Part shown: one piece after another, positions 1-31,381 of the stretch
How the letters are laid out: every line of letters starts with the position of its first letter
How positions within the stretch are numbered: position 1 is the first letter of the stretch
Virus record (IMG/VR): IMGVR_UViG_3300031704_000007
Coordinates: 1 to 31,381 of that record
DNA from: a virus
Reading direction: 5' to 3' (one strand)
DNA: 31,381 nucleotides
Translations under genes and position numbers: made by a program
The notes under the pieces: generated by a model
What the model saw: the letters and a program-made list of their open reading frames with translations, nothing else
What the model was told of the DNA's origin: nothing
The model's database searches: none

Positions 1-2
1 GG

Positions 3-476
3 GTGCATCATCGTGCGGTCTATAACGCGCTAAAGACCGGCACGCGCGTCCTGCTCAATGAGCTGGGCCGGGCGGAGGCGGCGTCGCGCGCCATCGGCGT
101 GCGCAGCGGCGAGTCCCTGCGCCAGTACCAGGATGCGGGCCGCGACGTGTTCGCGCCCGCCGACATCATCGCCGATCTGGAGGCGTTCGCCGACTTTCCC
201 CACATCACCGCCGCGCTGGCCAGCGCCAATGGCTATCTGATCATTCCGGGACCGGAGCGCCTGGCCGCCGGCGGCACCGCGTCGCTGGCGCTGGCCGAGG
301 CCGGCGAGGCGGTGACCCGGATCGCCACGGTCTATGCCGATGGCGCTTGTAATCATCTGGAAGCCGGTCCGGCGCGCCGCCAGCTTGCCGAGACGATCTA
401 TGCGCTTTTGAGCCTTGATGCCGAGATCGCGGCGCAGCACCCGGATAGCGGTCCGCCGCTGGGCGGTGGGTCATGA
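3..476 (+). CDS. Possible CII/CP76-like phage regulatory protein (may be 5'-partial)
   Basis: 157 aa from a GTG three bases into the window, so the true start may lie upstream. The N-terminal half has a run of short helices (LLNELGRAEAASRAIGV, then GESLRQYQDAGRD and FAPADIIADLEAF). This resembles the small DNA-binding regulators in alphaproteobacterial phages that are related to the CP76/CII group, where a helix-turn-helix is followed by an 'APADVIADLE'-type segment. The C-terminal half is Ala-rich and unremarkable. Its place at the head of the early gene run would suit a transcriptional regulator. The stop overlaps the next gene's start (ATGA). The family resemblance is from memory and weak; a plain hypothetical protein is the alternative. 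Confidence 0.45.
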   Translation: MHHRAVYNALKTGTRVLLNELGRAEAASRAIGVRSGESLRQYQDAGRDVFAPADIIADLEAFADFPHITAALASANGYLIIPGPERLAAGGTASLALAEAGEAVTRIATVYADGACNHLEAGPARRQLAETIYALLSLDAEIAAQHPDSGPPLGGGS

Positions 477-847
477 GCGCTTTGTCCGGTCACCCGCGCC
501 CGCCTGCCTGGGAGCGTGTCGCCTATGAGGCGGAGCGTGCGCTGAATTCCGATGACGGTCGCGGCGCGGTTCTCGCCCGGCCCGTCATGCAGCGCGCCAT
601 GGCGCGGGCCGGGGCCGAGGGGCTGGCCGACGCCAGCCCGGACCCGGCGCTCTATCGCTTGTTTATGGATGCCTGCTCGCGCTGGGCCGAGATCGTGGAC
701 CCGGTCCGGCGCGCGCGCTGGGACGGTCCGGCGCACGCGCTTGTGCGCGAGGTTCAGGGCCTCGCCGCCGAACCGGTGCGGGTGCGGCGCATGCTGGATC
801 ACGAGCGCAAACTCGCGCGCGCGGGCCTGCCGCCAGGGGATCGGTGA
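473..847 (+). CDS. Hypothetical early phage protein
   Basis: 124 aa. The start overlaps the previous stop by four bases (ATGA), a sign of translational coupling, and the TGA at 845-847 ends the first operon block before a repeat-filled gap. The protein is mostly helical in appearance, rich in Ala, Arg and Asp, with no membrane segment, Cys cluster or recognisable catalytic motif. I do not recognise the family. Position between the putative regulator and the replication genes suggests an early accessory role, but nothing in the residues supports a specific function. Confidence 0.6.
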   Translation: MSALSGHPRPPAWERVAYEAERALNSDDGRGAVLARPVMQRAMARAGAEGLADASPDPALYRLFMDACSRWAEIVDPVRRARWDGPAHALVREVQGLAAEPVRVRRMLDHERKLARAGLPPGDR

Positions 848-1073
848 TGAACGAGTTCTTTCTTGTCCGTCCTCGCGTCCGCTCGGTCGGTCCGCGCATC
901 AGGCGCGGGCGGGCGGTCGCCCTTGCGGCGCTTCGCGCCGGGGCGGCGCAACTCCTGTCAAGCTGGCTCGCCCGTCGATCTGCGCCGGCGAGCAAAGCGA
1001 CGCCGCAAGGCCGACCGGCCGCCGGCCCTGGTGGGCCGCCCGACGCCCCGGACGGGGCGGAGGACAGAAAATC
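848..1073. repeat. Gap holding two back-to-back hairpin repeats (A1 reverse, A2 forward)
   Basis: This gap contains two copies of the window's mosaic repeat in opposite orientation. A1 occupies about 861-940 on the minus strand: reversed it reads hairpin GCGC-GAA-GCGC, CCGCAAGG core, GCGC hairpin, then a GAGCGGACGCGAGGA tail. A2 occupies about 1001-1073 on the plus strand, with a GGCCC-TGGT-GGGCC stem and a CGCCCC-GGAC-GGGGCG stem. A2 ends in GGAGGACAG and an A-rich spacer before the ATG at 1074. A separate stem (966-972 with 987-993) lies between them. An open frame from 844 or 847 to 1077 crosses the gap but is only repeat translated into Arg/Ala/Pro-rich sequence. Confidence 0.8.
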
Positions 1074-1202
1074 ATGAGCGATGAGTTTCGCATGTCGCGG
1101 CGCGCGCGTCGGGCCAAACACGCGCGGCGCTGGCTGGGTTTTGTGCTGGCCGCCACGATTCCCGCTCTTGTTTTTGCTTTGGCCGGAAGGTTTTTTTCAT
1201 GA
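1074..1202 (+). CDS. 42-aa single-pass membrane protein
   Basis: A small protein starting at the ATG nine bases after the GGAGGA of repeat A2. Residues 1-19 are strongly basic (RMSRRARRAKHARR), and residues 20-37 form one hydrophobic helix (WLGFVLAATIPALVFALAG) ending in RFFS. The positive-inside rule would leave the N-terminus in the cytoplasm. Its stop overlaps the ATG of the zinc-finger gene (ATGA at 1199), so the two are probably co-translated. The family is unknown. Possible roles, all speculative, are superinfection exclusion, membrane anchoring of replication, or a small toxin-like peptide. Confidence 0.6.
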   Translation: MSDEFRMSRRARRAKHARRWLGFVLAATIPALVFALAGRFFS

Positions 1203-1561
1203 CGGGTTTGTTTGCAGCCGATCCCCATGGGCGGATCGATAACCGCGACCGGGCCGCGATGATCAAGCGCCGGGTGAGCGTTGTTGATGTGGCGCAGCGC
1301 CATGATGCGCAGCTGGTGCCCCTGACCAGAGGCTATGAGGCCGACTGCCCCCATTGCCGCACGGGCCGGGTGAAGATCAGCGCAGGCGCGGATCATTACC
1401 AGTGCGGATCCTGCTCCGGCGCGGGCGATGCCATCACTTTCGAGCGGGCCGTCACCGGCGCGGGATTCGCTGCGGCGTGCGACGCGCTGGATGCGGCGTA
1501 TCCCGGCCAGTCCGCAACGCCGGACCTGTTCGGGTCCAGGTCGGCGAAGGCGAAGTCCTGA
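1199..1561 (+). CDS. DnaG-type (CHC2) zinc-finger protein, primase-like N-terminal domain only
   Basis: 120 aa. Cys50-Pro-His-Cys53 and Cys69-Gly-Ser-Cys72 sit on either side of a short beta hairpin, followed by GDAITFERAVTGAGFAAACDAL, which matches the helix after the zinc ribbon in DnaG-family primases (GDAIxFV). In that family the domain binds single-stranded template during primer synthesis. Here there is no TOPRIM catalytic domain, so the protein cannot be a complete primase. It may be a template-recognition subunit or a partner of host primase or helicase. It overlaps its neighbours on both sides (ATGA at 1199, TGATG at 1559-1563), consistent with one early operon. Confidence 0.75.
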   Translation: MTGLFAADPHGRIDNRDRAAMIKRRVSVVDVAQRHDAQLVPLTRGYEADCPHCRTGRVKISAGADHYQCGSCSGAGDAITFERAVTGAGFAAACDALDAAYPGQSATPDLFGSRSAKAKS

Positions 1562-1992
1562 TGGCGGTGGCGGGTCTGGCGGTGCGGTCCAGCATAAACC
1601 GGGTGGCGCTGTTTCTGGGGGCGCTGGCGTCGGCGGGCCTTGAGGACCGGTCGGCGGGCCGGGGGGATGTGGTCTCTGATTACTCCAGTGCCTGGGCGAT
1701 GCTGGCCTGCCTGCCGGCGTCCTTGCGGCCCATGCGGCGGGGCTGCCCGTCGCCGCAGCAGATCTGGCGCGAAGAGGCCGAAGCGGCCGGCATCACGCTG
1801 GAGGCCATCAAGGGCAAGAGGCGCACAGCGCGCCTGGTGACCGCCCGCCATGAAGCCTGGCGACGCATGGTGGATGATCGCGGCATGACCCTGTCGGGCA
1901 TCGGCCGGCTGACAGGGCACAACCACACCAGCGTGATGCACGGGGTCGAGCGCGCGCGCGAGCGCCGCGCCGGCTTTGATTACGAGCGATAG
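1561..1992 (+). CDS. DnaA domain IV-like DNA-binding protein
   Basis: 143 aa from the ATG that overlaps the previous stop (TGATG); a longer frame upstream is only the shadow of the zinc-finger gene. Residues about 85-140 closely follow DnaA domain IV: a basic segment, ARHEAWRRM, then LSGIGRLTGHNHTSVMHGVERAR, equivalent to the DnaA signature with the invariant H-T/S-S/T-V contact in the second helix. This is the part of DnaA that binds DnaA boxes. There is no AAA+ ATPase domain, so the protein cannot open an origin by the DnaA mechanism. It may target a phage site or compete with host DnaA. The N-terminal 80 residues are unrecognised. Confidence 0.75.
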   Translation: MAVAGLAVRSSINRVALFLGALASAGLEDRSAGRGDVVSDYSSAWAMLACLPASLRPMRRGCPSPQQIWREEAEAAGITLEAIKGKRRTARLVTARHEAWRRMVDDRGMTLSGIGRLTGHNHTSVMHGVERARERRAGFDYER

Positions 1993-2002
1993 GAGGCTTG
2001 CC

Positions 2003-2521
2003 ATGACCACCCCTGTTGAGGCGGCGGAGGCGCCGGTGACGCTGCGCGCGGCTTTGTTCTGCGCGGCGCTGGATGCAGCCTGTCAGGTGGAGGGCGCCGA
2101 GCTGGCCACCGCCCTCGGGCTGGGTGATGCCGCCCCGGCTGGCCATGCCGAACGCCGGGCGCGTGCGGCCTGCATTCTGGGCCTGTCAGAGCCGTCGGCG
2201 GCGCCACTGGCCCCTAAGCCGGACAACCGCGCCGCCATTGAAGCGGCGTTTGACCGGGCGCTGCCGGATCGGGCCGTGCCTGACCCTGCCGGGCGCGAGG
2301 CCCCGCCGCTGCGTGTCATTGCCGGGACGCGGCCCGCCCGCGCGCCGGTGCGCGTTCTGCAGGGCGATCCGGCACGGCAGGTTCCGCTGGCCCGCGCGCT
2401 GGGCGAGCGGCTGCGCGCGCGGGGATTCAGCCTGAGCGCACTGGCGGTGTGCGTGGCCGCCGAGCTTCACGTGGCCGCGTCGTCGTCCTGGTGGCGCCGC
2501 CCGCTGGGAGAAGCCTCATGA
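2003..2521 (+). CDS. Hypothetical early phage protein
   Basis: 172 aa. The start is chosen at 2003 because a strong AGGAGG (1991-1996) precedes it by six bases; an in-frame ATG at 1976 would overlap the previous gene and lacks such a site. The sequence is Ala/Pro-rich with a helical N-terminal part (residues 10-60), a Pro-rich linker around 70-125 and a helical end containing LARALGERLRARGFSLSALAV. The end ATG/TGA overlaps the next gene. No motif identifies a function. It may be a small DNA-binding or adaptor protein of the replication operon, but this rests on context alone. Confidence 0.6.
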   Translation: MTTPVEAAEAPVTLRAALFCAALDAACQVEGAELATALGLGDAAPAGHAERRARAACILGLSEPSAAPLAPKPDNRAAIEAAFDRALPDRAVPDPAGREAPPLRVIAGTRPARAPVRVLQGDPARQVPLARALGERLRARGFSLSALAVCVAAELHVAASSSWWRRPLGEAS

Positions 2522-3015
2522 CCATCCCCCAGGCTGACCGTGACGCCATGCTTGAGCTGCTAACGGCCAATCCCGGCGTCACGCTGATGGCGATCAAGGC
2601 GCGCACGGGGTGGTCGCTGGGCCGGTGTTCGCGCATCCGCGCAAGTGTCGCCGCCGAGGCCGGGCTGGCCATTAGCACCGGTGGATACAAGGGCGATCTG
2701 CGCAAGGCCGCAGAGCGTCTGCTGGCGGAGCGGCCAGACTTGAGCTCGGCGGCGCTGGGCCGCGTGCTGGGGTGCGATTCCATGAAAGCCTCGCAGCTGC
2801 GCCGCGACGCGATGCTGCGCCAGCGCATCAATGACGGCGAGCCGGTGAAGCTGAGCCATCAGGCGGTGGGCTTTACCGCCATGGTGGAGACCGCCCGCGA
2901 TCGCGCCCGCAAGCTGGTGGACACCGGAACGCCGCTGGATACGGCGCTGCGTCAGGTCAATGCCGAGTATCCCGAGGCGCGGCTGAACGCAGCGCAGATG
3001 GGGGTGGGGGTGTGA
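2518..3015 (+). CDS. Hypothetical protein with helix-turn-helix-like segments
   Basis: 165 aa from the ATG that overlaps the previous stop (ATGA). Two stretches look like helix-turn-helix or winged-helix units: residues about 9-35 (LELLTANPGVTLMAIKARTGWSL) and about 62-97 (AAERLLAERPDLSSAALGRVLG, then SMKASQLRRD). The C-terminal part is helical and charged. Such tandem HTH units suggest a DNA-binding protein. The stop overlaps the GTG of the nuclease gene (GTGA at 3012). I do not recognise the family, and whether it acts in regulation or replication cannot be decided. Confidence 0.6.
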   Translation: MTIPQADRDAMLELLTANPGVTLMAIKARTGWSLGRCSRIRASVAAEAGLAISTGGYKGDLRKAAERLLAERPDLSSAALGRVLGCDSMKASQLRRDAMLRQRINDGEPVKLSHQAVGFTAMVETARDRARKLVDTGTPLDTALRQVNAEYPEARLNAAQMGVGV

Positions 3016-3383
3016 CCGCTGTTCTTCTGCTTCGTGATCTGATGACGGCGCTGCATGGCGTGCGGTTTGATCTGGCTGATGAGGTTCGCGCCCATGGCGA
3101 GATCGAAGAGCAGCTGAGCGGCCTGTCCGGGGTGACGGTGGCGCGCGAGGTCTGGATCGGGCCGGACTCGCGCATCGATCTGACGGCCACGCGCGGCATC
3201 ACTGTGGGCATTGAGGTCAAGCGCCGCTGCGCACCGGGGAAGATCCGCGATCAGCTGGACCGCTATGCCGCCTGCGACGGGGTCGCGGGGCTGCTTTTGC
3301 TGTCCTCCACGGCGGTGTCCCTGCCGGAGACGATGCACGGCAAGCCGGTCCGGGCGTTCAGCCTGGGGCGGGCGTTTTTGTGA
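3012..3383 (+). CDS. PD-(D/E)XK-type nuclease
   Basis: 123 aa starting at a GTG that overlaps the previous stop. The core shows the restriction-endonuclease-like fold pattern: an N-terminal Glu in a helix (Glu30), Asp56 in SRIDL, then Glu68-Val-Lys70 on the next strand (GIEVKRR), followed by Gln81 in RDQLDRY and a hydrophobic strand (GVAGLLLLSS). The spacing fits the small PD-(D/E)XK nucleases related to VRR-NUC that phages often pair with an SNF2/DEAD helicase. The helicase gene follows directly, with the stop and start overlapping. The protein likely cuts branched or recombining DNA, but the substrate is not shown by the sequence. Confidence 0.7.
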   Translation: MTAVLLLRDLMTALHGVRFDLADEVRAHGEIEEQLSGLSGVTVAREVWIGPDSRIDLTATRGITVGIEVKRRCAPGKIRDQLDRYAACDGVAGLLLLSSTAVSLPETMHGKPVRAFSLGRAFL

Positions 3384-5086
3384 TGGGTGGGATGATGTGC
3401 TCACTCTCCTATGGCCGTCTGACGCGCGAGGGTGCGGGCTGGGTGCTGTATGACGCACCGCCCCATGTGGCGATCAAGCTGAAGGGCGTGTTCGGCCATA
3501 TCGCCAAGGCGAGCCGGGGGCCGTTCACGTTTGGCGCTGATGCCGAGACCTGTGCGGATCTGGAGTGGTTCCGCAGCCGGTATCCGTTCCAGATGAGTGT
3601 TGCCGAGGAGGCCGCGCTGATCGCCGGTCGCCGTGAAATGGAAGCGCGCCGCGCGGAAGCCGGGCGCATCCTTGCGCCGGGCTGGGCGCCGCCGCCGGTG
3701 TCTGGCCTTCAGCCCGGCGAAGCGTTGCGCCCGATTCAGGCGCAGGCGGTGGAGATCCTGCAGCGCTATGACGGGCTGCTGATTGCCGACAGCGTGGGGG
3801 CCGGCAAGACCTTCACCAGCTGCGGCGCTTTCCTGCGCGAGGGCAATCTGCCGGCGATCGTGGTGGCCCCGCCACATCTGGCCACGCAGTGGTGCAAGGT
3901 CATTCATCGCTTCACTACGCTGAAGGCTGTGCAGATCACCAGGACGCAAGCGGCCGATCTGCCGCCGGCGGATGTCTATGTGTTCCGGTATACCAATATC
4001 CACGGCTGGATCGACGTGCTTGAGGCGCTGTCCAAGACTGACGCAGGCCTGGGCCTTGTGGTGTTTGACGAGGTGAGCGAGCTGCGCCACGGGGCGGGCG
4101 CCGATCATGGCCATCTGGGCGACGGCACGCGCAAGGGTGAAGCGTGCCTGACGCTGGCGCGCATGGCGCGCCGGGTTGCCGGTCTGGACGCCACGCCGCT
4201 GTATAATTGGGGCGTCGAGATCTGGACCATCATGGACTATCTGCGGCCCGGCCTTCTGGGGACTCGCGGCGAGTTTGTGCGCGAGTGGTGCAATGAGTAT
4301 GGCCGCCTGACCGATCCGGTGGCGCTGGGGACCTATCTACAGGACCGCTTTGCGCTGGTGCGGCGCATGGGCGAGGGCGTGCCGGTGAAGACCTCCATCG
4401 TGCCGGTGGAGCACGATCCCGGCCCCATAGACGCCATCGCGGCCAAGCTGGACGCGCTGGCGATTACGGCGGCGTCCGGCAGCTATTACGAGCGCGGCGA
4501 GGCGGTGCGCGAGATGGATTTGCGCCTGCGCCAGGCCACGGGCCTTGCCAAGGCACGCTATGTGGCGCGGCTGGCCGAAATGATCCTGGAGGGTGGCCGC
4601 AAGGTGCTCATGGCGGGCTGGCATCGCGGCGTTTACGAGATCTGGAACGAAGAGCTTGCCCGGTTCAATCCGGTGATGTTCACAGGCTCGGAGACTGCCG
4701 CGCAGAAGCAGCGGGCGCTGGACGCGTTCATCAACGGCGACAGCCATGTCTGCTTCATGAGCCTGCGCAGCGGCAAGGGCGTGGACGGCCTGCAGGCGGC
4801 TTGCGCCACCGCGATCATCGGCGAGTATGACTGGTCGCCATCGACCCAGCATCAGTTTGTCGGGCGGCTTGCCCGCGAAGGCCAGCTGGAAGCGTTTGTG
4901 GACGCGATCTATCCCACCGCCAGCGATGGCAGTGACCCGCCCATGATCGAGAAGCTGGGCCTGAAGGCCAGCGAACACGCCTCCATCCTTGATCTGGACG
5001 CCAGCGTGGTGGCCGACCGTGAGCTGGATACAGGCTCGCGCATGGCCGAGCTGGCGCGCGCCTGGCGCGAGCGGAGGGCATCATGA
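3383..5086 (+). CDS. SNF2-family DEAD/DEAH-type helicase
   Basis: 567 aa from ATG 3383 (a GTG at 3380 adds one residue; TGATG overlap with the nuclease stop). Superfamily 2 motifs appear in order: LRPIQAQAVEIL near residue 117, Walker A DSVGAGKTF near 137, AIVVAPPHLATQW near 160, Walker B VVFDEVSEL near 228 (DEVS rather than DEAH), LDATPLYNWGVEIWTIMDYLRPG near 269 (typical SNF2 motif III and following helix), and a C-terminal RecA-like domain ending in HQFVGRLAREGQ (motif VI). The family translocates on double-stranded DNA using ATP. Coupling to a PD-(D/E)XK nuclease suggests a joint role in phage replication or recombination. Confidence 0.88.
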   Translation: MGGMMCSLSYGRLTREGAGWVLYDAPPHVAIKLKGVFGHIAKASRGPFTFGADAETCADLEWFRSRYPFQMSVAEEAALIAGRREMEARRAEAGRILAPGWAPPPVSGLQPGEALRPIQAQAVEILQRYDGLLIADSVGAGKTFTSCGAFLREGNLPAIVVAPPHLATQWCKVIHRFTTLKAVQITRTQAADLPPADVYVFRYTNIHGWIDVLEALSKTDAGLGLVVFDEVSELRHGAGADHGHLGDGTRKGEACLTLARMARRVAGLDATPLYNWGVEIWTIMDYLRPGLLGTRGEFVREWCNEYGRLTDPVALGTYLQDRFALVRRMGEGVPVKTSIVPVEHDPGPIDAIAAKLDALAITAASGSYYERGEAVREMDLRLRQATGLAKARYVARLAEMILEGGRKVLMAGWHRGVYEIWNEELARFNPVMFTGSETAAQKQRALDAFINGDSHVCFMSLRSGKGVDGLQAACATAIIGEYDWSPSTQHQFVGRLAREGQLEAFVDAIYPTASDGSDPPMIEKLGLKASEHASILDLDASVVADRELDTGSRMAELARAWRERRAS

Positions 5087-5511
5087 CCCGCCCGCCTGAC
5101 GCCTTCCCTGTGCCTGCCCACATCCGGTTTCAGCCGGGCGGGGGGAGCTTTGAGTTTGAGCTGGTGCGCAACACGCTGGGCGAGGCGTGGATGCAGTATC
5201 TGGTGGCCGGGCTGTCGGCCATTGATGGCGAACTGCGCGCGCGGGGCATCGATCCCGATGGGCCCATTGTGTTTGTGGGCGAAGCGCAGCGCCTGACCCT
5301 TGAGGCCCGCCACGCGCACGCCCTGAGCCAGAGCCCCACCACAAGCGCCCGTCTACGGGCCGCCTACTGCACCTGGTTCAACACACTCCGCGCCCGCTAT
5401 CGCGGCGAGGAGATCGCCCCGGCAGCGCAGCTGCCGCAAGGGCCACCGCCCGCCCGCGCGATCGCGGAACCGACCGAGCGGACGCGAGGGAGGACAGGTA
5501 AAGATGCCTAA
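5083..5511 (+). CDS. Hypothetical protein whose C-terminus is encoded by a hairpin repeat
   Basis: 142 aa. ATG overlaps the helicase stop (ATGA) and a GGAGG lies just upstream. Residues 1-108 have mixed composition and look like a folded domain (FQPGGGSFEFELVRNTLGEAW, FVGEAQRLTLEARH). From about residue 113 the frame runs into repeat A3 and becomes Pro/Arg-rich (QLPQGPPPARAI, PTERTRGRTGKDA). The repeat has apparently supplied a new C-terminus and also the ribosome-binding site for the next gene, whose ATG at 5504 lies inside this frame. The family is not recognised. Confidence 0.6.
   Translation: MTRPPDAFPVPAHIRFQPGGGSFEFELVRNTLGEAWMQYLVAGLSAIDGELRARGIDPDGPIVFVGEAQRLTLEARHAHALSQSPTTSARLRAAYCTWFNTLRARYRGEEIAPAAQLPQGPPPARAIAEPTERTRGRTGKDA
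5421..5503 (+). repeat. Mosaic hairpin repeat A3, carries the RBS of the methyltransferase gene
   Basis: Order of parts: GCAG-rich first stem (GGCAGCGCAGCTGCC), CCGCAAGG, GGGC/GCCC stem, CGCG-AT-CGCG stem, then CGACCGAGCGGACGCGAGGG and GGAGGACAG ten bases before ATG 5504. It overlaps the 3' end of the preceding gene. Confidence 0.8.
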
Positions 5512-6037
5512 ACGCTCCAACTTCCCCCGCCGCGCCCAGGACGCCTATTTCACGCCCGTGGAGCCGGTTCATGAGCTGGCCCGTCATGTGCCGCGCGGGG
5601 CGAGCTTCATCGAGCCGTGCGCGGGCGACGGGCGGCTGGTGCGCCATCTGGAGGCGGTGTGCGGCCTGATCTGTGTGGCGGCGTTCGACCTTTGCCCGGC
5701 CGGGCCGGGCGTGGCGCAGGGCGATGCGTTGACCGTCGACCTGCCGGAGGCTGATTACATCATCACCAACCCGCCCTGGACCCGCGCGCTGATGCATCCG
5801 CTGATCACGCGCTTTGCGGCCCATGCGCCCACCTGGCTGCTGTTTGACAGCGGCTGGTGGCAGACCCGGCAGGCCGTGCCGTCCGAGCCGATCCTGCGCA
5901 CCGTTCAGGGCGTCGGGCGGGTGAGCTGGATGGAGAACGGGCAAAGCGGCATGGACGACGCCGCGTGGCATTTGTTCGACGCGCGCGGACCGGGCTCGGC
6001 GGGATTTCAGGCGCATATGCCGAGGGGGCGGGGATGA
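5504..6037 (+). CDS. DNA adenine-type methyltransferase (class I SAM-dependent)
   Basis: 177 aa. SAM-binding motif I is FIEPCAGDGRL (residues 35-45), and the catalytic motif IV is ITNPPW (87-92), the NPPW/DPPY type used by N6-adenine and N4-cytosine methyltransferases. The short length and order of motifs match phage-borne single-domain enzymes such as those annotated 'phage N-6-adenine methyltransferase', with little room for a separate target-recognition domain. No restriction partner is adjacent, so it is probably an orphan enzyme that protects phage DNA or marks it for replication control. Translation is led by repeat A3. The stop overlaps the next ATG (ATGA at 6034). Confidence 0.8.
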   Translation: MPKRSNFPRRAQDAYFTPVEPVHELARHVPRGASFIEPCAGDGRLVRHLEAVCGLICVAAFDLCPAGPGVAQGDALTVDLPEADYIITNPPWTRALMHPLITRFAAHAPTWLLFDSGWWQTRQAVPSEPILRTVQGVGRVSWMENGQSGMDDAAWHLFDARGPGSAGFQAHMPRGRG

Positions 6038-6957
6038 GTATTCAGGCACTCGCGGCGGTCATTGAGAGCCAGCTCTATGCAGGGGCGACCTATGGCATCC
6101 TTCTGTCGCTGGCCAACCATGCGGACACGCAGGGCTATGTTTATGTCGGCTATGGCCGCATGGCCGAAGAGGCGCGCTCCGCTGAGCGCCACGTAAAGCG
6201 CGTGATGAAGGCCATCTGCGTGGATGTCATGCGCGATGCGGAGCGCTACCCCGATGAGGCGGCCCATGAAGCGGCGCTGAGCGCTGCGCCGGTGTGGCGT
6301 CTGTCGGAGCAGGGCGGACCGCGCGGCACAAACGAGTATCAGATCAACATGGACCTGTTCAAAGCCGCCCGTGACGCGGTGGAGCAGGCCCGCCGTGACC
6401 GCCGTGCCGGCCGCCCGAAAAAGGGGGTGACATCTGGTGCAGCGCCCCCGGAAATAGGGGTGACATCTGGTGCATTCCGGCCTCTGGAAATGGGGGTGAC
6501 ATTTGAAATGGGGGTGACATCTGGTGCACGGGGGGGTGACATCTGGAGTCACCCCAGGGGTGACATCAGGAGTCACCCGAACCGTCCTTCCGAAGGAACC
6601 GAGTCACGCGCGAGCGAAGGTGCGCTCTGCGGGCGCGACCTCGAAGCGCAGGGTGCGACCCCCGCTGCCTCTGCGCCCGGCTGTGATGCTGATGGCTCGG
6701 CGACGGGGTGTGAGGGCGAGGGCGGTGCGCACCCCGCGGACCGGTGGCGCGAGGCGCGGCGTGCGGCGCGAAGCCGGTTCGGGGATATCGGCTATAGCAG
6801 CGAGATCAGCCGGCTGAGCGCCGAAGGGGCGGTGGTGATCGCCGCCAGCCGGTTCGATGTGGCCGCCATCGCGCGGCGCTATGGGCCGTTTTTCAAGCAG
6901 TACGGGTTTGTAAGCGTCCGGGGCCCCGGCTCCGGCGACGAGGAGGTGCGTCTATGA
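6034..6957 (+). CDS. O-like phage replication initiator with iterons inside the gene
   Basis: 307 aa from the ATG overlapping the methyltransferase stop. Residues 1-70 form a winged-helix domain (ATYGILLSLANHADTQGYVYVGYGRMAEEA, then RHVKRVMKAI), as in the N-terminal origin-binding domain of phage O-type proteins. Residues about 130-180 are repetitive (GVTSGA units, GDIWSHP, GDIRSHP), encoded by six 18-bp iterons. The C-terminus (about 240-307) is a separate small domain, probably the helicase-loader contact. Lambda O has the same plan, with iterons in the middle of its own gene. The stop overlaps the next start (ATGA at 6954). Confidence 0.75.
   Translation: MSIQALAAVIESQLYAGATYGILLSLANHADTQGYVYVGYGRMAEEARSAERHVKRVMKAICVDVMRDAERYPDEAAHEAALSAAPVWRLSEQGGPRGTNEYQINMDLFKAARDAVEQARRDRRAGRPKKGVTSGAAPPEIGVTSGAFRPLEMGVTFEMGVTSGARGGDIWSHPRGDIRSHPNRPSEGTESRASEGALCGRDLEAQGATPAASAPGCDADGSATGCEGEGGAHPADRWREARRAARSRFGDIGYSSEISRLSAEGAVVIAASRFDVAAIARRYGPFFKQYGFVSVRGPGSGDEEVRL
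6424..6580 (+). repeat. Iteron cluster, candidate phage replication origin
   Basis: Six copies of GGGGTGACATCTGGTGCA or variants start at 6424, 6457, 6493 (diverged, ends TTTGAAA), 6511, 6533 and 6557. Intervals are 33, 36, 18, 22 and 24 bases. The last two copies end in GGAGTCACC, so each is a dyad: GGGGTGAC and GTCACCCC flank a short loop at 6533-6555, and a near copy follows at 6557-6579. Their position inside the initiator gene matches the lambda O/ori arrangement. No clear AT-rich unwinding element adjoins the cluster. Confidence 0.7.
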
Positions 6958-7838
6958 GCGCGAAAGACCAGGCGAGCCGTGAGGCGCAAGCGCGGGCAGA
7001 CGAGGCCACGGCGCGGGTGCAGGCCAGGCGCGAAGCCGAGACCCGTGGGCTGGACCCTGAAGTGCACGCGCGCTGGGCCATGGCGCTGGAGCGCATGGAC
7101 GCGGAAGGGGAGAGGGAGGGCGGCGATGTGCAGGCCACTCCGGCGAAGGCCGCGTGTGGGACGGGCCGTGAAGGCTCGGCGGGGGATGGGCAGGCGCTGC
7201 GCGAGGGGAGGCTGGCGGCGGCACAGGCGCGCAAGGCGGGCCGGGAGGCCTCGGCGCAGGACCCTGTGCGCCGGGCCGAGCGGGCCATGGCGCAGGACCG
7301 CATCAAGGCGCTCAAGGAAGTCTCGCGCCAGATGGGGCGGCGAGTGGATACCCTCGAATTTGATCCGCTGAACGCCATGGCGCGCGGCGTGATCACCGAG
7401 GGCAAGCATCTGCGCGCGCTGTCTCCGACGCCTCAGCTGGGCCTTCTCTCGGTGCCGCACCGCAATCGCGGGGCGCTGATCAGCCCGCGCCAGCTCGCGG
7501 CGTTCAGCGTGTTCCATGGCGAGTGGCTGGGCAGTCAGGTGGGCGTGGGTGCCGTGGATCTGGCGCGCATTCGGGTGGATGGCGGCGGCGTGGGTGATGC
7601 CACGTGGCGGCTGGCGCGGGCGGCTGATTCGCTGGCGGCGTTCCGGCGCTTGCGGGCGGCGGTGGGTGATGTCTCGCGGCTGCAGCTGGTGGACCATGTG
7701 GTGCTGTTTGACCAGGGGCTGGAGAGCTTCAACTGCGCAGTGATCGAGCGGGTGAAGGACCGCAAGATGCAAGCGGGGATGCGGCTCTCCATGCTGCTCG
7801 CGGCAGCCGACAGCATGGCGCGTCAACTCTGGGGCTGA
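6954..7838 (+). CDS. Hypothetical protein, possible DUF6456-like late regulator
   Basis: 294 aa. Residues 1-125 are a charged, Ala/Arg/Glu-rich helical region, probably extended or coiled. Residues about 140-294 look globular: NRGALISPRQLAAFSVFHGEW, LRAAVGDVSRLQLVDHVVLF, then GLESFNCAVIERV and a final helix AGMRLSMLLAAADSMARQLWG. This recalls alphaproteobacterial DUF6456 proteins, where a similar helical segment ends in a basic last helix, but the match is from memory and weak. It is the last early gene before the non-coding region that leads into the terminase genes, a place often taken by late-gene activators or antiterminators. Confidence 0.55.
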   Translation: MSAKDQASREAQARADEATARVQARREAETRGLDPEVHARWAMALERMDAEGEREGGDVQATPAKAACGTGREGSAGDGQALREGRLAAAQARKAGREASAQDPVRRAERAMAQDRIKALKEVSRQMGRRVDTLEFDPLNAMARGVITEGKHLRALSPTPQLGLLSVPHRNRGALISPRQLAAFSVFHGEWLGSQVGVGAVDLARIRVDGGGVGDATWRLARAADSLAAFRRLRAAVGDVSRLQLVDHVVLFDQGLESFNCAVIERVKDRKMQAGMRLSMLLAAADSMARQLWG

Positions 7839-8168
7839 TTACGACTTGACGGCAAAGGACGTTTGGAAGTACCCCTTGAACCCATGAGGCGAAGGTGCGC
7901 CTCCGGAACGCCCGGCCGCGAACAGCGCGCCGGGCGCTTTCATGTCCGGGACACGCAAGACGTTGATCCGCCTACGCTTTCAGGGTTCGGCGCAACGCGG
8001 TAGAGCAAGCCCACGGGTCCTCCTGGGCCCTTTCACCGTATACGGGACGTCTAAGCGCTTTGTTTTTCTAGACACACAGGTTTTTGAAATGGTTGACGGT
8101 TTACGGGGCGGCTAGTTGACGCCTCGCGCCGATGTGCGCCCGTCGCCCAGGCGGAGGAGGCGCGATCA
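7839..8168 (+). other. 330-bp non-coding region between early and late modules, with hairpins
   Basis: No frame here looks coding. Visible structures are: stem GAGGCG/CGCCTC (7886-7891 with 7898-7903); stem CGCCCGGC/GCCGGGCG (7909-7916 with 7929-7936), followed by CTTTC and possibly a terminator; stem GCCCA/TGGGC (8009-8013 with 8024-8028); and a palindrome CCGTATACGG (8036-8045). A locally AT-richer stretch (8059-8100) precedes the candidate cos site. AGGAGG at about 8154-8159 serves the small terminase. A late promoter or attenuator would be expected here, but I see no convincing -35/-10 pair. Confidence 0.55.
8101..8130 (+). other. Candidate cos (packaging) site
   Basis: TTACGGGGCGGC at 8101-8112 matches the sequence around the left nick of lambda cosN (TTACG then GGGCGGC), and CTCGCG appears a few bases later than in lambda. 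GGGGCG and CGCCTC flank GCTAGTTGA as an imperfect dyad, as expected of a site cut by a symmetric terminase. It lies about 55 bp upstream of the small terminase gene, the same side as in lambda. Chance similarity in GC-rich DNA is possible. Confidence 0.4.
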
Positions 8169-8978
8169 ATGTCCGACACGCCACTCCGCGACCAGGTGCT
8201 GCAGACCTCCGCTGGCGAGACCGAGCCCGCGTTCGTGCCGTATGCCGGGACCTACGCCAGCATGCGCGGCACCAGCCGCCAGACCGGCAAGAACTGGAAC
8301 GACGCGGGCCTGATCGTCTGGGTGGCTGACGACGCCAAGCCCGGCAAGCAGCTCGTGGACGTGGCCGCCACCGACCGCCGCCGCGCCGACCAGCAGAACC
8401 CGCTGAAGCGCCACGCCCCTGCGCCCGGCTCCGACACACCGCAAGCGCCGCCCGCCCCGCAGCCCGCGGCCCCCGCCGCATCCGACGACGATCTGTTCAC
8501 CGAATCCCCGGCGCGGCGACCCCTCGTGCAGCGCGACGGGGATGCCGGCGGAGGCTCTGCGGACGCCTCTGCCGGCGCGCCTTCAGCCCTGCAGGACACC
8601 CAGCAGGCCCGCGCCAGCGCCCTGAAGCTGGACCGCGAGTGGATGCAGGTCCGCCGCACCGAGCTGAAGCTGCGCGAAGACATGGGCGAGCTCGTGCGCA
8701 AGACAGACTCCGAGCGCATCGTCTTCGACGCGCTGCGCCGGGTCCGCGACACCATGCGCCGCGTCGCCATGGATGCCTGCGAGGCGGCCAATCCCGAGGC
8801 GCCGCACATTGCGCGCACGGCGATTGAGGCGGAGATCGACAAGAAGCTGGCCCGCGCCGCCGTAGAGATCGAGCTGGCCTTGCGCGGCGAGGTCGCCCCG
8901 GAGGGCTTTGAGGCCGACGACGAACCGGAGGAGCCTGCCGAGGTCCCGGCCGGCGCAGACCCAGAGCTGGTGTCCTGA
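8169..8978 (+). CDS. Small terminase subunit, Nu1-like
   Basis: 269 aa, AGGAGG about nine bases upstream. The N-terminal segment (residues about 20-65) contains MRGTSRQTGKNWNDAGLIVW, equivalent to the winged-helix motif of lambda Nu1 that binds cosB. A Pro/Ala-rich linker (about 85-135) leads to a helical region (about 145-235: DREWMQVRRTELKLREDMGELV and following), suitable for oligomerisation and contact with the large subunit. The tail is acidic. Lambda Nu1 is 181 aa, so this protein is longer, mainly through the linker. The stop and the large terminase start overlap (TGATG), as usual for subunits made in fixed ratio. Confidence 0.75.
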   Translation: MSDTPLRDQVLQTSAGETEPAFVPYAGTYASMRGTSRQTGKNWNDAGLIVWVADDAKPGKQLVDVAATDRRRADQQNPLKRHAPAPGSDTPQAPPAPQPAAPAASDDDLFTESPARRPLVQRDGDAGGGSADASAGAPSALQDTQQARASALKLDREWMQVRRTELKLREDMGELVRKTDSERIVFDALRRVRDTMRRVAMDACEAANPEAPHIARTAIEAEIDKKLARAAVEIELALRGEVAPEGFEADDEPEEPAEVPAGADPELVS

Positions 8979-11170
8979 TGGACGGCAGCCAGATCAACGA
9001 CCACAACCTTGCGCCCTGGCCCGAGATGGACGCCCGGCTTGACCGCGCCGCCCTGGGCGTCGCCGCGAAGGCGCGCCAGGCGCTGGAGCCGGACCCGCCC
9101 TTTGACCTGTACCAGTGGACGTGCGCGCACCGCGTCTTCGACGACGCCTCCGCCGAACCCGGCCCGTTTGATCCGGACGTCGCGCCGTACCTGAATGACG
9201 TACTGCGCCTGATGTCGCCGGTGAGCGGCATCGAGGAGCACAGCCTGATCAAGTGCGCTCAGTCGGGCGGCTCGGTGGTGCTGGAGAGCTTCATGGCGGC
9301 GGTGCCGCTCTACGTGCCCGGCCCGGCCATGCTGGTCCACCCCACGGTCAAGGCGTTCAAGGACTGGGCCGAGGAGAAGTGGTGGCCCATGGTTCAGGCC
9401 ACCAAGGTGCTGGACCCCGATCGCGGCGGCGCGGTCATGGACCGCAACGACAAGAAGACCGGCGGCTCCACCAGCGACCGCATCCGTTTCATCAACGGCG
9501 CGTGGATTGCCGGCGCGGGCGCCAACTCCGCCGCGACCCTGCGCCAGAAGTCGATCCGCTATATGGGCGCCGACGATCTCGACGGCTTCACCGAGGACGC
9601 CGACAATGAGGGCGATCCGGAGAAGCTCGCCCATCAGCGCACCAAGACGTACCGACGCAAGGCAATGGCGATCACGGTCCGGGTCTCCACGCCGCTGCTT
9701 GAGGGCGGCAGCCGGATCAAGCGCCACTATGACCGCAGCACGAAGAACCGCTTCTATCACGGCTGCCTCGACTGCGGTGCAGCGACCGATTTTGACTGGG
9801 AGGACGTGGAGAAGGCCGAGCACGCGCCCTTCAAATGCCATGTGGTCTGCCCGTCCTGCGGCTCTGTCCACACCCACGGGCAGAAGCGCGAGATGCAGCG
9901 GCGCGGCGTGTGGATCCCCACCGCCCATGTGCCGGGCCAGTCTGAAGATGACGTCCCGCCCAAAACCATAGAGCCGGACGATATCGCGCGCTGGCGCGAT
10001 CGCGACATGGGGCCGCTGGCCCGGCATCAGGGCTGGTGGATCACCGGCTTCATGAACTTCGCCGAGACCTGGAATTCCATCGCCCAGCAGGAATCGGAGC
10101 TGGGCGACGACCCGAAAGCCCGCCAGGTCTTCGATAACACGGTACTGGGCCGCACCCACAAGCTGGAGACCAAGACCCCGGACTGGGATGCGCTCAGCGC
10201 GCGCCGCTCCATGGACTTCGACAAGGGCGAGGGGGTCACCGGCCCGCTGGTGTTTGTGCTCTCGGCTGACGTGCAGAGCTACGGCATCTACTGGCTCATC
10301 AAGGGCTATGACCGCGAAGAGCGGATGTTCTATCTCGACTGGGGCTTGATCCCCGGCGACACCGCCGATTCCCATCCGCCCGCCGATGCGGCGGCGCGGG
10401 CTGAATGGCGCAGCGCCTGGAAGGGCTTCACCGAAGTCTTCGAGCGCGGCGCACCGCTGCCCGGCGGCGCCCGCTTCGCGTTCGACGCGGTGATGATCGA
10501 CGCCAAGTACAACACCACGGCGGTCAAGGACTGGGTGCGCCGCCGCCCGCATTGCCACGCCATCAACGGCGATCCGGGCTGGAACCGGGATGTCATCTGG
10601 CGCGCCGAACAGACCGACCTGAAGCGCTCGGGCAAGCGCTCGCGCTTCGGCGTGCAGATCTGGCATATCGGCACCTGGAGCGTGAAGCGGATCCTCACGA
10701 CCCGCTATGCGCGCACGGCCACTGGCGATGGCTTTACCGAGTTCGGCCCGCCCACGGGCTATTGCTGGCTGCCGCGCGGCGCGGACGAGCCCTTCCTGCG
10801 CCAGCTCACGTCTGAATATGTGCAGACGACGATCCGCAAGACTGATGGCCGCAAGGTCCAGCAATGGAATGTGAAGACCGGCGAAGAGAACCACCTCTTC
10901 GACTGCGACGTCTACAATTTCGCAGGCTTTCACCTGATCGGCGCCCGCGCCGGAAGCCGGGGCAGCTGGAGCGATGAAGACTGGCAAGACCGCACCGCCC
11001 TGGTCGCCCGCACAATAGACCAGGACGGCACGGCCCAGTCCGACCTGTTCGACGCCCGCGCTGGCCTGGCGCGCAAAATCACGGGCGAGACGCCCGCCGA
11101 ACGCCGTTCGGCAGACGGAACCGCGCCGCTCACCGCCCTGCAGCGGCTCGGGCGGTTGAATAAGGGTTAG
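8978..11170 (+). CDS. Large terminase subunit, lambda GpA family
   Basis: 730 aa. It packages DNA into proheads and cuts cos. The ATPase domain has KCAQSGGS at residue 92, the family's variant Walker A (lambda: KSARVGYSK) with the lysine placed before the loop. An acidic Walker B-like segment, YMGADDLDGF, lies near residue 195. STPLLEGGSRI is followed by a zinc ribbon with Cys263/Cys266 and Cys291/Cys294. The nuclease domain begins near VLSADVQ (Asp431) and has a second acidic site at MIDAKYN (Asp508). Length is close to that of the lambda protein (641 aa) plus a modest C-terminal extension. A 985-aa open frame on the other strand is an artefact of GC-rich codons. Confidence 0.92.
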   Translation: MDGSQINDHNLAPWPEMDARLDRAALGVAAKARQALEPDPPFDLYQWTCAHRVFDDASAEPGPFDPDVAPYLNDVLRLMSPVSGIEEHSLIKCAQSGGSVVLESFMAAVPLYVPGPAMLVHPTVKAFKDWAEEKWWPMVQATKVLDPDRGGAVMDRNDKKTGGSTSDRIRFINGAWIAGAGANSAATLRQKSIRYMGADDLDGFTEDADNEGDPEKLAHQRTKTYRRKAMAITVRVSTPLLEGGSRIKRHYDRSTKNRFYHGCLDCGAATDFDWEDVEKAEHAPFKCHVVCPSCGSVHTHGQKREMQRRGVWIPTAHVPGQSEDDVPPKTIEPDDIARWRDRDMGPLARHQGWWITGFMNFAETWNSIAQQESELGDDPKARQVFDNTVLGRTHKLETKTPDWDALSARRSMDFDKGEGVTGPLVFVLSADVQSYGIYWLIKGYDREERMFYLDWGLIPGDTADSHPPADAAARAEWRSAWKGFTEVFERGAPLPGGARFAFDAVMIDAKYNTTAVKDWVRRRPHCHAINGDPGWNRDVIWRAEQTDLKRSGKRSRFGVQIWHIGTWSVKRILTTRYARTATGDGFTEFGPPTGYCWLPRGADEPFLRQLTSEYVQTTIRKTDGRKVQQWNVKTGEENHLFDCDVYNFAGFHLIGARAGSRGSWSDEDWQDRTALVARTIDQDGTAQSDLFDARAGLARKITGETPAERRSADGTAPLTALQRLGRLNKG

Positions 11171-11313
11171 AGTTTGCTGAGCGTCCTCGCATGGTAGCGC
11201 GCCGCACAATCAGATGGCGGCGTTTGACCGGGGAGCTTCAGCCGATGCAGGCGGCGAATGGTCCGCCAAGCCTGGGGCTCGCCCCTAGCCGCCTGCATCA
11301 GGATTAGCTTCGG
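11171..11313. terminator. Gap after terminase with a 12-bp inverted repeat, possible shared terminator
   Basis: GATGCAGGCGGC (11244-11255) pairs perfectly with GCCGCCTGCATC (11288-11299); AGCC/GGCT pairs continue outward after a bulge. Inside, GGGGC/GCCCC can form a smaller hairpin. The stem lies between the 3' ends of the large terminase gene and the minus-strand zinc-ribbon gene, where a terminator used from both sides would be useful. There is no clear T-run, so this is structure-based only. Confidence 0.45.
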
Positions 11314-11478
11314 CTATTGCCGTTTGACTTCATCAGTGGTGTCGCGCTGGTCTCCGGCGACGCCAACGACGGCCCCGCAGCTTCGGCAGCTGAATAGCAC
11401 ATAGCGTCCGCCATTCGCGCTGAAGGTCCGAGACGCAGGATTGATTATCGGTTGGTCGCATTTCGGGCAGGTCGCCAT
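11314..11478 (-). CDS. 54-aa zinc-ribbon protein on the opposite strand (moron-like)
   Basis: The only convincing minus-strand gene. From ATG at 11478 (GGAGA five bases upstream on that strand) it encodes Cys-Pro-Lys-Cys near the N-terminus, then INPASRTFSANGGRYVLFSC and Arg-Ser-Cys-Gly. Two CxxC pairs about 25 residues apart form a classic small zinc ribbon. The remainder is hydrophilic. An in-frame ATG at 11490 would add four residues. It interrupts the terminase-gpW junction, normally tight in lambda-like phages, and points against late transcription, as expected of a moron expressed from its own promoter. The function is unknown; small phage zinc ribbons often bind host transcription or nucleic-acid machinery. 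Confidence 0.65.
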   Translation of the reverse strand: MATCPKCDQPIINPASRTFSANGGRYVLFSCRSCGAVVGVAGDQRDTTDEVKRQ

Positions 11479-11524
11479 CCGGATCTCCATCGGTTGCAAA
11501 CTTACAGCGTGAAGGGAGTCGCCC

Positions 11525-11758
11525 ATGGCGCGAAGCATTTCCGAGATCGAAGCCGACATGGCGGAGACCCGCAAAGCCTATACCGCCCTGCTGCGCGGCA
11601 CGCGGCCCCAGTCCATGGAACATGGCGAGCGCAAGATCAGCTTCGGCTTCAACTTCGCCGCCACCCGCGACGCTTTGCTGGCCGAGATGGCCGCCCTCAA
11701 AGCCGAGCTCGCCCGCCTTCAGGGCCGCCCGTCGCCCCGCCGTCCGCTAGGAGTGTAG
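11525..11758 (+). CDS. Head-tail joining protein gpW-like
   Basis: 77 aa, with AAGGGAG nine bases upstream. The sequence follows gpW: an N-terminal helix (ISEIEADMAETRKAYTALLRG), a short beta hairpin (GERKISFGF) and a second helix (RDALLAEMAALKAELARLQG) with a basic tail. Lambda W is 68 aa with the same helix-hairpin-helix plan and the same place between terminase and portal genes. gpW plugs the portal after packaging and provides the site for FII and the tail. The identification rests on length, motif order and position. Confidence 0.8.
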   Translation: MARSISEIEADMAETRKAYTALLRGTRPQSMEHGERKISFGFNFAATRDALLAEMAALKAELARLQGRPSPRRPLGV

Positions 11759-11761
11759 CCC

Positions 11762-13501
11762 ATGGCCAAAGCCACCACCCGCAACCGCGTCCGCAAGCGG
11801 GCCGCGAAAGCCAGCGAGGGCCGGCCTGCGCCCGTCTCGGAGAGCCTGCTGCGCACGCGCCGGCCCCGCACGGCCCATGCGGCGGCTGATCCGTTCGATA
11901 CGCAGTTCGCGGGCAATTTCGCGTCGCGCGGCTCAGCGGACGCTGACTGGCTGCACACCCGCATGGAGGCCGTGGCGCGCACGCGTGACGTCATCAATAA
12001 CGAGCCCTTCGCGGCGTCCATGGTGGAGCAGAAACTCTCCCTTATGGTGGGCGAGGGCTGGCGCTTTGAAAGCGCGCCCGACGCCGCCGCCTTTGGGCTC
12101 GATCCCACCAGCGAAGCCTACGAGGCGCTGTCTACGTCCGTCGAGCTGGCCTGGTCGGTCTTTGCCGATGATCCGCTCTTCCGCAATGACTGGGAGGAAA
12201 AGCTCCCTCTTGATATCCAGATTGATCTCCTGTCGCGAAACTATATCGCCGCCGAGGGCGAAGGCCTCGGCCTGGTGCTTTATGATCCAAACTCTGACGC
12301 CGCCTTCGGCACGCGCTTGCAGGTCACCGATCCCGACCGCCTCGCTCAGCCGGCTGGCTGGACCGAAGGCTCCAGCGGCGAGATCGAGATCGAATCCGCA
12401 GACGGCGAGAGCTGGACCGCCGTGGTCGCCGATGTGCGCGGCGGTGTCGCCACCGATGATCGCGGGCGCCTGGTCGCCTATCACATTCTGGATGGCCACC
12501 CCCAGGACGTGGGGTTTCGCGGCGCGCTGAACCGCTTTAGCGGCCGCTGGTATCCGGCCCGCGCGCCGGGCTTTCCCACCGATACGCGGCCCTGTGTCCT
12601 GCATCTCATGCGCCCGAAACGCGCCGGCCAGACGCGCGGCATCTCGCAGTTCGCCTCTGCGCTTGGAACCATTCAGGCCTTCCGCGATATGAGCGAGGCC
12701 GAGCGCCGCTCGCGCATCACCAACGCCCTGATCGTCGCGCAATACACAAGCGCCATGAGCGATCCCGAAGCCCTCGCCGAGATCCTCGGCGCCGAGAACG
12801 CCAGAGGTCTGGTGGACGCGCGCGTGAGTTATTACGAGGAAAACGGCGTCGATAGCGTCGCTGGCAGCCGCGTGATCCAGCCCTTCCCCGGCGACAAGCT
12901 GGAGTGGAATTCAGAGATGCGCAGCGCCAATGAATGGGTGGACACCATGTCCTTCCTGGCGCTGCAGGGCGGCGCGCCCATCGGGCTCGGCTACGCCATG
13001 GCCACGCGGGACTTTTCGCGCACCACGTTCAGCAGCGCCCGCACCGAGATCAATGACGCCTTCCGCGGCATCAAGCGTGAGCGCGCCAGCCTGAAGCATT
13101 TCGTCATGCGCAAGCTGATGCTGGCGCGCCTGCAGGAAGCCTTTGAGGAGGGTGAGCTGGCCCTGCCCGAGGGCGCCCCGTCCATCTGGACCCATCCCGG
13201 CGCCTACATTGCCGGCGAGTGGATCGGGCCGGCCCGCGAGTATGTGGATCCCGTCAAGGAAGCCATGGGCGACCGGATGGAGATCGAGAATATGAGCGCG
13301 GCGCCGTCCGACATTGCGGCACGGCGCGGTCAAAGCTTTGACCGGGTCCTGTCCCGCACCGTGCGCGACAACCGCAAGATGGCCCGCGCCGGTGTCGCCC
13401 TTGGCGATATCTCGAAAATGGGCGCCGGCGCAGTCGCCGACGCCGCCCAGGACGAAGATGAGGCGGCTCCGCCGCCGCGCGGACGCGAGGCCCGCCGCTA
13501 G
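11762..13501 (+). CDS. Portal protein, lambda gpB family
   Basis: 579 aa, GGAG seven bases upstream, only three bases after the gpW stop. It forms the dodecameric ring through which DNA enters the head. Family landmarks include an N-terminal arm, DWLHTRMEAVARTRDVINNEPFA-type sequence near residue 60 (cut here to 18-20 residues at a time), VGEGWRFE near 95, YIAAEGEGLGLV near 160, HILDGHP near 240, LHLMRPKRAGQTRGISQFA near 280, and AMATRDFSRTTFSSARTE near 410 (the conserved DYSSARA-like motif). Length is slightly above lambda B (533 aa). The C-terminal tail is acidic then basic. The next gene follows after repeat A4. Confidence 0.92.
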   Translation: MAKATTRNRVRKRAAKASEGRPAPVSESLLRTRRPRTAHAAADPFDTQFAGNFASRGSADADWLHTRMEAVARTRDVINNEPFAASMVEQKLSLMVGEGWRFESAPDAAAFGLDPTSEAYEALSTSVELAWSVFADDPLFRNDWEEKLPLDIQIDLLSRNYIAAEGEGLGLVLYDPNSDAAFGTRLQVTDPDRLAQPAGWTEGSSGEIEIESADGESWTAVVADVRGGVATDDRGRLVAYHILDGHPQDVGFRGALNRFSGRWYPARAPGFPTDTRPCVLHLMRPKRAGQTRGISQFASALGTIQAFRDMSEAERRSRITNALIVAQYTSAMSDPEALAEILGAENARGLVDARVSYYEENGVDSVAGSRVIQPFPGDKLEWNSEMRSANEWVDTMSFLALQGGAPIGLGYAMATRDFSRTTFSSARTEINDAFRGIKRERASLKHFVMRKLMLARLQEAFEEGELALPEGAPSIWTHPGAYIAGEWIGPAREYVDPVKEAMGDRMEIENMSAAPSDIAARRGQSFDRVLSRTVRDNRKMARAGVALGDISKMGAGAVADAAQDEDEAAPPPRGREARR

Positions 13502-13510
13502 GCGCTCTCC

Positions 13511-13596
13511 GGCTGGCTCCGCCAGCCGCAAGGCCGACCGGCCGCCCGCGCTATGCGCGGAAGCGCCCAAGCGGACGCGAGAAAGGACAGGACAAA
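13511..13596 (+). repeat. Mosaic hairpin repeat A4, carries the RBS of the head protease gene
   Basis: First stem GGCTGG-CTCCG-CCAGCC, CCGCAAGG core with GGCC/GGCC stem, GCGC-TAT-GCGC stem, GCGGACGCGAGAAAGGACAG tail, then A-rich spacer to ATG 13597. Confidence 0.8.
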
Positions 13597-15240
13597 ATGC
13601 CCAGATCCATGCGCCTGCCGAGCGGGCCGCAGCGCCTTGCTCTGGCTGTTGGCCACGACTCGCTTCTGCTCAGCCCTGATTTTACGCCCCGCGCCCGTCA
13701 TGCCGATGCCGAGTTCGAGCCACACCTCGGCGAACGCCTGGCCGGCCTGTCGCGCGGCGTCGCAGACCGCTGGGCGGCGGCGGTGTCTGGCGAGCCGCAT
13801 GCCGCTGAGAGAGATAGCTGGGCGCCCGAGATTCCCGAATGGGCCGAGTCCGGTGAGCGCACCGCCCACGGCTATACGCTGGTGGAGAATGTCGCCCTGA
13901 TCGAGGTCGAGGGCCTGCTCATGGCACGCGGGTTCCAGGGCTACTGGTCGGGCTGCTACTGGCCCGGCTATCGCGACTATGTCGCCGCGCTCAAAGCCGC
14001 CAATGAAGACGAGCGCGTGGACGCGGTGCTCATGCGCTTTGACACGCCGGGCGGCTATGTCACGGGCTGCGCTGAAGCGGCTCAGGCGATCCGTGCCCTG
14101 CGCGCCGAAAATGGCGGCAAGCCGATCATCGGCCATGCCTCCGAGCTGTGCGCATCGGCAGGCATGAAGTTGGCCGCCCAGTGTGACGCCTTCTATGCCG
14201 GCGACGGCGCGGTGATCGGCAGCGTCGGCGTGCGCATCGGCTTCTTCGATCTCGAAGGGGCGCTCGAGCGATGGGGGGAGCGCTCTCATCTCTACAAATC
14301 CGGGCGCCTGAAGGACATGGGCTCGATGCTGCGCGCGCCCACCGATGAAGAGGCCGGGATCTACCAGGCCGAAGTCGATCATCTCGCCGATCGCTTCTAC
14401 GTCGAGCTGGCCGCTGGCCGGGGCCTGGACCTGAACGCCCTGCGCGAGAGCCGGGGCTGGGAAGCGCGCACCTTTACCGCAGGCGACCCGCCGCCGCCCG
14501 CCGATTTGGACCCGCTCGCCGTGGATCTGATCGACGCGGTGATGACCGAAGAGTCCGCCTTTCAGATCGCGCAGTCCCTTGGCGCGCCCCCATCCCTTTC
14601 CGCTCCTAGCGCCGTGGCCAGCCGCGCGGTGAGACAGCGGGATTCAGACGCGGCTGTATCGAAAGTGGAGACCCCCATGTCTTTGATTGCGAAAGCGGCC
14701 GCGCTGAAGGCGCGCGCCAAAAAGGGCGACGTGAAAGCCCAGGCCGAGCTTGATCGCCTGCTCGCCACGCTCGGCGCCAACGCCGAGTATCAGGATCCCG
14801 ACGCCGAAGACGGCGAAGACGACGCCGAGGGCGAAGGCGAGGACGATGACGCCGACGCCATGGACGACGACGCTGAAGGCGAGGGCGAAGACGACGACGC
14901 CAACGCCGAAGACGGTGACGACGACGAAGCCGGCGCTGAAGATGACGATGAGGATGACGACGCCGAAGCGGTGCTCGCCCACCCTTCGGCCAAGGGCCGC
15001 GAGGCGCTGGCCGGTCAGCTGTCTGTCCAGGTCGCCAGGGGCAAGCTCACCAAAGCTCAAGCCATCGGCATGCTCAAATCCGCGCCCAAGGGCTCCAGCT
15101 TCCGCAACACGGCGGGCGCGAACACCCCGTCCGGCGTGCGCCAGGCCGGGGCTGGATCGGGCAAAGGCAAGGGCAAAACCACCGAGGCTGATGCGCTGCT
15201 GTCCAGGGCGCACAAAAGCCTTGGAACCTTCACCGACTAG
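13597..15240 (+). CDS. S49 head maturation protease fused to scaffold (gpC/Nu3-like)
   Basis: 547 aa. The N-terminal half is a SppA/S49 serine protease: RFDTPGGYVTG (residues 147-157), CASAGMKLA with the probable nucleophile Ser187, GSVGVRIG (208-215), and the probable general base Lys239 in GRLKDMGS. After about residue 350 comes a scaffold-like region: a basic helix (SLIAKAAALKARAKKG), a long Asp/Glu/Ala-rich stretch (about 402-465), then PSAKGREALAGQLSVQVARG and a disordered basic tail. In lambda the protease C contains scaffold Nu3 as an in-frame internal product; the same layout is visible here. It assembles inside the prohead and digests scaffold and itself. Led by repeat A4. Confidence 0.87.
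   Translation: MPRSMRLPSGPQRLALAVGHDSLLLSPDFTPRARHADAEFEPHLGERLAGLSRGVADRWAAAVSGEPHAAERDSWAPEIPEWAESGERTAHGYTLVENVALIEVEGLLMARGFQGYWSGCYWPGYRDYVAALKAANEDERVDAVLMRFDTPGGYVTGCAEAAQAIRALRAENGGKPIIGHASELCASAGMKLAAQCDAFYAGDGAVIGSVGVRIGFFDLEGALERWGERSHLYKSGRLKDMGSMLRAPTDEEAGIYQAEVDHLADRFYVELAAGRGLDLNALRESRGWEARTFTAGDPPPPADLDPLAVDLIDAVMTEESAFQIAQSLGAPPSLSAPSAVASRAVRQRDSDAAVSKVETPMSLIAKAAALKARAKKGDVKAQAELDRLLATLGANAEYQDPDAEDGEDDAEGEGEDDDADAMDDDAEGEGEDDDANAEDGDDDEAGAEDDDEDDDAEAVLAHPSAKGREALAGQLSVQVARGKLTKAQAIGMLKSAPKGSSFRNTAGANTPSGVRQAGAGSGKGKGKTTEADALLSRAHKSLGTFTD
14677..15240 (+). CDS. Predicted internal-start scaffold protein, Nu3-like
   Basis: An in-frame ATG at 14677 (codon 361 of the protease gene) is preceded by GTGGAG six bases upstream. 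It begins exactly where the protease domain ends and the scaffold region starts (MSLIAKAAALKARAKKG). The product would be 187 aa: basic helix, acidic low-complexity region, helical segment and basic tail. Lambda Nu3 arises this way within C. The start is inferred from the Shine-Dalgarno spacing and domain boundary; only N-terminal sequencing of prohead proteins would settle it. Confidence 0.55.
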   Translation: MSLIAKAAALKARAKKGDVKAQAELDRLLATLGANAEYQDPDAEDGEDDAEGEGEDDDADAMDDDAEGEGEDDDANAEDGDDDEAGAEDDDEDDDAEAVLAHPSAKGREALAGQLSVQVARGKLTKAQAIGMLKSAPKGSSFRNTAGANTPSGVRQAGAGSGKGKGKTTEADALLSRAHKSLGTFTD

Positions 15241-15384
15241 CGTCTCGTCCGGTCGCATTTCCCAACCGCGAAGCCGGATCCCGGTTTCGCGGGCAATGCT
15301 CTAGCTGGCGCGCCTGCGCTGGTTCGGCCCTCGCGGGGGCGGCCATGAAAGCCCCCGCATCTACCACCACGGAAGGAAGAGATC
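15241..15384 (+). promoter_or_regulatory. Leader of the decoration gene with two strong hairpins
   Basis: Stem GCGAAGCCGG/CCGGTTTCGC (15268-15277 with 15281-15290, one G-T pair) and stem GCGGGGGC/GCCCCCGC (15333-15340 with 15351-15358). The second lies close to the GGAAGGAAGAG ribosome-binding site before ATG 15385. No T-run follows the first, so it may protect or process mRNA rather than end it. These are not copies of the mosaic repeat. Confidence 0.45.
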
Positions 15385-16050
15385 ATGTCTCTTATGGTGT
15401 CCACCGGGGCTGAGCCGAAAGCCCCGTCCGATCTCGTCAAGTACGAGGCCCATCAATCCTATACCCGCGCGCACGGCATCTATCTGGCCGGCGACGGCGC
15501 GGTGGTCGATATCGAGCTTGGCACGGTGCTTGGCCGCGCCGGCCGTTTCGCCATCGCCGCTGCTGCGCCGGTGGGCGCCGGAAACGGGTCCGCTGGTTCG
15601 GTGGTCCTGCTCGCCGGTGCGCAGGTCGGCGTCTATGACGTCGAGTTCCTGACCGCCACCACGTTTGCGGTCTATGACCCCAAGGGCGCCCGTCTGGCTG
15701 ATGGGGCGGTGGCCTCGGCCTATGCCAGCCAGATCGGGTTCACGGTCACCGCTGGCGGCACCGCGTTCGAGGCTGGCGATACCATCGCTGTCACGGTGAC
15801 GGAATCCGCCGGCAAATATGTGCCGCTGGATCTGTCCGCCGTGGACGGCAGCCAGATCGTGGCGGCTGTCTCTCTGTCGGCGAAGACCATCCCCGATGGC
15901 GCCGATGGGTCCGGCCTTGTGCTGGTTAGAGGCCCCGCCACCGTGGTCCGCAATCATCTGGTCTATCCGGCCGGCGCGACCACAGCCCAGAAAGCTGCAA
16001 TCGAGGCTGCCCTCGACGTCAGCGGTATCCGGGTCGAAGACGCCATCTAA
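15385..16050 (+). CDS. Head decoration protein, gpD-like
   Basis: 221 aa, GGAAGGAAG ribosome-binding site. The protein is Ala/Gly/Val-rich and beta-strand-like throughout, with no Cys, as expected of a capsid surface protein. The C-terminal 90 residues (YVPLDLSAVDGSQIVAAVSL, AKTIPDGADGSGLVLVRGPATV, then NHLVYPAG) match the gpD-type pattern, in which an 'AtaviL'-like segment and 'r.a.v....L' strand end the domain. Lambda D is 110 aa; the extra N-terminal domain is typical of larger decoration proteins in non-enteric phages. It sits between scaffold and major capsid, as in lambda, and stabilises the expanded head. Confidence 0.8.
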   Translation: MSLMVSTGAEPKAPSDLVKYEAHQSYTRAHGIYLAGDGAVVDIELGTVLGRAGRFAIAAAAPVGAGNGSAGSVVLLAGAQVGVYDVEFLTATTFAVYDPKGARLADGAVASAYASQIGFTVTAGGTAFEAGDTIAVTVTESAGKYVPLDLSAVDGSQIVAAVSLSAKTIPDGADGSGLVLVRGPATVVRNHLVYPAGATTAQKAAIEAALDVSGIRVEDAI

Positions 16051-16158
16051 CGCGCGGCGGGCGCTTGCCCGCCGTGATCTCCAACCCTCACGGCGCCGGT
16101 GCGGCGCTTTGTTCAATCGGACCCGGCGCCGTCTCGCGACGCCGTAAGGGAGGCCATC
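16051..16158 (+). promoter_or_regulatory. Gap between decoration and capsid genes with two hairpins
   Basis: Stem CGGCGGGC/GCCCGCCG with loop GCTT (16055-16062 with 16067-16074), then stem GCGCC/GGCGC (16093-16097 with 16103-16107) followed by TTTGTTC, which could act as a weak terminator. TAAGGGAGG (16145-16153) is the capsid ribosome-binding site. Confidence 0.45.
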
Positions 16159-17241
16159 ATGGCTAAGTTCAATTTTCCGTTCACCGCTCGCGCGATGACC
16201 CAGGAGGTTCGCCTCCACCCCAAACGCTACGGGCTTGTGTCCGGGCTTAACATCATGCCGCTGGAGCCCATCGACTCCACCTTCGTGCAGATTACCGAGG
16301 ACAATGGCACGCTGCGCGTGTTGGCGGCCAAGGAGCGCGGCGCGCCCGGCGCGAAGGAAGACCGCAAGCGCCAGAGCCTGAAAATCTTTCAGGTCCCGCA
16401 CTTCCCGGAGGAGGATCAGATCCTCGTGTCCGACCTTCAGGACCGCACCATCGTGGTGGATGGTCAGGAGATCCGGGCCAACCTGCCCATGGAGCTGGCC
16501 AAGCGCCAGCGCTCCATCGCCCGCAAGCACGCGATCACCGCTGAATATGTCCGCATGCAGGCGCTGAAGGGCATCATCAAGGATGGCGACGGCGAGACGC
16601 TCTCCAACCTGTTCACGGATTTCGGCGTGGATCAGCAGACGATCTACTTTGATTTCTCGAACGCCACGGCGGCCTCGCTGCGCCTGGCCAACGAAGCCGT
16701 GCGAGCCCACATCGAGGACAATCTGCTGGGCGAGTCCGTCGATATGGTGGAGTGCCTGGTCTCGCCGGAATTCTTCAACGACCTGGTGGCCGGCGCCGGT
16801 ATGGCGGCCCTCTGGGAAGGCCAGGACAAGCGCGAGTACCGCGAGCTGGAGCGGTACAAGATGGCGGGCGCGACGGGCCGGATGTTCAATCCGTTCGGCG
16901 ACGTGCTCTATATCGAGTATCGCGGCTCGGCCCCGGTGAAGACCGGCACCGAGCGCTTCATCGCGTCGGGTGAGGGCCATGCCTACCCTGTGGGCACGAC
17001 CGACACCTTCGCCACCTTCGCCGCGCCGGCTGACACGCTCACCGAGCTGAACAGCCTGCCGTCCATCCTCGATATGGATTTCGATGACGGCGCCGGGCGC
17101 TACGCTCTGCCGATCTTTATGTCCGCCGAGCCCCTGAAGCACGGCAAAGGCATGGAGCTCTGGTCGGAAAGCAATTTCCTGCCGATCTGCAAGCAGCCCA
17201 AGGTCCTGGTGAAACTCGCCTCGATCGCCGACCCGGGCTAA
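16159..17241 (+). CDS. Major capsid protein, gpE family
   Basis: 360 aa. The start is set at 16159, six bases after a strong GGGAGG; an upstream in-frame ATG at 16099 falls in the hairpin region. Features of the E family are visible: KRYGLVSGLNIMPLEPIDST (residues 22-41), a region rich in charged residues then VPHFPEEDQILVSDLQDR, EYVRMQALKGIIKDGDG near 135, LVSPEFFNDLVAG near 200, and a C-terminal LPIFMSAEPLKHGKGMELW segment before LPICKQPKVLVKL. Length matches lambda E (341 aa). It forms the HK97-fold head shell together with the decoration protein. A strong hairpin terminator follows. Confidence 0.92.
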   Translation: MAKFNFPFTARAMTQEVRLHPKRYGLVSGLNIMPLEPIDSTFVQITEDNGTLRVLAAKERGAPGAKEDRKRQSLKIFQVPHFPEEDQILVSDLQDRTIVVDGQEIRANLPMELAKRQRSIARKHAITAEYVRMQALKGIIKDGDGETLSNLFTDFGVDQQTIYFDFSNATAASLRLANEAVRAHIEDNLLGESVDMVECLVSPEFFNDLVAGAGMAALWEGQDKREYRELERYKMAGATGRMFNPFGDVLYIEYRGSAPVKTGTERFIASGEGHAYPVGTTDTFATFAAPADTLTELNSLPSILDMDFDDGAGRYALPIFMSAEPLKHGKGMELWSESNFLPICKQPKVLVKLASIADPG

Positions 17242-17250
17242 GGGAAAAAG

Positions 17251-17294
17251 TGCGCAGCCCCGGCCCGGTGGGCCGGGGCTCGCCGCATGTTTTT
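17251..17294 (+). terminator. Terminator-like hairpin after the major capsid gene
   Basis: Stem AGCCCCGGCC/GGCCGGGGCT (17256-17265 with 17271-17280), extended by TGCG/CGCA (17251-17254 with 17284-17287) across a small internal loop, directly followed by TGTTTTT. This is the best factor-independent terminator in the window. A partial stop here would give more capsid than tail transcript. Confidence 0.6.
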
Positions 17295-17400
17295 CTAGTG
17301 CTTCGGCCCGTCCGGGCCTCGCTTCCTCCCCCGGATCAAGTCCGGGGTCCGGGCGGCCCGGTTTACAATTTGGCGCCCTTGCGGGCGGCTGCGCCGCCCG
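17288..17400 (-). repeat. Mosaic repeat B1 (reverse), one arm of a 97-bp inverted repeat
   Basis: Read on the minus strand: stem CGGGCGGC-GCA-GCCGCCCG, GCAAGGGCGCCAAATTG, then hairpins CCGGGC, CCCCGGA/TCCGGGG and GCCCG-GA-CGGGC, ending in a GAAAAACA tail. Positions 17297-17384 are identical to the complement of 19792-19879 over 88 bases; with one mismatch the match extends to 97. Confidence 0.85.
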
Positions 17401-17412
17401 TCGGATCACCCC

Positions 17413-17494
17413 GGCGCTCTGCGCCGCAAGGCCGACCGGCCGCCCGCGCTGATGCGCGGCCCGACCGAGCGGACGCGAGGAAGGACCAGCAAAG
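17413..17494 (+). repeat. Mosaic hairpin repeat A5, carries the RBS of the FII-like gene
   Basis: Stem GGCGC-TCT-GCGCC, CCGCAAGG core with GGCC/GGCC stem, GCGC-TGAT-GCGC stem, CGACCGAGCGGACGCGAGG tail, AAGGACC, then A-rich spacer to ATG 17495. Confidence 0.8.
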
Positions 17495-17833
17495 ATGTCC
17501 TTTGACTCCCAATTCGAAGCCGCCTTCGCGCCCGCCTGGGGCGCGACCGGCGCCGAGCCCATGACCTATACCGGGCCGGGCGGTTCGCCTGTCGTGACGG
17601 AGGTTCCGGTGACTTACAACGAGGATCGCGAGGGCCTCGATGGCGGTGACGGCTATGGCAAGATGGTGGCGCGCAAGCGCACCGGCTCGGCCTTCCGCAC
17701 CCGCTTTGTCGAGCAGGGCGTGAAGCCGGAGAAGAACGGCACCTTCACCCGCGAATCCGGCGCCATCCTGAAGATCGGCCAGCCCCCCGAAGGCCCCGAC
17801 AGCGCCGGCGAATACCGCTTTGATTTTGGATAG
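17495..17833 (+). CDS. Head-tail joining protein, FII-like
   Basis: 112 aa, close to lambda FII (117 aa). It starts MSFDSQFEAAF, like the 'DFDNLFDAAI' opening of FII proteins. A compact beta-rich domain follows: YTGPGGSPVVTEVPVTYN, a region around SAFRTRFVEQGVKPEKNG, then a final strand TFTRESGAILKIGQPPEG. FII binds gpW/portal and presents the surface for the tail. The call rests on the opening residues, size and gene order (after capsid, before Z/U-like genes). Translation is led by repeat A5. Confidence 0.65.
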   Translation: MSFDSQFEAAFAPAWGATGAEPMTYTGPGGSPVVTEVPVTYNEDREGLDGGDGYGKMVARKRTGSAFRTRFVEQGVKPEKNGTFTRESGAILKIGQPPEGPDSAGEYRFDFG

Positions 17834-17844
17834 GGTCAGGAACC

Positions 17845-17947
17845 GGCGCGAAGCGCCGCAAGGCCGACCGGCCGCCCGCAGCGTCAGCGAGGATCGCTGC
17901 GGCCCGGACGGGCCGCGCGGCGAGGCGGGCGTTAGCCCGGCTGCGCA
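17845..17947 (+). repeat. Mosaic hairpin repeat A6, without a clear Shine-Dalgarno end
   Basis: Stem GGCGC-GAA-GCGCC, CCGCAAGG core with GGCC/GGCC stem, GCAGCG/CGCTGC stem, GGCCC-GGAC-GGGCC stem, then a different last module (17920-17945). Unlike other copies it reaches ATG 17948 with no GGA-rich site. The last module is the inverse of a segment at about 21757-21790. Confidence 0.75.
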
Positions 17948-18661
17948 ATGATCCTGAACGCTGACGGCCTTCGCATGGAAGTCTCGGTCGCCGAGACGCT
18001 GGCGAAAGATTTCGACGTCGCTCTGGAGGATATGGCAGAGGCCGCCATGGCGGCGGCGGATGCGATCGCGGACTGGGGCAAGACCGCGCTGCGGGCCGAC
18101 ACGCGCAGCGCTCTTGGCTCCAAGGTCGCCAATGCCTGGCGCGACCGCGTCTATCCGCGCAAGTCGGCAAGCCTGTCGCCTGCCATCACCTGGTGGTCCA
18201 ACGCGCCTCATATCGTGCGCGCCTTCTCCGAGGGCGTCACGATCCGCTCCAGTGCCGGGTTCTGGCTGGCCATCCCCACCGAGCACGCGCCCCAGTCCGG
18301 GCGCAGCTTTGGCAGTTCGGGCCGCCTGCGCCGGGGACGCCAGCACGCCATCACCGAGGCCGAGCGCCGGTATGGGCGGCTGCGCTATATCGCCGTGCCC
18401 GGCAAGAAGCTGGCCCTGCTGGTGGCCGACAAGGTCCGGAAGCGTCGCGGCAAGCGCGGCGGCTATGGCAAGGCAACGCCCGCTGCCCTGAAGCGCGGCG
18501 ATTTTGAAGACGGTGTCGTGATGTTCGTGCTCGTGCCGCAAGTGACCCTGCCCAAGAACATCGATCCGGGCGCCATCGCCGAGCGCATTGGCCGCGAAGG
18601 CGTCGAACGCTTTGGCCGCGCCCTGCGCGACATCGCCGAGCGAAGATTCGGGAGTGGTTAG
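17948..18661 (+). CDS. DUF6441-like tail completion protein (Z-like position)
   Basis: 237 aa. Opening MILNADGLRMEVSVAETLAKDF, then a helix rich in Ala, WGKTALRADTRSALG (residues about 42-58), AWRDRVYPRKSASLSPA, a central beta region FWLAIPTEHAPQSGRSFG, and RYGRLRYIAVPGKKLALLVA. This is the pattern of DUF6441 proteins found in alphaproteobacterial siphophage tail modules. Their slot corresponds to lambda Z, a minor tail or tail-completion protein near the head end. No Shine-Dalgarno sequence is evident, so a start a little downstream (ATG codon for Met10) cannot be excluded. Confidence 0.7.
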   Translation: MILNADGLRMEVSVAETLAKDFDVALEDMAEAAMAAADAIADWGKTALRADTRSALGSKVANAWRDRVYPRKSASLSPAITWWSNAPHIVRAFSEGVTIRSSAGFWLAIPTEHAPQSGRSFGSSGRLRRGRQHAITEAERRYGRLRYIAVPGKKLALLVADKVRKRRGKRGGYGKATPAALKRGDFEDGVVMFVLVPQVTLPKNIDPGAIAERIGREGVERFGRALRDIAERRFGSG

Positions 18662-18690
18662 AGCGCTCGCGGGCCACGCTGCAGCTTTAC

Positions 18691-18775
18691 CCGGTGCGAA
18701 GCGCCGCAAGGCCGACCGGCCGCCCGCGCTTGTGCGCGGAGCCGACGGCCCGGACGGGCCGCAGGACAGGAAAAA
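18691..18775 (+). repeat. Mosaic hairpin repeat A7, carries the RBS of the U-like gene
   Basis: Stem GTGCGAAGCGC, CCGCAAGG core with GGCC/GGCC stem, GCGC-TTGT-GCGC stem, GGCCC-GGAC-GGGCC stem, then GCAGGACAGG and A-rich spacer to ATG 18776. Confidence 0.8.
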
Positions 18776-19252
18776 ATGACCAGTACTTACACACAGGTTG
18801 AGGCGGCGCTGTTTGCGCTGCTCGCCACGGCGCTTGCGACCGTGACGGGCGCGCCGGTGCTCGAGCTGGATGAGCCGCGCCTCGCGGATCCCGCCGAGGT
18901 GGATGATGCCGGGGATGTGGAGAACCGCTTTCGCGCCGTACTCATGCCGGGCCGCATCGACCGATCCGAGCAGCAGCTGGTCAACCCGCCGCCCTGGCAG
19001 CTGGTAACGACGTTCCGCGTTGGCCTGCACGGGCTTGGATCAAAGGATGCGGAGCGCCGCGCCCTCGTTCGCGCCATGGCAAGCGCTCTGGCGACCGCCA
19101 TCGACACCGACTTCACCCTTGATGGCGCGGCCAGCTACGCCACCACAGAAAGCCTCGACACCGACACGGCCAAGGAGGCCGGCTTCGCGCCGGAAAACCT
19201 GCTCGACCTGCAGATCAAGGTGGAGTGGGACAGCCCCACATCCGCTGGCTGA
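18776..19252 (+). CDS. Tail terminator protein, gpU-like
   Basis: 158 aa, compared with 131 in lambda U. A helical start (YTQVEAALFALLATALATV) is followed by an acidic loop, a strand-rich core (RFRAVLMPGRI, WQLVTTFRVGLHGLG) and a helix (RRALVRAMASALATAIDTD), ending with LLDLQIKVEWDSPTSAG. This alpha-beta order fits the tail-terminator fold that caps the tail tube and fixes its length. The position between the Z-like and tail tube genes agrees. The residues do not identify the family with certainty, so other tail-completion proteins are possible. Confidence 0.6.
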   Translation: MTSTYTQVEAALFALLATALATVTGAPVLELDEPRLADPAEVDDAGDVENRFRAVLMPGRIDRSEQQLVNPPPWQLVTTFRVGLHGLGSKDAERRALVRAMASALATAIDTDFTLDGAASYATTESLDTDTAKEAGFAPENLLDLQIKVEWDSPTSAG

Positions 19253-19257
19253 TGAAA

Positions 19258-19365
19258 CCGGCGGCGCAGCCGCCGCAAGGGCGATCGCTTGCCCGGACCC
19301 CGTACACAGTCCGGGGAAGGAAGCGAGGCCCGAACGGGCCGAAGCACTAGAAAAAGGAGACTCCC
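19258..19365 (+). repeat. Mosaic hairpin repeat A8, hybrid of types A and B
   Basis: First part is type A (GGCGGC-GCA-GCCGCC stem, CCGCAAGGGCGATCGCTT), second part type B (CCGGACCCCGTACACAGTCCGG, GCCCG-AA-CGGGC, GAAGCACTAGAAAAA), followed by AAGGAG six bases before ATG 19366. Shows that the modules recombine. Confidence 0.8.
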
Positions 19366-19764
19366 ATGACCGCCAAGAAAACCACGAAGCCGGCCGACAA
19401 GGCCGAAGACGCCGGCCTGCCGCTGGCTGATCAGCCGAAGGCGGAAGCGCCTGCCGCCGATCAGAGCGCCGAACAGCGTTCGGCAGCCGGAACTGAAGCC
19501 GCCGCTGCAAAGCCCGCAGAGGCGGCGCAGCCCACCGAGGGCAAGGGCGATCCTGAAAAGCCGTCCGGCGCTGACGATGCCGCGCCCGCGCCCGATGTCC
19601 CCGCCGCAACCGGCGTCACCTCGGTCTTCCTGCTCAAGACGGGCAAGCTGGGCGCAGAGGGCGCCGTCGTGCGCGTCTCCCGCCGCAAGCTCGCAGATCT
19701 GGAGCTCACCCAGGGCGAAGACTGGGAAACCCCCACCGCCGCGCAACTGGCGGTCGGCGCCTAG
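19366..19764 (+). CDS. Hypothetical tail-region protein with disordered N-terminus
   Basis: 132 aa, AAGGAG six bases before ATG. Residues 1-82 are a disordered Ala/Lys/Pro/Glu-rich region (KKTTKPADKAEDAGLP and similar). Residues about 83-132 form a small beta-strand domain (TGVTSVFLLKTGKLGAEGA, VVRVSRRKLADLEL). It resembles small accessory proteins near tail tube genes, but no family is recognised. Its place between U-like and tube genes suggests a structural or assembly role in the tail. Confidence 0.55.
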   Translation: MTAKKTTKPADKAEDAGLPLADQPKAEAPAADQSAEQRSAAGTEAAAAKPAEAAQPTEGKGDPEKPSGADDAAPAPDVPAATGVTSVFLLKTGKLGAEGAVVRVSRRKLADLELTQGEDWETPTAAQLAVGA

Positions 19765-19775
19765 AGCCGCACCCC

Positions 19776-19888
19776 GGCCCGCTTCGGCGGGCCGCAAGGG
19801 CGCCAAATTGTAAACCGGGCCGCCCGGACCCCGGACTTGATCCGGGGGAGGAAGCGAGGCCCGGACGGGCCGAAGCACTGGAAAAACA
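19776..19888 (+). repeat. Mosaic repeat B2 (forward), other arm of the 97-bp inverted repeat
   Basis: First stem GGCCCGC-TTCG-GCGGGCC, with a C(TTCG)G tetraloop, followed by the 97-base segment 19792-19888, the inverted partner of 17288-17384 (single mismatch at 19880). Repeat A9 follows after six bases. Confidence 0.85.
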
Positions 19889-19894
19889 GCCCAC

Positions 19895-19976
19895 GGCGCG
19901 CAGCGCCGCAAGGGCGACCGCCCGCCGGCCCTGATGGGCCGCAGCGACTGAGCGGACGCGAAGGAGAACCAGAAAA
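19895..19976 (+). repeat. Mosaic hairpin repeat A9, carries the RBS of the tail tube gene
   Basis: Stem GGCGC-GCA-GCGCC, CCGCAAGG core with GGGC/GCCC stem, GGCCC-TGAT-GGGCC stem, GAGCGGACGCG tail, AAGGAG and an A-rich spacer ending in AGAAAA before ATG 19977. Confidence 0.8.
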
Positions 19977-20942
19977 ATGACCCGCAAGCTCGGCCGCGAG
20001 GCCCAAGCCCATCTGCTCGCCCAGGCTGTCACGGGCGTCGCGGCGGCAGGCGATTACAACCCGCTGCTGTATTACAGCCTGACCCCCAACCGGGCGAAGC
20101 CGAAAGAGAGCGATCCCCTCATCGGGCGCGCCCTCCACAACGTGCTGGACGCGCAGGAACCCGCTGACGGGCTGGTGACCGCCAGTCTCGATCTGGTGAC
20201 GCCGCTCTGCTTCAACCATATGGGCCTGCTTCTGCCGCTCCTGTTCAATACCGTCGCGCCCACCGGGGCGGGGCCCTATGTCCACGCCTATACATCGGGG
20301 CAGCGCGAGACCGCCGGTGCGTCCATTGTCTGGAAAGAAGACGATGACTGGGAGCAGGCCAATACCTGGGTGCCCCAGTCCATGGAGCTGGCCTTCGCTC
20401 AGGAGTCCGGGCGCCGTCAGGTCCGCTGGTCCGGCCCGTGCTCCAACATCCTGCCCGTGGCCAGCGACCCCACCGGCACGCCGGCGACCATCGCCGAGTC
20501 CATCATGCCGGCCGGTCCGGGCTGTATCATCCGCAAGGATGGCACGGTCGTGGCGCGGGTGTCTGCCGGCACGGCGCGCTTCACCCGCACGCTGGAACCG
20601 TTCCGTCCGGCGGGTAATGCTGAAAGCGTGGCCACCGAGTTCACGCCCGATGTGGGAAGCCGCTTTGAGGGCGATTTCACCATGCGGGTCGTGGACAACA
20701 CCTTCCGCGATTTCGCCAATGACGGCGGCGTTGATGCGTTCGAGTTTGAATACGCCCTGAGCGCCGGCGCCAAGCTGGTCATCGCCCTGCCTGCAGTGCG
20801 GTTTGAACCCACCAAGCGCGCGGTGAACGGTCAGGGCCTGCGCGATGAGAACTTCCGCTGGATGGCCGAGCAGACGGCGTTGGCGGCGGGCGCCACGCTC
20901 ACCCTTACCAACGCCACCGCCACCTACATAGTGGAGACCTAG
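19977..20942 (+). CDS. Tail tube protein (major tail protein)
   Basis: 321 aa. A segment near residue 25 (AGDYNPLLYYSLTPNRAKPK) and the alternating strands of the central region (VTASLDLVTPLCFNHMGLL; SMELAFAQESGRRQ near residue 122; ATEFTPDVGSRFEGDFTMRV near residue 225) fit tube proteins of the Phage_tube_2 type. The last part, ATLTLTNATATYIVET, is a C-terminal strand pair. It polymerises around the tape measure. Gene order (before G/GT and tape measure) matches lambda V. AAGGAG of repeat A9 gives it a strong start, as expected for a major structural protein. The next ATG follows the TAG directly. Confidence 0.75.
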   Translation: MTRKLGREAQAHLLAQAVTGVAAAGDYNPLLYYSLTPNRAKPKESDPLIGRALHNVLDAQEPADGLVTASLDLVTPLCFNHMGLLLPLLFNTVAPTGAGPYVHAYTSGQRETAGASIVWKEDDDWEQANTWVPQSMELAFAQESGRRQVRWSGPCSNILPVASDPTGTPATIAESIMPAGPGCIIRKDGTVVARVSAGTARFTRTLEPFRPAGNAESVATEFTPDVGSRFEGDFTMRVVDNTFRDFANDGGVDAFEFEYALSAGAKLVIALPAVRFEPTKRAVNGQGLRDENFRWMAEQTALAAGATLTLTNATATYIVET

Positions 20943-21563
20943 ATGCTGCGCCTGAATATCTCCGCCGAGCCGGAGCGGCTGGCGCTGGCGGGCGGGGCGG
21001 CCATCATCATGGACCCGCCCACCACGGCGGCCTTCTATGCCGCCCAGGAGATGGCCCGCGCCCGCCTGCCGGGCCGCGACGACAAGGAGAAGGAGCCCGC
21101 CTACCTCAAGCGGGTAAAGCCGGTCCTCAAGGCCTATGGCGTGGACGCCTTCTATGGCCGCATGCCGCGCGAGACCGCCGAGAGGGCGCTTTTCGTCGCC
21201 ATGCTCTATGGCTGCCTCGCTGAAGTGCTGATCCGCGACTGGGAGGGGATCGGCGATGACACCGGCGCGCCGGTCCCGGTGACAATCCCCAATGTCCAGG
21301 CGGCCATGCGCTCGCCGCTGATCGGGCCGCCCGTGCGCGACCGGATCGAAGCCAGCATCGGGGCGGTGATTCACGAGGGAAACGCATCCGCGCCGCCGTC
21401 GCCCACTGGTGGGGAGGCGGCGCACAAGACTGCAGGAATTGCGCCAGCCTCGGCGAAGCCTGCAGCAAGGGCGGGCGCAGCCCGCACCCCGAAGACGGGC
21501 AGCTCCGCCTCTGCCCGCAAGTCGAACACGCGCCCGAAAGCTTCGAAGGCCAGCAAGTCCTGA
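20943..21563 (+). CDS. Tail assembly chaperone, gpG-like
   Basis: 206 aa, ATG immediately after the tube stop. Residues 1-140 form a helical domain (TTAAFYAAQEMARARLPG, KRVKPVLKAYGVDAFYG, TAERALFVAMLYGCLAEV). After the slippery site at codon 146-147 the zero-frame tail becomes low-complexity and basic (PAARAGAARTPKTGSSASA). In lambda the equivalent protein G and its -1 frameshifted version GT bring the tape measure and tube subunits together and are absent from the finished tail. The gene lies between the tube and tape measure genes, the usual position. Confidence 0.7.
   Translation: MLRLNISAEPERLALAGGAAIIMDPPTTAAFYAAQEMARARLPGRDDKEKEPAYLKRVKPVLKAYGVDAFYGRMPRETAERALFVAMLYGCLAEVLIRDWEGIGDDTGAPVPVTIPNVQAAMRSPLIGPPVRDRIEASIGAVIHEGNASAPPSPTGGEAAHKTAGIAPASAKPAARAGAARTPKTGSSASARKSNTRPKASKASKS
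21377..21383 (+). promoter_or_regulatory. -1 frameshift slippery site G GGA AAC
   Basis: The heptamer GGGAAAC is in the correct phase (G GGA AAC, zero-frame Gly-Asn) for simultaneous -1 slippage; lambda G/GT uses GGGAAAG. The -1 frame stays open from here to TAG 21740-21742. Confidence 0.75.
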
Positions 21564-21742
21564 CGCTGGTCCGCTCGGGCCTGTGCCTGCGCCACGGCCT
21601 CATGGGCGTGGCCGGCCTCGACCACGCCGAAGCCCGCGCCCGCCTCTCCAGCGTGCCCGGCCTGGTCGCCGCCCACCTGCTGGACGAAGCCGAAGCCGGG
21701 CTTCTAAAGGGGCTGGCGGCGCAGCGTGAGGATGGGGATTAG
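21381..21742 (+). CDS. T-like extension of gpGT, reached by -1 frameshift
   Basis: After the slip the frame reads KRIRAAVAHWWGGGAQDC, then RNC, CPQ and later VLTLVRSGLCLRHGLMGVAG and AAHLLDEAEAGLLKGLAAQ, ending at TAG. About 120 residues are added to the first 146 of the G-like protein (fusion about 266 aa). The extension has Cys-Arg-Asn-Cys and two further Cys within 35 residues, a possible small metal site, then a helical hairpin. It lacks an early start codon, so it depends on frameshifting. In lambda, the T domain binds the tube protein and G binds the tape measure. Confidence 0.7.
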
Positions 21743-22020
21743 CGTGGGTGTCTCCATGCGCTCGCGGGCTGACGCCCGCTCCGCCGCGCAGGCCCTCCGG
21801 CCTGCAGCCTTCCGCGCATAAAGCGCGGGCGCGCAGTCGCGCTAGCGGCCCACTGACGCGGGCCGGGCACGGACCATCAAACCCCTCGGCGGCGCAGCCG
21901 CCGCAAGGGCGACCGCCCGCCCGCAGCGAGCCGGACTTGCTCCGGCGCAGTGAGGAAGCAAGCCCGCGGACGCGGGCGCGCAGCCTGAAAAATACTGCAC
22001 GCGAAGGAGGATTGAAACAG
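21743..22020 (+). repeat. Repeat cluster ahead of the tape measure gene (type C module and A10)
   Basis: About 21757-21790 holds a module (GCGGGCTGACGCCCGC stem, CCGCCGCGC) that is the inverse of the end of A6. Further stems follow (CAGGCC/GGCCTG, GCGC pairs). A10 occupies 21886-22020: stem GGCGGC-GCA-GCCGCC, CCGCAAGG core with GGGC/GCCC stem, GCCGGA/TCCGGC stem, CCGCGGACGCGGG, and a tail with AAGGAGG ten bases before ATG 22021. The open frame through the cluster is not a gene. Confidence 0.75.
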
Positions 22021-24237
22021 ATGGCTTCACGCAATGCCGGCTCTGTCGTCATCCGCCTTGATCTGCGCGGGCAGGAAGAGATGAAGCGCCAGCTTGATGA
22101 GCTGGGACCGGCGGGCAAGCGCCTGGGCCGCGATCTTGAGAACGCCATGAAGCCGGTGGGCACTCAGGGCAAGATCGTCAAGGGCGCCATGAACGAAGCT
22201 GGCCAGGCGGTGGAAGGTCTGGCTCGCCAGGCCGGCCCGCTGGGCTCTGTCTTTCTCGGCTTGAACCCGATCCTCACTGGCATTGGCATTGCTGTTGGCG
22301 CGCTGGCGCTGGCGGTGCGCGAGGTGTTCGTGCTTATGGATCGCAGCCGCGAGACGGCCGAGTTCGCCGCTGGGCTGGAGACCGTCTCCCGCGAGGCCGG
22401 GATCGCCACGGACGAGGTGCTGGGATTCCGCACGGCTTTGCAGCTCGCCGATGGCGACGCGGCAGCGGCGGATTCGTCCCTGAAGAAATTCTCCGAGCGG
22501 CTGGGCGAGTTTCGCAATACCGGCCAGGGCGAGGGCAAAGACGCCTTCGCCGTGCTGGGCCTGACCGGCCCGGAGTTTGACCGTCTGCCTGTGGAAGACG
22601 CGCTCGACCGGGTGCTGGAGCAGCTGGCCCGGATCGAGGACCCGTCGCGGCGCCTGTCGCTGGCCGAGATGCTGGGCCTGGGCGATGCGGCCCCGCTGCT
22701 ACAGCGGGCCGGCGATGATATCGCGCGGATCCGCACCGAGGCTGACGCGATCAATGCGGCTTTCACCGAAGGCACGCTGGCTGAGTTTGCGGCTGCGGCC
22801 GAGACGATCCGCCTGGCTCAGGCCCGCGCCGAGCGGGCGCGCCAGCTGCAAAGCCTGGCTACGCTGGACGCCGAAGTGGCCCGTCAGGAAGCCATTGCCG
22901 GGTTTGAAAACCGGAAGGCTGCGCTGCTGGCGGAGCGAATTCCAGTGGAGGAGCGCTCCCTTGAGCTTTTAGGCCTGCAGCGCATTGAGCTGGAAACCCA
23001 GCTTGAGCGTCTGGAGCGCGCCTGGGAGGGCGACCGCACCGCCGCCGCCTTCCTGCCGGTCGTTCGCCGTGAGCTGGAGACAATCACGGGCTGGTATCAG
23101 CGCCGCGCCGAAGAAGCCGAGCGTGCCGCCGAGGCCGAAGAGCGCATGGCGGCCCTGACCGCCCGTGCCGAGCGCGATCTCGCCAACAGCTTTGTGGCCG
23201 CCCCCGCCGCCGACCCCGCCACCAACCTCACCCTGGAACGCCGCCGTGAGCTTGAAGCCCTGGTGGAGGCCCAGCTGCGCAGCCTCATGACGCCGCTTGA
23301 ACGTGTGGCGGTGCTGGAAGCCGACCTGCGCCTCGCGCGTGCGGCCGGGTTCGAGATCACCGAAGCCCAGATCGAACAGATCCTCACCGAAGCCCGCGCC
23401 CGTGAGGGTCTGGTCTCCGGGCTGGGGGATGAGCTGGCGGCCCGCCAGGCCATTCTGGACGCCGGCGCGGTCGTGCCGCGCCTGCGCCCGGCCAAGCGCG
23501 GCTCAGGCGTCCTGGACGGGCTGGAAGATCCCGCTGCGGCCAAGTTCAAGGTGCAGCAGGATCAGGCCGCCGAGGCCGGGCAGGTGCTGGAGGCGGCCAT
23601 CGAGCGCGATCGCGCGGCGCTGGCGTCGGGCGTGGCGCGCTTTGCGGCGGACGGCTTCCGCGCCGGGATGACGCGCGGCCTGGATGGTGCGCTTGGGACC
23701 ATGCGCGATCGCCTCTCGGACATGCTGATGGATGTGTTCTTCAATTCCATGCGCAACGGCATGATGAATGCGCTGAACGGCCTGAGTGTCGGCTCGGGCG
23801 GGCTGGGCGGCCTCGTGCGCGGGGCCGCTGGCCTGTTCGGTCTCAGCATTGGCGGCGGCGCGGCGGGTGGGGCTGCAGGGTTCGTGCCTGGACCCGGCGT
23901 CAAGACGCCCGGCCTTGATGGCGGCGGTGATCTGCTCATTGGCGGGCGCGGCATGGACCGCAGCCTCCTGTCCATTGACGGCTCCCCCGTGGCCCGCGTC
24001 GGCGCGGAAGAGCGCGTGCGCGTGGTGCCGCGCGGCGGTGAGGGGGCGCGGCCTGCCGTTCACCAGCATTTCCACATGCATGCGGAGGGGGCGGTGATGA
24101 CGTCTGAACTGATGGCCAGCCTGCAGGCGCAAGCCAATGACACCGCGGCTGTCGCCGTGGCCGAATCTGTCGATATCGCCGACGCGCGGGCCGCCAGGCG
24201 CGCTAAGCGCTCGCGCTATGCTCTGGGGCGTGGCTGA
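22021..24237 (+). CDS. Tail tape measure protein
   Basis: 738 aa from the ATG ten bases after AAGGAGG; the longer frame from 21748 is translated repeat. After a short N-terminal strand the protein is mainly long helices rich in Ala, Glu and Arg. A hydrophobic segment near residues 77-105 (VFLGLNPILTGIGIAVGALA) probably helps membrane passage. Coiled-coil candidates lie around 255-400. The end holds Gly-rich GGGLGGLVRG-type sequence and RSLLSIDGSPVARVGAEERV, common near the C-termini of phage tail proteins. At roughly 0.15 nm per residue the tail would be about 110 nm. Fits lambda H by position after GT. Confidence 0.82.
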   Translation: MASRNAGSVVIRLDLRGQEEMKRQLDELGPAGKRLGRDLENAMKPVGTQGKIVKGAMNEAGQAVEGLARQAGPLGSVFLGLNPILTGIGIAVGALALAVREVFVLMDRSRETAEFAAGLETVSREAGIATDEVLGFRTALQLADGDAAAADSSLKKFSERLGEFRNTGQGEGKDAFAVLGLTGPEFDRLPVEDALDRVLEQLARIEDPSRRLSLAEMLGLGDAAPLLQRAGDDIARIRTEADAINAAFTEGTLAEFAAAAETIRLAQARAERARQLQSLATLDAEVARQEAIAGFENRKAALLAERIPVEERSLELLGLQRIELETQLERLERAWEGDRTAAAFLPVVRRELETITGWYQRRAEEAERAAEAEERMAALTARAERDLANSFVAAPAADPATNLTLERRRELEALVEAQLRSLMTPLERVAVLEADLRLARAAGFEITEAQIEQILTEARAREGLVSGLGDELAARQAILDAGAVVPRLRPAKRGSGVLDGLEDPAAAKFKVQQDQAAEAGQVLEAAIERDRAALASGVARFAADGFRAGMTRGLDGALGTMRDRLSDMLMDVFFNSMRNGMMNALNGLSVGSGGLGGLVRGAAGLFGLSIGGGAAGGAAGFVPGPGVKTPGLDGGGDLLIGGRGMDRSLLSIDGSPVARVGAEERVRVVPRGGEGARPAVHQHFHMHAEGAVMTSELMASLQAQANDTAAVAVAESVDIADARAARRAKRSRYALGRG

Positions 24238-24812
24238 TGGCGATCCTTCTGCCGGGCGATGATTGCAAGGGGTTCAATCCTGTCATCATCCCCAGGCCGA
24301 CTCGCGCCATTTCGGCTTTCGGGACAGGGCGCCGCCGCTTTTACCGGCTGGGCCGGCACTGGCGGTTCACCGTGATGCTGCGCAAGATTCCTGATCACCG
24401 GGTCGAAGACTGGCTGGATCTGGAACGCGATGACGATGAGCATCTCTGGCCGATCCCTCAGGGCTTCTCCACCGCCGGCGCGGGCACGCCGCGCGTAAAC
24501 GGCGGCGGCCAGCTGGGCATGACGCTGAACACCGATGGCTGGACAGCCGGTTACACCATCGCCAAGGGGCGCTGGCTGCCCGTGATCACCGGCGCGCGCC
24601 GCTATCTCTACCGCACCCGCGCCGCCGTCACCGCCAGCGGCGCCGGCGTGGCCGCCCTGCCGCTCAGCCTGCCGCTGCGCGTCGCGCCTGCAAATGATGA
24701 TCTCATCGAAGCTGACGCGCCCAAGATCGAAGGCCTGGTGGATTTTGAAGGCTTCAAGATCACGCAAGGCTTCGCCGCCCCCACAAGCTTTATCATCACG
24801 GAGCAAGGCTGA
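24237..24812 (+). CDS. Distal tail protein (Dit-like), tentative
   Basis: 191 aa; ATG overlaps the tape measure stop (TGATG). Opening MAILLPGDDCKGFNPVIIPR, then RRRFYRLGRHWRFTVML, DHRVEDWLDLERDDDEHLWP, and beta-rich sequence to the end. Strand-rich proteins directly after the tape measure usually build the tail tip hub (lambda M or Dit). Single Cys, no enzyme motif. The stop overlaps the next ATG (TGATG at 24810-24814). The role is inferred from order and composition; the family was not identified. Confidence 0.55.
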   Translation: MAILLPGDDCKGFNPVIIPRPTRAISAFGTGRRRFYRLGRHWRFTVMLRKIPDHRVEDWLDLERDDDEHLWPIPQGFSTAGAGTPRVNGGGQLGMTLNTDGWTAGYTIAKGRWLPVITGARRYLYRTRAAVTASGAGVAALPLSLPLRVAPANDDLIEADAPKIEGLVDFEGFKITQGFAAPTSFIITEQG

Positions 24813-25429
24813 TGGACGCCATTGAAATCGCCGGCTGGCAGACCTCGAACCCGCACGCCTTTCTGGCGATCCGGCTTGAGCTGCCCGGCGAGACACTGCG
24901 CCTGACCTCGGGCGGCACGGTGGTGTTCGGCGGCGAAACCTTCCTGCCCGAACATCCGGAGTTCGGCCTGTTCAGCACGCTCGGTGCATTTGAGGACGGC
25001 GATGTGGACGCCGCCACCAGCCCGGATATCGGGTTTGAGCCGTTCACCGATACCGGGTTTGCCGATCTCACAGCGAGCGCCGCGCAGGGCTCGCCCTTCA
25101 CCGTCTGGTGGGGGCTTGTGGATCCGGCTACGGGCGCTGTTCTGGGCGCGCCGCCCGCCTATGCCCATGGATATCTCAACGTCTCCATGCCGTCCTTTGG
25201 CGTGGGCGCACGCCCGCTGACGCTCTCGACCTATACCGAAGAGCAATTCCAGCTGATCTTTGAGGGCGTGACCCTTGGTGATCACAGCGTCATCGCGCGC
25301 ACCATGCCGGACACCACCCGCAAGATTTACTGGCGCGCCAGCGAGCCCTATCCGGCCGGGGGCTATGGCGGCGGCGGGGGCGGCATCATAGGCGGCAATG
25401 ACGGCGGCCAGTTCGTGCAAACTTTCTAG
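24812..25429 (+). CDS. Tail tip assembly protein, gpL-like position
   Basis: 205 aa. Opening ASNPHA-like (TSNPHAFLAIRLELPGETL), VVFGGETFLPEHPEFG, a strand-rich middle including YAHGYLNVSMPSFGVGARP, then YTEEQFQLIFEGVTLGDHS and a Gly-rich end (YGGGGGGIIGGNDGG). The order tape measure, M-like, L-like, K-like, J-like is that of lambda. Lambda L carries an iron-sulphur cluster with four Cys near its C-terminus; this protein has no Cys at all, so homology to L is doubtful and only the position agrees. It is probably part of the baseplate hub. Confidence 0.55.
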   Translation: MDAIEIAGWQTSNPHAFLAIRLELPGETLRLTSGGTVVFGGETFLPEHPEFGLFSTLGAFEDGDVDAATSPDIGFEPFTDTGFADLTASAAQGSPFTVWWGLVDPATGAVLGAPPAYAHGYLNVSMPSFGVGARPLTLSTYTEEQFQLIFEGVTLGDHSVIARTMPDTTRKIYWRASEPYPAGGYGGGGGGIIGGNDGGQFVQTF

Positions 25430-25438
25430 GCGCACCCA

Positions 25439-25900
25439 ATGGCAAAACCGACCCTTCCCCCGCTCGTCGCGCGCGAGCGGGTTGTCCGCGCCTGCGTGGC
25501 GCGCTTTCGCGAAAAAAAGCGCCAGTATGGCAGCGTGGATTGCGTCAAGAGCACGGTCTTTGTCCTGCGCAAGGCGGGCGTAAAAATCCCCTTCCTGAAG
25601 GGCAAGACCTATGGCTCGCGCGCGACGGCGAAGGCGATCCTTGAGCAGACTGGCTGCGCCACGCTGGTGGACTGCATGGACGCGCTGGGCCTCACGCGCA
25701 TCGCGCCGCTCGCCACATTGCCGGGCGATATCATCGCGCTGCCCGTGCCCGAGGGTGACCCGTTTGGCGCCAGCCTTCTGATCGTTCACACGGCGGGCGC
25801 CCATCGCGTCTTCGGCTTTGATCCGCAAGACAGCCGGTTCCGCGTTGGCGTGCCGGAGCTGGCCGCCTGCCTCGCCGCCTGGAGAGTGCCCCATGGCTGA
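25439..25900 (+). CDS. NlpC/P60-like tail hydrolase (DUF6950-like)
   Basis: 153 aa. GSVDCVKSTVFVLRKAG places the probable nucleophile Cys35 at the start of a helix, as in NlpC/P60 proteins (FDCSG). PLATLPGDIIALPV (residues about 90-103) is the 'pGDLv.f' strand, and VHTAGAHRVFGF supplies His117 or His122. The overall pattern fits DUF6950-type proteins in phage tail modules. The domain would trim peptidoglycan during tail entry, and corresponds to the C-terminal half of lambda K. The start of the J-like gene overlaps the end of this one (25893-25900). Confidence 0.7.
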   Translation: MAKPTLPPLVARERVVRACVARFREKKRQYGSVDCVKSTVFVLRKAGVKIPFLKGKTYGSRATAKAILEQTGCATLVDCMDALGLTRIAPLATLPGDIIALPVPEGDPFGASLLIVHTAGAHRVFGFDPQDSRFRVGVPELAACLAAWRVPHG

Positions 25901-28900
25901 TCCGATCAGTGCAGTTTTTGCCGCCATTGGAAGCGCAATCGCGAGCGCCACGGCGGCCACTGCCAGCGGGCTGATTGCGCTTGGCGTCGGCGCCGGCGCG
26001 GCGAAGGCGATTGCCAGCTTCGTCATCCCGACCCTGATCAGCGCGGCGCTGTCCATTGGCGCCGCGGCTCTGCTCGCCCCGGATGTAAACCGGGAGGGCA
26101 GTCCCACCGACTGGCGGCCTGACCCGAATGCCGGGATTCCCGTGGTGCTGGGCCGTGCGGCGGTTGCCGGCCGCCTCATCCACATGGATGAGCACGGGCC
26201 GGACAATCGCTATGTAACAGCTGTGAACCTGTTGTCCGCTGGCCCGATCGATGCGCTCGAGAGCTTTCGCGCCGACCGGGTGCCGGTGAGTTTCAGCGGG
26301 ACGGGCGCCACCAGTCCGGCCGAGTTCGCCGACAGGATGTGGCTCTCTACTGCGCTGGGTTCACGGACCCAGACCACGGCCCTGTCCATTGGAAGCCTGC
26401 CCCATGGCGAGCCAAGCTTTGCCGGCTGGGACGCAAACTCCATCCTGCCGGGCCTCGCCCACACCCTCTGGACGCTTTATCACGACAGCAAGAGCTATCC
26501 GGGTGGAATGCCGGTGCCGCAGCACATTGTGCGCGGGGCCAAAATCTATGATCCGCGCAAGGACTCCACCTATCCCGGCGGCGCGGGCGCACACCGCCTT
26601 GATGACCCGGAGACGTGGGAATTCAGCAAGAATCCCGGCCTCCACGCTATCGGCTGGGCGCTGGCCCACACCGTCATCGATCCCAACACCGGCAAGGTGT
26701 TCCGCCTTGGCATCGGGGCCAGCCCGTCCGGGCTGAACTGGCCCGCCTTTGTTGAGCTGGCCAATGTCTGCGACGCCAATGGCTGGGACGTCTCGGCGGT
26801 CCCCACGTCCAGGGACAACCCCCACCAGGTCCTCAAGGCGATCCTGCAGGCCGGCGGCGCGCGCTATGACAGCCTGGCGGGCAAGATCAGCTGCGTCGCG
26901 CGCACCCCGCGCACCAGCGTCGTCACGGTGTCGGCGGCGGATACCGCCGGCCCGTTCGAGATCGAGGTCAATGCCGACCGGCTGACAAGGCGCAACACGA
27001 TCACCCCGCGCTGCGTGCAGGAAGACCACAACTGGCAGATGACGCCGCAGGATGTGGTGAGCGTCACCGAATACGTCACCGCCGATGGCGGCGCGCTCGC
27101 CCAGCCCCTGGACTTTCCCTATGTGGCCGTGGCGCCGGGCTCGGCGAACGTGAAGCAGCCCCGCCAGCTGGCCGCCTATGCCATGCTGGACAGCCGCGAA
27201 AGCCTTGTCGGCACGGCGCCCTTCCTGCCTCACATGGCCCAGCTGCAGCCGGGCGATGTGTTCACCGTGGACGACCCCGGCCTCCTTCTGGCCGGCGTGG
27301 AGCTGCTGGTTGTGAAGCGCGACATCGATGCGCCGAACAATATCGTGCAGATCACCTTTATCAGCGAGAGCGCGGGCAAGCATGATTTTGCCCTGGGCCG
27401 GACCAACACGCCGCCCACGCCGCCGGGCCTGACGGCGCCGGACATCCGCGCCGTGCCTGCGCCGTCTGCGGCGATCTTTTCCGCAACGCCGGGTGCGGGC
27501 CGCCAGCCCTCCATCACGCTCACGGCGTCCAATATTGATGCGGCGCATCGCGGCTATCTGGTGGAGCTGCGCCGCACCACCGACCTGGCCGGCGACCCGA
27601 TCAGCTATCCCGACAACGATACAGGCTGGGAGGTCTATGGCGAATACGACATCGCCACCGAGCAGGTCATCATTACCGGCCTTGAGCCCGCCACCGGCTA
27701 CCAGATCGCGATCCGCTATGTAAGCGAATACCGGATCCTCGGTGAGCGCCGCATCCTGACGACGATCACCACCGGCGCCATGGTCGCCAGCGACAGCGCT
27801 GCGGTGGGCGACCTGATCGATAGCGAAGAGTTTGTCGCAGAGGGGATTTTGCGCCTGTCAAAGGCGCTGGCGGAGCTTCGCAACTGGCTTGATGACGAAG
27901 TTTATCTCGAAGGCCAGCCCGTCACCGCCAAGGTGATCGAAGAGCGCGAAGAGCGCGAGACGGAAAGCGCGGCGGTTCTTGATGCGGCTGAGGCTGGTGA
28001 TGCAGCCGTCGCTGCGCGCGTGCGCCGTCTGTCGGCCCCGTCCGAAAACCTGATTGCGGACACCTGGAACAGGGCTGGGGGGTCTCAGGACTGGCGCGAT
28101 CAGACCGGCGCCCCGGCGCAGATCGTGCCCAAGACAGGCTTCGCGGCGCTGCGCGCCTACCACACCGCGACGGGGGCAGGGCAGGGTCTCCAGCTTGTCC
28201 ATCTGCCGCGCAAGCGTGTTGAGGCGGGCGAGGTCTATGAGGTCTCCGCCAGGCTCACGGTCTCCGGCACAGCCTCTGCGCCCAAGCTGAAGCTGGCCAT
28301 CTACGCCACGCAGGATGGCGCCACGCCGTCAGCCACCCTGGCTGTGGAGTTGGACAGCGGTGTGCGCGACGGCAGCGCCAGCGTAACCATTCCGGCTGGC
28401 GGCGGCTGGGCTCGCTTTGAGGCTGAAAGTATCAGCACAGGCGCGGGCGCCGGGGCGTTCGAGCTTGAGGGTTCGCTCTGGCGTCTGGCGGATACCGGGC
28501 AGTCAGCCATCAGCGCGGCGCCCAGCAAGGAGGATCCGAGCCTCGCCTTCATCAAGCAGGTGCAGGCGGTCACATCGACCATTGCCGTGCAGAGCGACCG
28601 GCTGCGCGTGGCTAATACACACGCCCTTGCAGAGATCCGCAACATCGTCGTGGCGCAGCTGGGCGACCAGTCCGCGCTCGTCTCTCAGGTGGAAACGCTT
28701 GAGGCCAGCGTTGGCACGCTCAGCGCGACGCTGACCACGCTGCAGGAGACCGTTGCCGGCGTGGTCGAGGAAGCGGTTCTGATCGAGCGGCTTCAGGTCG
28801 GCACGGTGCTTAACCGCATCCGCGATCCGCTCTTTGACCGCGGCTCCGAGGACTTCATCACCGACTCTGCTCCGCCCGTGCTGGTGAAGGAAGGCGGTAC

Positions 28901-30722
28901 GCGCCATCTGCGCATCGAGCGCACGGCGGGCGCCGCAGGCGATTCCGGGTTTATCGAGCACATGCCTGCGATCCGGGTCTATGAAGGCCAGAGCCTTGAA
29001 TGGTCGCCGCGCGCCCGGCTTGGCGGCGTGGCGTCATCGGCAAGCCTTCGCCTGCGCTTCACTGATCTGGACGGGAATGCCGTCTCGACGCTCACCGGCG
29101 CAGCCATTACCGGCGCAGGCTGGCAAACCAGTCCGGCTTTCTTGACGGCACCAGAGGACGGCTACGTCTATCCGCGCATCGTGGCGGTGGCGTCCGGCGC
29201 CGGGGCGCTCACACTGGATATGGACGAACCGCAACTGCTCGGCGCGCTGGCCGGTCAGACGGTACGCTCGAATTTCGAGCGCGCTCGCTCCCCAGTGGCG
29301 GCAGAGCTTCTGGACAGCCGGATTGCATCGGCCCGCGAGGTCGCGCGACAGGAGCGGCTACAGCTGAACGCCGGTAACGCCCAGGCGCGGATCACCGAAG
29401 AAACCAGCGTGCGCCAGACCGAAACGTCGGCGCTGGCGCTAAAGGACACCCAGCTTGAGGCGTCTATCGAAAGCGTCTCCGACGATCTGGCGACCAACTA
29501 CGCCACAGCGGCGGCGATCAGCGCGACCTATTTGACGCAAGCCGAGACTGACAGCTCCATCGCGGCGTTCAATCTCGGCCTTAACGCGACGTTTTCCAGC
29601 CTCGCTTTGGACGTGGACGGGATCGAAACGGATCTGGCCACCAACTATCTGACGACGGCCCAGGCCAATCTCGCCTTTACGACGCTGGCTGAAGTCGACG
29701 CGGCGATCTCGGCGTTCAATCTCGGCCTTAACGCGACGTTTTCCAGCCTCGCTTTGGACGTGGCCGGGATCGAAACGGATCTGGCCACCAACTATCTGAC
29801 GACGGCCCAGGCCAATCTCGCCTTTACGACGCTGGCTGAAGTCGACGCGGCGATCTCGGCCTTTGATCTTTCGCTGAACTCGACCTTTGGCACCCTGTCC
29901 TCATCGGTTGATCTGAACGCAGCGGCCATCACCGACCTTGAGGGTGCGGTGGCGGGTTTCTCCATCGTGGTGGCGGCAGACGGGTCAACGCCCGCGATCG
30001 TGGAGCTGACCTCCGGTGTGGGCGGCTCTGCTGTCGCGCTCAAGGCGGACAGGATTTATCTGGGCGACGTCCAGATCTTCACCGAGGACGGAGCGAGCAT
30101 CCTGCTGGCCGATAACGTTGTGGCCAGCAACGTCGCGGCGGACACCATTACAGCCCGAGAAATCGTCTCAGCCTCTCTCGGCGTCCGGAAAAAGGTCGAG
30201 GGATCTGATCACCTCATTATTCCGTATGGCACCTACGCCACGGGCGCAGACGCTCATGCCGCCTATGACAGCATAGATTTCAAATCCCCCAACCAGGTCG
30301 CGAACCCTGGCGACGAAATAGAGCTTGAGTGGCAATGCTACATCGAAGCGACAGCCCGGATATTCAATCACCACTACTTTCAAGTGAGAATTTATCGGGA
30401 GGTCAATAATAGCGCAGTGGCTACGGGCGCCGGAGTCGTTGAACTACAGCAGGAATATATCAGTCATTACGGCGTTTCCGGCAATGCGTCGGACGCCCGC
30501 ATGCCCGTTCCCTACCTCTCCCAGATCAGGAGCACAGACACGGTTCCCGCAGGCGTCTCGGCTGGCTCGGACGTGCGCTATCACGTCCAGGTCCTGCCAG
30601 TAAACATGAACGGACCCTTCTCAGCGTTTGAGGGGTGGAACGACGACTATGGCCAACGGTCGCTGATCGCACAAAGATACCGCTTTTCCGCCCTGCTTTT
30701 CTCAGACGCAATCGGCACATAG
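25893..30722 (+). CDS. J-like tail tip and host-specificity protein
   Basis: 1609 aa, compared with 1132 for lambda J. The start at 25893 follows GGAGAG and overlaps the previous gene. Residues 10-65 form a hydrophobic Gly/Ala-zipper (SGLIALGVGAGAAKAIASFV), as in gpI-type proteins often fused to the hub. The central part (about 80-500) is the hub region. PPTPPGLTAPDI leads into a fibronectin III domain (about 505-630, GLEPATGYQIAIRYVSEYRI). Helical or coiled segments near 885-975 (LVSQVETLEASVGTLSATL) precede carbohydrate-binding-like beta domains. A 49-aa tandem repeat (1225-1322) lies near the end. The last 180 residues differ in base composition and are probably the receptor-binding tip. 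Confidence 0.82.
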   Translation: MADPISAVFAAIGSAIASATAATASGLIALGVGAGAAKAIASFVIPTLISAALSIGAAALLAPDVNREGSPTDWRPDPNAGIPVVLGRAAVAGRLIHMDEHGPDNRYVTAVNLLSAGPIDALESFRADRVPVSFSGTGATSPAEFADRMWLSTALGSRTQTTALSIGSLPHGEPSFAGWDANSILPGLAHTLWTLYHDSKSYPGGMPVPQHIVRGAKIYDPRKDSTYPGGAGAHRLDDPETWEFSKNPGLHAIGWALAHTVIDPNTGKVFRLGIGASPSGLNWPAFVELANVCDANGWDVSAVPTSRDNPHQVLKAILQAGGARYDSLAGKISCVARTPRTSVVTVSAADTAGPFEIEVNADRLTRRNTITPRCVQEDHNWQMTPQDVVSVTEYVTADGGALAQPLDFPYVAVAPGSANVKQPRQLAAYAMLDSRESLVGTAPFLPHMAQLQPGDVFTVDDPGLLLAGVELLVVKRDIDAPNNIVQITFISESAGKHDFALGRTNTPPTPPGLTAPDIRAVPAPSAAIFSATPGAGRQPSITLTASNIDAAHRGYLVELRRTTDLAGDPISYPDNDTGWEVYGEYDIATEQVIITGLEPATGYQIAIRYVSEYRILGERRILTTITTGAMVASDSAAVGDLIDSEEFVAEGILRLSKALAELRNWLDDEVYLEGQPVTAKVIEEREERETESAAVLDAAEAGDAAVAARVRRLSAPSENLIADTWNRAGGSQDWRDQTGAPAQIVPKTGFAALRAYHTATGAGQGLQLVHLPRKRVEAGEVYEVSARLTVSGTASAPKLKLAIYATQDGATPSATLAVELDSGVRDGSASVTIPAGGGWARFEAESISTGAGAGAFELEGSLWRLADTGQSAISAAPSKEDPSLAFIKQVQAVTSTIAVQSDRLRVANTHALAEIRNIVVAQLGDQSALVSQVETLEASVGTLSATLTTLQETVAGVVEEAVLIERLQVGTVLNRIRDPLFDRGSEDFITDSAPPVLVKEGGTRHLRIERTAGAAGDSGFIEHMPAIRVYEGQSLEWSPRARLGGVASSASLRLRFTDLDGNAVSTLTGAAITGAGWQTSPAFLTAPEDGYVYPRIVAVASGAGALTLDMDEPQLLGALAGQTVRSNFERARSPVAAELLDSRIASAREVARQERLQLNAGNAQARITEETSVRQTETSALALKDTQLEASIESVSDDLATNYATAAAISATYLTQAETDSSIAAFNLGLNATFSSLALDVDGIETDLATNYLTTAQANLAFTTLAEVDAAISAFNLGLNATFSSLALDVAGIETDLATNYLTTAQANLAFTTLAEVDAAISAFDLSLNSTFGTLSSSVDLNAAAITDLEGAVAGFSIVVAADGSTPAIVELTSGVGGSAVALKADRIYLGDVQIFTEDGASILLADNVVASNVAADTITAREIVSASLGVRKKVEGSDHLIIPYGTYATGADAHAAYDSIDFKSPNQVANPGDEIELEWQCYIEATARIFNHHYFQVRIYREVNNSAVATGAGVVELQQEYISHYGVSGNASDARMPVPYLSQIRSTDTVPAGVSAGSDVRYHVQVLPVNMNGPFSAFEGWNDDYGQRSLIAQRYRFSALLFSDAIGT
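29565..29858 (+). repeat. Two 147-bp tandem repeats within the J-like gene
   Basis: 29565-29711 and 29712-29858 are near-identical; I noticed one base change (Asp to Ala: GVDG-type versus GVAG-type, at GTGGACGGG and GTGGCCGGG). A third, diverged part follows. The unit is 49 codons, so the frame is kept; it encodes NLGLNATFSSLALD, ETDLATNYLTTAQANLAF and TLAEVDAAIS, a helical shaft-like segment. Confidence 0.9.
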
Positions 30723-30731
30723 GAGCGCCCC

Positions 30732-31381
30732 ATGGCCACTGTCCCGAATAGAGCCATCTTCTTTACCGCGTGGACGGACACCACGACCGCAGAGTATTTT
30801 CCGCTGAACACCAATGCGCTGATCACCGACCAGGCGCAGCTCAACCGGATCGATGCGGCGAGCGTGGCGTGGCTGGACCCGACGTTTGATCCGGCGAGCC
30901 CGGTTCCCATTGGTGAAAGCGAATCAAGCACGGGCCGCTTCACGCTGCTCAGAGCGACCCTGTTCCAGGCCATCTCACAGGGTTCAGCGGCGGAGCCGGT
31001 CTATTCGCGCATCGGTGATCTGAACACCGGGGTTTATTTTCCCGGTGACGATCAGATCGGGATCACAACTGCCGGGGCCTTGCGCCTTGTGGTGGACCAG
31101 CTGGGCCGTCACGGTATTGGCACGCCAACGCCGGCGGCGCGCGTCCACATCAATGTCGCGACGGCAGCCACCGAAGCCTTGCGGATCAGCAATAGCGCTG
31201 ACGCAGCCCGGATCCACATACGGCCCGGCAGTATTGAGGCTCATAACGCAAGTCTGGAGCTTACAGCAATGGACGCCTTTCCGTTGTCCCTCAAGACCCT
31301 GAACATACAGCGGGCGCTTATCACGTCCGCCGGCTCCACCGTGTTTGGTGCCGGCACGCCCGACTACTTCTTTCACATCAA
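30732..31381 (+). CDS. Tail fibre protein, 3'-truncated by the window end
   Basis: At least 216 codons from ATG 30732, with AGGAG (30721-30725) overlapping the previous stop. The N-terminus (FFTAWTDTTTAEYFPLNTN) is a likely attachment domain. Then comes YSRIGDLNTGVYFPGDDQIG, TTAGALRLVVDQLGRHGIG and TPTPAARVHI, a motif widespread in phage tail fibres, where it precedes beta-helical or chaperone-terminated shafts. The frame is open at the last base. It probably trimerises and recognises the host surface together with the J-like tip. Confidence 0.75.
   Translation, partial: MATVPNRAIFFTAWTDTTTAEYFPLNTNALITDQAQLNRIDAASVAWLDPTFDPASPVPIGESESSTGRFTLLRATLFQAISQGSAAEPVYSRIGDLNTGVYFPGDDQIGITTAGALRLVVDQLGRHGIGTPTPAARVHINVATAATEALRISNSADAARIHIRPGSIEAHNASLELTAMDAFPLSLKTLNIQRALITSAGSTVFGAGTPDYFFHI

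Follow-up and report, generated by a model that had tools for sequence, protein, structure and literature searches.

A conserved slippery heptamer predicts a tail assembly chaperone gene of the lambda G/GT type in a tailed phage

Gene arrangement at the locus

The stretch of DNA analyzed here in full (the window) is an IMG/VR phage record of 31,381 bases. Within it, a G-like gene sits between the tail tube gene and the tape-measure gene (Table 1), which is the location of lambda-type G/GT genes. The start of the tape-measure gene was placed from the sequence at the ATG at 22021, and its N-terminus (MASRNAGSVVIRLDLRGQEE) resembles that of the corresponding protein (MARNQKAGSVVIRLDLRGQEE) in L008, one of the relatives described below.

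The G-like gene contains a single in-phase heptamer of the type X_XXY_YYZ. This heptamer, GGGAAAC, is read GAG GGA AAC in the frame of the open reading frame (ORF), the first 147 amino acids of which are common to the unshifted product and the predicted fusion. Past the heptamer the 0-frame encodes a low-complexity tail rich in A, K, S, T and P that ends at a TGA (21561–21563). The −1 frame has no stop codons from 21260 to a TAG at 21740–21742 and extends 119 codons beyond the heptamer, so that slippage would yield a product of 147 + 119 = 266 amino acids. Because the earliest ATG, GTG or TTG of the −1 frame lies at 21602, 3′ of the cysteine motif, gene finders would miss the extension. A previous sequence-only reading had proposed a heptamer in phase at 21377, a −1 frame open for 119 codons to the TAG at 21740, a fusion of about 266 amino acids, a 0-frame turning to low complexity and an extension lacking a nearby start and therefore overlooked by gene finding; each of these points, with all coordinates, agreed with our own inspection.

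Table 1 Features of the G/GT-like locus and repeats in the window
Feature	Position	Strand	Evidence or remark
Tail tube protein gene	19977..20942	+	Directly 5′ of the G-like ORF; Pfam Phage_tube_2, E 1.2e-16
G-like ORF, 206 aa, unshifted product	20943..21563	+	Open reading frame
Slippery heptamer G_GGA_AAC	21377..21383	+	Sequence; counterpart in all examined relatives
T-like −1 extension, 119 codons + TAG	21383..21742	+	Open frame, purifying selection, homologous in all loci
Spacer, 6 nt	21384..21389	+	Fold, alignment
0-frame low-complexity tail + stop	21384..21563	+	Sequence
Stem-loop, probable frameshift stimulator	21390..21423	+	MFE, shuffles, covariation
Four-cysteine motif of the extension	21431..21514	+	Cys codons 21431, 21440, 21461, 21512
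Tape-measure protein gene	22021..24237	+	ATG after AAGGAGG; phrog_8125, E 1.9e-8 on longer ORF
GC-rich repeat copies	5412-5508, 13509-13604, 17404-17500, 18690-18783, 19890-19982
Further GC-rich repeat copies	856-945 (minus), 1001-1077, 17843-17916
Second repeat	17288-17401, 19257-19355, 19792-19888

Between the stop of the predicted fusion and the tape-measure start lies a gap of 278 bp (21743–22020) with repeat sequence. In L008 the tape-measure start was placed within the end of the GT-like gene, with no gap between them. In another relative, L005, the region after the GT-like gene (6790–7262 of that contig) carries a dispersed repeat followed by sequence in which no tape-measure start like that of the window was seen up to the contig end.

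Repeats are found elsewhere in the window as well. A GC-rich element of 74–97 bp, judged by eye to be capable of forming a hairpin, occupies many intergenic gaps. In five of the copies, the last bases comprise an AGGA-like ribosome site together with the start codon of the following gene. Similar copies occur in L005, and the element has no Rfam match. In a second repeat family, the copies at 17288–17384 and 19792–19888 are 99% identical in inverted orientation. A tandem-like repeat at 29559–29896 (191 bp, 92% identical, offset by 147 bp) lies within a 1,634-aa ORF (25818–30722) toward the end of the tail genes.

Chance expectation from the window

In DNA this rich in GC, where every direction offers long open frames, a slippery heptamer might arise by chance. 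The window lists 129 ORFs of at least 80 amino acids, many of them spurious, and its 18 genes (22,123 nt) hold three canonical in-phase heptamers. As a null model, the G protein was recoded synonymously using the codon usage of the window. Any canonical in-phase heptamer appeared in 14% of the recodings, 12% left the −1 frame open across the overlap, and 1.6% combined a late heptamer with an open −1 frame. As such a combination arises in 1.6% of synonymous recodings, the window by itself is suggestive of a frameshift but not decisive. At the level of sequence comparison, it is the relatives that decide the question of the frameshift site.

Conservation of the site and of the −1 frame

A second contig, 99.9% identical to the window, has the same arrangement, which says little by itself. 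More informative comparisons come from L005 (IMGVR_UViG_3300035034_003285), whose tail tube protein is 87% identical to that of the window. Here the identical heptamer is in phase, the 0-frame stop is at the same position, the −1 frame is open, and the extension shares 74% amino-acid identity. DNA identity between the two is 87% in the two-frame overlap, compared with 80% in the upstream G part and 78% beyond the 0-frame stop; the higher value in the overlap is as expected, since two frames are constrained there.

More distant relatives were gathered by searches with the extension, using patterns that did not include the heptamer, and yielded some 50 loci. Every locus examined has an in-phase slippery heptamer where the homologous −1 frame begins. 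All 48 distinct sites, including the window and GenBank phages, keep it at the same place: GGGAAAC in 43 cases, AAAAAAC in two, AAAAAAA in two and GGGAAAG in one. The slippery pattern thus persists in relatives although the letters differ. Elsewhere in the same ORFs, GGA accounts for 54 of 618 glycine codons. Among the GenBank entries, Rhodobacter phages have a slippery heptamer in the corresponding position, along with a homologous −1 domain.

In most relatives the 0-frame stop follows 3 nt past the heptamer and the tail is absent, whereas in the others it follows after 48–177 nt. The window is at the upper end of this range (177 nt), which explains its low-complexity 0-frame tail. Wherever the 0-frame stop is located, the −1 frame is open in all relatives. 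Stop codons in the −1 frame of relatives had been named beforehand as the observation that would speak against a frameshift; we looked for them and found the frame open in L005 and in about 50 loci. The proposed check of heptamer conservation likewise turned out in favor of the site, both in the identity with L005 and in the 48 of 48 slippery sites. A lambda-type G/GT gene should show just this preservation of both the site and the −1 frame among its relatives.

These comparisons also bear on the idea that the change of frame is a sequencing or assembly error within one continuous gene. A single-base indel in one genome would look alike, but the frame change is present in the near-identical second contig and recurs in all the diverged relatives, where a slippery heptamer occupies the corresponding position. 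The relatives refute this explanation, to which we assign a negligible probability.

Selection on the −1 frame

Twelve pairwise comparisons among relatives gave dN/dS values of 0.02 to 0.26 for the −1 frame, while the same bases in the same pairs gave 0.67–6.5 when read in frame 0 and 0.97–24 in frame +1. By this sequence measure, the −1 frame in the relatives evolves as a protein under purifying selection. In the pair of window and L005, the overlap gave dN 0.108 and dS 0.291; in the T part beyond the 0-frame stop dN was about equal to dS, showing no clear constraint in this pair.

One pair of relatives differed between the two halves. L008 and L009 share 95% identity across the T region, but over the 100 codons 5′ of the heptamer they approach saturation (dN 1.36), whereas L008 and L010 are close in both segments alike. 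The G part may have been exchanged; alternatively, an indel may have displaced the ungapped comparison.

A stem-loop downstream of the heptamer

A hairpin begins 6 nt past the heptamer and consists of an outer 8-bp stem (GCGCCGCC/GGCGGCGC) and an inner stem. Its minimum free energy (MFE) is −26.5 kcal/mol (z −2.83), which one in 200 shuffled sequences equaled. When 37 sequences were aligned without gaps, pairing in the same register was found in 78.8% of cells and changes on both sides at nine of the 12 stem pairs. The covariation score was 0.250, compared with at most 0.147 for slid and at most 0.127 for shuffled controls; these counts are inflated by relatedness, and the stretch also encodes a conserved protein. 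Not every member fits the covariation test, as L011 apparently has its downstream stem in another register. Rfam gave no match anywhere in the window. We regard the hairpin as a probable frameshift stimulator.

Taken together, the conserved site, the selection seen in the −1 frame and the covarying stem refute a chance heptamer, which we rate as no more credible than a sequencing error.

The T half and its four cysteines

Four cysteines at residues 19, 22, 29 and 46 of the extension are present in all 41 aligned extensions. Of these, only the fourth had been included in the search pattern. In the T part of the Rhodobacter phage RcKemmy, four cysteines occupy the corresponding region. The arrangement resembles a metal site, and metal binding is possible.

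The position of the cysteines is relevant to whether the −1 ORF is instead a gene apart, translated from a start codon of its own, perhaps an unusual one, with no fusion made. In the window, the ATG at 21602 could begin a −1 frame product of 46 amino acids. The conserved part and all four cysteines lie upstream of it, however, and from the preceding stop at 21257 up to 21602 there is no ATG, GTG or TTG. Most relatives also lack a start near the site, their conserved part starts at the heptamer, and the RcKemmy homolog was deposited as a joined gene. We consider a separate gene very improbable, though slightly less so than an error or chance, and favor the frameshift fusion.

In profile searches, RcKemmy T matched DUF7697 (2.9e-16) and phrog_11212 (4.4e-16), and the T half of the window matched phrog_36135 (0.0029). 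These three families of unknown function each cover a portion of the extension and probably correspond to segments of T domains; for DUF7697 the link to the window is indirect, through RcKemmy. The predicted structure of T (pLDDT 87.5) gave only noise and no clear match against the PDB in Foldseek; against BFVD, the best three matches were "tape measure chaperones" with E about 0.5, which is at most suggestive.

We tentatively propose that the T half represents a distinct Cys4 domain that binds metal and recruits the tail tube, a reading to which we give somewhat less than an even chance. In the literature searched we found no description of a Cys4-type T domain, and titles and abstracts on zinc or cysteine in tail assembly chaperones held nothing on point. 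If the proposal is true, DUF7697, phrog_11212 and phrog_36135 would gain a function as pieces of a frameshift product.

Identity of the G half

The tail assembly chaperone family PHROG 313 gave a weak profile match to the window G (0.013–0.035) and far better ones in relatives (best 1.1e-15; 5.1e-15 in L030; 4.9e-8 in RcKemmy). For the AlphaFold model of G (pLDDT 85.2), the top two solved structures were YqbN (3KLU, Z 5.2) and the HK97 chaperone (2OB9, Z 4.7), modest values of a size that, according to the structure tool, can be uninformative. Neither Pfam nor NCBIfam matched G or T of the window, and a PDB sequence search returned no credible match for either half. Searching GenBank phages by tblastn with the window G, the −1 extension and the tail tube found nothing, and scans of genome contigs found no relatives. 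Gene order, the PHROG 313 matches of the relatives, the structure comparison and the GenBank annotation support classing the gene with the lambda-like G/GT tail assembly chaperones.

Proposed expression and role

On the basis of the elements seen in the sequence, how well they are conserved, the protein-coding selection in the −1 frame and the order of the genes, we are highly confident that the locus is a tailed-phage G/GT gene for tail assembly chaperones, in which a minority −1 slip would generate a GT-like fusion. The majority of ribosomes would translate the ORF to its 0-frame stop, giving the G-like chaperone, and a minority would slip back one base at G_GGA_AAC and produce the 266-aa fusion, probably aided by the stem-loop 6 nt downstream. 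By analogy with lambda, the G part would coat the tape-measure protein, the T part would recruit tail-tube subunits, and both G and GT would depart before the tail is completed. We infer the occurrence of slippage, its rate and the division of labor between G and GT.

The sequence-only reading had described a canonical −1 programmed frameshift giving a hidden GT protein. The heptamers and the homologous −1 domain of the relatives support the predicted frameshift. "Hidden" is a fair word as far as this contig goes, but in relatives the arrangement was already known and annotated. The comparison confirms a predicted product that gene callers would miss, here and in dozens of related uncultivated phages, and connects protein families whose function is unknown with the T half of such a frameshifted chaperone. 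The picture of tail assembly is unchanged by it.

Comparison with known systems

The slippery site of phage lambda is G_GGA_AAG, whereas the heptamer here is G_GGA_AAC. Both systems share −1 slippage, predicted in our case, near the 3′ end of the gene to give a short chaperone and a longer fusion, and the placement of the gene between those for the tail tube and the tape measure. The window differs further from lambda in that no sequence match to a lambda-type Pfam family was found for it, its T part carries four cysteines and a long 0-frame tail follows the site. The lambda chaperones gpG and gpGT are reviewed in PMC5009743 (citing Levin 1993, Xu 2004, 2013, 2014). With HK97 2OB9 and YqbN 3KLU, the G model shares about 10% identity at low Z, a resemblance at the level of the fold only.

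Among the closest described counterparts is RcKemmy (MW677517; PMC8601537), which has GGGAAAC at the same place and the same gene order. Both halves are homologous by hhalign (probability 99.3 for T and 98.7 for G), at about 30% identity and with a shorter 0-frame tail in RcKemmy. Its genes 15 and 16 are already deposited in GenBank as a short and a two-piece joined "tail assembly chaperone". A frameshifted chaperone of the lambda G/GT type is thus a well-known trick, already annotated in related phages.
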